This document shows positions 1 to 47,224 of a stretch of DNA of 47,224 nucleotides, one piece after another. Position numbers and translations under genes: made by a program. Within the stretch, counting starts at the first letter, position 1; each line of letters begins with the position of its first letter. The notes below the pieces were generated by a model. The model saw only the letters and a program-made list of their open reading frames with translations, made no database searches and was not told the origin of the DNA. The DNA is from Candidatus Eisenbacteria bacterium (lineage in GTDB: Bacteria; Eisenbacteria; RBG-16-71-46; SZUA-252): positions 1 to 47,224 of the forward strand of contig VBOW01000028.1 in assembly GCA_005893275.1 (NCBI GenBank), read 5' to 3'.

Positions 1-409
1 CCGGGCCGACTCGGACCGTCATGAACTCCTGGAATCGGCCCTGCAGGTCCACGCTGACCGACCCGTCCGAGTGGTGCACCTCGACGAGATCCGCCGGCGA
101 ATGGTCGAGCCGGAGCTGCTCCAGCTCCGAAAGCTCCTTCAGCTGCTCCCGTGTGGGCATGCCAAACTTGCCCGTCTCCGGATCAATCCCGATCACCATC
201 CCGGCCACTCCCGGGCGCTCCGCCCCGCGGGCGATCGCAGGCGACGCGGCGCGGGCGATCGCAGGCGACGCGGCGGACGGGTTCACTCCAGACGGGTTCG
301 CTACGGAGGATTCATCGGTCGAGGTGGGCAGCCCCAAAAGGATTGCAGCGAGCAGAGAGGAGGCCGCGACGAGGCCGCCGACCCGGTTGAACGTCGAGAA
401 ATCTCTCAT
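1..409 (-). CDS. Secreted protein of unknown function, 3' part missing
   Basis: The gene starts at an ATG at 409 and runs off the left edge, so about 136 N-terminal residues are visible. A GAGGGGAGA ribosome-binding site lies about 7 nt before the start. Residues 1-30 form a signal peptide (RDFSTFNR, then a hydrophobic Ala/Leu stretch). A low-complexity Ala/Ser/Pro linker follows, with an 8-residue duplication (ASPAIARA). After it comes IGIDPETGKFGMPT and an acidic stretch ending VEVHHSDGSVSVDLQGRF. The IDPETG segment followed by a DGSV..DLQGRF segment resembles small secreted proteins that carry a post-PEP-CTERM-1-like region; this is recalled similarity, not a search result. It is last in a co-oriented minus-strand series after the TonB receptor, sigma factor, anti-sigma factor and lipoprotein. 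Function unknown. Confidence 0.7.
   Translation of the reverse strand, partial: MRDFSTFNRVGGLVAASSLLAAILLGLPTSTDESSVANPSGVNPSAASPAIARAASPAIARGAERPGVAGMVIGIDPETGKFGMPTREQLKELSELEQLRLDHSPADLVEVHHSDGSVSVDLQGRFQEFMTVRVGP
227..274. repeat. 24-bp perfect tandem duplication
   Basis: Two identical 24-bp units (227-250 and 251-274), each containing GCGATCGCAGGCGACGCGG, lie inside the first gene. The period is a multiple of three, so the duplication adds 8 residues to the low-complexity linker without breaking the frame. It looks like a recent slippage or duplication event. Confidence 0.9.
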
Positions 410-514
410 CGCGGCGTCTCCCCTCGATGGAGGAATTTTCGTAACGAGTCGTTTCAGAAGCTCATTATGCGGCCCCCGTTCGAGCGCGGCAAGTGGGCTG
501 ATTCCGACCGCTGC

Positions 515-1300
515 CTACGGTCTGGACAGCGCCGTCAGCTCGACTCGCTCGCGGCCGCCGCGGGGCGTGAGCTCCAGCACGGTTCCAATCCCGCGGGCGT
601 AGAACTTGAACTCGCGAACTCCCGGTTCCAGGGGAGTCCAGTCCATGGTCTGGAGGCACCCGCTGAACGTGCCGTAGGGTACGGTCACGGTCTCGCTCAG
701 GCTGACCACGCGCGCCCTGTCCGCAACAACCCCCGGGGATTCTTCTTGTGGATATTCGTCGCCTTTCTGAGGGTGGGCCAGCATGATGATCCCCGCTTTC
801 GCCCCGTTCTTGCCCGCCTCCCATGACCCCACCGTGCCCACGAGCACGCCGTGGTCGTATTGCTTCGTATCTTCACCGAAGTACCAGACGTTTCCTTCGC
901 CATCCTGGGCGTACCAGTCGAAGGTGTCCTCAATCAGTGAGCCGTCCAGGTCGACCCGGTCGTGGACGACGGTGGTCCGGACGCCGACGATCGTTTTGGT
1001 GTCCCGGGTCACCTCGACTTGGTTGCTTTCCACGCCGTCGGCCGTTCTTGAGACGTAGGAGTAAACCGTGCCGGGGGTAAGCGGGAAGTATGGGTTGTCC
1101 ACCCGCGGCACGAAGCTGGCCGGGTCGAACGGGGGAACGACGGAGCGCGCGTTTGAGCTGGCGGACATGCCCTGCGCGTCTTGACGGCTCGGCGCGAGGG
1201 AGTTGAAGGCGCTCTGGGTCCCGTCATGGCTGCATCCCAAGAGGCCCAGAAGGGTGGCGATCAGGGCCATCCGGAAGGCGAAAATCGGTTGGACGTTCAT
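515..1300 (-). CDS. Conserved lipoprotein of unknown function
   Basis: The product is 261 residues, from an ATG at 1300 with an AAAGGAGGAGA ribosome-binding site. Longer reading frames upstream have no signal sequence and are rejected. The N-terminus is a lipoprotein signal: hydrophobic AFRMALIATLLG, then the lipobox LLGC at about residues 20-23, so it should be lipid-anchored in the envelope. The mature part begins with a Ser/Ala-rich linker. It then has a beta-rich domain with FVPRVDNPYFPL, TVYSYVS, FDWYAQDGEGNVWYFGEDT, VPYGTF and FYARGIGTVLEL. I recognise this as a widespread conserved lipoprotein or secreted family without an assigned role. It lies 107 nt downstream of the anti-sigma gene and may belong to the same regulon. 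Confidence 0.8.
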   Translation of the reverse strand: MNVQPIFAFRMALIATLLGLLGCSHDGTQSAFNSLAPSRQDAQGMSASSNARSVVPPFDPASFVPRVDNPYFPLTPGTVYSYVSRTADGVESNQVEVTRDTKTIVGVRTTVVHDRVDLDGSLIEDTFDWYAQDGEGNVWYFGEDTKQYDHGVLVGTVGSWEAGKNGAKAGIIMLAHPQKGDEYPQEESPGVVADRARVVSLSETVTVPYGTFSGCLQTMDWTPLEPGVREFKFYARGIGTVLELTPRGGRERVELTALSRP

Positions 1301-1407
1301 GGGTTGTCTCCTCCTTTGCACTGCCTGAAATCCGGCGAACACAGCGCTGCAATGGAGGGAACAAACGAGGGCGGAGGCTTGTGACAGCGGGGTCAGCCGC
1401 GAGGAAC

Positions 1408-2154
1408 CTAGGGGGGTGCCAACGGCAAGGAATAGAAACCGGCTGCACCCGTAGAATCCCCGGACGCCCTGGCAGTGACGCGCGGACCCTCTTTGAGGAA
1501 GATGCGATCGCCGCCCACACGTATCTCGATCCATGGCGCGGCGCGGGGAATCTGGATCTCAAACGTGGCCGAAGTGGCTTGGTCGTCGATCACGAGCTGA
1601 TCCACGCCCGATGTGAAGGCCGCGGCGCCGGGCGGCGCTCGGACCACGACCTCCGTGCCATCGGTCAGGGACACCCGTGCCCGGCCCTCGGCCTGGGGCG
1701 ACGTGAAGAGAATGACGAGCCTCTGCCCGGGGCTGACGGCGATGCCCGCGACCCGCGGCTCCGGGGCCTGCATCGGGCCGCGGGCTGAGGGCGGAGAGGC
1801 CTGGCGTCCCCCGACCCATCCCACAAACGCGCCCACCCACCGCGGCAGAGGGGAGCCGGGCACCGCGTACGCCGCGGTCGCGACGCCCACCGCCAGGAGA
1901 ACGGCCGCCACTCGGCGAACCCACGTGAAGTCAGGGGCGCGCGCCCTGGCCGCGATCGCGCCGGCGCTCACGTGCGGCGGGGGGTCATCCACGGTCCCGA
2001 GCAGCGCGTACACCTCGTCCTCTTCTTGCTCCGCTTCGGTGACACGACGCCGGCAGTCGACACACCCGGCGAGGTGCTCGCGGGCGGAGGCTTCCGCCCC
2101 CGACAAGAGCTCGCCGTGCAGAAGGCGCTGAACTTGTTCTTCGTCAAGGTGCAC
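1408..2154 (-). CDS. Membrane anti-sigma factor with zinc-finger domain
   Basis: The product is 248 residues. The N-terminal region contains LLHGELLSGAEASAREHLAGC followed by VDCRRR, the H-x3-C-x2-C pattern of zinc-binding anti-sigma (zf-HC2/ZAS) domains that hold an ECF sigma factor inactive. A transmembrane helix follows at about residues 83-100 (VAAVLLAVGVATAAYAV). The outside part is a Pro/Arg-rich linker plus a beta-rich domain of about 110 residues (VAGIAVSPGQRLVILF to WIEIRVGGDRIFL), probably the sensing domain. Its start overlaps the end of the sigma gene by 11 nt, so the two are translationally coupled. The partner assignment rests on this overlap. The C-terminal domain is not FecR-like as far as I can tell. 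Confidence 0.87.
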   Translation of the reverse strand: MHLDEEQVQRLLHGELLSGAEASAREHLAGCVDCRRRVTEAEQEEDEVYALLGTVDDPPPHVSAGAIAARARAPDFTWVRRVAAVLLAVGVATAAYAVPGSPLPRWVGAFVGWVGGRQASPPSARGPMQAPEPRVAGIAVSPGQRLVILFTSPQAEGRARVSLTDGTEVVVRAPPGAAAFTSGVDQLVIDDQATSATFEIQIPRAAPWIEIRVGGDRIFLKEGPRVTARASGDSTGAAGFYSLPLAPP

Positions 2155-2758
2155 CGAATGAATCCTCGTAGATCTTGCGGAACGCTCGTCGCGCGCGGGC
2201 CAGGAGCACGCCCACGCTGGCTTCGTTCAATTCGAGGGCCGCCGCGATGTCCCGGTAGCGGTACCCCTCCGCCCGGAGCAGGAGCATTCGCCGCTCCCTT
2301 TCCGGCATTCGGTCGAGCGTGATGCGCACGCTCCGACGCGAGTCTTCTCCCTGAACCGCCTCTTCGGGGGAAGGAGGCGGGTCGGAGAGCGCTCCCTCGC
2401 TCCGGGCCGGAGTCAGCAGCTTGAGCCGCCTGCTGCGCGTCGACTTCTCGTTCCGGAAGAGGTTCATCGCGACGCTGATCAACCAGGCCTCTGGGGCATC
2501 CGGCAGCGAGCCTCTTCGGTACAGCTTGACGAAAGCCTCCTGAACCAGATCGGCGGCCAGCTCCGGCTCGCCCGACAGGCGATTCATGAAGCGGTAGAGC
2601 CGCTGGAAGTGGGCATCGAAGAGGTCCACGAACCGGTCGTGGAACGACGGCAAGCTCTCAGGCAGCGCGCGAACACCCCCCCGCCGACGCGCTCGCAAGC
2701 CCGCCGGCGCTTTGCCGTAGCCTTGAACCAGTCCCCGACCCTCCACACTGGCCTCCAT
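2144..2758 (-). CDS. ECF-type RNA polymerase sigma factor
   Basis: The product is 204 residues from an ATG at 2758. Region 2 is visible as FDAHFQRLYRFMNRLSG, then ELAADLVQEAFVKLYRR and a WLISVAMNLFRNE core-binding helix. A variable linker follows, then region 4 with LDRMPERERRMLLLRAEGYRYRDIAAALEL and NEASVGVLLARARRAF, the helix-turn-helix that reads the -35 element. No region 1 or 3 is present, as expected for ECF factors. The first 35 residues are Arg/Gly-rich and atypical and there is no clear ribosome-binding site at this ATG, so the true start may be internal. The gene lies 50 nt after the TonB receptor and overlaps its anti-sigma factor, indicating envelope-stress or nutrient-responsive transcription. 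Confidence 0.92.
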   Translation of the reverse strand: MEASVEGRGLVQGYGKAPAGLRARRRGGVRALPESLPSFHDRFVDLFDAHFQRLYRFMNRLSGEPELAADLVQEAFVKLYRRGSLPDAPEAWLISVAMNLFRNEKSTRSRRLKLLTPARSEGALSDPPPSPEEAVQGEDSRRSVRITLDRMPERERRMLLLRAEGYRYRDIAAALELNEASVGVLLARARRAFRKIYEDSFGAP

Positions 2759-2808
2759 GGAAGGGAACCAAGGTCTGATGGATTTGTGACACGATGCGAG
2801 CGGCCGGA

Positions 2809-5070
2809 TCAAAAACCCCAGTCGAGCCCGACGACGAGCGGAGCCCGGGGACGCATTTCGATCCCGAAAAGCTCTCCTGTCGAAGGATCCCTGGCGTAGG
2901 TCAAGATGTTCTTCCGGCCGAGGATGTTTGTGACGGTGGCGAAGAGCGCAACCGTCGCGTGGTTTGCCCCGACCCCGACGTGCCACTGCTTCCTGAGACC
3001 CAGGTCGACGCGCAAATAGGCCGGCAGCGCCGTCGCGCCCAGCTGCTCCCCGTCGTAATGAGGGCTGCCGCCGAACTCGGACCCCTTGTCGAGGAGGTTG
3101 AAGGCCTCCCACTCGAAGCCGTCGGAGATGGCCGTCGTACGGCGCCCCATGGCGGCCGTGGCGCCGAGACGGATGGAGGTCGTCGCGCTCGGGAAAGCGG
3201 TCACCCCGCCCTCCAGAAGATGCATGGCTGAGTTTTCGGGGGTGTAGCTCAGATCGCCGTACGTGAGCCGTACGCGCTGGTAGCCGTATCTGGCGACGAT
3301 CCCGTACCGAGTGGCGTTCACGGCGGCATCCGCCGACACGCCGCGCGAGACACCGGAGCCGATGGCGAACGGACCCGTTGCGAACGGCTCGCCGTCCCGC
3401 GGCGCGACAAGCACCAGTCCATCCGAGCGGCGCTCATAGGCCTGCAAAGCGAAACGCAAGCCCCTCCGGGGCCGGAAGTCCGCCGCGATCACATCCTGCT
3501 CGCACCGAGCAACGGGGACGCCCGAGGCGCCGGCGCCCAAGTAGACATCGACCGGGAACACATTGCCGACAACCGACTCGGGGTTTCGGAGCGACTGGGC
3601 GAACTGGTGTGTTCGGGCGTAGCTCCCGGAGAGGGTCAGCTCTTTCGAAGGATGCCATGCCAGTTGTGCGTCGGGCCCAAAGCGCATCTCGCCTCGGATC
3701 GCGGCGAGGGCGGCCCCGAGCTTGAATTCGATCTGTCGATTAAGCATCCTGGAATGCCTCGCGAGCGCGGTTGCGACCGGCGTGATCGCGGTGAGCCTCC
3801 ACGAGGGCCCGCCCGCGGAATCGGGCTGGACGCGATAGGACGTGCGGCTCTCCTCGAGGCGCAGCTCCGCGGCGGTGGTGGTCCGTGGCGAGCTGTGCTC
3901 CACGGCCGCGAGGAGGCCCTGGTCCCGGCGAGCCGCCGCCATGTCCACCCAGCCCGCGCGGGCCGACCAAATGGAACCCTCCTCCCCGGCCGCGCTCCAT
4001 CCCAGAACGTTCACCGCGGTGCCGGAGAAGACACGCCTCCACCGGGCGCCCAGCGACCGGCTGTACCACTCGAAGACGTTGCGGCGCGCATCCTGGGCCG
4101 TTCCGTCGTCCGTCGACACGGCGGCGGCGGTGTTGAGGTCGTTCTCGTTGCCGTAGCCGAGCAGCTGAACTCGGCCGCCGAGCACCGGCGCCTCGAGCTT
4201 GGCGAGCCAGTCGCCGGTCTCGCCCCTCAGATAGGAAGCCTCCTGCCTCGGGGCGATGCCGTCGGGCAGTCCCGACCGCAGGCTCACGAGATAGCCCGCC
4301 CCGTCCGTGCCGAGTGGGGCATCGAACGTGAGGCGCGACTGGATGGTGCTCACGCTCCCCTGCGCGCGCAGGCGGTCTCCCGGAGCGCGGGTGACCGCCT
4401 CGATGGCCCCGGACAAGCTATGCGGATACGCCAGCAACGGAGCCGTGGCCGATAGATGCAGCCTGGAAAGCGCGTCCGGGTTCCATCCGCTGGACATTCC
4501 GCCGGCATGGAAGGGGTTGAACACCGGGATCCCGTCGAGCAGGTAGGCGGTCTGGTCCGAGGCGCTGCCTCGAACATTGACCCCGCTCGGCGACTCCGGC
4601 CTCAGGAATACTTCGCCGCCGCCGAGGGCTTCGAAAACGTCCGGTTCTGCGAGCAGAGGGTGGTTCCGCACGGCGTCGACGGAGATTTCGCGATCGGGGA
4701 ACTCGGCCGTGTCGCCGGCTCGGGCGATCGCCGGAGCGCGCACGTCGATGGCCTGGATGCGGACGGGTTCGGAGCGGAGCCAAAAGTTGATCGTGAGCTC
4801 CCCCTCCCGCGGCACAAGCGCGTGCAGGGAATGCTGGGCATAGCCGATGAAACGGACGGTGATCTGGTGCTCCCCTGGCGGGACTTGTCGCAGCCCATAG
4901 CGCCCGCTCTCGTCGGTAGCGGTTGCACGGTGGTCCAAATCGGCCAGGGCGACGACGGCGCCCGCGAGAGGCTGGGAGGTTTCAACGTCCCTGACCGTGC
5001 CGACGACCGTGGCTTGCGTCGCCTGCACCACGAGCAGGACCTTGACCGCACCCAGCAAGACGGGCCCCAT
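2809..5070 (-). CDS. TonB-dependent outer-membrane receptor with carboxypeptidase-regulatory-like N-terminal domain
   Basis: The product is 753 residues, from an ATG at 5070 with a GGGGGAGG site 5 nt upstream; a longer start at 5103 would lie inside this leader. Residues 1-20 are a signal peptide. Residues 22-105 form a CarboxypepD_reg-like domain (VVGTVRDVETSQPLAGAVV, then TDESGRYGLRQVPPGEH). Residues about 145-232 form a plug domain (VNVRGSASDQTAYLLDGIPVFNPFH, given here as family-typical motif). The rest is a beta-barrel ending in aromatic WGF, as expected for outer-membrane porins. It would import a ligand by TonB energy; the substrate cannot be told. It heads the sigma/anti-sigma unit, but no FecR-type signalling partner is seen. 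Confidence 0.9.
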   Translation of the reverse strand: MGPVLLGAVKVLLVVQATQATVVGTVRDVETSQPLAGAVVALADLDHRATATDESGRYGLRQVPPGEHQITVRFIGYAQHSLHALVPREGELTINFWLRSEPVRIQAIDVRAPAIARAGDTAEFPDREISVDAVRNHPLLAEPDVFEALGGGEVFLRPESPSGVNVRGSASDQTAYLLDGIPVFNPFHAGGMSSGWNPDALSRLHLSATAPLLAYPHSLSGAIEAVTRAPGDRLRAQGSVSTIQSRLTFDAPLGTDGAGYLVSLRSGLPDGIAPRQEASYLRGETGDWLAKLEAPVLGGRVQLLGYGNENDLNTAAAVSTDDGTAQDARRNVFEWYSRSLGARWRRVFSGTAVNVLGWSAAGEEGSIWSARAGWVDMAAARRDQGLLAAVEHSSPRTTTAAELRLEESRTSYRVQPDSAGGPSWRLTAITPVATALARHSRMLNRQIEFKLGAALAAIRGEMRFGPDAQLAWHPSKELTLSGSYARTHQFAQSLRNPESVVGNVFPVDVYLGAGASGVPVARCEQDVIAADFRPRRGLRFALQAYERRSDGLVLVAPRDGEPFATGPFAIGSGVSRGVSADAAVNATRYGIVARYGYQRVRLTYGDLSYTPENSAMHLLEGGVTAFPSATTSIRLGATAAMGRRTTAISDGFEWEAFNLLDKGSEFGGSPHYDGEQLGATALPAYLRVDLGLRKQWHVGVGANHATVALFATVTNILGRKNILTYARDPSTGELFGIEMRPRAPLVVGLDWGF

Positions 5071-5300
5071 ACATCCTCCCCCGGACTGCCTGAATCGATC
5101 CAAATTGGGGTCGGGAACCCCTCGATTCTAACACGGCGCGGGCGGGGCTCCTGCGCGGCCTCTCCACCTGGAGCGAGGTCGAATAACTAGATCGAAATCG
5201 AGTCGCGAACCGGACCCTCGATTGAATCTAATGATCCGGTCAGCGCAAGACACATGGAAGCGATCGACCTAGTACCACACGGATTCCCCGGAGGTTTGTC
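5071..5300. promoter_or_regulatory. Divergent intergenic region
   Basis: These 230 bases separate the minus-strand TonB/sigma operon from the plus-strand DUF1203 gene and must hold both promoters. On the minus strand a TAGAAT-like -10 (around 5125-5130) lies about 60 nt before the receptor start, without a convincing -35. No ORF or hairpin of note is seen. Confidence 0.4.
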
Positions 5301-5804
5301 ATGAATGCGTTTCGGATCGTACCCATCCCGCAATCCACCACAAACCGGATCCGCGAGGGGCGCTCGGATGGCCACGGAAACCTCGAGATCCAACCCATGC
5401 GCGCCACAGAGCCCCGGGCCATGCCCTGCCGTGTCTGCCTCGAGGACGTGGCGGTCGGTGAGGAGGTGTTCCTCTTCTCATACTCGCCCTTTGAACGCCC
5501 GGTTCCCTATAGAAACGTGGGACCGATCTTCGTCCACGCGGGCGGGTGCAAGCCCTACGACCGCCCCGCGATCGTGCCGGACCTCATGCGGCGACGTTTG
5601 CTCGCATTGCGGGGCTACGACGCCGAGCATCGAATGATCGAGTGCGACATCGTGGAAGGTGCCGTGCTGGAATCGCTCATCGAGCGGTTTTTCTCAAACC
5701 CCGCCGTCGCCTATATTCACGCGCACAATGCGAGGGCCGGCTGCTTCCTGTGCCGGATCGAGCGGGAAGCGGAGAATTCACCGGCGCTCGGCCCGCTCGT
5801 GTAG
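5301..5804 (+). CDS. DUF1203 family protein
   Basis: The product is 167 residues from an ATG with a GGAGG site 7 nt upstream. The DUF1203 signature is clear: CRVCLEDVAVGEEVFLFSYSPF, then PVPYRNVGPIFVHAGGC, and near the C-terminus YIHAHNARAGCFLCRIER. Conserved Cys, His and aromatic residues suggest a metal- or ligand-binding fold, but the family has no established function. It is predicted cytosolic, with no signal peptide or membrane segment. It lies 55 nt upstream of the NagB/PIG-L gene in the same direction, so they may be co-transcribed, although nothing links their functions. Confidence 0.9.
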   Translation: MNAFRIVPIPQSTTNRIREGRSDGHGNLEIQPMRATEPRAMPCRVCLEDVAVGEEVFLFSYSPFERPVPYRNVGPIFVHAGGCKPYDRPAIVPDLMRRRLLALRGYDAEHRMIECDIVEGAVLESLIERFFSNPAVAYIHAHNARAGCFLCRIEREAENSPALGPLV

Positions 5805-5859
5805 GATCACGAGCTCCTGGCTGGGAGGGTCAGGGGACATCCGAAGAGGTCTCGTGGGC

Positions 5860-7773
5860 ATGCGCGAAGGTTCGGAACGGATTCCGGTCGTCGTGGAGGA
5901 GGCGTACGACGATATCGCCCTGCGGGTCGCACGGCGCATCGCCGAGCTGATCCGCAGCCGGCGCGACGCCATGAAGACGGCGGTCCTGGGGCTGGCGACC
6001 GGCTCGACCCCCATCGGCATCTATCGAGAGCTGATTCGCCTCTATCGCGACGAGGCTCTCGACTTCTCCAACGTCGTGACCTTCAATCTCGACGAGTACT
6101 ACCCGATGCCCCCCGACAGCCTCCACAGCTACCACCGGTTCATGTGGGAAAACCTCTTCGAGCACGTCAACATCGAACCCCGGAACGTACACATCCCGCG
6201 TGGTGACATTCCGCGGGCGGAAATCGAGACACACTGCCTCGAGTACGAGCGCGCGATCGCGGAGGCCGGCGGCATCGACTTCCAGATCCTGGGAATCGGG
6301 CAGACGGGCCACATCGGCTTCAACGAGCCGGGGTCGAGCGACGGCTCGCGCACCCGCCTCGTGGTGCTCGACACGATCACGCGGCGGGTGGCATCGGCCG
6401 ACTTCTTCGGGACGGAGAACGTGCCGGTCGAAGCCATCACGATGGGCGTGGGAACGATCCTCGAGGCGAAGGAGATCGCGCTGGTCGCGACCGGCGAGCA
6501 CAAGGCCGCGATCGTGAGACGCGCCGTCGAGGGGGACATCGACCGCTCGGTGGCGGCGACATTCCTGCAAGAGCATCCCAACGCGACGGTCTATCTCGAC
6601 GCCGCGGCCGCCGCCGAGCTGACGCGCCGGAAGACGCCCTGGCTCCTGGGCGACAGCGAGTGGACCCGCGCGCTGGAGATCGAGGCCGTCGTGTGGCTCA
6701 GCCAGGTCACCGGCAAGTCGGTGCTCAAGCTGGACGACGTGGATTATCGCGAGCACCGCCTCACGGGGCTCCTCGCCCGCTACGCTTCCTCCGGAGACCT
6801 CAACGGGATCGTCTTCAACGCGCTCAGCGCCAAGATCCGCGGACGCAGCAAGCTGCCGCAAGGCAAACGCATCATCGTCTTCTCGCCGCATCCCGATGAC
6901 GACGTGATCTCGGCGGGCGGCATCCTCCGGAAGCTGCGCCAGAACCAGAACGAGATCGTCGTCGCCTATCAGACCTCGGGCAACATCGCGGTCTTCGATC
7001 ACGAGGTGCGCCGCTACCTCGATTTCCTGCGCCGAACGGCACAGGATTTCGGCTACGGCAACGAGCTGCTCGCCCCCTTGATCTGCGATGTGGAGGACTT
7101 CCTCGCCCGCAAGGAGCCGGGCCAGGTGGACAGCGAGAATGTGCTCATGCTGAAACAGCGCATCCGGGAGGTCGAGGCGATATCCGCGATCGCGGTGTTG
7201 CACGTGGGGCCGGATCGGGCCCGCTTCCTCAACTTGCCCTTCTACCAGACCGGGAAGGTACGGAAGGATCCGATCGGCGCGCGCGACATCGAGATCATCC
7301 TCGCGTTGCTGGATGACCTGAAGCCCCACATCATCCTGGTCGCGGGCGACCTCTCCGATCCGCACGGGACCCACCGGATGTGTAAAGACGCGATCGACCG
7401 CGCGCTCGAGCGTTATACGGGAGAGGCGCCGGAGATCTGGTACTACCGCGGGGCATGGGAGGAATGGTCCGTCGCCGAGGCGGACATCCTGGTCCCGATG
7501 TCCGAGGAAGAGCTAAGGCTCAAGATCAGCGCGATCTTCAAGCATCAGAGCCAGAAGGATCGCGCGCCCTTCCCCGGGGTGGACGAGCGCGAGTTCTGGC
7601 AGCGCGTCGAGGAGAGAAACAAGGCCACGGCGCACCTGGTCGACCGGCTGGGACTGCCGGAGTACTTCGCGATGGAAGCGCTCGTGGTGCGCCCCGGCGC
7701 GCCGGCGGGGAACGAAGAGAGGGCTACCGTACGCGCCTCCGCCCCCGCGGCATCCATTCTGGATCGCCGTTAG
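5860..7773 (+). CDS. nagB: Glucosamine-6-phosphate deaminase / PIG-L deacetylase fusion
   Basis: The product is 637 residues. Residues 1-290 are a NagB/6-phosphogluconolactonase-fold domain (GLATGSTPIGIYREL, TFNLDEYYPM with D79, GHIGFNEPGSS with H151 and E156), which isomerises and deaminates glucosamine-6-P to fructose-6-P. Residues about 335-600 are a PIG-L/LmbE zinc deacetylase domain with HPDD (344-347) and PHGTH (H502, H505). One chain could therefore deacetylate and deaminate amino sugars; similar long NagB proteins are known in Bacteroidetes. The E. coli catalytic Asp141 aligns with T149 (GIGQTGH), so the deaminase chemistry may differ. The start is the ATG at 5860; GTG at 5854 is the alternative. 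AAGAGG at 5844-5849 serves either. Confidence 0.88.
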   Translation: MREGSERIPVVVEEAYDDIALRVARRIAELIRSRRDAMKTAVLGLATGSTPIGIYRELIRLYRDEALDFSNVVTFNLDEYYPMPPDSLHSYHRFMWENLFEHVNIEPRNVHIPRGDIPRAEIETHCLEYERAIAEAGGIDFQILGIGQTGHIGFNEPGSSDGSRTRLVVLDTITRRVASADFFGTENVPVEAITMGVGTILEAKEIALVATGEHKAAIVRRAVEGDIDRSVAATFLQEHPNATVYLDAAAAAELTRRKTPWLLGDSEWTRALEIEAVVWLSQVTGKSVLKLDDVDYREHRLTGLLARYASSGDLNGIVFNALSAKIRGRSKLPQGKRIIVFSPHPDDDVISAGGILRKLRQNQNEIVVAYQTSGNIAVFDHEVRRYLDFLRRTAQDFGYGNELLAPLICDVEDFLARKEPGQVDSENVLMLKQRIREVEAISAIAVLHVGPDRARFLNLPFYQTGKVRKDPIGARDIEIILALLDDLKPHIILVAGDLSDPHGTHRMCKDAIDRALERYTGEAPEIWYYRGAWEEWSVAEADILVPMSEEELRLKISAIFKHQSQKDRAPFPGVDEREFWQRVEERNKATAHLVDRLGLPEYFAMEALVVRPGAPAGNEERATVRASAPAASILDRR

Positions 7774-7904
7774 CCGGTCCTCTCCGCAACCGGCCGGCGT
7801 TTCTCCAGCAAGCACACCCTATAGACGGCGACCCAGCGTGCGGTATCGGAGATGTTCCGAATCAAGGATTTGGTCGCGGGCACGTCTCTCGCTCCCCGGT
7901 GGTT

Positions 7905-9104
7905 CTATCTCTTGAATCGCGCCGCTTCGTCCGAACCTCCCGTCACGTTCCCCGCGCTGTAGGAATGCGCGCCCGCGCCGGCAAGCTCCCCGCCGGCGAC
8001 GATCAGGTACTCTTCGCGGATGGGACGGCCCCCGAACCAGCACTCCAATATCTCGCGCACGCCGGCCGCGTAGCGAGCTTGGGCGGACAGGCTGGTGCCT
8101 GACACGTGCGGCGTCATTCCGTGGTGCGGCATGGTCCTCCACGGATGATCCTTCGGCGCTGGCTGCGGAAACCAAACATCACCCGCGTATCCTGCGAGCT
8201 GTCCGCTCTTCAGGGCCCGCACGATCGCGTCGCGGTCGCAGATCTTCCCTCGGGCCGTATTCACGAGATAGGCGCCCCGTTTCATCTTGGCGATGAGCGC
8301 GTCGTTGAACAAATGCTCCGTCTCCGGATGCAGGGGGGTGTTGATCGTGACCACATCACAAACGCGGACCAGCGACTCGGCGTTCGGATGGAACGTCACG
8401 TTCAACTCCTTCTCGACCTCGGCCGGCAGCCGATGCCGATCGGTGTAGTGCAACTTCACGTCGAAGGGCTTGAGGCGGCGTAGGACCGCCGTGCCGATGC
8501 GACCCGAGCCCACCGTTCCGACCGCCATCCCCTCCAGGTCGTAGGAGCGGGAGACGCAGTCCGCGATGTTCCATCCGCCATTCACGACCCACTGATACGA
8601 CGGGATGTAATTGCGCACCAAGGCCAGGATCATCATTACGACGTGCTCCGACACGCTGATGCTGTTGCAGTAGGTGACCTCGGCGACCGTCATCCCGCGC
8701 TCCATGGCGGCCTGGAGGTCGACGTGATCGGACCCGATGCCCGCCGTGATGGCCAGCTTGAGCTTCCGCGCCTTGGCAATCCGCTCCGCGGTCAGGTACG
8801 CCGGCCAGAACGGCTGTGAGATCACGATCTCCGCATCCGGCAGCTCCCGCTCGAAGGCGGAGCCCGCGCCGTCCTTGTCGGCGGTGACGATCAGGGTGTG
8901 CCCCTGCGACTCGAGGAACCGACGGAGCCCGAGCTCGCCGGAGACGCTGCCCAAGAGCGCGCCGGGCTTGAAATCGATCCCTTGCGGGCTCGGAACGGTT
9001 TGGCCGCCGGGATAGCGTTCAATCTTTGGAATGCCGCTGAGAGCATAGGATTTCGGATACCCCTCGACGGGGTCGTCGTACAGCACGCAGAGCACCTTGG
9101 CCAT
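7905..9104 (-). CDS. fdh: NAD-dependent formate dehydrogenase
   Basis: The product is 399 residues, from an ATG at 9104 with an AGGAG site. It oxidises formate to CO2 with NAD, in the cytosol, without metal cofactors. Length and spacing match the Pseudomonas-type enzyme almost residue for residue with an offset of one: N147, R285, Q314 and H333 correspond to its catalytic Asn146, Arg284, Gln313 and His332. D222 in YTDRHR corresponds to Asp221, which selects NAD over NADP. The Rossmann motif is GTVGSGRIG. It is not the molybdenum/selenium type. It stands alone, convergent with the NagB fusion. Formate released by tryptophan breakdown, encoded 15 kb away, is one possible substrate source (inference). 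Confidence 0.95.
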   Translation of the reverse strand: MAKVLCVLYDDPVEGYPKSYALSGIPKIERYPGGQTVPSPQGIDFKPGALLGSVSGELGLRRFLESQGHTLIVTADKDGAGSAFERELPDAEIVISQPFWPAYLTAERIAKARKLKLAITAGIGSDHVDLQAAMERGMTVAEVTYCNSISVSEHVVMMILALVRNYIPSYQWVVNGGWNIADCVSRSYDLEGMAVGTVGSGRIGTAVLRRLKPFDVKLHYTDRHRLPAEVEKELNVTFHPNAESLVRVCDVVTINTPLHPETEHLFNDALIAKMKRGAYLVNTARGKICDRDAIVRALKSGQLAGYAGDVWFPQPAPKDHPWRTMPHHGMTPHVSGTSLSAQARYAAGVREILECWFGGRPIREEYLIVAGGELAGAGAHSYSAGNVTGGSDEAARFKR

Positions 9105-9234
9105 ATGGGTCACTCCTCTCCTTCTCAACCAGTGGGCACGGCCGGAAGCGGTACGGGGAGGTAATCCCGGCAATGGACCGGGGCACGCCGGTGGCTGGAG
9201 AATATCAGAGGGGGCTTATGGAAATCGCGTGGCA

Positions 9235-11064
9235 TCATTTGCCAAGCCGCCGGAGGTAGGCGGGGTCCACCTTGGCTCCGAGCCGCTGCGCTTCCAGCGC
9301 ATCCCTCAGGGCTTCGCCGCGATCGTTCAGAGCCCACCGTGCGTTGCTTCGATTGAGGTAGTAGGCGGCCAGACGCTCATCGCCCGGCGGCGCGCTCCGA
9401 ATCGCCTTGTCGTACTCGGCGACCGCCTCGCGGGGACGATTCAGCTGGAGGAGCGCCTCTCCGATCGAGCCGAACGTCTGATAGGTCGTCGGATTGTTTG
9501 GTTGCAGCTCGGTCGCGCGGCGCCAATCGGCGATCGATTTCTCGTATTCGCCCAAATGGAAATACGCGAGGCCCCGGTTGGTGTACGCGTACCAGAAATC
9601 CGGTTTCAGCTCGATCGCGCGTGAAAAGTCATCCACCGCTCCGGTCAAATCGCCCATCCGAAACTTGATGCCGCCCCGGTTATTCAACGCGTCCGTATGC
9701 TCCGGCTGAAGCTCCAGGACGTGGTCGAAACAAACAAGGGCGGAGTCGTTGCGGTTCTGTTCGGCGAGGACCATCCCCTTGTTCATCCACGTGCGCGGAA
9801 CCCTTGGATTGAGGGCCAGCGCCTGATCGTAATCGGCGAGGGCGTCGTCCACCCGCTTGGCGGAGCGATAGTAGTAGTTTGCGCGATTATTGTAGGCATC
9901 GACGATCTGCCGCGGGTACTTCTGGATCGTGTCGTTCCAGAAGGTTTCGGGATCTTGCCACACATCGCATCGCTTCCAGGTTTGGACGAGGGAGAACGGG
10001 AAGAGGAGAAGCAGGCCCCCGGCTACGAGAGGTCGTACCGGAAGCCGGGCGAGCTTCGGCCCGGGCGATTCATCCAGCCACCACGCGAGGGCGAAGATCA
10101 GACCGATATAGGGCAGATAGGTGTACCGGTCCGCCATGACGGAGGTCCCGACCGTGAAGAGCTGCAGGACGAGAACGATGTTGATGAAGAAGAATGCCAA
10201 GCCGAAGAGAACGACCCGGACATGGCGACAAAAATAGAGGATCGCTGGAAGAAGAATCGCCAGGGCGGCGAGCGCGATATAGAACTTCGGTCCAAGGGTC
10301 GTCAACGTGTAGCGCGGATACGGGTAGATCGCGGAGAGATGAACCGGCAGGAACAGCTTCACCACATACATCGCCGTCGCATAGGAAGCGAAGAGCATTT
10401 TCTTGAACGGGCTGTATAGCTCCGAGGCGCTCGTCGCGCCCGCCAGGTGCTGCGCATGGATCGTGAGGAGACCGGCCGCGATCGAGATCGCGAAGAAGGG
10501 TGCCTTTTCGAGCGCGAGCGAGAGGCTCCAGGGGCGTCGGCGGAAATAGTCGATCGCGAGGAGGCTCAGCGGCAGGACGACGGCCGCCGGCTTGGACGCC
10601 AGGGACAGGAGGAACGCGAACGGGGTCAGGATGAGCCATCGAACCCGTCCAGAACCGAGGTAGCGCAGATAGAGGATCAGCGAGGTCAGATAGAAGAACG
10701 CGTACAGGACATCCTTACGCTCGGAGACCCATGCGACCGACTCCACGTGCGTGGGGTGGATCCCGAAGAAAAGGCTCGAGGCGATCGTTGTCCAGAACCT
10801 CCCGCCCGAGAGCCTCCGGATAAATACGAATACGAGCGCGGTGTTCGCCAGGTGAATCAGAAGATTCAGCCAGTGGTAGGAAGCCGGGTTGAGCCCGGAG
10901 AGGCGATAGTTCAGCATGAGGGAAACCATCGTGAGCGGATGGTAATTGCCCCCGACCGGGACGGTCAGGTCGTGGAGGCTCGGTTGCGCGATGGCGGGGT
11001 TCTCCGTCACGTAGGAGTTGTCGTCCCAGTTGATGAAGCCGTTGTCCAGGCTGGGCAGGTACAC
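9235..11064 (-). CDS. TMTC-like membrane protein: PMT-type glycosyltransferase fold with C-terminal TPR repeats
   Basis: At least 609 residues. The N-terminal half is polytopic, with family hallmarks FINWDD close to the start, HPTHVESVAWVSERKD, and SVMADRYTYLPYIG, as in bacterial homologues of TMTC/O-mannosyltransferase-like proteins. The C-terminal 240 residues are TPR repeats (RVDDALADYDQALALNP, DALNNRGGIKF and so on). It probably transfers a sugar from a lipid carrier on the outer face of the inner membrane, but the substrate is unknown. Starting at GTG 11064 cuts the first membrane helix. In-frame codons continue to 11167 and encode a basic segment plus WPLWLGAILVLTFVVYLP. No ATG, GTG or TTG is available there, only CTG 11142 or ATT 11145 just after GGAGG. 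A second protein of this type lies at 33987. Confidence 0.85.
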   Translation of the reverse strand: MYLPSLDNGFINWDDNSYVTENPAIAQPSLHDLTVPVGGNYHPLTMVSLMLNYRLSGLNPASYHWLNLLIHLANTALVFVFIRRLSGGRFWTTIASSLFFGIHPTHVESVAWVSERKDVLYAFFYLTSLILYLRYLGSGRVRWLILTPFAFLLSLASKPAAVVLPLSLLAIDYFRRRPWSLSLALEKAPFFAISIAAGLLTIHAQHLAGATSASELYSPFKKMLFASYATAMYVVKLFLPVHLSAIYPYPRYTLTTLGPKFYIALAALAILLPAILYFCRHVRVVLFGLAFFFINIVLVLQLFTVGTSVMADRYTYLPYIGLIFALAWWLDESPGPKLARLPVRPLVAGGLLLLFPFSLVQTWKRCDVWQDPETFWNDTIQKYPRQIVDAYNNRANYYYRSAKRVDDALADYDQALALNPRVPRTWMNKGMVLAEQNRNDSALVCFDHVLELQPEHTDALNNRGGIKFRMGDLTGAVDDFSRAIELKPDFWYAYTNRGLAYFHLGEYEKSIADWRRATELQPNNPTTYQTFGSIGEALLQLNRPREAVAEYDKAIRSAPPGDERLAAYYLNRSNARWALNDRGEALRDALEAQRLGAKVDPAYLRRLGK

Positions 11065-11278
11065 GACAAACGTGAGGACCAGGATGGCGCCGAGCCAGAG
11101 CGGCCAACGGCTGCGACCTGCTGGGGGAGTGCGGACTCTCAGAATGCCTCCGAACCAGGCCGTTCAGGAGGATGACTTTTTGCTGTTCCAACGCCGTCGG
11201 CGGCCGATAACGATAGAGGATGAACGCCGAGGAAACCACGGCTGCGATCGCAGCGCCGAGCCGCCTGGGAGGTCACCG

Positions 11279-11779
11279 TTGAATCCATTCCTTCCAGAGT
11301 TCGAAGGCCAACTCGAGCTGGTCCGGATCCCCGACGATTTCGTCGCCCGCATTCGGAAGCGCGTCGAGGAAGGGCTGCTCATGCGCGGCCATCGGAAGCG
11401 CGCGAACTATGTGGTCCGCTCCCAGGGGCGCGACGAGATCACCTTTGGCGCCGGGGATTTCCTGACAGCCTACAATGTGGGGCTCAACGACGTCACCGTT
11501 CGCCGGAACGGCGCAGCTTCCGTGCGCTACCACGTCACATTCTGGCGCTGGACCTGGACCGCCGTCGCCCACGGCGCGATCTTGGGTCTCGTCTTCCTGA
11601 TCTGCTTCTTGGGCATCGAGAGGATGCGGCGAGATGTTGCCGCCTACGCCTACGGCCCCTACATGTTCTGGGGTTTGGTCACCTTCTTCTGCCTGTTCTG
11701 GCCGTGGATCATGACCGCGATCCATCGAAAATTCGCCGAGAAGGCGCTGCAACGCATCCTCCGCGAAGTGATGAGCTGA
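11279..11779 (+). CDS. Small membrane protein of unknown function
   Basis: The product is 166 residues if it starts at TTG 11279, which has GGGAGG six nt upstream and opens the plausible protein NPFLPEFEGQ. A longer frame back to 11018 is antisense to the divergent gene and not protein-like. The N-terminal half is soluble and charged (DDFVARIRKRVEEGLL, RKRANYVVRSQGRDEITFGAGDF). Two membrane helices lie in the C-terminal half, AHGAILGLVFLICFLGIERM and YMFWGLVTFFCLFWPWIMTAI, with a basic tail. I do not recognise a family. It ends 2 nt before the convergent cupredoxin gene. Confidence 0.7.
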   Translation: MNPFLPEFEGQLELVRIPDDFVARIRKRVEEGLLMRGHRKRANYVVRSQGRDEITFGAGDFLTAYNVGLNDVTVRRNGAASVRYHVTFWRWTWTAVAHGAILGLVFLICFLGIERMRRDVAAYAYGPYMFWGLVTFFCLFWPWIMTAIHRKFAEKALQRILREVMS

Positions 11780-11780
11780 T

Positions 11781-12164
11781 CTATTTGACGACGAGAACCC
11801 CCTTCATGGTGTGCATCATGGCCGTGCAGATGTAGTCGTAGTTCCCCGGGGCGGTCATCGTGACCACCACGCTCCTGGTTCCAGGTGAGATGGGGCCCGT
11901 GTCCCACGTGAACGCCCCTGTACGTTGGGTCGAGGTGTGGGCCATGGAGTCGTTGTTCTTCCAGGCAACCTTGGTGCCAACCAGCACGGTATCGGGGCTC
12001 GGCCAATACGCCCGTGACCCGAGCTGCGAGCTGTTCGCCTTGATCGAGATGATCACGTCGGGTGTCGTGCCGGCAACCGGGTTGGACTTTGTGCTGCACG
12101 AAAGAACGGTGAGGCAGAGCGCCACAGCCGAAAGGATCGAAAATCTTCCCCGCCCCATCTGCAT
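11781..12164 (-). CDS. Cupredoxin-domain lipoprotein
   Basis: The product is 127 residues, from an ATG at 12164 with GGAGG upstream (a second ATG two codons in is possible). The signal is ILSAVALCLTVLSC; the lipobox LSC puts Cys at about 23, so it is an envelope lipoprotein. The mature domain resembles plastocyanin/azurin-type cupredoxins: DTVLVGTKVAWKNND, then MAHTST (first His ligand), and the C-terminal loop YDYICTAMMHTMKG, which supplies Cys, His and Met. The C-to-H spacing is four residues, against two in plastocyanin, so the copper site may be a variant. Probable periplasmic electron carrier or copper-binding protein; the partner is unknown. Confidence 0.85.
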   Translation of the reverse strand: MQMGRGRFSILSAVALCLTVLSCSTKSNPVAGTTPDVIISIKANSSQLGSRAYWPSPDTVLVGTKVAWKNNDSMAHTSTQRTGAFTWDTGPISPGTRSVVVTMTAPGNYDYICTAMMHTMKGVLVVK

Positions 12165-12294
12165 CGTCGGAGCCTCCAGGAACCGAACCGACCCCTCTCC
12201 TTCGCCAAATATAGCACGTGGAGGCCGGAGCTTCGCGCGGCAGGATCGTTCCGCGACGTGGTGAGCGCCCGATCATTGTGCTAGCGTGGCTCCC

Positions 12295-13095
12295 ATGCCG
12301 CGCAACTCCGGACCGCGCCCCGCCCCCCTTCAGCCCCCGCTTGCCTACCGCGATCCGGAGTTCCTCGAAGGCGAGGAAGGAAGGCCGCTCCGGATTCTCG
12401 CGGAGTATCTCCAGCCGCTGGATGCTTTCCGGACGCATCGCGTCCACGACACCATCGTGTTCTTCGGGTCCGCGCGGCTCGGCGCCAACGGGCCCATGGG
12501 ACGCTACTACGAGGCCGCCCGCGAGCTGGCGCGTCTCGTGACCGCGTGGTCCCAAACCCTGAAGCGCCCGGCACACCGGTTCCTGGTCTGCACGGGCGGC
12601 GGGGGCGGGATCATGGAAGCCGCAAACCGCGGCGCGGCCGACGCGGGAGGACGCACGATCGGCCTGAACATCGGGCTGCCGCACGAGCAGCGTCCCAATC
12701 CCTACATCACCCCGGGTCTCTGCTTCCAATTCCACTATTTCTTCATGCGCAAGTTGTGGTTCACGCACCTTGCCCGGGCGCTGGTCGTCTTTCCCGGCGG
12801 ATTCGGGACGCTGGACGAGCTCTTCGAGATCCTCACCCTCTCGCAGACCCGGAAACTTGATCGCCGGGTGCCGGTGCTCCTGTACGGAGCCGAATACTGG
12901 AAGGACCTCATCCGTTTCGACGTGCTGGTCCGTGACGGAATGATTGAGCGGCGCGATCTTGAATTATTGCATTTTGTCGAATCTCCGGCCGCAGGGCTCG
13001 AGCTTCTTCAGAAAATGCTCGGATCGGACGAGAATGAGGTGACCCCGGCGATCGCCAAATCGACGACCCCAGAGGATCCGCGACCCGGGCCATGA
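12295..13095 (+). CDS. LOG-family protein (TIGR00730-type Rossmann fold)
   Basis: The product is 266 residues, starting at ATG 12295 (GTG 12286 also possible). The motifs are FFGSARLG, CTGGGGGIMEAANRGA and VVFPGGFGTLDELFE, the nucleotide-binding and PGGxGTxxE signature of the lysine-decarboxylase-like LOG family. Some members are phosphoribohydrolases that release cytokinin-like bases from nucleoside monophosphates. Others are only called nucleotide-binding. The N-terminal 50 residues form the extension seen in the longer bacterial branch. No signal or membrane segment is seen. Its stop overlaps the start of the RNase II-family gene (ATGA), so the two are probably co-translated, suggesting a role in nucleotide or RNA turnover (inference). 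Confidence 0.9.
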   Translation: MPRNSGPRPAPLQPPLAYRDPEFLEGEEGRPLRILAEYLQPLDAFRTHRVHDTIVFFGSARLGANGPMGRYYEAARELARLVTAWSQTLKRPAHRFLVCTGGGGGIMEAANRGAADAGGRTIGLNIGLPHEQRPNPYITPGLCFQFHYFFMRKLWFTHLARALVVFPGGFGTLDELFEILTLSQTRKLDRRVPVLLYGAEYWKDLIRFDVLVRDGMIERRDLELLHFVESPAAGLELLQKMLGSDENEVTPAIAKSTTPEDPRPGP

Positions 13096-14585
13096 CCGTC
13101 ATTCCCAAGACTCAGCACCGCGCCTTGCTTCTCCGGGTGGCGCGCCGCGCGATGGTCGAGTACGGGCTCGAGCCTGACTTCCCCGCCGAGGCGATCGCGG
13201 AGGTCGAGGGCATCGCCGGCCCGGCCGAGCCGCGTGGCGCGGGCGTGCGCGACCTGAGAAATCTCCCGTGGTGCTCGATCGACAACGACGACTCGCGCGA
13301 CCTCGACCAGCTCACGGTCGCTGTGCCGGCGCCGGACGGGGGCACCACCCGAATCATCGTGGCCGTGGCCGACGTCAGCGCGATGGTCGAGCCTGGATCG
13401 GCGCTGGACGGGCACGCCGTCGCCAACACAACCTCGGTCTACACGCCGCCCAAGGTGTTCCCGATGCTCCCCGAGCGGCTGAGCACGGATCTCACATCCC
13501 TCAACGAAGGGGTCGACAGACTCGCCGTGGCCGTGGAATTCACGGTGGACGGCGAGGGCCTCACGACGGAGTCGAGCGTGTCCCCGGCTGCGGTGCGGAA
13601 CCGGGCGAAGTTGGCCTACTCGAGCGTGGGCGCGTGGCTCGAAGGGAATGCGGGAATCCCCTCCGCGGTCGAGGCGGTGCCCCACCTCACGGAAAATCTC
13701 CGGATCCAGGATCGCGCGGCCCAGGCCATCAAGACGCGGCGCCACGAACACGGGGCGCTGGAGCTCGAGACGATCGACGTGCGCGCCCGTTTCGAGGACG
13801 AAGCCGTGACCGGCCTCACCCCGGAGAGGCGGAATCGGGCGAAGGAGATCATCGAGAACTTCATGATCGCCGCGAACGGCGCGATCGCGCGCTTTCTCAC
13901 GGAGAGGCGGCTTCCGGTGATGAGGCGGGTCGTGCGCTCACCCGAGCGGTGGCAGCGGATCGTCGAGATCGCCCGGGCTCTGGGCGAATCCCTGCCGGCC
14001 GAGCCCGACGCGAAGCCCTTGAACGAGTTCCTGCTCCGGCGCCGCGCCGCCGATCCGCTGCGCTTCCCCGATCTCTCTCTTTCCATCATCAAGCTGCTCG
14101 GCAGGGGCGAGTACGTGGCGAGCTTCCCAGGACAGAATGTCCCGGGACATTTCGCCCTCGCCGTAACCGATTACACCCATTCGACAGCGCCCAATCGGCG
14201 CTACCCGGACCTCATCACGCAGCGGTTGCTCCAAGCGGCGCTCGCGAGGCGCAGCGCCCCGTTGAACCGCGACCAGCTCGAGGCGCTCGCGAGCCACTGC
14301 ACGCTCAAGGAGGACGCCGCCCAGAAGGTCGAACGCCTGACGCGCAAGGCCGCCGCCGCGTGCCTGCTGAGCGATCGGATCGGACAAGAGTTCGAGGGGA
14401 TCGTCACCGGCGCGTCGCCCGAGGGGACCTGGGTGCGCACCCTCGATCCGCCGGTGGAAGGACGCGTGGAGCGGGGTTCGGCGGGGCTCGATGTGGGCGA
14501 CCGCGTGCGCGTGAAGCTCATCCACACCGATCCCGAGCGCGGATTCATCGACTTCGCGCGAATCGGACGCGCCGAGCCGCGCTAG
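13092..14585 (+). CDS. RNase II-family (RNB domain) exoribonuclease
   Basis: The product is 497 residues. The RNB catalytic domain covers about residues 50-390: SIDNDDSRDLDQL near 60-70, AVADVSAMV, YTPPKVFPMLPERLS, and TDYTHSTAPNRRYPDLITQRLL. This domain degrades RNA 3' to 5' in the cytosol with Mg2+. A short S1-like domain closes the protein (FEGIVTGASPEGTWVRT to RVRVKLIHTD). The usual N-terminal cold-shock domains are missing. In the Asp cluster the last position is Gln (DLDQ rather than DxDD), as in a distinct branch that I recall from Deinococcus and relatives. It overlaps the LOG gene by 4 nt and converges with the MFS gene, sharing a CTAG for both stop codons. Confidence 0.92.
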   Translation: MTVIPKTQHRALLLRVARRAMVEYGLEPDFPAEAIAEVEGIAGPAEPRGAGVRDLRNLPWCSIDNDDSRDLDQLTVAVPAPDGGTTRIIVAVADVSAMVEPGSALDGHAVANTTSVYTPPKVFPMLPERLSTDLTSLNEGVDRLAVAVEFTVDGEGLTTESSVSPAAVRNRAKLAYSSVGAWLEGNAGIPSAVEAVPHLTENLRIQDRAAQAIKTRRHEHGALELETIDVRARFEDEAVTGLTPERRNRAKEIIENFMIAANGAIARFLTERRLPVMRRVVRSPERWQRIVEIARALGESLPAEPDAKPLNEFLLRRRAADPLRFPDLSLSIIKLLGRGEYVASFPGQNVPGHFALAVTDYTHSTAPNRRYPDLITQRLLQAALARRSAPLNRDQLEALASHCTLKEDAAQKVERLTRKAAAACLLSDRIGQEFEGIVTGASPEGTWVRTLDPPVEGRVERGSAGLDVGDRVRVKLIHTDPERGFIDFARIGRAEPR

Positions 14586-16261
14586 GGGCTCCCCGGCGCG
14601 TCCCGCGCCGGGAGGACGGCCCTCTCGGCCTCCAGCTCCCGTTCCGCGGCATCCCCGGGGCGCTCCGCGTGGGTTTTCCGCAGCGGAATCTCCCTCAGGA
14701 AGAGAGAAACGACAAACGCGACCGCCATGAGCGCGGAGGCGATGAGGAAGGTCTCCGTGATCGACACCGCGAACGCCGCGCGCGCCCTGCCGAGGAAGGA
14801 ATGGAACGCGGCGTGCGCTTCGGGCGGGAGCACGGCCGGGAGATGGGCCAGCTGCGCCTCGATGCGCCCGCGCCCTGGCTGCGTGAGGATAAGCTGCAGC
14901 GTGTTCGCGTCCGGGCGCTCCAGGTGCGCGGCCGGGTATGCGCGGGCCGCCACCTGGATGAAGGGATCGTGGGCCAGGCTTCCCAGCTCGCGCGAGAGGC
15001 GCGCGTTGAGCACGCTCCCCAGCACCGCCGTGCCCACCGTGGCCCCGATGCTCCGGAAGAGCTGCGCGGAGGCCGTAGCGATCCCCAGCTTCGCGTGCTC
15101 GAATGCGTTCTGCACCGCGAGCGTGAACACGGGAAGCGTTGCGCCGATGCCGAGTCCCGTCGCGACCATGCGCGCAACGAGGGAGACCTGCGACGTCGCG
15201 GCGGTCATGCGGGACATCACAAAGAGCGACACCGTCGCGACCACGAGCCCCGCCACGGCGATCGTCTTGTATCGCCCCGTCCGGGAAGTGAGCTGACCCG
15301 AGAGGACGCTGGCCGCCACGAACGCCAGCGTGAGCGGGGTGAGGATGGTTCCCGAATTGGTCGCGGTGACTCCCAGCACGAGCTGCGCGAAGAGCGGAAT
15401 GAAGAGGATGACGCCGAACATGCCGATCCCGACCAGAAACAGCGCGGCCATGGACACGGAGAATATGGGGTTCGAAAAAAGAGACAGCGGGAGGATAGGC
15501 TCCTCGGCGCGAGCCTCCACGAAACCGAATGCGACAAGGCTGACGAACGCCGCCGCGAAGAGCCCGAGGATCGTGGCCGAGCCCCACGGAGATTGCGTGC
15601 CGCCCCAGATCAGGGCGAGAAGCAGCGACACGAGACCGGCCGTCAGGAGCAGAGCGCCCGCATAGTCGATCGACCGTCCTTTTCGGTCGGGCGTGATGCG
15701 CGGGAGCAGCGAGGCCACGGCAAGAAACGCCACGATCCCCACCGGGATGTTGATGAAAAAATTCCATCGCCAGGACGCGTGGTCCGTGAGCCAGCCTCCG
15801 AGCGTCGGACCGATGACGGACGAGAGCCCGAATACTCCGCCGAGGAGCCCCTGCCACCGGCCGCGCTCGGCAGGGGGGTACAAATCTCCGACGACCGCGA
15901 ACGCGTTCGCGAAAATGGCCCCCCCGCCCAGGCCCTGGATCGCCCGGAAAAAGACGAGCTGGAGCATGTTCTGCGACACGCCCGAGAGCACCGAGCCGAT
16001 CAAAAACAAGACGATCGCCGAGAGGATGAAGGGCTTGCGCCCGTAGATATCGGAGAGCTTGCCGTAGACCGGGACCACGACCGTCGAGGCGAGAAGGTAC
16101 GCGGCGAGGACCCAGCTCAGGTGTTCGAGACCATGGAACTCCTGGACGATCCGCGGGAGCGCCGTCGACACGATGGTTTGGTCGAGTGCCGCCAGGAACA
16201 GCGCCAGCATGACGCCGACCATGACGAGCAGCTTCCGCGATTTCGGGATGTTTGCGAGCAC
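14582..16261 (-). CDS. DHA2-family MFS multidrug efflux transporter
   Basis: The product is 559 residues with about 14 predicted helices, as in the EmrB/QacA (DHA2) group. The proton-dependent antiporter motifs are LDQTIVSTALPRI in helix 1, GKLSDIYGRKP between helices 2 and 3 (motif A) and GPTLGGWLTD in helix 5 (motif C). A large periplasmic loop lies between the last two helices (SLAHDPFIQVAARAY and following), and the tail is charged. The start at GTG 16261 is the first available codon after an in-frame TAA and has no obvious ribosome-binding site. Substrate unknown. No EmrA-like partner or regulator lies nearby. Confidence 0.93.
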   Translation of the reverse strand: MLANIPKSRKLLVMVGVMLALFLAALDQTIVSTALPRIVQEFHGLEHLSWVLAAYLLASTVVVPVYGKLSDIYGRKPFILSAIVLFLIGSVLSGVSQNMLQLVFFRAIQGLGGGAIFANAFAVVGDLYPPAERGRWQGLLGGVFGLSSVIGPTLGGWLTDHASWRWNFFINIPVGIVAFLAVASLLPRITPDRKGRSIDYAGALLLTAGLVSLLLALIWGGTQSPWGSATILGLFAAAFVSLVAFGFVEARAEEPILPLSLFSNPIFSVSMAALFLVGIGMFGVILFIPLFAQLVLGVTATNSGTILTPLTLAFVAASVLSGQLTSRTGRYKTIAVAGLVVATVSLFVMSRMTAATSQVSLVARMVATGLGIGATLPVFTLAVQNAFEHAKLGIATASAQLFRSIGATVGTAVLGSVLNARLSRELGSLAHDPFIQVAARAYPAAHLERPDANTLQLILTQPGRGRIEAQLAHLPAVLPPEAHAAFHSFLGRARAAFAVSITETFLIASALMAVAFVVSLFLREIPLRKTHAERPGDAAERELEAERAVLPARDAPGSP

Positions 16262-16390
16262 GGCAGCGATGAGGGTCGCTTACGCCGCGGGGGTGCGTCA
16301 AGCCACCTCGGCTCGCGCACGGCGCGTTCCGATAACAAGGCGAAATCCGGCGCGACGGCGGGCGCGGGATCCTGGTAGGTTCCGCCGACC

Positions 16391-17305
16391 ATGGAGCCCG
16401 CTCCCGCCGGCAGAGCCCCAACCCGCCTGCGCCTGTGGATCGCGTTCGGCGCCGTCTATGTGATTTGGGGCTCGACCTACCTCGCCATACGCTTCGCGAT
16501 CGAGACGCTCCCGCCCCTCTGGATGGCGGGTGTGCGGTACCTCGTAGCCGGCGCCGTGCTCGTGATCTGGCAGCGGGCGCGGGGCACGCCCTGGCCGACG
16601 GCGCTCGAATGGCGGGAGGCGACGGTCGTGGGGGGGCTCATGCTCCTCGGAGGAAACGGCGGCGTCTGCTGGGCCGAGCAGATCGTTCCTTCCGGGGTGG
16701 CGGCGCTTTTCATCTCGGCGGTTCCGATTTGGATTGTCTTGCTCGATTGGCTCTGGCAAGGAAGCGTGAGGCCGAGCCGGCGAATCGTGATCGGGCTCGC
16801 GCTCGGGATCGGTGGGGTCGCGCTCCTCGTTCACACCGGGGGCGCGCCCGGCGGCGCGGCCCCGCCCCTCGGCGCCGCCGTTCTCCTCCTTGCCGCGGGT
16901 TTGTGGGGGGCGGGCTCGCTCTACTCGCGGCGGGCGAAGCTCCCGACCTCCCCCTTCCTCGCGATCGGCATGGAAATGGTGGCCGGGGGTGCTCTCCTCC
17001 TTCTGGCGGGCGCCGTCCTGGGGGAGTGGTCGAAGATCAACCCCTCGGCTGCCTCGGCCCGATCGCTGTTCTCGCTCCTTTACTTGATCACCTTCGGCTC
17101 CTTGGTCGGGTTCTCCGCCTACATCTGGCTCCTGCGCGCGACCACTCCGGCACGCGCTTCGACCTACGCGTTCGTGAACCCCGTGGTGGCGATGTTTCTC
17201 GGATGGGCCCTCGCGGGGGAGGTTCTCACCCTTCGGACGCTGAGCGCCGCGGCGGTCGCGATTACCGGGGTCGCGTTGATCATCAGCGCGCAAACGGCGC
17301 GCTGA
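16391..17305 (+). CDS. EamA/DMT-superfamily transporter (YedA-like)
   Basis: The product is 304 residues with ten predicted helices in two EamA repeats. The first repeat opens with FGAVYVIWGSTYLAIRFAIETLPP and includes GGNGGVCWAEQIVPSGVAALF. The second ends AFVNPVVAMFLGWALAGE. This matches the YedA branch of inner-membrane drug/metabolite exporters; the substrate is not known. The start is ATG 16391, with only a weak site upstream. It is divergent from the MFS gene (129 nt between starts) and lies 85 nt before the ABC transporter genes, so it may be read with them. Confidence 0.92.
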   Translation: MEPAPAGRAPTRLRLWIAFGAVYVIWGSTYLAIRFAIETLPPLWMAGVRYLVAGAVLVIWQRARGTPWPTALEWREATVVGGLMLLGGNGGVCWAEQIVPSGVAALFISAVPIWIVLLDWLWQGSVRPSRRIVIGLALGIGGVALLVHTGGAPGGAAPPLGAAVLLLAAGLWGAGSLYSRRAKLPTSPFLAIGMEMVAGGALLLLAGAVLGEWSKINPSAASARSLFSLLYLITFGSLVGFSAYIWLLRATTPARASTYAFVNPVVAMFLGWALAGEVLTLRTLSAAAVAITGVALIISAQTAR

Positions 17306-17390
17306 TCACGAAGGACGGTGACGGAGCGGCCCTTTGCCCCCATGATGGGTCCCCTGTCCGGGCCGAGCCGCGACCGTAGCGCGACGGAGG

Positions 17391-18161
17391 ATGCCCTTGC
17401 CGGATGCCGCGGGAATTGAAATCGAAGATCTGCGGAAGAGCTACGATGGCACCGTCGCGCTCGACGTGGATCGCCTCACGATCGAACCCAGGGCCACACT
17501 CGCGTTGATCGGCCCGAGCGGCTGCGGCAAGAGCACCCTTCTCCGCCTCATCGTGGGGCTCCTCGGGCCGGACCGGGGTCGGGTTACGGTCGCCGGCATC
17601 AGGATGGAGCCCTCGACCCGGCGCGGGCTCCAGCTTCGAATGGGGTATGTGATCCAGGAGGGCGGGCTCTTCCCGCACCTGACCGTGGAGGAGAACATCG
17701 CGCTCGTCGCCCGCGACACAGGATGGGAGCGGGGCAAGGTCGCGGCCCGGGTCGCAGAGCTCCTCGAGCTGACCCAGATCTCCCGCGGCCTTCTCGCGCG
17801 CTACCCGACGCAGCTGAGCGGCGGGCAAAGGCAGCGCGTCGCCCTCATGCGCGCGCTCATGCTCGATCCCGACGTGCTCCTCCTGGACGAGCCGCTCACG
17901 GCCCTCGACCCCATGATCCGATCGGATCTCCAGCGCGAGCTCAAGCGCGTCTTCGAGAGGCTGCGAAAGACGGTGCTCTTCGTGACCCACGACATGGCCG
18001 AAGCTGCCTACATCGCGGGTGAGCTGGCGATCATGCGGTCGGGCAGAGTTCTGCAGCGCGGAAGACTGCAAGATCTGATCCGAACCCCCGCCGATCCTTT
18101 TGTCACCGAGTTCATCCGGGCCCAGCGTCTCCTCGACGTGGCCGACCTCACGGCGAATTGA
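17391..18161 (+). CDS. ABC transporter ATPase, osmoprotectant/betaine (OpuC-EgtV) type
   Basis: The product is up to 256 residues. It has Walker A GPSGCGKST, the Q-loop at YVIQEGGLFPH, the signature LSGGQRQRVA, Walker B VLLLDEP and the H-loop VTHDMAEA, so it is the ATP-hydrolysing subunit of an importer. No C-terminal CBS domains are present, unlike OpuCA. GGAGG directly abuts the ATG at 17391, leaving no spacer, while the TTG at 17397 has a six-base spacer. TTG is therefore probably the true start, shortening the protein by two residues. Its stop overlaps the start of the fused permease/binding-protein gene. Together they make a complete two-gene importer next to ergothioneine genes. Confidence 0.93.
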   Translation: MPLPDAAGIEIEDLRKSYDGTVALDVDRLTIEPRATLALIGPSGCGKSTLLRLIVGLLGPDRGRVTVAGIRMEPSTRRGLQLRMGYVIQEGGLFPHLTVEENIALVARDTGWERGKVAARVAELLELTQISRGLLARYPTQLSGGQRQRVALMRALMLDPDVLLLDEPLTALDPMIRSDLQRELKRVFERLRKTVLFVTHDMAEAAYIAGELAIMRSGRVLQRGRLQDLIRTPADPFVTEFIRAQRLLDVADLTAN

Positions 18162-19666
18162 TGCGCGCGCATCCGGTCCACGCGGCGGCCCTTGGCCTCC
18201 TTCTGCTCACGGCCCCGGCGACGGCGGGAGTGACGGTGGGCTCGAAGGCCTTTCCCGAATCCTGGATTCTGGGAGAAGCCCTCGCCGAGGAGACGCGGGC
18301 GCTCGGCGTCGCCGATGTCGAGCACCGCAGCAATCTGGGCGGCACGGAGATCGTCTACCAGGCGCTCCGCTCGGGGAGCGTGGATGTCTACCCGGAGTAC
18401 ACCGGCACCCTCCTCGAGGTCATCCTCCACGCCCCGCGCCCGGTCGCGCTGCCCGCGATGCGCGCGGCCATGGCCAAGGAGGGGCTAGGGGTGAGCGAGC
18501 CGATTGGATTCAACGACAGCTACGCCCTCGCGGTGACCCGGGCGGTGCGGGAGCGTTACGCCCTGCGCACGATTTCGGATCTCGCGCGCCACCCGGAGCT
18601 CAAGCTCGGGCTCACGCACGAGTTCATGGGACGCCCCGACGGCTACGCCGGGCTCGCGGCCCACTACGGGCTGCGGATGAAGCACGTCGTCGGGATCCAG
18701 CACGAGCTGGCGTACACCGCGCTCGCGAGCGGCCGGATCGACGTGACCGACATCTACACGACCGACGCCCAGATCGAGCGCCTGGGGCTCCATGTGCTCG
18801 AGGACGATCGCGGGTTCTTCCCTCGGTATGACGCCGTGTGGCTCTACCGTCTGGATCTCGCCGCGCGCGAGCCCCGCGCGCTCGAGGCGATCCTGGCCCT
18901 CACCGGCAAGATCGACGAAGCGCGGATGATCCGGGCCAACGCGCGCGTCGTGCTGGGGGGTCAAACCTTCCGGCAATCGGCGGACTCGCTTCTCGCCGAG
19001 GCGCTCGGCCGCGCTCCGGCGCGGAAACCCGCCGAAGCCGACGTGGCGGGCTCGATTCTTCGAAACACCGGGCAACACCTGAAGCTCGTGGCCCTTTCTC
19101 TGCTCGTCGCGGTCCTGATCGGGGTTCCACTCGGGGTGATCGCCACGCGCTCGCCCCTGATCGGAAGCACGATTCTCTCCCTGACCGGCCTCCTCCAGAC
19201 CATCCCTTCCCTGGCGCTCCTCGCGCTGCTCATTCCGCTCTTCGGAATCGGCGTGGCGCCCGCGTTGATCGCGCTTTTCCTCTACAGCCTCCTCCCGATC
19301 GTTCGGAACACCTACGTCGGCCTGACCACGATCCCCGTCCCCCTGGCCGAAGCCGCGGCGGCGATCGGGCTCTCCCCTCGGGCGCAGCTTTTCCGGGTGC
19401 GTCTTCCGATGGCCTCCCCCGCGATCATGGCCGGAATCAAGACAAGCGCCGTGATCAACGTGGGAACCGCGACGCTGGCGGCCCTGATCGGCGCGGGAGG
19501 CTTGGGGGAGCCGATCCTGTCGGGCATTCAGCTCCGGCAGAACTCGCTCATCCTGCAAGGGGCGATTCCCGCGGCCGTCCTGGCACTCCTGGTTCAGAGG
19601 GCCTTCGACCTGATCGACCTTGTGGCGGTCCCGAGGGGCCTCCGCCTTCCCCCCATCAAGGGATAG
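18161..19666 (+). CDS. Fused substrate-binding protein / permease of betaine-type ABC importer (EgtU/OpuC-like)
   Basis: The product is 501 residues, starting at an ATG that overlaps the ATPase stop (TGATG). Residues 1-22 are a signal peptide. Residues 23-290 are an OpuAC/ProX-type binding domain: VGSKAFPESWILGE, NLGGTEIVYQAL, VDVYPEYTGTLLE and DIYTTDAQIE. Residues about 295-495 are a permease with five or six helices and the EAA loop AAAAIGLSPRAQLFRVRLPMASPAI, which contacts the ATPase. The order is binding domain first, permease last. In the described EgtU ergothioneine importers I recall the reverse order. The position directly before egtB and egtD suggests import of ergothioneine, hercynine or another betaine; glycine betaine or choline remain possible. 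Confidence 0.9.
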   Translation: MRAHPVHAAALGLLLLTAPATAGVTVGSKAFPESWILGEALAEETRALGVADVEHRSNLGGTEIVYQALRSGSVDVYPEYTGTLLEVILHAPRPVALPAMRAAMAKEGLGVSEPIGFNDSYALAVTRAVRERYALRTISDLARHPELKLGLTHEFMGRPDGYAGLAAHYGLRMKHVVGIQHELAYTALASGRIDVTDIYTTDAQIERLGLHVLEDDRGFFPRYDAVWLYRLDLAAREPRALEAILALTGKIDEARMIRANARVVLGGQTFRQSADSLLAEALGRAPARKPAEADVAGSILRNTGQHLKLVALSLLVAVLIGVPLGVIATRSPLIGSTILSLTGLLQTIPSLALLALLIPLFGIGVAPALIALFLYSLLPIVRNTYVGLTTIPVPLAEAAAAIGLSPRAQLFRVRLPMASPAIMAGIKTSAVINVGTATLAALIGAGGLGEPILSGIQLRQNSLILQGAIPAAVLALLVQRAFDLIDLVAVPRGLRLPPIKG

Positions 19667-19729
19667 ACCGGGCGAGGCGGCTGCTTCATTATTAGGGGAT
19701 CGACCCGTTCCCGGATCCCGGAGGCAGCC

Positions 19730-21055
19730 ATGCCGAATACCCTGGCTCTGACCGAAAACCGCCCAACCCTTGCGGCACGGCTTGGAGAGGCGCGCGCAAG
19801 GACCGACGAGATTTTCTCGATCCTGAGACCCGAGGCGCTCTACGAGCGCTCAATCCCGGAGCGCCACCGCCTCGTGTTCTACCTCGGGCACGTCGAGGCG
19901 TTCGACTGGAACCTGATCGCGCGGCAAGCCTTCGGAATCGAGCCGTTCCACGAGGCGTTCGACCGTCTGTTCGCATTCGGCATCGACCCTGTCGGCGGTG
20001 GGCTGCCGAACGAGCCGGCCTCCGATTGGCCCGAGCCGGGCGCCATACGGGACTACAACGAGCGCGTCCGGGGGATCGTGGACGAGTGCCTCAACCGGCC
20101 GCGATCGCCACGCTCCGAGGGGGATCACGAGACGATCTTCAACATGGCGATCGAGCATCGCCTGATGCACGCCGAGACCCTCGCCTATCTTCTGCACCAG
20201 CTCCCGTACGACGCGAAGATCCCGCCGGCCGAGATTCCTGCTCCACGCTCTCCGGTGGAGATCGATCCGGGGCGGACCGCCGCCATTCCCGCGGGCCACG
20301 CGACGTTGGGCCGCGCCAGGGTCGGCGGGGGCTTCGGGTGGGATAACGAGTACGATCAGTTCGGGGTGCAGGTCCCCGGCTTTTCCATCGACGTTCACAA
20401 GGTCTCCAACGCCTCTTATCTCGACTTCGTCCGCGACGGCGGCTACCGAAGGCGGGACCTTTGGTCGGAGGCCGGGTGGAATTGGAAAGAGCGCGAGGGG
20501 ATCAAGCATCCGCACTTTTGGCGGGAGCGCGAGGGGGACTGGCTCTACCGCGGCATGTTCGCCGCGGTTCCGCTCCCCCTGAATGCCCCGGTGTACGTGA
20601 GCCACGACGAAGCCTCGGCGTTCGCGCGCTGGGCGGGGCGTGCCCTGCCCACCGAGCCCCAGTTCCACCGCGCCGCCTACGGAGCACCCGACGGCGGGGA
20701 GCGCGAGTACCCCTGGGGAGCCGAGCCGCCCGAGCGAAAGCACGGCAACTTCGATCTCAGGCTCTGGGATCCCACCCCGCTCGGCGCCTTCCCCGACGGG
20801 GACAGCGCGTTTGGGGTATCCGAGCTTGTCGGAAACGGCTGGGAGTGGACGGCGAGCGTGTTCGGTCCATTCTCCGGGTTTCGGCCGCATCCGTTTTATG
20901 AGGGTTACTCCGCCAATTTCTTCGACGGGGAGCATTACGTCCAGAAGGGGGGCTCGCCCCGGACCGCGGCGTGCATGCTTCGCCGGTCGTTCCGAAACTG
21001 GTTCCAGCCGCACTACCCTTACGTCTACGCCGGCTTCCGCCTGGCGGGTCCGTGA
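19730..21055 (+). CDS. egtB: Ergothioneine synthase EgtB (hercynine sulfoxide-forming, iron-dependent)
   Basis: The product is 441 residues, from an ATG with CGGAGG upstream. The N-terminal DinB-like domain (about 1-165) carries the three-His iron site: H54 in YLGHVEAF, then H143 and H147 in EHRLMHAE, matching His51, His134 and His138 of mycobacterial EgtB. The C-terminal FGE-sulfatase domain (about 190-441) has FSIDVHKVSNASYLDFV, LPTEPQFHRAAYG and GNGWEWTAS. It joins hercynine to a thiol donor with O2. No egtA, egtC or egtE lies nearby, so this EgtB may use free cysteine rather than gamma-glutamylcysteine (inference from context). It is followed 9 nt later by egtD. Confidence 0.95.
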   Translation: MPNTLALTENRPTLAARLGEARARTDEIFSILRPEALYERSIPERHRLVFYLGHVEAFDWNLIARQAFGIEPFHEAFDRLFAFGIDPVGGGLPNEPASDWPEPGAIRDYNERVRGIVDECLNRPRSPRSEGDHETIFNMAIEHRLMHAETLAYLLHQLPYDAKIPPAEIPAPRSPVEIDPGRTAAIPAGHATLGRARVGGGFGWDNEYDQFGVQVPGFSIDVHKVSNASYLDFVRDGGYRRRDLWSEAGWNWKEREGIKHPHFWREREGDWLYRGMFAAVPLPLNAPVYVSHDEASAFARWAGRALPTEPQFHRAAYGAPDGGEREYPWGAEPPERKHGNFDLRLWDPTPLGAFPDGDSAFGVSELVGNGWEWTASVFGPFSGFRPHPFYEGYSANFFDGEHYVQKGGSPRTAACMLRRSFRNWFQPHYPYVYAGFRLAGP

Positions 21056-21064
21056 GGGTGCGAG

Positions 21065-22042
21065 ATGCGATCCGAGGCGGCATCGCCCGCGCGTTTGGCC
21101 TTCCTTGAGGAGCTGGCCGCCGACGTCCGCGCGGGAATGGGCGGGCCCGGGGCCAAGAGACTCCCGTCGCGCTATCTCTACGATGACTTGGGCTCGGCGC
21201 TCTTCGAAGCGATCGGCTTCCTGCCCGAGTACGGCCTCACGCGAGCCGATGAACGCATCCTCCGCGCGCACGCCGGAGAAATTGTCGCGCGTCTGCCCGG
21301 GCCGATCACGGTCGCGGAGCTCGGGAGCGGAAGCGGGCGAAAGACGCGATGGATCCTGGAAGCGCTTGCACCGCGCGGATCCACGACGTACTACCCGATC
21401 GACATCTCTCGCGCGGCCCTCGCCCGCTGCGCGCTCGAGCTCGGCCAGCTCCCTTCGGTCCGGGTGGAGCCGGTCGAGGAGGACTACCTGCGGGGTCTCT
21501 CCGAGGTGGCCGCGCGGCGCGTGGACAAGAATCGCCTGCTCCTGCTTTTCCTCGGCAGCACGATCGGCAACTTCGAGCCGGCTCAGGCCCGGGATTTCAT
21601 CCGCGAGATCGGCTGGCGACTGAGACCGGGCGACGGTTTCCTTCTCGGGACCGACCTCCTGAAGCCCGTGCCTACCCTGCTGGCAGCCTACGATGACACG
21701 CTCGGCGTGACCGCGGCGTTCAATCTGAATCTATTGCTTCGCTTGAATCGCGAGCTGGACGCCGACTTCGACCCGGGCTCCTTCGCGCATGAAGCGCGCT
21801 GGTCAGCCGCGGAGAAACGAATCGAAATGCACCTCGTCGCGCGTCGCGCCCACGCGGTTCAGATTCGCGCGACGGACATGCGGGTTCTGTTCCGCGAGCG
21901 CGAGACCATCTGGACCGAAAGCTCGTACAAATTCGAGCGCGAGGATGCCGTGCGTCTCGCGAAGCAGGCGGGTTTCGAGTGCTCGTCCCAGTGGGTCGAT
22001 CGCGAATGGCCCTTCGCCGAGAGCCTGCTCCTGCGTCGGTAA
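21065..22042 (+). CDS. egtD: L-histidine N-alpha-methyltransferase EgtD
   Basis: The product is 325 residues. It uses three S-adenosylmethionine to convert histidine to hercynine, the first step of ergothioneine synthesis, in the cytosol. Motifs are YLYDDLGSALFEAI, the SAM-binding AELGSGSGRKTRWIL, FLGSTIGNFEP, YDDTLGVTAAFNLNLL with NRELDADF, and ETIWTESSYKF, whose Glu and Ser correspond to the histidine-binding pair of mycobacterial EgtD. The start ATG at 21065 is 9 nt after the egtB stop, in an operon with egtB and probably with the ABC transporter. It is full length for the family (about 320 residues). Confidence 0.96.
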   Translation: MRSEAASPARLAFLEELAADVRAGMGGPGAKRLPSRYLYDDLGSALFEAIGFLPEYGLTRADERILRAHAGEIVARLPGPITVAELGSGSGRKTRWILEALAPRGSTTYYPIDISRAALARCALELGQLPSVRVEPVEEDYLRGLSEVAARRVDKNRLLLLFLGSTIGNFEPAQARDFIREIGWRLRPGDGFLLGTDLLKPVPTLLAAYDDTLGVTAAFNLNLLLRLNRELDADFDPGSFAHEARWSAAEKRIEMHLVARRAHAVQIRATDMRVLFRERETIWTESSYKFEREDAVRLAKQAGFECSSQWVDREWPFAESLLLRR

Positions 22043-22097
22043 AGGCTATGAGGGTAGGAACTTAGGAACAAATACGAGCATTGGCGCGATTTTGCGT

Positions 22098-22124
22098 TCC
22101 GTTTGCGTCGGATGAACCTATACT
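22098..22124 (+). promoter_or_regulatory. Possible promoter of the hybrid kinase gene
   Basis: A good -10 hexamer TATACT lies at 22119-22124, 25 nt before the kinase start. A weak -35 (TTCCGT) sits 16 nt upstream of it. This is pattern matching only; the AT-richer 106-nt gap fits a promoter. Confidence 0.3.
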
Positions 22125-22148
22125 CACTGCCCCTCGAAGAAGGACGCA

Positions 22149-23789
22149 ATGCGGATGATCGCAACCGTCCGGGTGAGGCAGGAAGCCATGAATCCGGCAG
22201 CGAGTGGTACGGGGAACGAGCGGGTTCTCATGTTGGAGACCGCCAGCCGCCCGTACCACATCCTCGTTGAGAAGATGCAGCAGGGAGCCGTCGCGGCGGC
22301 TGCCGACGGAACCATCCGTTACTGCAACCGGCGCTTCGCGGAGATGCTCAAGCGTCCGGTGGACGAGGTGATCGGCGCGTCGGTCTACCGTTTCCTCGCC
22401 GCCCCTTCCCAGGTCGCCTACGCCGAAGTCGCGGGTTCAGGCAGTGGTCAGGGAGAGTTCGGGCTGGTCCGGTCGGACGGGACCGTCACCCCGGTTCACG
22501 TCGCCGTCAACGCGATTCAGGACTCGGAAGCCGCGACCTACCTGATCGTCACCGACTTGACGGAGCAGCTCGCGCGCCGTCGTGCGGAGCAGCTTGCCGA
22601 GCGGCTCGAACACGAGCTGGAGGAGCGCAAGCGGGCGGAGGACGCCTTGCGGCTGAGCGAGGCGCGAATCGCCGAGGCCAGCCGCCGCAAGGACGAGTTC
22701 CTCGCGGTGCTCTCCCACGAGCTTCGCGGACCTCTTGCCCCCATCCAGAACGCCCTCCACGTACTGCAGCGCGACCCCCACGGACCGCTCGCACAGCAGG
22801 CGCGTGAAATCGTCGAGCGGCAGACGACGCTCATGGCACGCCTCACGGATGACCTGCTCGACCTATCCAGAATCTCCAACGGAACGATCCCGCTCAGGGC
22901 GGTGCGGCTCGACCTGGCCGAGCTTGTCCGTCGCGCCGCGGAGGACTACCGAATCACGCTGGAGACGGCGGAATTGAAGCTCGAGACGCGGCTACCGGAG
23001 AAGGAACTTTGGGTGAACGGCGACGCCACGCGGCTCTCCCAGATCCTCACGAATGTCCTCCAAAACGCCTCCAAGTTCACCGAGGCGGGCGGCAAGGTCT
23101 TGATCACCCTTTCGGAGGACCCCGACGGCAGCGCGGCGATCATCGCGGTTCGCGACACCGGAGTCGGTATGGATGGGGAGCACCTGGCGCGGATCTTCGA
23201 TGCGTTCCGATTGGGCACGCGCGGATCCGCGCGGAGCGGCGGAGGGCTCGGCATCGGCATGGCGCTCGCCAAAGGGCTGGTCGAGCTTCACGGCGGCCGG
23301 ATCGCGGCCTCGAGCGACGGACCCGGACGGGGATGTGAGTTCTCGATCCGCCTGCCTCTGGAGCGCGAAACGGCCCCCGCTCCCAAAGCGATCCGCTCCG
23401 CCCCGGCGCCCACGAAGTCCTATCGGGTTCTCGTCATCGAAGATTGCGCCGACGCGGCGGAGAGCATGGAGATGCTGCTCGAGCTCATGGGGCACGACGT
23501 CGAGAAGGTCCACGACGGTCCGGCCGCCGTCGAGGTCGCCAAACGCTATCGGCCCGAGATCGTGATCTGCGACATCGGGCTGCCCGGCCCCATGGACGGT
23601 TACGCGGTAGCCGAGGTTCTGCGCCGGGACTTTCCACGGGGATCGGCGTTCATGATTGCTCTGACCGGCTACGGACAGCACAAAGACCAATTGCGCTCGC
23701 ACGAGGCGGGCTTCGATTTCCACCTGACCAAACCCGCCGATCCAAGAGAGCTGGAAAAACTGCTGGCGTCGCTCTCCAGTCAGATTTAG
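22149..23789 (+). CDS. Hybrid PAS-domain sensor histidine kinase with receiver domain
   Basis: The product is 546 residues, from an ATG with GAAGAAGGA upstream. Domains in order: PAS at about 35-140 (GTIRYCNRRFAEMLKRPVDEVIG), a charged coiled coil at 140-180, and HisKA with H190 in FLAVLSHELRGPLAP. The HATPase region follows with N-box NVLQNASKF (303-310), G1 DTGVGM and G2 GGGLGIGMALAKG. The receiver domain covers 425-546, with acidic ED at 431-432, phospho-acceptor D475 in ICDIGLPG and K528. There are no membrane helices, so it senses a cytosolic signal. No response regulator with an output domain lies beside it, so phosphate probably passes to a distant partner. Confidence 0.94.
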   Translation: MRMIATVRVRQEAMNPAASGTGNERVLMLETASRPYHILVEKMQQGAVAAAADGTIRYCNRRFAEMLKRPVDEVIGASVYRFLAAPSQVAYAEVAGSGSGQGEFGLVRSDGTVTPVHVAVNAIQDSEAATYLIVTDLTEQLARRRAEQLAERLEHELEERKRAEDALRLSEARIAEASRRKDEFLAVLSHELRGPLAPIQNALHVLQRDPHGPLAQQAREIVERQTTLMARLTDDLLDLSRISNGTIPLRAVRLDLAELVRRAAEDYRITLETAELKLETRLPEKELWVNGDATRLSQILTNVLQNASKFTEAGGKVLITLSEDPDGSAAIIAVRDTGVGMDGEHLARIFDAFRLGTRGSARSGGGLGIGMALAKGLVELHGGRIAASSDGPGRGCEFSIRLPLERETAPAPKAIRSAPAPTKSYRVLVIEDCADAAESMEMLLELMGHDVEKVHDGPAAVEVAKRYRPEIVICDIGLPGPMDGYAVAEVLRRDFPRGSAFMIALTGYGQHKDQLRSHEAGFDFHLTKPADPRELEKLLASLSSQI

Positions 23790-23823
23790 CCGGCCCCGAA
23801 GACGTTCCCGGCGGTATGGAGCC

Positions 23824-25020
23824 CTAGAGGGCGCGCACGACCTCGGCTATCGCGTCCATCGCGGCGTGGAGCTGGGGATCGGAGAGGTACGGGGCGGGAC
23901 CCAGGCGGAGCACGGTGCCGCGGAAATCCGCCGTAGCGCCCCGTTCGCGTATCGCCGCGGCGACCTCTCCGGCGCGGGGGCTCTCGAGCGCCAGGAACCC
24001 CGCAATCGATTCGAGCGGCACCGAACGGTCGCGCGTGATCGCGTGCGGGTCAAGGTCCAGCGAGTCGAATCGCGCCGCGAGCACGCCTACTTGATGGCGG
24101 CTGATGTCCCGCAAGAGCTCGGGCGCTAGCCGTTCCCGTTCGAAGAATTCGAAAACGCGCGCGGCGCGGTAGTGACTCGTCGGATCGTACGTCGCCCCCG
24201 CCCAGCGCGCCGGCCCGTCGCCGTAGAGTACGGAATCCCTCACCCGCTCCGACAAGTGCGCGAACTCGCTGAACCAGCCCGTGATCACGGGACGGAGATG
24301 GTCGCGCCCGGGGGGCACGCGCAGGAATCCGTTTCCCTCACCGAGCTGACAGTACTTGTACCCGGCCCCGGTGATAAACGCATCGCCCAAGCCGTCCCGC
24401 TCCAGGGAAAGCGGCACCGCGTTCACGTGGTGGTAGGCGTCCACGAGCAGCTCCGCGCCCACGCGACGGCAGTGCTCGAGCACGGAGCCGAGACCCGGCA
24501 CGATGTGGGCGTTCCCGTAGAGCACCGAGGATGCGAGCACGGCGGCGGTGCGGCCGTTCGTAGCCCCGATGAGCCGCTCCGCGATCGCGTCGGCGGGCTT
24601 GGCGCTCACCTTCACGATCTCGAGCGAGCCGTCCTCCGCGAGGCGGTTCAGCTGGCGGCGAAGGGTGTGGAACTCGCCGTCGGTGGTGACGAGCCTGGGC
24701 CGCTCGCGCAACGGCAGGGCGGAGAGAAACTTGATGATGAGCTCGTGCGTGTTGTGCCCGAGCGCGATCGAGCCCTCGCGATCCCCAAGGATTTTCGAAT
24801 ACCCGCGCCGGACCCGATCGGCCTTCGCCTCGGCACGCACCCATTTCTCATCGACCAGCTCCGCCGCGTCGTTCCACGCCTCGACCTGACCCTCGAACCC
24901 GACATCGGGCCACGCTTGATGCGAATGCCCTGTCAGGAGCAGCCGGTCGGCGACCCGGAAGCGTGAGTAGTGCGCGGCGAGCGGGTTGGGGTGGTGCTCG
25001 AGGTCGGGTAGCGCGATCAT
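23824..25020 (-). CDS. kynU: Kynureninase (PLP-dependent, aminotransferase class V fold)
   Basis: The product is 398 residues. The class V PLP fold is clear: ALGHNTHELIIKFL for phosphate binding, VDAYHHVNAVP with D194, and GAGYKYCQLGEG with the PLP-binding K222. Kynureninase cleaves kynurenine to anthranilate and alanine. The sequence is a divergent member: the usual N-terminal xDGNSLG motif reads LLTGHSHQAWP. The function rests largely on its position 41 nt downstream of tryptophan 2,3-dioxygenase and within an anthranilate-degrading cluster. A cysteine desulfurase or EgtE-like C-S lyase is the main alternative, because ergothioneine genes lie 2 kb away, but it is on the other strand and grouped with the tryptophan genes. 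Confidence 0.82.
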   Translation of the reverse strand: MIALPDLEHHPNPLAAHYSRFRVADRLLLTGHSHQAWPDVGFEGQVEAWNDAAELVDEKWVRAEAKADRVRRGYSKILGDREGSIALGHNTHELIIKFLSALPLRERPRLVTTDGEFHTLRRQLNRLAEDGSLEIVKVSAKPADAIAERLIGATNGRTAAVLASSVLYGNAHIVPGLGSVLEHCRRVGAELLVDAYHHVNAVPLSLERDGLGDAFITGAGYKYCQLGEGNGFLRVPPGRDHLRPVITGWFSEFAHLSERVRDSVLYGDGPARWAGATYDPTSHYRAARVFEFFERERLAPELLRDISRHQVGVLAARFDSLDLDPHAITRDRSVPLESIAGFLALESPRAGEVAAAIRERGATADFRGTVLRLGPAPYLSDPQLHAAMDAIAEVVRAL

Positions 25021-25061
25021 GGACGGGGCAGCCTAGCACACTCTCCGCGGCGCTCGCCCGG

Positions 25062-25844
25062 CTAGAGGTCCGAGCGGATCGCCCAGAGGTCGGGAAAGAT
25101 CGGCCTGTTGAGCGTGGTCATGAGGTAGCTCGCGCCCTCCGATCCCCCCGTTCCCTGCTTCGTCCCGATCGTGCGCTGCACCATCTTCACGTGCCGGTAG
25201 CGCCACTCCTGGATTCCCTCGTCCAAATCGACCAGCCGCTCGCAAAGGGAGGTCAGCACGGGATCGCGGCGGTAGATGTCGATGAGGATCGGCCTGAGCG
25301 CGGGCACGGCTTCGGCGGGGCGGGTCATGTCGCGGGCAAGAAGATCGGCCGGCACGGGATGGCCCTTTGCCGCGAGAAAACGGAGGAACGAGTCCCACAG
25401 CGTTGGCTCCCGAAGCCGCCGCTCCAGACCGCGGCGGGCCTCGCTATGGGCTGGATAACGCGTGAGCGCCTCGGGATTTTTCGCGCCGAGCACGAATTCG
25501 AGCTCCCGGAACTGAAAGGATTGAAATCCGCTCCCCGACTCGAGCCGCGCGCGGAAGGAGAGGAATTCGAGCGGCGTCATCGTCTCGAGGACGTCGATCT
25601 GGGCTACCACGACCTTGAGGATGGTCAGGATTCGCTTCAGGGTGTGGAGCGCGCGGGGCGTGTCCTCCCGGGCGAACAGCCTTTTCAGATAATCCACCTC
25701 GTGCAGGAGCTCCTTGAACCATAGCTCGTAGATTTGGTGGATGACGATGAACAGGGTCTCATCGTGCTCCGGCCCCTCGGAGAGCGGCCGCTGGAGCGCC
25801 AGAAGCTCGTCGAGCTTCAAGTAGCTGGAGTACGTAACGGGCAT
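25062..25844 (-). CDS. kynA: Tryptophan 2,3-dioxygenase
   Basis: The product is 260 residues, from an ATG with GGAGA upstream. This haem enzyme opens the indole ring of L-tryptophan with O2 to give N-formylkynurenine. The active-site helix is DETLFIVIHQIYELWFKELLHE (H36 equals the distal His55 of the Xanthomonas enzyme). The substrate-binding FRARLESGSGFQSFQFRELE and the haem ligand H218 in EWRYRHVKMVQRTIG, followed by GTGGSEGASYL, are all intact. The gene lies 17 nt after the monooxygenase/reductase gene and 41 nt before kynureninase, in one minus-strand operon. Confidence 0.97.
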   Translation of the reverse strand: MPVTYSSYLKLDELLALQRPLSEGPEHDETLFIVIHQIYELWFKELLHEVDYLKRLFAREDTPRALHTLKRILTILKVVVAQIDVLETMTPLEFLSFRARLESGSGFQSFQFRELEFVLGAKNPEALTRYPAHSEARRGLERRLREPTLWDSFLRFLAAKGHPVPADLLARDMTRPAEAVPALRPILIDIYRRDPVLTSLCERLVDLDEGIQEWRYRHVKMVQRTIGTKQGTGGSEGASYLMTTLNRPIFPDLWAIRSDL

Positions 25845-25861
25845 CTAGGTTCTCCGTTCGT

Positions 25862-28114
25862 TCACGTGAATCGCGGCTTGTAGTTGTTCAGTGACTCGTA
25901 GGGATCCGGCCATGGGAGCGTATACCCCAGCTCGTGCGCCGCGTGCCGCGTCCAGTACGGATCCCAGAGATGGGCGCGCGCGAGGAGGCAGAGATCGGCG
26001 CGCCCCGCCGCAAGGATCGTGTTCACGTCCGCGTAGGAGGAGATGTTGCCCACGGCCATCGTCGCGATCCCGACCTCATGACGGATCCGGTCTGCGAACG
26101 GTGTCTGGAAAAGGCGTCCGTAGACCGGCCGCTGATCGGGGACGGTCTGCCCCGCCGACACGTCGACGATGTCGCAGCCGTGCTCCTGGAGCATCCGCGC
26201 GACTTCGACCGAATCGGAGGGTTCCATGCCCCCAGGGTACCAATCCACCGCCGAAATGCGGACGGACATGGGCCTCTCCTTCGGCCAGGCCGCGCGCACC
26301 GCGTCGAAAACCTCGAGCGGGAACCGCATGCGGTTCGGGAGCGATCCCCCGTAATCATCCGCCCGCCGGTTCGTGATCGGGGAAATGAAGCTCGCGAGAA
26401 GGTAGCCGTGGGCGGCGTGGATCTCGAGCATGTCGAATCCCGCCTCGACCGCGAGCCCGGCCGCGCGCACGTAGTCCGCGATCACGGCGTCCATGTCGCC
26501 GCGCGTCATCTCCTTCGGGACCTGGCTGTGCGGAAAGTAGGGAATCGCCGAAGGAGCGAGGACCGGCCAATTCCCCGAGGGCAGGGGCTCGTTGTCCCCT
26601 TCCCACGACTTGCGCGTCGAGGCCTTTCGCCCGGCGTGGCCCAACTGAATCGCGATCCTGGCGCGGGTGTGCCGATGCACGAAATCCACGATCCGCTTCC
26701 AGGCCAGAGCGTGCTCCGGCTTGTACATCCCGGTGCAGCCCGGGGAGATTCTTCCCCCCGCGCTCACGTTGGTCATCTCGCAGAAGACGAGCCCCGCGCC
26801 CCCCATCGCCCGGGAGCCCAGGTGGACGAGGTGCCAATCGTCGGGCGTCCCGTCCGCGGCGGAGTACTGGCACATGGGCGAGACCGCAACGCGGTTCTCG
26901 AGGACGAGGTCCCGCAGCCGAAACGGCGTGAACATGGGGGGCGGAGGGGGATTCGTGCCCACCGGGACCCGCGCCTCACGGGCTGCGATCGCTGCGTACC
27001 AGCCGTCCACCTTGGCTACGAACGCCGGGTCGCGGGTCTTCAAGTTCTCATGCGTCACCCGCAGGCTGCGCGTGAGAAGGGTGAACGCGAACTGGAGCGG
27101 GTCGAGCTTCATGTACCGCTCGGTGTCTTCGAACCATTGGAGACTCGCCTGCGCCGCGCGCTGGAGGCTCTCGACGGCCGGCCGCCGCGCCTCCTCGTAG
27201 GCCTCGAGCGACGCCGGGATCTCGCGGCGCATCTCGAGCGCCCCGGCGAGCGCCACGGCGTCCTCCATGGCAAGCTTGGTTCCGGAGCCAACCGAGAAAT
27301 GCGCCGTGTGCGCGGCATCCCCCAGGAGGACGACGTTCTCGTGATGCCAGCGCTCGTTTCGGATCGTGGGGAAGCTCCGCCAGACCGACCGGTTGGAGAC
27401 GAGGCGATGGCCGTCCAGCTCCTTCGCGAAGAGTCGCTCGCAAAACGCGATGGTCTCTCCCTCGCTCGCCCTGTCCATCCCCGCCGCGCGCCAGGTCGTA
27501 TCCCGCGCTTCCACGATGAACGTGGAGAATCCCGGTTCGTACTGATAGGCGTGCACGCGCCAGAGCCCATGGCGATCCGCTTTGAAATAGAACGTGAACG
27601 CGGGAAAGGGCTTCTTGGTGCCGAGCCATACGAACCGATTCGGCCGGGTGTCCGCGGCCGGGCGAAAGTGCTCCCGGTAGCGCTCCCGGACGATCGAATT
27701 CGCCCCGTCCGCGGCGAGCACGAGATCCGCGTCGCGCAGTGTCTCCGGGTCCCCGATCTCGCGCTGGAAGCAGAGCTTGACGCCGAGCTGGAGGCACCGA
27801 TCGGCCAGGATCTTGAGCAAGGCCTTTCGCGAGAGACCGGAGAACGCGTGGCCGCCCGACGTGAGCCGCGCGTCCGCGTAGTGGATTTCGATGTCGTCCC
27901 AGCGGTGGCTCATGGACGCCATCGCGGAGGAGATCTCCGGATCCGCCTGCCCCAGCGCCTGCTCGGTCGCGTCCGAGAAGACGACGCCGAATCCGAACGT
28001 CTCGTCCAGCCGGTTGCGCTCGTACACTGCGATCTCACGTTTCGGATCGGCCTTTTTCAAGAGGAGCGCCGCGAAGAGCCCGGCCGGTCCCCCCCCGATG
28101 CAGGTGATTTTCAC
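25862..28114 (-). CDS. 2-aminobenzoyl-CoA monooxygenase/reductase (FAD monooxygenase fused to old-yellow-enzyme domain)
   Basis: The product is 750 residues. The start is the GTG at 28114 in a GTGA overlap with the acyl-CoA dehydrogenase stop, opening [23 protein letters not shown]. Residues 1-385 are an FAD monooxygenase (GGGPAGL, then [16 protein letters not shown] and [26 protein letters not shown]). Residues about 390-750 are an OYE-family reductase ([48 protein letters not shown]). This fusion and size match ACMR of the aerobic anthranilate pathway (Azoarcus evansii), which hydroxylates and dearomatises 2-aminobenzoyl-CoA. Salicylyl-CoA 5-hydroxylase is the close alternative; kynA and kynU beside it favour anthranilate. 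Confidence 0.88.
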
Positions 28115-29261
28115 GCGCCCGAATCCTGCATCAGCTGTCCGGCGATCACGAGGTGCTGGATCTCCGTCGTTCCCTCGTAGATCCGGAGCGCCCGCACCGC
28201 GCGGTAGAGACGGTCCACGGGATGGGAGGCCATCACGCCGGCGCCGCCCAGCACCTGGACGGCGTCGTCGACGACCCGCTGCGCGGCTTCCGTCGCGAAC
28301 GCCTTCGCCATCGCCGCTTCGAGCGTGACGCGCGCGGCGCCGTGGTCCGCGGCCCACGCGGCTCGGTAGACGAGCAGGCGCGCTGCGGTGAGATCGGTCG
28401 CCATCCGCGCCAATTTTTCTTGGACGAGCTGAAACTCCGCGAGCGTCTTCCCGAATTGCCTGCGGACGCGCGCGTGCTCGCACGCCTCGGCGAGCGCGCG
28501 GGCCGCCATGCCGCACGCCGCGGCGCCGACCGTCGCCCGCATGCGGTCGAGGGTTCTGAGGCCGAGCGCGTAACCCCGTCCTTCCTCTCCAAGCCGGTTT
28601 GCGGCCGGGACGCGGCAGCTCTCGAACGCGATCTCCCCCAGGGGGTGCGGCGCCGACAGAATCTGGGGCCGCACGAATCGAAGGCCCGCGGTGTCGGCCG
28701 GGACCACGAAGCAGGAGATCCCCTTTCCGCCCGCGGCGGGATCGGTCGAGGCGAAAACGGTATAGAAGTCGGCGATCCCCGCATTCGAGATGTAGGTCTT
28801 CGTGCCGTTCAGGAAATAGGAATCCCCTTCCCGCCGTGCCGTGGTTCCGATCGCGGTGACGTCGGAGCCGGCCTCGGGCTCCGTCATGGCAAAGGCCGCC
28901 ATCGCCCGCCCCGCGATCGCCGCATCCACCCAGCGGTCGCGCAGGGACGCGTTCTCCGACAGGAGAATCGGAAGCGTGCCCAATCCCTGCAACGCGAACA
29001 CGGCGTCGGCGAGCGGCGACGCGGCGGCCAGGGCTTCGCGGACGAGGCAGCACCCGCGCCAGTCCTGCTTGCGGATTGGGTCGAACCATCCCGCGGCGCC
29101 GACCTGCGCGAGGAGCCCCCGCGCCTCCGTCCGCGCGGCGGCGTCGTCTCCAGGCTCGGAACGGGGCACGACATCGCGCGCAAAGGCGCCGATCTCGGAT
29201 GCGATCGAGGTGTGGCGCTCCTCGAGGAAAGCGCGGACCGGCCGTATGTCGGGGATCGTCA

Positions 29262-29262
<1 letters not shown>
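28111..29262 (-). CDS. Acyl-CoA dehydrogenase
   Basis: The product is 383 residues, a full-length FAD-dependent acyl-CoA dehydrogenase. Motifs are [16 protein letters not shown] and [15 protein letters not shown] for FAD and substrate, [42 protein letters not shown], and the C-terminal [16 protein letters not shown] with the catalytic base E363. The start shares one base with the crotonase stop (TGATG), and the stop overlaps the next start (GTGA), so it is tightly coupled to both. It probably oxidises a ring-derived or ring-opened CoA ester after the ACMR step; which intermediate cannot be told from sequence. Confidence 0.93.
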
Positions 29263-30062
<800 letters not shown>

Positions 30063-30063
30063 G

Positions 30064-30474
30064 CTAGCGGGTTCCCGCGATCACGGCGGTAGCCTCGATC
30101 TCCACCAGGGCGCCTCGGTCCACGAGCCCGCCCACCTCGACGAGCGCCACGGCCGGGTAGTGCTTTCCCATCCGGGCGCGCCAGCCTTCCCCGAGGGCTT
30201 TCGTGCTCGCGCGATACGCTGCGAGATCGGTCACATAGATCGTGACCCGCGCAAGATCGCCCGCCTCGCCACCCGCGGCCCGAACGATGGTGAGCACCTT
30301 ATCGAGCGCGCGCCCGAATTGGTCCGCGAACCCGGGCGGCGCGCCGGCCGAGCCCTCCTCCCAGCCCGCCTGCCCGGCGATGAAGAGCAGACGACCATCC
30401 CTCGGCGCGAGGAGCCCGTTGTTCCAGCCCTTCGGCGCGCCCAGCGCTTCGGGATTGATGACCTCGAATTTCAC
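30064..30474 (-). CDS. Rid (YjgF/YER057c/UK114) family protein lacking the catalytic arginine
   Basis: The product is 136 residues, from GTG 30474 overlapping the SDR stop (GTGA). The Rid fold is recognised by LLFIAGQAG, FGRALDKVLTIVRAAGGEAGDLARVTIYVTDL and VEIEATAVI. In RidA the imine-hydrolysing Arg105 lies in a YPARS-type segment. Here that segment reads YPAVALVEV, so Val replaces the arginine, while the later Glu (EIEA) is kept. This resembles the Rid subfamilies without known 2-iminopropanoate deaminase activity. Rid-like proteins occur in 2-aminobenzoyl-CoA and aminomuconate clusters, so a role in releasing the ring amino group as ammonia is plausible but not shown. Confidence 0.88.
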   Translation of the reverse strand: MKFEVINPEALGAPKGWNNGLLAPRDGRLLFIAGQAGWEEGSAGAPPGFADQFGRALDKVLTIVRAAGGEAGDLARVTIYVTDLAAYRASTKALGEGWRARMGKHYPAVALVEVGGLVDRGALVEIEATAVIAGTR

Positions 30475-31265
30475 GGCGTATGGGCTCCCGCATGGAGGAC
30501 GATCGACTGGCCGCTCAGATCGCTCGCACCGGCGCACAGATCGAGCACCGCCGCGGCCACTTCCTCCGGGCTCACGAGCCGGGTCTGTCCCGCGGACGCG
30601 AGCACCGCCGCGAGCGCCTCGTCGCGCGTGACGCCTGACCGCGACCCCACGTTCGAGAGCGTGCGCTCGGTCATGGGCGAGTCCACGTATCCCGGGCAGA
30701 CGGCGTTGACCGTGAGGCCGGTTCCCGCGAACTCGAGCGCGACGGAACGCGTGAAGCCCAGGACGGCGTGCTTCGCCGCGCTGTAGTGCGCGACGTACTT
30801 GGCGCCCTTCAGCCCCACAAGCGAAGCGACGTTGACGACTCTCCCCCATCCACGCCCGGCCATTTCAGGCGCGAACTCCCGCGTGCAGAGAAACGTGCCT
30901 GTGGCGTTGACCGCCATCATGCGCTCCCAGTCGCCGAGCGTGATCTTGCGAAGAGGCGCCGAGGCGGAGTCTCCGGCGTTGTTCACGAGAATATCCACGG
31001 TGCCCAGAAGCCGCCGGGATTCGCGGCCGAGATCGGCCACGCTCCCCTCGACGGTCACGTCGCACGCGACCGCCCAGGCCTTGGCGCCCCCGGCGCGCAG
31101 CTCGAAGGCGACCGCGTCGATTTCGCGCGAGGTCCGCGCGGCCACCACGACGGCCGCCCCCGCTCCGGAGAGAGCGCGCGCGACCGCCGCCCCGATGCCC
31201 CGGCCGCCGCCGGTCACGACGGCGCCGCGTCCGGCCATCGCGCCCGAGGTCACGGGGATCGCCAC
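30471..31265 (-). CDS. Short-chain dehydrogenase/reductase
   Basis: The product is 264 residues from GTG 31265 (an ATG at 31238 is the alternative; neither has a good ribosome-binding site). The classical SDR features are intact: cofactor loop TGGGRGIG (18-25), NNAG, catalytic Ser in VNVASLVG, YSAAK with Tyr and Lys, and PGYVDSPMT. The VAARTS segment after the second strand could accept NADP, but this is not decisive. It lies 12 nt after the creatininase-family gene and overlaps the Rid gene by 4 nt. It is probably the 3-hydroxyacyl-CoA-type dehydrogenase of the anthranilyl-CoA route. Confidence 0.93.
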   Translation of the reverse strand: MAIPVTSGAMAGRGAVVTGGGRGIGAAVARALSGAGAAVVVAARTSREIDAVAFELRAGGAKAWAVACDVTVEGSVADLGRESRRLLGTVDILVNNAGDSASAPLRKITLGDWERMMAVNATGTFLCTREFAPEMAGRGWGRVVNVASLVGLKGAKYVAHYSAAKHAVLGFTRSVALEFAGTGLTVNAVCPGYVDSPMTERTLSNVGSRSGVTRDEALAAVLASAGQTRLVSPEEVAAAVLDLCAGASDLSGQSIVLHAGAHTP

Positions 31266-31277
31266 CGGGAGAGCGGC

Positions 31278-32048
31278 TTAGTCACGCGCCCCGCTTCGTG
31301 GAAACGCCCCGATCACCGCGTCCGCGAGAATGCCCCCCAGGGCGTCGATGGTTTCTTTGCCCTCCTCGGCCGTCGCCTCGGCGGGCCAGCCGAAGTAGGC
31401 TCGCTTCCCATTGGCCTCTTCGAACGTTCGCGCGCCCCCGCGGATCGCCTTGGAGAGCGAGACCGGGTTGGGCGGCAGATCCCTCCGAATGCTCTCGCGC
31501 ACCAGATCCGCGCGGACCGCGAGCACGATCGAGCTCTCGTAGCGGCCCGCATGGCACGCACCGCTCTTGAACTCCTCGGTCAAGCGGAGCGCCCACGGCT
31601 TCTTGGAAACATCGGGGCAGATCACCGGGATCAATCCCTCCTCCCGGGCGCGGCTCTCCGCCTTCGCGATCGCGTCCAGGTGCGCGGGGTCCAAGTGCGC
31701 GTTCGCGACCGCCAGCGCCGCGAAGCCGTGCCGCGTCAGCTCGCGGGCCAGGTCGACGATGAGCCCGGTCACCGTCGAGCCCTGGACCGAGAGCGTCCCG
31801 GCGAATCCCGCTCCAAACGTCGCGGCGGTGAAAGGGAGCGCCGGAAGGATCGCCGCGCGGAGCCCTTGCGCCTCCATCCGGACCGCCCCCGCCCGGGCCA
31901 TCGCCTGGGCGATGATGATATCGCTCCCGAGCGGGAGATGGGGGCCGTGCGCCTCGATCGCTCCCACCGGCAGGATCAGGACGGTGCGCGCGCGGTCCAG
32001 ATCGCGCACCTCCTCCCACGTCAAATCGGCCATGTCGCGGATCGCCAT
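31278..32048 (-). CDS. Creatininase-family metallohydrolase, candidate kynurenine formamidase
   Basis: The product is 256 residues from ATG 32048; in-frame upstream extension is antisense to the ligase gene and rejected. The family's metal-binding motifs are visible: VGAIEAHGPHLPLGSD (E32, H34, H37, D43), ANAHLDPAHL (H118; the usual NGHGGN loop is altered) and ACHAGRYESS (H166, E171). Members hydrolyse amide or formamide bonds, for example creatininase and the archaeal formylaminopyrimidine deformylase ArfB. It is the first gene of the operon that ends with tryptophan dioxygenase and kynureninase. No recognised KynB or alpha/beta-hydrolase formamidase is present. I therefore infer it may hydrolyse N-formylkynurenine, though a later ring-opening amide or lactone step is also possible. 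Confidence 0.85.
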   Translation of the reverse strand: MAIRDMADLTWEEVRDLDRARTVLILPVGAIEAHGPHLPLGSDIIIAQAMARAGAVRMEAQGLRAAILPALPFTAATFGAGFAGTLSVQGSTVTGLIVDLARELTRHGFAALAVANAHLDPAHLDAIAKAESRAREEGLIPVICPDVSKKPWALRLTEEFKSGACHAGRYESSIVLAVRADLVRESIRRDLPPNPVSLSKAIRGGARTFEEANGKRAYFGWPAEATAEEGKETIDALGGILADAVIGAFPRSGARD

Positions 32049-32135
32049 CGCACGGGGCTCCCAAGGGTCCCCAGTCAGGGGTTGCCACCCGCCCGGCGCG
32101 CATCCATCATGGGGGCGGCGTCGAGCGAAGTTACC
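32049..32135. promoter_or_regulatory. Divergent promoter region of the tryptophan/anthranilate locus
   Basis: These 87 bases separate the starts of the minus-strand catabolic operon and the plus-strand CoA ligase. Both must be promoted from here or from just inside the neighbouring genes, which would allow joint control. I see no clear -10/-35 pair or operator palindrome, and no regulator gene lies nearby. Confidence 0.45.
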
Positions 32136-33656
32136 ATGACCCCAAGGCCGACGGAACGATTGAACATCGCCGATCATTTCCTCGATGCGCGCGTGCGCGA
32201 GGGCCGTGGCGCGCGTCCCGCGCTCCTCACGGATTCCGGAACCCATTCCTACTCCGACGTGCAGAGCCTTGCGAACCGCTTCCGCGCCGTGCTGGCCGAG
32301 GAGGGGGTCGAGCCCGAGCACCGCGTCCTGGTCGCCCTCCCCGACGGACCGGCGTTCGTCGGCGCTTTGTTCGGGACGCTCAAGCTCGGCGCGGTGGCGG
32401 TGATGGTGAACCCTGGGCTTCCGGCAGAGGAAATCGGCTATTTGCTCGAATACACCCGCGCGCGGGCGGTGGTGACGCACCGTTCCGTGGCGGTGACGTT
32501 TCAGACCGCCGCGCGGGATTCCCGCTTCGCGAAAACGGTGCTGGTCGTCGGTGAGGAGAGCTTCGACCGCCGTCTGGCCGCCTCCTCCCCCGTGCTGGGC
32601 ACGTTTCCTTCCCACCGCGACGACCCCGCGATCTGGCTCTTCTCGGGCGGCACGACGGGTCGCCCGAAGGCGGTGATTCAGACCCACCGCTCCTTCACGA
32701 ACACGACCGAGTGTTACGGGAAGCACGTGATCGGCTACACCGCGGACGACGTCACCCTCTCCGTTCCCAAGCTCTACTTCGGCTACGCGACCGGTTCGAA
32801 CCTCTTCTTCCCGTTTGCGGCGGGCGGCGCGGCGGCGCTTTTCCCCGAGCCGGCGAGCGCCGAGGTCCTCTTCGAAAAGATCCGGCGCTTCCGACCCACG
32901 GTGCTGATCAACGTCCCCACGATGATCCATAAGATGGTCTCGCACCCGGACGCCCGGGCACAGGATCTATCTTCGATCCGCGTGTGCACCTCCGCGGGCG
33001 AGGCACTCCCGGCCGAGCTCTACCGAAAGTGGAGGGAGACGTTCAGCGTCGAGCTCCTGGACGGGCTCGGCACCGCGGAGATGTGGCATATCTTCATTTC
33101 GAACCGGCCGGGTGCCTCGAGACCGGGTTCGCTCGGCACCGTGGTGCCCGGGTTCGAGGTAAGAGTCTGCGATGACGAAGGGCGGGAGCTGCCGCGCGGC
33201 GAGACCGGCTGGCTCTGGGTACGCGGCGACTCCCGGGCGATCGGATACTGGCAGCATATGGAGAAGACGGCGCAGGGGTTTCGCGGTGAGTGGTACGTCT
33301 CGGGAGACCTCATCGCGATGGACCCCGATGGGTACGTGACCTACTGCGGCCGCGGTGACGAAATGCTCAAGGTCTCGGGAAAGTGGCTCGCGCCCCAAGA
33401 GGTGGAGGGATGCCTGCTCCAGCATCCGGCCGTCGCGGAAGCCGCGGTCGTCGGCGTGCAGGACGCGAGCGGTCTCGTCAAACCCCGCGCGTACGTTGTA
33501 TCGAACGATCGGCGCGACGGTCTCGACGAGGAGCTGAAGGCGTTCGTTCGCGCGCGCCTCGAGCCCTACAAGCATCCTCGCGATGTGATCTTCGTGGACG
33601 CTTTGCCGCGGACGCACCTCGGCAAGGTGGATCGAGGCAGGCTACGGAAGGGGTGA
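32136..33656 (+). CDS. Benzoate-CoA-ligase-family enzyme, probable 2-aminobenzoate-CoA ligase
   Basis: The product is 506 residues from ATG 32136 (ATG 32109 is also in frame; neither has a strong ribosome-binding site). It is an acyl-adenylate-forming enzyme: WLFSGGTTGRPKAVIQTH (P-loop), YFGYATGSNLFFPFAAGG and VPTMIHKMV in the pattern of benzoate-CoA ligases, ELLDGLGTAEMWHIF, DEMLKVSGKWLAPQEVE, and THLGKVDRGRLRK with the C-terminal catalytic Lys. It would activate anthranilate from kynureninase to 2-aminobenzoyl-CoA, the substrate of the ACMR encoded on the other strand. Benzoate or hydroxybenzoate are alternatives. The divergent, near-adjacent arrangement supports a shared role. Confidence 0.9.
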   Translation: MTPRPTERLNIADHFLDARVREGRGARPALLTDSGTHSYSDVQSLANRFRAVLAEEGVEPEHRVLVALPDGPAFVGALFGTLKLGAVAVMVNPGLPAEEIGYLLEYTRARAVVTHRSVAVTFQTAARDSRFAKTVLVVGEESFDRRLAASSPVLGTFPSHRDDPAIWLFSGGTTGRPKAVIQTHRSFTNTTECYGKHVIGYTADDVTLSVPKLYFGYATGSNLFFPFAAGGAAALFPEPASAEVLFEKIRRFRPTVLINVPTMIHKMVSHPDARAQDLSSIRVCTSAGEALPAELYRKWRETFSVELLDGLGTAEMWHIFISNRPGASRPGSLGTVVPGFEVRVCDDEGRELPRGETGWLWVRGDSRAIGYWQHMEKTAQGFRGEWYVSGDLIAMDPDGYVTYCGRGDEMLKVSGKWLAPQEVEGCLLQHPAVAEAAVVGVQDASGLVKPRAYVVSNDRRDGLDEELKAFVRARLEPYKHPRDVIFVDALPRTHLGKVDRGRLRKG

Positions 33657-33661
33657 GCTGG

Positions 33662-33997
33662 ATGGTGACCCTGAAGCCTTACTTTCAGAGGTGGGAGCCG
33701 CTTCGTGTCTGGTACAACCTGATCCTCTTCGTCGTGCTCGTCGTTTCTCACGTTCCCTATATGGGCGTGGCCTTCCTGGAGCCCATGGTGTTCCTGATCT
33801 GGCTCGCCGGGGCCGTCCTCGCCAATATCTGCTTCCTGGCCGGGCCGCTCGCGGAGGCGTACCTCTCTTGGCTCGGGATCCGGTCGCGCTACATCCTGCC
33901 CGTCCTCTTCATCGGGGGCGTACTGATCTCGATCCCCTGCGTCGTCTTCTTCACCCCGCTTCTTCCGTTCGCGCGGATGGGCCTAGGTGGGCCGTAG
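33662..33997 (+). CDS. Small membrane protein of unknown function
   Basis: The product is 111 residues from ATG 33662, 5 nt after the ligase stop, with AAGGGG upstream inside the ligase end. After a short aromatic and basic N-terminus (LKPYFQRWEPLRVWYN) come three hydrophobic helices (LILFVVLVVSHVPYMGVAF, MVFLIWLAGAVLANICFLAG and YILPVLFIGGVLISIPCVVFF). No family recognised. It overlaps the following TMTC-like gene by 11 nt, so it could work with that membrane protein rather than with anthranilate breakdown. Confidence 0.75.
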   Translation: MVTLKPYFQRWEPLRVWYNLILFVVLVVSHVPYMGVAFLEPMVFLIWLAGAVLANICFLAGPLAEAYLSWLGIRSRYILPVLFIGGVLISIPCVVFFTPLLPFARMGLGGP

Positions 33998-35660
33998 TCG
34001 GAAGCCCGAGATCACGGGCACGGGCGCCGCAGGGTGGCCATCGCGCAAGATCACGCCCGTCCCGGCCTCGCGGTGGCTCCTCGCGTGCGCCGCGACCGCC
34101 GCCGCCGCGCTCCTCCTCTACCTCCCCACGCTGAAATTCGGGTTCCTCGGCTGGGACGACTTCGTGTACGTGGACCAGAATCCCTGGATCCGCTCCTGGT
34201 CCTACGAAAATCTCCGCCACATTTTCACCAAGCCCTATTTCGTGAGCTACATGCCCCTCCAGCACGTGTCCTACATGGCGGATTACGGCTTCTGGGGACT
34301 GAAGCCATTCGGGTACCACCTCCAGCAGATCATCCTCCACGCTCTGAACACGGCGCTCGCCTTCGTCGTAGGACGGCGCCTCTTCGGGCGGTTTTGGCTC
34401 GCCGCCATCGCCGGGATTCTCTTCGCGGCGCACCCATCCCACGTCGAGTCGGTCGCCTGGGTCTCCGCCCGAAAAGACGTCCTCTCCACGGCGTTTCTCC
34501 TTCCTTCGGTCTACTTCTATCTGCCCCGGGGAGAGCGGTCGCTTCGGAGGGGGCCGTACACCGCGTCGCTCGTATTCTTCACGCTCGCTGTTCTCTCGAA
34601 GGTGAACGTGGTCGTGATGCCCCTCTTTCTCATCCTCGTCGATATGGCTTCACCCACGCTCGCGCGCCGCGACGGCAAGCGCTGGCTCCAGGCTCTCGGC
34701 AGCAAGACTCCCTACGGCGTGATCGGCCTCGGGGTTGCGATCGTCAACTGGGTCGTGGAGGTGAAGACGAAGGCAGCCTACGCCCGAGACCCCGTCCGAT
34801 ACCTGGTGCTGAAGGGGCACGCGGCGTGGAACTATTTCGGGATCCTCACCGGCATTCCGCGGCAGAACCCGATCTACGACACACCGCACATCGCGCTCGA
34901 CGTTCTCTCGATGGCGGCCCATCTGGCCGGGCTTCTCCTCCTGCCGTTCCTCGTGTGGCTCGGCTATCGGCGCCGCGACCGCGTCCTCGCTCTCGGGGCG
35001 GGTTGGACCCTGGTGATGCTCCTGCCGGCGATCCTCTTTCCTGTCCCGACCTACATCGCGGACCGCTATCTCTACGTGCCGAGCCTGGGCTTCTGTTGGC
35101 TCTTGGCCGGCGCCATCCTGGCCGTGAGCGCGAACCTCAGAGCGCCGGCGGCCCGCGCCGCGACCGCCGCGATTCTCACCGCGATCCCGGCCGCGTTCTT
35201 CGCGTATCGCACGACCCAGTACAGCCGGGTCTGGGCGAGCTCCGAGACGCTCTGGTCCTACACGCTTCAGGCGAGCGAGGATTTCCGCGCCTACAACAGT
35301 CTCGCGCGGGTCCGGATGGACCAAGGCCGCTGGGACGAGGCGGAGCGGCTTTACAAGCTCGGCTCCCGGCAGCCCAACGTCACGTCCTACGACGGACTGA
35401 CCGTCGTCTACTACAAGACCGGCCGATTCGCGGAGGCGCTCCAAGCGAACGACAAAGCGTTCCAGATGCACGCGCTCAAAGGGGATGATCCGGTGGAGCT
35501 CGCGGATCTGACGTACAAGCGAGGGTCGATCTACCTCGCGCAGTCTCAAACAGCGAAGGCGATCGAGCTGCTCGAGACCGCGCTCCGCGCCAATCCACGA
35601 CACCCGGACGCGCGGAGGATGCTCGATCTCGCCAAGCGGGCGAAAACGCAGAAGCCCTAG
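33987..35660 (+). CDS. TMTC-like membrane protein: PMT-type fold with short C-terminal TPR region
   Basis: The product is 557 residues from GTG 33987, overlapping the previous gene. The membrane part (about 30-400, roughly 10-11 helices) has GFLGWDDFVYVDQNPWI, the paired AAHPSHVESVAWVSARKDVL and TYIADRYLYVPSLGFCW. These are the same landmarks as the protein at 9235-11064. The TPR-like tail covers residues 420-550 (YNSLARVRMDQGRWDEAERLYKLGS and AIELLETALRANPRHPDARRML). It is presumably a membrane glycosyltransferase of the O-mannosyltransferase superfamily; acceptor and sugar donor are unknown. The two copies share the WDD and HPxHVESVAWVSxRKD motifs but have different tails, so they are ancient paralogues rather than a recent duplication. 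Confidence 0.87.
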   Translation: MGRSRKPEITGTGAAGWPSRKITPVPASRWLLACAATAAAALLLYLPTLKFGFLGWDDFVYVDQNPWIRSWSYENLRHIFTKPYFVSYMPLQHVSYMADYGFWGLKPFGYHLQQIILHALNTALAFVVGRRLFGRFWLAAIAGILFAAHPSHVESVAWVSARKDVLSTAFLLPSVYFYLPRGERSLRRGPYTASLVFFTLAVLSKVNVVVMPLFLILVDMASPTLARRDGKRWLQALGSKTPYGVIGLGVAIVNWVVEVKTKAAYARDPVRYLVLKGHAAWNYFGILTGIPRQNPIYDTPHIALDVLSMAAHLAGLLLLPFLVWLGYRRRDRVLALGAGWTLVMLLPAILFPVPTYIADRYLYVPSLGFCWLLAGAILAVSANLRAPAARAATAAILTAIPAAFFAYRTTQYSRVWASSETLWSYTLQASEDFRAYNSLARVRMDQGRWDEAERLYKLGSRQPNVTSYDGLTVVYYKTGRFAEALQANDKAFQMHALKGDDPVELADLTYKRGSIYLAQSQTAKAIELLETALRANPRHPDARRMLDLAKRAKTQKP

Positions 35661-35663
35661 AGG

Positions 35664-35897
35664 CTAGCCCCGGACAGCCTCTCGCGCGCGTTTCATGACC
35701 CGCCACGGATTCGGATACCAGAAGCGGCTCGAGCTCACGACCTCGCGGCCGTCGACGAGGACCGTCAGCTCCCCCAGGCCTCCCCGCTCGACCGCGACTT
35801 CCACGCCGGGTTGTTTTCGAAGGTCCGCGGCCACACGGGCCGCGATGGCCGTCTTGACCAGTCAGACGGGGCAGTGCCGGATGAGGACCCGCTTCAC
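35664..35897 (-). CDS. Candidate selenoprotein, SelW/SelT/SelH (Rdx) family, with in-frame UGA at CxxU
   Basis: The product is 77 residues if UGA at 35864-35862 is read as selenocysteine. The start is GTG 35897, in a GTGA overlap with the upstream secreted-protein gene, and GAGGGGAG lies 7 nt before it. The protein opens MKRVLIRHCPVU, so Sec12 is the second member of C9-x-x-U12. After the UGA the frame stays open for 65 codons and matches the Rdx pattern: an Ala-rich helix (VKTAIAARVAADLRKQPG), then VEVAVERGGLGELTVLVDG, REVVSSSRFWYPNP and a basic C-terminal helix. Codons end mostly in G or C on both sides of the UGA. Rdx proteins are thioredoxin-fold redox proteins. A point mutation or sequencing error from TGC/TGT is the main alternative. 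Confidence 0.8.
35822..35861 (-). promoter_or_regulatory. Putative bacterial SECIS hairpin downstream of UGA
   Basis: Starting 24 nt after the UGA, a five-base loop CGUGU (35837-35833) is closed by a perfect seven-pair stem, CGCGGCC (35844-35838) with GGCCGCG (35832-35826). A lower helix GGUC/GACC (35859-35856 and 35825-35822) can form below an 11-nt bulge on the 5' side. The loop distance and a G within its first two bases fit the published bacterial SECIS consensus (loop 16-37 nt from UGA), the element bound by SelB. GC-rich DNA forms such hairpins by chance fairly often, so this supports but does not prove recoding. Confidence 0.65.
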
Positions 35898-36841
35898 GGG
35901 CCCGCTCCCCTCTTGGCGGGACCCTCCGCGGGGCGCAGCGCGCCGCCCCCGACCTCCTCGACGGCGGCGGTGAACCGCATCCATTCGATCCCGGCCCTTC
36001 CGCCGGGCGCGTGCGCCGCGAGATTCATCTCCTCGACGGTGAGCACGCCGCGGCCCTCACGGGCGACGCGCTCGACCTCCTCCTCGGTCACGCCGTGATC
36101 GGCGGAGGGGCCCTGAATCGTCTTTCCGACCTCGCGCGAGAATATGAATTCACGCCTCTGCCGTGGAGCGTTCACGTCCCCCCGGTTGGGGCCCGGAGGT
36201 GTGAGCCGGGCGAGGTTTTCGCCGGGCCTCATCGTATCGCGAATCGCGATCTCCCACCCGAGCGGCAGCGGATTGAGCTCGAGACGGAGCCCGTCCCAGA
36301 GATCGTGGACGAAACGCTCGCCGCGCGTCACACGCGCCCCGAACAAGGCGGTCCGGCCCCGGACGAACGCGTGATCGGGGCAGTTCTCGCACGAGTAGCC
36401 GGCCAGGTGAAGCGTGTCGGGTCCCTCGAAATCCGCGAGCATCCTGCGTTCGTATGACTCGTACCAGCCTTCGAATTGGAGCGCCTGGATGACATTCCCT
36501 CCCGGCTCGGACTGCTCGGAGAAGAGATAGCCGCCGCGGCAGAGCACCGTGTCGCGCGTGGCCCGGCGCTCGTGGAACTCGTACGTCATATCCGGCCGGA
36601 GGACGAGGGTCCGCGCGGCCCCCTTGGTTTCGGGATCCGAGTCCGCCACCAGCCCCTCGCTCTTGATCCAGAGCCACGTACCGAAATAGCGGCCAAGATC
36701 AGGTACAAGGGAACGGTCCGCTCCCAGGTCGCCGGGCCGCGACGGGGCGGCCTTATGTCCCTGCGCCTCGGGCGCGGCGCAGGAACGCCCAGGCACCGTC
36801 AGGAGCAGGGCCATCCCCCCCGCCCGGAGGAGGCGCGTCAC
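35894..36841 (-). CDS. Secreted protein of unknown function
   Basis: The product is 315 residues if it starts at GTG 36841, which overlaps the upstream lipoprotein stop in GTGA form; ATG 36856 is the alternative. The N-terminus is a Sec signal (TRLLRAGGMALLLTVPG, then RSCAAP). The mature protein has a beta-rich first half (LGRYFGTWLWIKSEGL, TLVLRPDMTYEF, VLCRGGYLFSE) somewhat like lipocalin-type barrels, then SCENCPDHAF with a C-x2-C pair, and a charged C-terminal region rich in Glu and Arg. No family recognised. It is directly coupled to the candidate selenoprotein by a 4-nt overlap, so exported thiol chemistry is conceivable but unproven. Confidence 0.75.
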   Translation of the reverse strand: MTRLLRAGGMALLLTVPGRSCAAPEAQGHKAAPSRPGDLGADRSLVPDLGRYFGTWLWIKSEGLVADSDPETKGAARTLVLRPDMTYEFHERRATRDTVLCRGGYLFSEQSEPGGNVIQALQFEGWYESYERRMLADFEGPDTLHLAGYSCENCPDHAFVRGRTALFGARVTRGERFVHDLWDGLRLELNPLPLGWEIAIRDTMRPGENLARLTPPGPNRGDVNAPRQRREFIFSREVGKTIQGPSADHGVTEEEVERVAREGRGVLTVEEMNLAAHAPGGRAGIEWMRFTAAVEEVGGGALRPAEGPAKRGAGP

Positions 36842-37425
36842 ATCGAGAAATCGCATGCGATGGGGTTCGTGTAGACAGTGGCGGTGAACCGGCCGCGCAC
36901 GCGGATCCGGCCGCCCCCGGCAAACTCGCTCCCCAAGAACGCGTCGATGGTCGCGTCGATGCGCGTGGGAGGACCGCACGAGAGCGAATGGATCGTGACG
37001 GTGCCGGACGAGCCCTGCTCGACGCTGCTCGCCTCGTTCCCCGTACCCACATCGTAGACGAAGACCATGACAGGGCCCTGCCCCGCGGCGGGAGTCGGGA
37101 GCGAGAAGACGGAGTCTTGGGTCATCTCGTCGGGAATCACGAACATCTTCCATGTCGAGCGCGCCTTCGTGTTGTCGTAGTAGAGAATCTTCACGGTCTC
37201 TCGATTGATGTACCCCGGCTCCCAGAGGGAGCAGCAGACCGCGTGGGTCCTCCCCATGAGAATGGTCGTGGAGTCCTCGCGGGTGAAGGTGAAGCCGTCG
37301 GAGATGGAGTTGCTCCCGGGCGGCCGGATCGGCGTCGTCGGCTTGTTGGAGCCGCACCCAAGGCACGCGAGACTCGCCGCCAGAACGGCGAGCGCGAGCC
37401 TTCTCACGCCCGTTGCCTCGAGCAT
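36838..37425 (-). CDS. Lipoprotein of unknown function
   Basis: The product is 195 residues from ATG 37425, with GGAGGG six nt upstream; a longer frame upstream is not signal-like. The signal runs VRRLALAVLAASLACLGC, with the lipobox CLGC placing the lipidated Cys at about 24. The mature part includes SISDGFTFTREDSTTILMGRTH, an unusual VCCSLWEPGY with adjacent cysteines, YYDNTKARSTWKMFVIPDE and a beta-rich C-terminus. I do not recognise it. It begins a three-gene minus-strand unit with the secreted protein and the candidate selenoprotein, each joined by GTGA overlaps. Confidence 0.78.
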   Translation of the reverse strand: MLEATGVRRLALAVLAASLACLGCGSNKPTTPIRPPGSNSISDGFTFTREDSTTILMGRTHAVCCSLWEPGYINRETVKILYYDNTKARSTWKMFVIPDEMTQDSVFSLPTPAAGQGPVMVFVYDVGTGNEASSVEQGSSGTVTIHSLSCGPPTRIDATIDAFLGSEFAGGGRIRVRGRFTATVYTNPIACDFSM

Positions 37426-37577
37426 CCGGTCCCTCCGAAGTCCGCCGCTTGCGCCTTCCGACGGGTTGTATTTTACTTCCTGCCCTACGCGCCTGTCCCT
37501 GATCCCTTTCACAGGGACCAAGCTCGTCCCATCGCCTGCTCCAGAGGGGGCAGCAGCTCAGAAGGAGGAGTCCCATC

Positions 37578-38102
37578 ATGAAAGCGCGCGGTATGGCCTT
37601 GGCGGTCCTGACCTTGGGCTTTGCTGCGGCGGCCTTCGCGGCCGAGCCGAAGCACGAGACGCCTGCCGGTCCCCCGAACCCCGGTTTTGAGCGGCTCAAG
37701 GCGCTCATCGGCTCGTGGGAGGGCACGGGGGAGGATGGAAAACCGGTCGCGATTTCCTACAGCCTGATTTCCGGCGGGTCCGCGTTGGAGGAAAAGCTCG
37801 GCCCGGCCGACGAGCCGAGCATGGTCACGATGTATCATCCGGACGGCGCCACCGTCCTCATGACTCACTATTGCGCCGCCCAGAACCAGCCGCGGCTGCG
37901 AGCCAAAGCCGCCTCGCCGGACGCCAGGACCCTCGAATTCACCTTCGTCGACTGCTCCAATCTATCCTCCAAGGACGCGGGCCACATGCACCATCTCGTG
38001 CTGAGCTTCGAGGACCCGGATCATTTTTCGCAGGAGTGGACCTGGAAGGAAAACGCCAAGGAGCGGAAGACTCTGTTCCATTTCTCGAGAAGGAAGGCAT
38101 AG
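37578..38102 (+). CDS. Secreted DUF1579-like protein
   Basis: The product is 174 residues, from an ATG with AAGGAGGAG upstream. Residues 1-22 are a signal peptide ending AFAAE. The mature domain begins PGFERLKALIGSWEGTGEDGKPVAISYSLISGGSALEEKLG. It continues with MVTMYHPDGATVLMTHYCAAQNQPRLRAK and FTFVDCSNL, and ends FSQEWTWKENAKERKTLFHFSR. This LIGSW-type opening and barrel pattern is common in small lipocalin-like or DUF1579-type proteins, whose function is unknown. It is divergent from the lipoprotein at 37425, with a 152-nt gap that must hold two promoters. Confidence 0.82.
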   Translation: MKARGMALAVLTLGFAAAAFAAEPKHETPAGPPNPGFERLKALIGSWEGTGEDGKPVAISYSLISGGSALEEKLGPADEPSMVTMYHPDGATVLMTHYCAAQNQPRLRAKAASPDARTLEFTFVDCSNLSSKDAGHMHHLVLSFEDPDHFSQEWTWKENAKERKTLFHFSRRKA

Positions 38103-38112
38103 GGGCAGACAG

Positions 38113-38137
38113 GCGTCCGCGGCCCGGCCGCGGACGC
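38113..38137. terminator. Bidirectional terminator-like hairpin
   Basis: A perfect 11-bp inverted repeat, GCGTCCGCGGC (38113-38123) and GCCGCGGACGC (38127-38137), has a three-base loop. It lies exactly between the convergent stops of the DUF1579-like gene and the hydroxyacid oxidase. There is no T-run on either side, so termination may be weak or factor-assisted. Confidence 0.6.
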
Positions 38138-39307
38138 TCAGCCGCCGGCGATGAGCGAGCGGTCGATCGCCTTCACGTCGGGACAGCCGCAAAGCGCCAT
38201 CGCGAGCATCAGCTCCTGGCGGAGCAGCTCGAGCACGCGCGCGACCCCTTGCTCCCCGGCCGCCGCGAGGCCCCAGAGGCAGGGGCGGCCGACCAAGACG
38301 GCACGCGCGCCGAGCGCCAAGGCCTTCAGCACGTCCGTCCCGCGGCGGACCCCTCCGTCCATGAAAACCTCGAGCCGTCCCGCGGCGGCGTCGACCACGC
38401 GTGGCAGGGCCTTGAGCGAGGCTTCCGTCCCGTCGAGCTGTCTTCCCCCGTGGTTCGACACGATGATGGCGTCGATACCCTGTTCGGCCGCCCGCGCGGC
38501 GTCTTCGGCCGCGATGATTCCCTTCAGGATGATCGGAAGCTTGGTTTCGCTCCGGAGCCATTCGACGGAGCTCCACGTGAGCGAGGCGTCGAGCTGCCGG
38601 GCGGCATAGGCGGCGAAGCTCCCCCCCATCGTCGCCGCATCGAGACCGACCGCCTCGAAATTACTGATACAGAGCCCCGCGGGAAGAGCGAACTTGTTCC
38701 TGATGTCGCGCTCGCGACATCCCAGAAGCGGCGTATCGACCGTGAGGCAGAGCGCGCGGTATCCGGCCGCTCCCGCCCGGTGGATCAGGCTTCGCGCCAG
38801 GGAGCGGTCCTTGTAGACGTACAGCTGATACCAGAGCGGCCCCGTCGCGGCGCCCGCAATCTCCTCGAGCGAATAGGTGGATATCGTGCTCGCCACCATG
38901 AGCGTCCGCGCGGCACCCGCCGCGCGCGCCGTCGCCAGCTCTCCGTCCGGATGGGCGAGGCGATGGAACGCGGTGGGAGCGATGAGGACCGGCATCGAGA
39001 CCGGCGTGCCGAGCACCGACGTGGCCGTGTCGATGCGGCTCACGTCCACGAGGACGCGCGGCCTCAGGAAGACATCGGCGAACGCGCCGCGATTGGCCGC
39101 GAGGGTGCGCTCGTCCTCGGCGCCGCCGGCGTAGTAATCGTAGAAGGCCCGCTCCATGCGATCGCGGGCGAGCGCCTCGAAATCGAGCACGTTCGCGCAG
39201 CCGTCGATCGGCGAGGCCCGGGACGAGCGCCTCCCTTCCCGCGCGGCCAAGACGACCCCTCGTCGCGCGGCCTTCTTCGGCGCGCGTGCCCTCTTCCTCG
39301 GACTCAC
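38138..39307 (-). CDS. FMN-dependent alpha-hydroxyacid oxidase/dehydrogenase
   Basis: The product is up to 389 residues from GTG 39307. The FMN (glycolate/lactate oxidase) family features are present: AFYDYYAGGAEDERTLAANR, PVLIAPTAFHRLAHPDGE, WYQLYVYKDRSLA, ALCLTVDTPLLGCRERDIRN, LKGIIAAEDA, and the active-site SNHGGRQLDGTEASL with catalytic His followed by Arg. DGGVRRGTDVLKALALGA binds the FMN phosphate. It oxidises a 2-hydroxyacid to a 2-oxoacid; which one is not clear. The first 30 residues are very basic and probably not part of the fold, so the real start may be later, although no good internal start is visible. It follows mnmA by 16 nt. Confidence 0.92.
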   Translation of the reverse strand: MSPRKRARAPKKAARRGVVLAAREGRRSSRASPIDGCANVLDFEALARDRMERAFYDYYAGGAEDERTLAANRGAFADVFLRPRVLVDVSRIDTATSVLGTPVSMPVLIAPTAFHRLAHPDGELATARAAGAARTLMVASTISTYSLEEIAGAATGPLWYQLYVYKDRSLARSLIHRAGAAGYRALCLTVDTPLLGCRERDIRNKFALPAGLCISNFEAVGLDAATMGGSFAAYAARQLDASLTWSSVEWLRSETKLPIILKGIIAAEDAARAAEQGIDAIIVSNHGGRQLDGTEASLKALPRVVDAAAGRLEVFMDGGVRRGTDVLKALALGARAVLVGRPCLWGLAAAGEQGVARVLELLRQELMLAMALCGCPDVKAIDRSLIAGG

Positions 39308-39323
39308 GGACTCACGCGTTCGG

Positions 39324-40436
39324 CTACTCCGCAGCGACTTCTTCGATGACGCCGCCGGCCACGACCCGGTCCCCGTCGTACAAGACGAGCGACTGGCCTG
39401 GGGTCATCGCGCGCTGCGCGGCGGCGAAGGTTACCGTGGCGGACCCGGGCCCCGCGGGCGTCAGAACCGCCGGGGAGGGCGTGTGAAGGTATCGAATCTT
39501 CCCCAGGAGGTCGACCGGGCCCTGCGGGGTAAACCCGGCGGTGTAATTCACCCGCGAAAGCCTCGCGCGACGCTTGAGCAGCGCCTCCTCGCGGTCGACG
39601 GTCACCGCGCCGGTGGAGGCGTCGATCGCGCTCACGTAGACCCGCTCCCCCGCGGAGACGTGGAGGCCGCGGCGTTGCCCGATCGTGAAGGAGTGCACCC
39701 CCTCATGGGTCCCGAGCGCGCGCCCCGAGCGGTCGCGGAGCACCCCGCGCTTCGCGGCGCTCAGGCGCTCCGGGAAGCGTTGCTTGAGAAACTCGAGGTA
39801 CGTCTTCCCCTCGACGAAACAGATGTCCTGGCTCTCACGCTTATCCGCGACGGGAAGGCTAAGCGCCCGCGCCTTCTCGCGCACAAGGTCCTTGGTCAGA
39901 TGCCCGAGCGGAAAGAGCGAACGGCGAAGCGTGGCCTGGGTGAGCCCCCACAGGACGTAGGACTGATCCTTCGCCGGATCGGTCGCCCGGAGGAGCGTCG
40001 CCCTGCCGTCGCCGTCGAAGCCGCGGCGGGCATAATGCCCGGTCGCGACATAGTCGCATCCGAAGCTCTCCGCCCGGCGCATCAGCTCGCCGAACTTGAG
40101 CCAGTTGTTGCACTGGACGCAAGGATTCGGCGTGCGGCCGGAAAGATACTCCCCCACGAAATCTTCGATCACGTGCTCGCGGAAATCCCTTTCGAGGTTC
40201 AGCACATAGTGGGCGAATCCCATGCGCCGCGCCACCGCCCGGGCATCGTCGATCGCCTCGAGCGTGCAGCATCCGCGGCTCGGGCTCGGGCCCTCCGCAT
40301 AGCACCAGAGCTTCATCGTGACGCCGATCACCGTGTGCCCCCGCTCGGCGAGCACGGCCGCGGCGACCGAGGAATCGACGCCGCCGCTCATGGCGACCAG
40401 GATGGTCGATGGGTTCCCAGGGATGAAATTCGTCAC
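39324..40436 (-). CDS. mnmA: tRNA-specific 2-thiouridylase MnmA
   Basis: The product is 370 residues from GTG 40436, 8 nt after the cysteine desulfurase stop. It adds sulfur to U34 of tRNA Lys, Glu and Gln using ATP. The P-loop is [13 protein letters not shown] (about 14-26), the tRNA-contacting segment is [15 protein letters not shown] with catalytic C106, and the second active-site cysteine is C206 in [25 protein letters not shown] and FTIGQRRGL are also family-typical. The frame extends further upstream into the desulfurase gene, but that part is not protein-like. Pairing with a dedicated cysteine desulfurase directly upstream gives a sulfur-relay operon. Confidence 0.97.
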
Positions 40437-40444
40437 GGCTTTTT

Positions 40445-41605
40445 CTACGAGGCTGCGGTGGGAGACGCGGCACGAAGCTTGGAAACGACTGCGGGGAGAA
40501 CCTCCAGCACCCGATCGACCTCCTGCTCGGTGGTACATCGGCCCAGGCTGAACCGCACCGCGGACTGGGCGATCTCGCGCGGCACGCCCATCGCGAGGAG
40601 GACGTGGGACGGATGCGAGGAACCCGCCTTGCACGCGGCGCCGCTCGACACCGCGATTCCCTTCATGTCGAGCGATAGAATCAAATGCTCCCCCTCGGCT
40701 CCCACGAATGAAAGATGCGATGTGTTCGGCACGCGCGGCGCTCCGTCCCCGTGGCGGATCACGTTGGGCACCCGCTCCATGATCTGGGCCTCGAGCCGGT
40801 CCCTCAGCCGGGCGACCCTCGGAGCCGTGTCCCGAAGCTCCTGGAGCGCCAGCTCGCACGCCTTGCCGAGCCCGACGATCGCGGGCACGTTTTCCGTGCC
40901 GGGGCGCCTCCCCTTCTCGTGCTCGCCGCCGAATTGGAGCGGCACCGGCTTGAAGCCCCGCTTGACGTAAAGCGCGCCCACGCCCTTCGGCGCATAGAAC
41001 TTGTGCCCGGCAATGGTCGCCAGGGTCGCTTGCCACGTCTGAACGTCGATCGGCATCTTCCCCGCGACCTGGACGGCGTCCACATGGTATGCGACGCCCC
41101 GCCCCGCGCAGATCGCTCCGATTTCCGCGACCGGCTGCACGACGCCGGTCTCGTTGTTTGCGGCCATGACCGAAACGAGCGCCGTGTCGGTCCGGATCGC
41201 CGCCGCGATCGACTCGGGCGCGACGACTCCGCGCGCGTCGGGCGGGACGCGGGTGACCGTGAATCCCTCGCGCTCCAGCGCGTCGGCCGCGTGCCGGACC
41301 GCGTCGTGCTCGACCGCGCTCACGATCACGTGGCGCCCCTTCAGGGGAAGGGCCCGCGCGCCGCCCATCACCCCGATGTTGTCGGATTCGGTTCCGCCGC
41401 TCGTGAAGACGATCTCCGCGGGCGTTGCGTTCAGGAGCGCCGCGACCTGGGCCCGGGCGTCCTCGATCGCCCCCTTCGACTCCTGGCCGAAGGCGTGGAC
41501 GCTCGACGCGTTCCCGAAATGCTCGCCGAAATACGGAAGCATCGCCTCGAGGACCTCGGGGCGAACAGGGGTGCTGGCGTTATGGTCGAGGTAGATGCGG
41601 GACAT
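40445..41605 (-). CDS. Cysteine desulfurase (NifS/IscS family)
   Basis: The product is 386 residues from ATG 41605, with GGAGGG about 10 nt upstream. It takes sulfur from cysteine as an enzyme persulfide. Motifs are [15 protein letters not shown], the PLP phosphate site [18 protein letters not shown], the PLP lysine K202 in [12 protein letters not shown], and the persulfide cysteine C325 in [11 protein letters not shown]. The short GSACxSG-type loop indicates the group I (NifS/IscS-like) branch. It precedes mnmA by 8 nt, so its main job here is probably tRNA thiolation, although Fe-S assembly is possible. No iscU lies nearby. Confidence 0.95.
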
Positions 41606-41649
41606 GGGTCGGAACCCTCCAGGGATCACGCTCAGGCTAACAAAGCAAA

Positions 41650-41677
41650 GGGGCCGAGCGCAACGGCGCTCGGCCCC
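41650..41677 (-). terminator. Intrinsic terminator downstream of the cyclophilin gene
   Basis: A perfect 12-bp inverted repeat, GGGGCCGAGCGC (41650-41661) and GCGCTCGGCCCC (41666-41677), has a four-base loop. Read on the minus strand it begins 20 nt after the cyclophilin stop and is followed by TTTGCTTTGTT, a U-rich tail. It separates the cyclophilin gene from the desulfurase-mnmA operon. Confidence 0.85.
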
Positions 41678-41697
41678 GGAGCAGCGTTACGCCCGTA

Positions 41698-42597
41698 CTA
41701 CTTGCCGCCTTGCGGTTCGTTCCCGCCCTCGCTCTGGGGGGGAGTCTGCGTTTCCGGATTGGCCTTGTCGCCGGCCTCACCCGTCGCCGGCTTGGCGGTC
41801 TCGTCCGAGGGCGTCGTCGCGGCCGGGTTGGTATCCCCCGCCTTCATGTCCATGCCCACGCCCGCGCCCACGCCCGCCTTTACGCCGGCCCGCCGGGTCG
41901 CCGCCGGCTTCGATGCTTCGGTCTTCTTCGCGGCCGCCACGCTCGCGTTGTACGCGGCCCTCGGCGTGATTTTCACCGATTTGATCGTGGTCCACTCGAG
42001 TGGCTTGCTGTTCTCGTTCGGCATTCCCGGATTCGGCCCGGTCGAGGAGTTGGCGATCTTGTCCAGCACGTCCATGCCGGCGATCAGATGCCCGAACGCC
42101 GTGTACTTCCCGTCCAGACCGGAATTGGCGCCGTGCATGATGAAGAACTGCGAGCCGGCCGAATTCGGCGTGCCCGTGTTCGCCATCGAGAGCACACCCT
42201 TCACGTGCTTGTGCGCGTTGAATTCGTCGTTGATCGTGTATCCGGGACCGCCGGTCCCGAGGTTCGGCGCGTTCGGATTCTTGGAATTGGGATCCCCGCC
42301 CTGGATCATGAAGCCCTTGATGATGCGGTGGAACCCCGTCCCGTCGTAATAGCCTTGGCGCGCGAGCTTCTTGAAGTTCGCCACCGTCTGCGGGGCATCC
42401 TTTTCCCAGAACTCGACGACCATCCTCCCTTTCGACGTATCGAGCACCGCCACCTCGTCGGAGGCCGCCTTCGCCGCCGGTCTGGCCGCCTTGGCCGCCG
42501 GGGCCTTGGTCACGGGATCCGCGGCCCACGCAGCGCCGGCCACCAGCACTCCAAAAGCCGCGGTCAGACATACGCTCTTCATGCTCCTTGAAACCAT
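41698..42597 (-). CDS. Secreted cyclophilin-type peptidyl-prolyl isomerase
   Basis: The product is 299 residues from ATG 42597, with AGGAGGAGG seven nt upstream. The signal peptide ends near GAAWAADP. A Lys/Ala/Pro linker follows, then a cyclophilin domain (about 48-220): GTGFHRIIKGFMIQGGDP, GYTINDEFNAHKHVKGVLSMANTG, NSAGSQFFIMHG and LDGKYTAFGHLIAGMDVLDKI, with the catalytic Arg in FHRII. The C-terminal 75 residues are a low-complexity Lys, Ala, Gly, Pro and Glu tail (VKAGVGAGVGMDMKAG and similar), which is unusual for the family. It probably assists folding in the periplasm. Confidence 0.95.
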   Translation of the reverse strand: MVSRSMKSVCLTAAFGVLVAGAAWAADPVTKAPAAKAARPAAKAASDEVAVLDTSKGRMVVEFWEKDAPQTVANFKKLARQGYYDGTGFHRIIKGFMIQGGDPNSKNPNAPNLGTGGPGYTINDEFNAHKHVKGVLSMANTGTPNSAGSQFFIMHGANSGLDGKYTAFGHLIAGMDVLDKIANSSTGPNPGMPNENSKPLEWTTIKSVKITPRAAYNASVAAAKKTEASKPAATRRAGVKAGVGAGVGMDMKAGDTNPAATTPSDETAKPATGEAGDKANPETQTPPQSEGGNEPQGGK

Positions 42598-42640
42598 CGG
42601 GACCTCCTCCTGGTAATGGGTTGCCGCCATGGGCGGCGTT

Positions 42641-43888
42641 CTACTTCGATTGAAGCAGTCGCACGATGCGACGCTGCCGCTCCAGCTCCCGCTTGGCGGC
42701 ATCGGCATACGCCGGATCGTCGAGGGCCGCCTCGAACACCGGGATCGCGTCCGCGTGCCGGCCCAGCTTGTCGAGCGCCTGGGCCCAACAGAAGTGCAGG
42801 CAGCCGCTCGTGCTATCCGCCTGGAGCCCTTCGTGGGCGATCTTGATCGCGCTCTCGTAGCGGTTCGCATCATAGTAGGCGTACGCCATGTTGCAATAGA
42901 CCCCCTTGTAGTTTTCCCTATCCAGCTGGACCACCTCACGGAACTGCTCGACCGCGCGATCCGGCTTGTTCGACTTCGCGTACGCCTGCGCGAGATAGTA
43001 GCGATCCACCGTTCCGAGCGAGTCCCGAATCGCCTCGTAGTGACTGATCGCAAGCGGATAGCGCTCGAGCTTGAAATTCACCCACGCCAGCTGCTTCTTG
43101 GCCTCCAAATCGAGCGGCGCCAGTTGTAAGAGTTTCGTATAGGCGGCCGCCGCTTCGGCATAGAGCCCTGCACGGATGGCGCAGTTCGCGAGCCCGCGGA
43201 TCACCCCTGGGTCCCGCGGGTTCAGCTCGGCCGCCTTGTAGTAGGCGGACATGGCCGCAGGGCTCTTGCCCTGCCGGGAATAGACTTCCCCGATCTCCTG
43301 CTCGACCCGCGACAGCTTGCCGGGATCGTCGCGGGCGATCCGGATGGATCGAGAGCAGATTTCCTCGGCCTCCGAGTACTCCCCGATCTCTGTCAGCGCC
43401 CGGGCGAGCGAGAGCCGCACGTCGAGATCTCCCGGCGAGAGCGCCACCGCCTGCCGGTACGTGGCCGCGGCCCGCTCCAAGTCGCCGGTAGCAGCATACG
43501 CATCGCCGAGCGCCTCGAAGGCCGAGACGATCTGGCTGGAGACACGTGTGGCGCGCTCGAGAAGCGGCAGAGCCTCCGAGTAGCGCCCGCGCTGGACGTT
43601 GACCCGGCCGAGACCCGAGACAGCTTCCAGGGAACCCGGATCCGCCTCCAGGGCTAATCGAAACGCGTGCTCCGCCTCGTCGTACTGGCCGCGCCTCAGA
43701 AACTCGTTCCCCGCCTCGTTTTGGCGCCGCGCCTCCTGATGGCGCGAGTTCGCTCTCTGGGGCGCGGCCTGGACGGGACCCGAATCCGCGGTGGCCCGAG
43801 GACGCTCGTGCGCGGCGCAGCCCACGAAGGCAAGAAGGAACACAGGGGCGGCGAGAACTCGGGTGATGCGTGCGGAGCGCGTCAGCAT
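42641..43888 (-). CDS. TPR-repeat lipoprotein
   Basis: The product is 415 residues from an ATG with AGGAGG nine nt upstream. The signal has the hydrophobic stretch VLAAPVFLLAFVGC, with the lipobox FVGC. The rest is about ten tetratricopeptide repeats (GNEFLRRGQYDEAEHAFRLALEADP, then GDAYAATGDLERAAATYRQAVALSP and so on). It ends with a short basic helix RQRRIVRLLQSK. It should act as a protein-protein scaffold on the periplasmic side of a membrane; the partner is unknown. It lies between the secreted cyclophilin and another TPR protein on the same strand, 48 nt after the latter. Confidence 0.9.
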   Translation of the reverse strand: MLTRSARITRVLAAPVFLLAFVGCAAHERPRATADSGPVQAAPQRANSRHQEARRQNEAGNEFLRRGQYDEAEHAFRLALEADPGSLEAVSGLGRVNVQRGRYSEALPLLERATRVSSQIVSAFEALGDAYAATGDLERAAATYRQAVALSPGDLDVRLSLARALTEIGEYSEAEEICSRSIRIARDDPGKLSRVEQEIGEVYSRQGKSPAAMSAYYKAAELNPRDPGVIRGLANCAIRAGLYAEAAAAYTKLLQLAPLDLEAKKQLAWVNFKLERYPLAISHYEAIRDSLGTVDRYYLAQAYAKSNKPDRAVEQFREVVQLDRENYKGVYCNMAYAYYDANRYESAIKIAHEGLQADSTSGCLHFCWAQALDKLGRHADAIPVFEAALDDPAYADAAKRELERQRRIVRLLQSK

Positions 43889-43936
43889 GAGTCCGTGCCT
43901 CCTAGGGACATGGCGGAAGCGGGAGCGGGGCTCTGG

Positions 43937-44869
43937 CTAATGCCCGTCCGAGGCTGCGCCCCCGGGCGCGGAACCGGTACTCTGCGCTTTGAGGTAGTCC
44001 TCGAGAACTTGAATGCTGCTCTTTGCGTTCTCGGCGACCTCCGAGGTGGAATCGATTTCCACGACCCGCTTCCAATAGACGAGCGCCTGCTTGTAGATCT
44101 GCGCGTCGGCGAAGGCGACCCCGAGATTGTAATTGGCTTCCTGGCTCCGGGGGTTGTATTTCAGCGCTTTTCGGTAAAGCGCGGTCGCCTCAGGAATCTT
44201 CTGGACCGAATACAGCGCGTTCCCCAAGTTCGTGAGCGCACGGACGTTCGTCGAGTCGATCTCGAGCGCCTTCTTGAAAGCGGCGATCGCGTCGTCCGGC
44301 TTCCCCAGCTCCCCCTGGATCAGCGCGTAGCTGATCCAGGCGTCGGCGAGCGGGGGCTTGAGCTCGGTGGCCCTTCGGAACTCGCCGAGCGCATCGTCTC
44401 GGCGACCCTTCGTAAGATAATAGTTCCCAAGGTTGAAATGAGCCGACGGGTCTCCCGGATTGAGCCTGAGCGCCTTTTGGAACTCACGCTCCGCTTCGAC
44501 CGGGCGTTTCAAGTCCATGTACGCCGCCCCGAGGCTCGCGTGGGCCGTTGAGCTCTTGGGATCGAGCGCGACCATCTTCTTGAACGCCTCCACCGCTTCC
44601 TCGTAACGGCCGGTGCGGCGGTAGGCACCCCCGAGCGCCAAGTAGGCATTTGGATCTTTCGGCGATTTCTTCGTGAGCTGAAGGGCTTCTTCGACGGACA
44701 CCGCCCCGGGTGGCGCGGCTCCGGCGGGCCCGGCGGGCCCGGCTTTCGCGCCTGGATTCGCGCTTTGTTTGGGGCCCGCCTGCGCCCACGCGGTCGCTGT
44801 CAGCAGGAACGCGGCGATGAGGCCGCACCAGGCAACTCTCGCCCTTGACACGTGGAATTTGTGGTTCAT
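43937..44869 (-). CDS. Secreted TPR-repeat protein
   Basis: The product is 310 residues. A signal peptide (VAWCGLIAAFLLTATAWAQA) precedes a Gly/Pro/Ala-rich linker, and then about six TPR units cover residues 60-290 (YLALGGAYRRTGRYEEAVEAFKKMVALDPKSS, HFNLGNYYLTKGRRDDALGEFRRATELKP and following). The C-terminus is low-complexity. It is probably a periplasmic scaffold working with the TPR lipoprotein encoded just downstream. The 145 nt upstream (44870-45014) contain no recognisable gene; a promoter may lie there. Confidence 0.9.
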   Translation of the reverse strand: MNHKFHVSRARVAWCGLIAAFLLTATAWAQAGPKQSANPGAKAGPAGPAGAAPPGAVSVEEALQLTKKSPKDPNAYLALGGAYRRTGRYEEAVEAFKKMVALDPKSSTAHASLGAAYMDLKRPVEAEREFQKALRLNPGDPSAHFNLGNYYLTKGRRDDALGEFRRATELKPPLADAWISYALIQGELGKPDDAIAAFKKALEIDSTNVRALTNLGNALYSVQKIPEATALYRKALKYNPRSQEANYNLGVAFADAQIYKQALVYWKRVVEIDSTSEVAENAKSSIQVLEDYLKAQSTGSAPGGAASDGH

Positions 44870-45014
44870 GGGTTTTGTAGGTACGAGGGCATCAACGTCG
44901 CAACGCTATCGGCTCTATACCCCAAAGTCAACTCGGTTCTCCCTCCGATTTCCCGAAAAGCCAATACGGACGCGCATCCGAGGGATGCGCCGGTCGGATC
45001 GGGCCAGCCGGACG

Positions 45015-46301
45015 TCACCCCGGCTGCGGAGGTGCCGACCCGCGCGCGCACGCGGCCGCGCGACCGAGGAGAAGGTTGCGCTCGCGCGTGTTTCGGGTGA
45101 TCGATGCGGCGCGCTCGAACTCCACGCGCGCCTCCTTGAAGCGGCCGAGCTTGGCGAGAAGGTCGCCGCGCACGCTCGGCAAGAGGTGATAGCCTTGGAG
45201 CGAGGGCTCCGAGGTCAACGCATCGACGATCTCGAGGCCGGCAGCCGGACCGAACGCCATCGCGAGCGCGACCGCGCGATTCAGCTCCACGACGGGCGAC
45301 GGCGTGAGCTGGGCGAGCGTATCGTAGAGCCCGGCGATGCGCGTCCAGTCCGTCTCGGCCGGGGTACGCGCCCGCGCGTGGCAGGCGGCGATCGAGGCCT
45401 GGAGCGCGTACGGGCCGAGGGCGCCGCCGAATTCCTCGGCGCGCTCGAGGGCCGCGAGACCACGACGGATGAGAAGCTGATCCCAGCGCCCGCGGTCTTG
45501 GTCGAGCAACAAGATGGGCTCTCCCGTCGGGCCGACTCGCGCGCCCGCGCGCGACGCCTGGATTTCCATCAGCGCGACAAGACCGTGGACCTCCGACTCA
45601 TGGGGCACGAGCTCGGCCAGGATACGGCCGAGGCGGAGGGCATCCTCGCAGAGCGCGGGTCGCATCCAGTCGTCGCCGGCCGTCGCCGCGTAGCCCTCGT
45701 TGAAGACGAGGTAGATGACCTGGAGCACCGAGGACAGGCGGGCGGCGAACTCGGTCCCGCGGGGGACCTCGAAGGGGACGCGCGCCTCGGCGAGGGTCCG
45801 TTTGGCCCGGACGATGCGCTGGGCGACCGTCGGCTCCGAAACGAGGAACGCCCGCGCGATCTCCTCGGTCGTCAGGCCCCCGAGCAAGCGGAGCGTGAGC
45901 GCGACACGCGCTTCGGTGGAGAGCGCGGGATGGCAGGCGATGAACACGAGGCGCAGAAGATCGTCGCCGACAGGATCGTCGATGGCGGCGTCCAGATCCG
46001 GCTCGGCGGTCGCCTGCAGGGCCTCGAGCTCGTGACCGAGCTCCGCATGCTTCCGCTCGAGTCGCTTGTTTCGTCGGAAGGAATCGATCGCGCGGTGTTT
46101 GGCGGTGGCCATGAGCCAGGCGCCCGGGTTGTCCGGGACGCCCGACTTCGGCCAAGTCTCGAGGGCGGCGACGAGAGCATCCTGCGCGAGGTCCTCGGCA
46201 AGGCCGACGTCGCGCACGATTCGCGCGAGGCCGGCGATGAGCCTTGGCGACTCGATCCTCCAGACCGCATCGATCGCGCGATGTGTATCGGTAGCCGTCA
46301 C
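45015..46301 (-). CDS. ECF42-type RNA polymerase sigma factor with C-terminal TPR-like extension
   Basis: The product is 428 residues from GTG 46301; a TTG two codons earlier (46307) is equally possible. Region 2 is AVWRIESPRLIAGLARIVRD, then GLAEDLAQDALVAALETWP and GAWLMATAKHRAIDSFRR. Region 4 is LTLRLLGGLTTEEIARAFLVSEPTVAQRIVRAKRTL. The long C-terminal part has VIYLVFNEGYAAT and LLIRRGLAALERAEEF, with helical repeats to the end, as in the large ECF42/SigJ-like group. These factors have no anti-sigma partner and usually sit beside YCII-related DGPF proteins. Two such genes lie immediately upstream here, so the unit is complete. Confidence 0.95.
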   Translation of the reverse strand: MTATDTHRAIDAVWRIESPRLIAGLARIVRDVGLAEDLAQDALVAALETWPKSGVPDNPGAWLMATAKHRAIDSFRRNKRLERKHAELGHELEALQATAEPDLDAAIDDPVGDDLLRLVFIACHPALSTEARVALTLRLLGGLTTEEIARAFLVSEPTVAQRIVRAKRTLAEARVPFEVPRGTEFAARLSSVLQVIYLVFNEGYAATAGDDWMRPALCEDALRLGRILAELVPHESEVHGLVALMEIQASRAGARVGPTGEPILLLDQDRGRWDQLLIRRGLAALERAEEFGGALGPYALQASIAACHARARTPAETDWTRIAGLYDTLAQLTPSPVVELNRAVALAMAFGPAAGLEIVDALTSEPSLQGYHLLPSVRGDLLAKLGRFKEARVEFERAASITRNTRERNLLLGRAAACARGSAPPQPG

Positions 46302-46379
46302 GGCCAACGATCACACCATCTTCAGCCTGCCGATGCAAGAGGAGGCGCCGCGACCGCGCGCGGCGCCATCAGAGTCGAG

Positions 46380-46796
46380 CTATTTTTTCGTCCCGACACC
46401 CATCTCGCGAAAGCGTTCCACCGCCTCGCTCGAGCCGAAGTCGTCCAGCTCGAACAATTGGCGCACTTCGATCTCGCCCTCCTTGCCATCCACGGCGGGA
46501 TTGGGAAAGCGCCTGGCCCATTCCATCGCCTCTTCCCTCGACTTCACCTGAATCAGCGTGTAGCCGGCGATCAGCTCCCTCGCCTCGGTGAATGGCCCGT
46601 CGGTAAGGGTGCGCTTCTCTCCGGAGTACTTGATGCGCCAGCCCTTCGAGCTCGCCTGGAGTCCGGAGGCGTCAAGCAGAACGCCAGCCTTCTGCAGCTC
46701 CTCGTGGTACTTCGCCATGGCCGCAAGGAGCTCTTCTCTCGGCATGACGCCGGCTTCCGAGTCCTTGGTGGCCTTCACAATGATCATGAATCGCAT
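46380..46796 (-). CDS. YCII-related (DGPF) protein
   Basis: The product is 138 residues from ATG 46796. The DGPF/YCII fold is recognised by MRFMIIVKATKDSEAG, YHEELQKAGVLLDASGLQ, TLTDGPFTEARELIAGYTLIQVKSREEAMEWARRFP and the C-terminal EIEVRQLFELDDFG. It is a small cytosolic protein of unknown biochemical role. The family is a conserved neighbour of ECF42 sigma factors, and it lies about 80 nt upstream of one here. It is a paralogue of the next gene and shares most motifs with it. Confidence 0.94.
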   Translation of the reverse strand: MRFMIIVKATKDSEAGVMPREELLAAMAKYHEELQKAGVLLDASGLQASSKGWRIKYSGEKRTLTDGPFTEARELIAGYTLIQVKSREEAMEWARRFPNPAVDGKEGEIEVRQLFELDDFGSSEAVERFREMGVGTKK

Positions 46797-46840
46797 CGCC
46801 GTTCTCCTCTTGGTATCGAGCGCCCTGCGCGGCTCCGCGA

Positions 46841-47224
46841 CTACCGCTTCGCCGTCCCTTGCGCGCGCAAGCGCTCCTCTTGCTCCCTGAGCTCAGGCGT
46901 GAGCGCGGGCCCGAAGTCGTCCGCCTCGAACACCTGGCGGATCTCGACCTCGGTCTGGTCGAACGGGGCGCGCTTGAGCCACTCGATCGCCTCTTCCTTC
47001 GACTTCACCTGCCACAGCCAGAAGCCGGCGATCAGCTCCTTCGCCTCGGTGAAGGGCCCGTCGGTGACGATGCGCTTCGCCCCGGAGAACCTGACGCGCG
47101 CGCCCTTCGAGCTCGGGTGGAGCCCCTCGCCCGCGAGCAGCACGCCTGCTTTCGCCAGCTCTTCGTTGAACTTCCCCATCTCGGTGAGCAGCTTCGTGTC
47201 GGGAAGAACGCCCGCCTCCGAATT
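46841..47224 (-). CDS. YCII-related (DGPF) protein, 5' end missing
   Basis: The last 127 residues are visible; the gene runs off the right edge before its start. The visible part begins NSEAGVLPDTKLLTEMGKF, equivalent to about residue 12 of the neighbouring paralogue, so only around ten residues are missing. It has FNEELAKAGVLLAGEGLHPSSKG, TDGPFTEAKELIAGFWLWQVKSKEEAIEWLKRAP and VEIRQVFEADDFG. It is a tandem duplicate of the 46380-46796 gene, 44 nt upstream of it, and probably in the same transcription unit as the ECF42 sigma factor. Confidence 0.92.
   Translation of the reverse strand, partial: NSEAGVLPDTKLLTEMGKFNEELAKAGVLLAGEGLHPSSKGARVRFSGAKRIVTDGPFTEAKELIAGFWLWQVKSKEEAIEWLKRAPFDQTEVEIRQVFEADDFGPALTPELREQEERLRAQGTAKR

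Follow-up and report, generated by a model that had tools for sequence, protein, structure and literature searches.

A predicted, divergent SelW-like selenoprotein gene in an apparent intergenic gap of a Candidatus Eisenbacteria genome

Introduction

Can a seemingly empty gap between two convergent genes hold a complete selenoprotein gene, read through an in-frame UGA as selenocysteine (Sec)? The question is raised by a short minus-strand frame in the window, by which we mean the whole 47,224-nucleotide stretch of Candidatus Eisenbacteria DNA that was analysed. The initial annotation had described a hidden gene of 77 residues split by one UGA and had interpreted it as an Rdx-family selenoprotein. 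The frame is as it described, running from a GTG at 35897 to a TAG at 35664 with TGA as codon 12, and the interpretation is supported by the comparisons below. Bacteria are already known to have a family of SelW-like selenoproteins with a CxxU motif (PMC1088965, PMC1794560, PMC2398784, PMC9312934), to which the window gene adds a divergent new member; our literature search found no paper naming both Eisenbacteria and selenoprotein. Judged from sequence comparisons, the locus is very probably a genuine Rdx (SelW/SelT/SelH) selenoprotein gene in which UGA would be read as Sec.

The frame and its local context

The SelW-like gene occupies 35664..35897 on the minus strand, as all further features of the window gene do, and its assignment draws on homologues, an AlphaFold model and Rdx matches in the PDB. 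Its frame opens with 11 sense codons, of which the first is the GTG start (35897-35895), and continues through the TGA (35864-35862) and 65 further sense codons to the TAG stop (35666-35664). With Sec at codon 12 it encodes MKRVLIRHCPVULVKTAIAARVAADLRKQPGVEVAVERGGLGELTVLVDGREVVSSSRFWYPNPWRVMKRAREAVRG. The TGA thereby supplies Sec-12 of a CPVU motif, and five subgroup homologues have TGA at the same codon; the TGC codon of Cys-9 lies at 35871..35873, and this cysteine is invariant in 32 aligned proteins. The initial annotation numbered both residues correctly (C9, U12) but called the UGA the second residue of the CPVx motif; it is the fourth residue of CxxU, that is, the second redox residue.

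The proposed ribosome-binding site and overlap with the neighbouring gene are both present on direct reading: a Shine-Dalgarno-like AGGGGAG (35905..35911) stands 7 nt before the GTG, and the start codon overlaps the upstream gene's stop codon in a GTGA (35894..35897). Translation of the window gene is probably coupled to that of this neighbour. On the other side a convergent TPR gene ends at 35660, and the selenoprotein gene fills the gap completely. Standard annotation would cut the product after 11 residues and leave an apparent intergenic gap. When all TGAs of the window were scanned for a redox motif and coding-like third positions, codon 12 was the sole CxxU-type TGA with coding-like third positions on both sides; the other UGA candidates were not convincing and were set aside.

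Two minus-strand frames upstream of the selenoprotein gene (36838-37521 and 35894-36856) have an exported or lipoprotein-type look and are without Pfam families. They could form an operon.

Homologues and phylogeny

We searched 47 genomes of the window's phylum with the protein and then with a profile, and extended the profile searches to the phylum of a Rokubacteria genome, G047. Five close relatives were found (in G007, G006, G045, G037 and G033), which are 37–45% identical to the window protein; that of G007 aligns with 45% identity. Each has exactly one internal stop, a TGA at the same codon as in the window gene, and their frames show no stops elsewhere. After the UGA, third codon positions are less conserved (0.31–0.39) than first and second positions (0.47–0.62) in all five pairs with the window gene, and likewise in most other pairs, as expected if selection acts on an encoded protein.

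These data bear on one alternative, in which the second cysteine of a cysteine-type SelW gene was misread in sequencing or was lost to a recent nonsense mutation, as in a pseudogene. TGA is indeed one base from TGC or TGT, and the base is known here from assemblies. However, a sequencing error is implausible because the TGA is conserved in six assemblies, five of them from genomes whose proteins are at most 45% identical to the window protein and whose frames are otherwise open. Moreover, no form with Cys at the Sec site occurs among the profile matches of the window's phylum, the hairpin described below is kept, and the window genome decodes Sec. We regard error or decay as very improbable, and continue with a selenoprotein gene.

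All six subgroup genomes also carry a canonical SelW gene with a TGA, and the window gene is therefore a paralogue of canonical SelW. In the window genome (G000) this second gene has one in-frame TGA and begins MKIEIVYCSEUNYLPRA (locus L001, E 1.6e-16). A maximum-likelihood tree separates the six subgroup members as a clade (support 97/93) from 22 canonical SelW genes and four Rokubacteria-type genes. Beyond the phyla searched, a conserved-pattern scan of IMG/VR returned no relatives, and none were found in plasmids.

The canonical SelW genes at L001:1486-1707 (minus; contig C35 of G000) and L023:1498-1716 (plus; contig C35 of G006) lie directly downstream of a gene for what resembles, by eye, a DoxX-type membrane protein. 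The two may possibly form a conserved pair.

A conserved gene neighbourhood for the subgroup itself was considered and rejected, since the genomes inspected do not share the same neighbours. These include GNAT acetyltransferase and methyltransferase genes in one setting and, in others, GCV_T and Rce1-like genes, an O-methyltransferase, PEPCK and amidohydrolase genes, and OsmC. Because of these differences, genomic context points to no partner. Near the G033 homologue there is an OsmC-like gene (PF02566; L090:4559-5155).

Protein family and fold

Searched alone, the window protein has no Pfam match at E≤1, and so stays below the cut-off of Rdx (PF10262); among NCBIfam models it matches NF041051 weakly (E 0.0064), far below that model's cut-off. 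The Pfam search proposed earlier thus failed for the single protein but reached Rdx at E≤1 for four of the six subgroup members (lowest E 7e-07). The lack of a match for the window protein reflects the divergence of its subgroup. A profile of the subgroup aligns with canonical SelW at 98.7% in hhalign (E 4.1e-16). In a PDB search with this profile, all matches with E up to 0.05 are Rdx proteins, led by 2ljk (MIEN1; 3e-06) and followed by 2oka, 2ojl, 3dex, 2obk and 2fa8. In the alignments inspected the Sec column falls over the second Cys of CxxC, so that the cysteine homologues sought at this site exist among solved Rdx proteins.

An AlphaFold model built from 32 alignment rows (pLDDT 95, pTM 0.83) has the secondary-structure order β-α-β-β-β-α of the thioredoxin-like SelW fold, with CxxU (C9, U12) between the first strand (E2-8) and the first helix (H13-27). 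The top 22 Foldseek matches in the PDB are all Rdx/SelW-related entries, including 3dex with a TM-score of 0.75; ordinary thioredoxins follow, and among them stands mouse SelW (2npb; TM-score 0.69, rank 35). The predicted fold is thus that of Rdx/SelW. The subgroup profile and the predicted structure together place the window protein in this family, in agreement with the SelW-type identity first proposed.

The model also bears on the idea that the locus holds two small ORFs instead of one gene, the first giving an 11-residue peptide that stops at the UGA and the second a 56-residue protein starting from a GTG at 35834. Both frames are open under the standard code, but a protein begun at the downstream start would be missing the CxxU motif together with strand 1 and some of helix 1, and homology is continuous across the UGA in the alignments of all relatives. 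It is hard to credit this reading at all, and we find it the least probable of the alternatives. A single protein spanning the UGA is the reading we retain.

A candidate SECIS hairpin

Published rules for bacterial SECIS elements (bSECIS) call for a loop of 3–9 nt, a stem of 4–16 bp, a G among the first two loop nucleotides, a distance of 16–37 nt from the UGA and a minimum free energy of at most -7.5 (PMC13188914). A SECIS-like hairpin at 35826..35844 (minus strand) satisfies them all. It has a 7-bp stem (CGCGGCC/GGCCGCG) and a 5-nt loop (CGUGU) placed 24 nt after the UGA, and alone it folds with -13.3 kcal/mol. A perfect Watson-Crick stem of at least 7 bp under the same rules follows just 1.0% of the window's 984 TGAs.

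The hairpin occurs in 6/6 subgroup members, with stems of 6 or 7 bp in the five relatives and 97.6% of cells paired. Two stem pairs are changed on both sides among the six sequences. In the window copy a C-G to G-C flip affects two Ala codons, in each case at the wobble position, and is synonymous. This level of paired change was matched by 10 of 500 shuffles; with six sequences, such covariation is supportive of a SECIS element but not proof of one.

Folding depends on the segment considered. In a 50-nt fold from the UGA of the window copy another pairing is favoured (hairpin probability 0.04), whereas in a 42-nt fold the hairpin dominates. When the bases adjoining the UGA are left out, as the ribosome would cover them, the hairpin probability is 0.97–1.0. 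In the homologue at L038 the hairpin is also in competition with other folds. An Rfam search of 33000-38500 gave chance-level matches only.

Selenocysteine machinery in the genome and phylum

The window genome (2.88 Mb in 95 contigs, 99.65% complete) contains the whole set of decoding genes that the initial annotation had asked for. The tRNA-Sec lies on contig C14 (124458-124551; 69.1 bits; anticodon UCA by ARAGORN), about 110 bases from selD (C14:124664-125590; 373 bits), while selA (C20:33465; 576 bits) and selB (C36:24192; 359 bits) are on other contigs; all four score above curated cut-offs. Across the phylum, selA is matched at E≤0.001 in 43/47 genomes (over the curated cut-off in 40/47) and in all 26 high-quality genomes, defined as ≥90% complete and ≤5% contaminated. 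Selenocysteine decoding therefore seems to be a basic trait of the window's phylum.

The UGA might instead be read as another amino acid, by plain suppression or under a reassigned code. The open frame agrees with this, and nothing further does. Against it, the upstream neighbour itself ends in TGA (35896-35894), the genes for Sec synthesis and insertion are present, and the site is the redox position of CxxU, occupied by Cys in CxxC homologues. Readthrough with a residue other than Sec is highly improbable, and insertion of Sec is the reading we carry forward.

Proposed function and significance

By analogy with the E. coli pathway (PMC1794560), the hairpin would recruit SelB with GTP and Sec-tRNA-Sec, so that Sec is inserted at codon 12. 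To judge from the CxxU motif and the fold, C9 and Sec12 may then form a reversible selenenylsulfide in a small thioredoxin-fold protein and pass electrons to and from a thiol partner, a mechanism proposed for SelW. What bacterial SelW-like proteins do has been called unclear, with a redox role and glutathione interaction suggested (PMC1088965).

We further conjecture, at roughly even odds, that the six genes form a second, functionally distinct SelW-type subfamily that always occurs beside canonical SelW, has its own partner, carries a SECIS constrained by its AARVAA codons, and has some members missed by Pfam Rdx and normal gene callers. The locus matters as a selenoprotein gene hidden in a seeming intergenic gap and missed by Pfam, and it adds a divergent SelW-type paralogue to a phylum with widespread selA. 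Canonical and divergent paralogues in one cell also offer a route to the function of bacterial SelW-like proteins.

Comparison with known systems

The window protein shares with bacterial SelW-like proteins (SELENOW-like, PF10262, CxxU) a CxxU motif between strand 1 and helix 1 and a GxxG(E)...VDG core. Both are of ∼75 residues, with Sec at the same place and a hairpin just after the UGA. It is, however, just 21–39% identical to the other SelW-type rows aligned, and it has neither the xYxPRA nor the FSKK/GRFPE motif of canonical SelW; it does have AARVAA and VLVDG. Genes of the window type are second copies beside canonical SelW and form their separate clade.

The best profile and fold matches are MIEN1/C17orf37 and the bacterial CxxC Rdx proteins listed above (2oka to 2fa8), which have Cys where the window protein has Sec and are 19–28% identical to it in the fold alignment.

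The Rokubacteria-type SelW-like genes (L063, L067, L071 and L075), from the phylum of G047, follow the pattern CxxU(L/M)DLRREAVRLR...WGGLGELTV.VDGR. Like the window protein they have a CxxU encoded with UGA, a one-residue insertion following this motif and a GGLGELTV.VDGR core; yet they form their own group on the tree (92/95), and their tail (VFS...GR.PEPGE) is nearer to that of canonical SelW.
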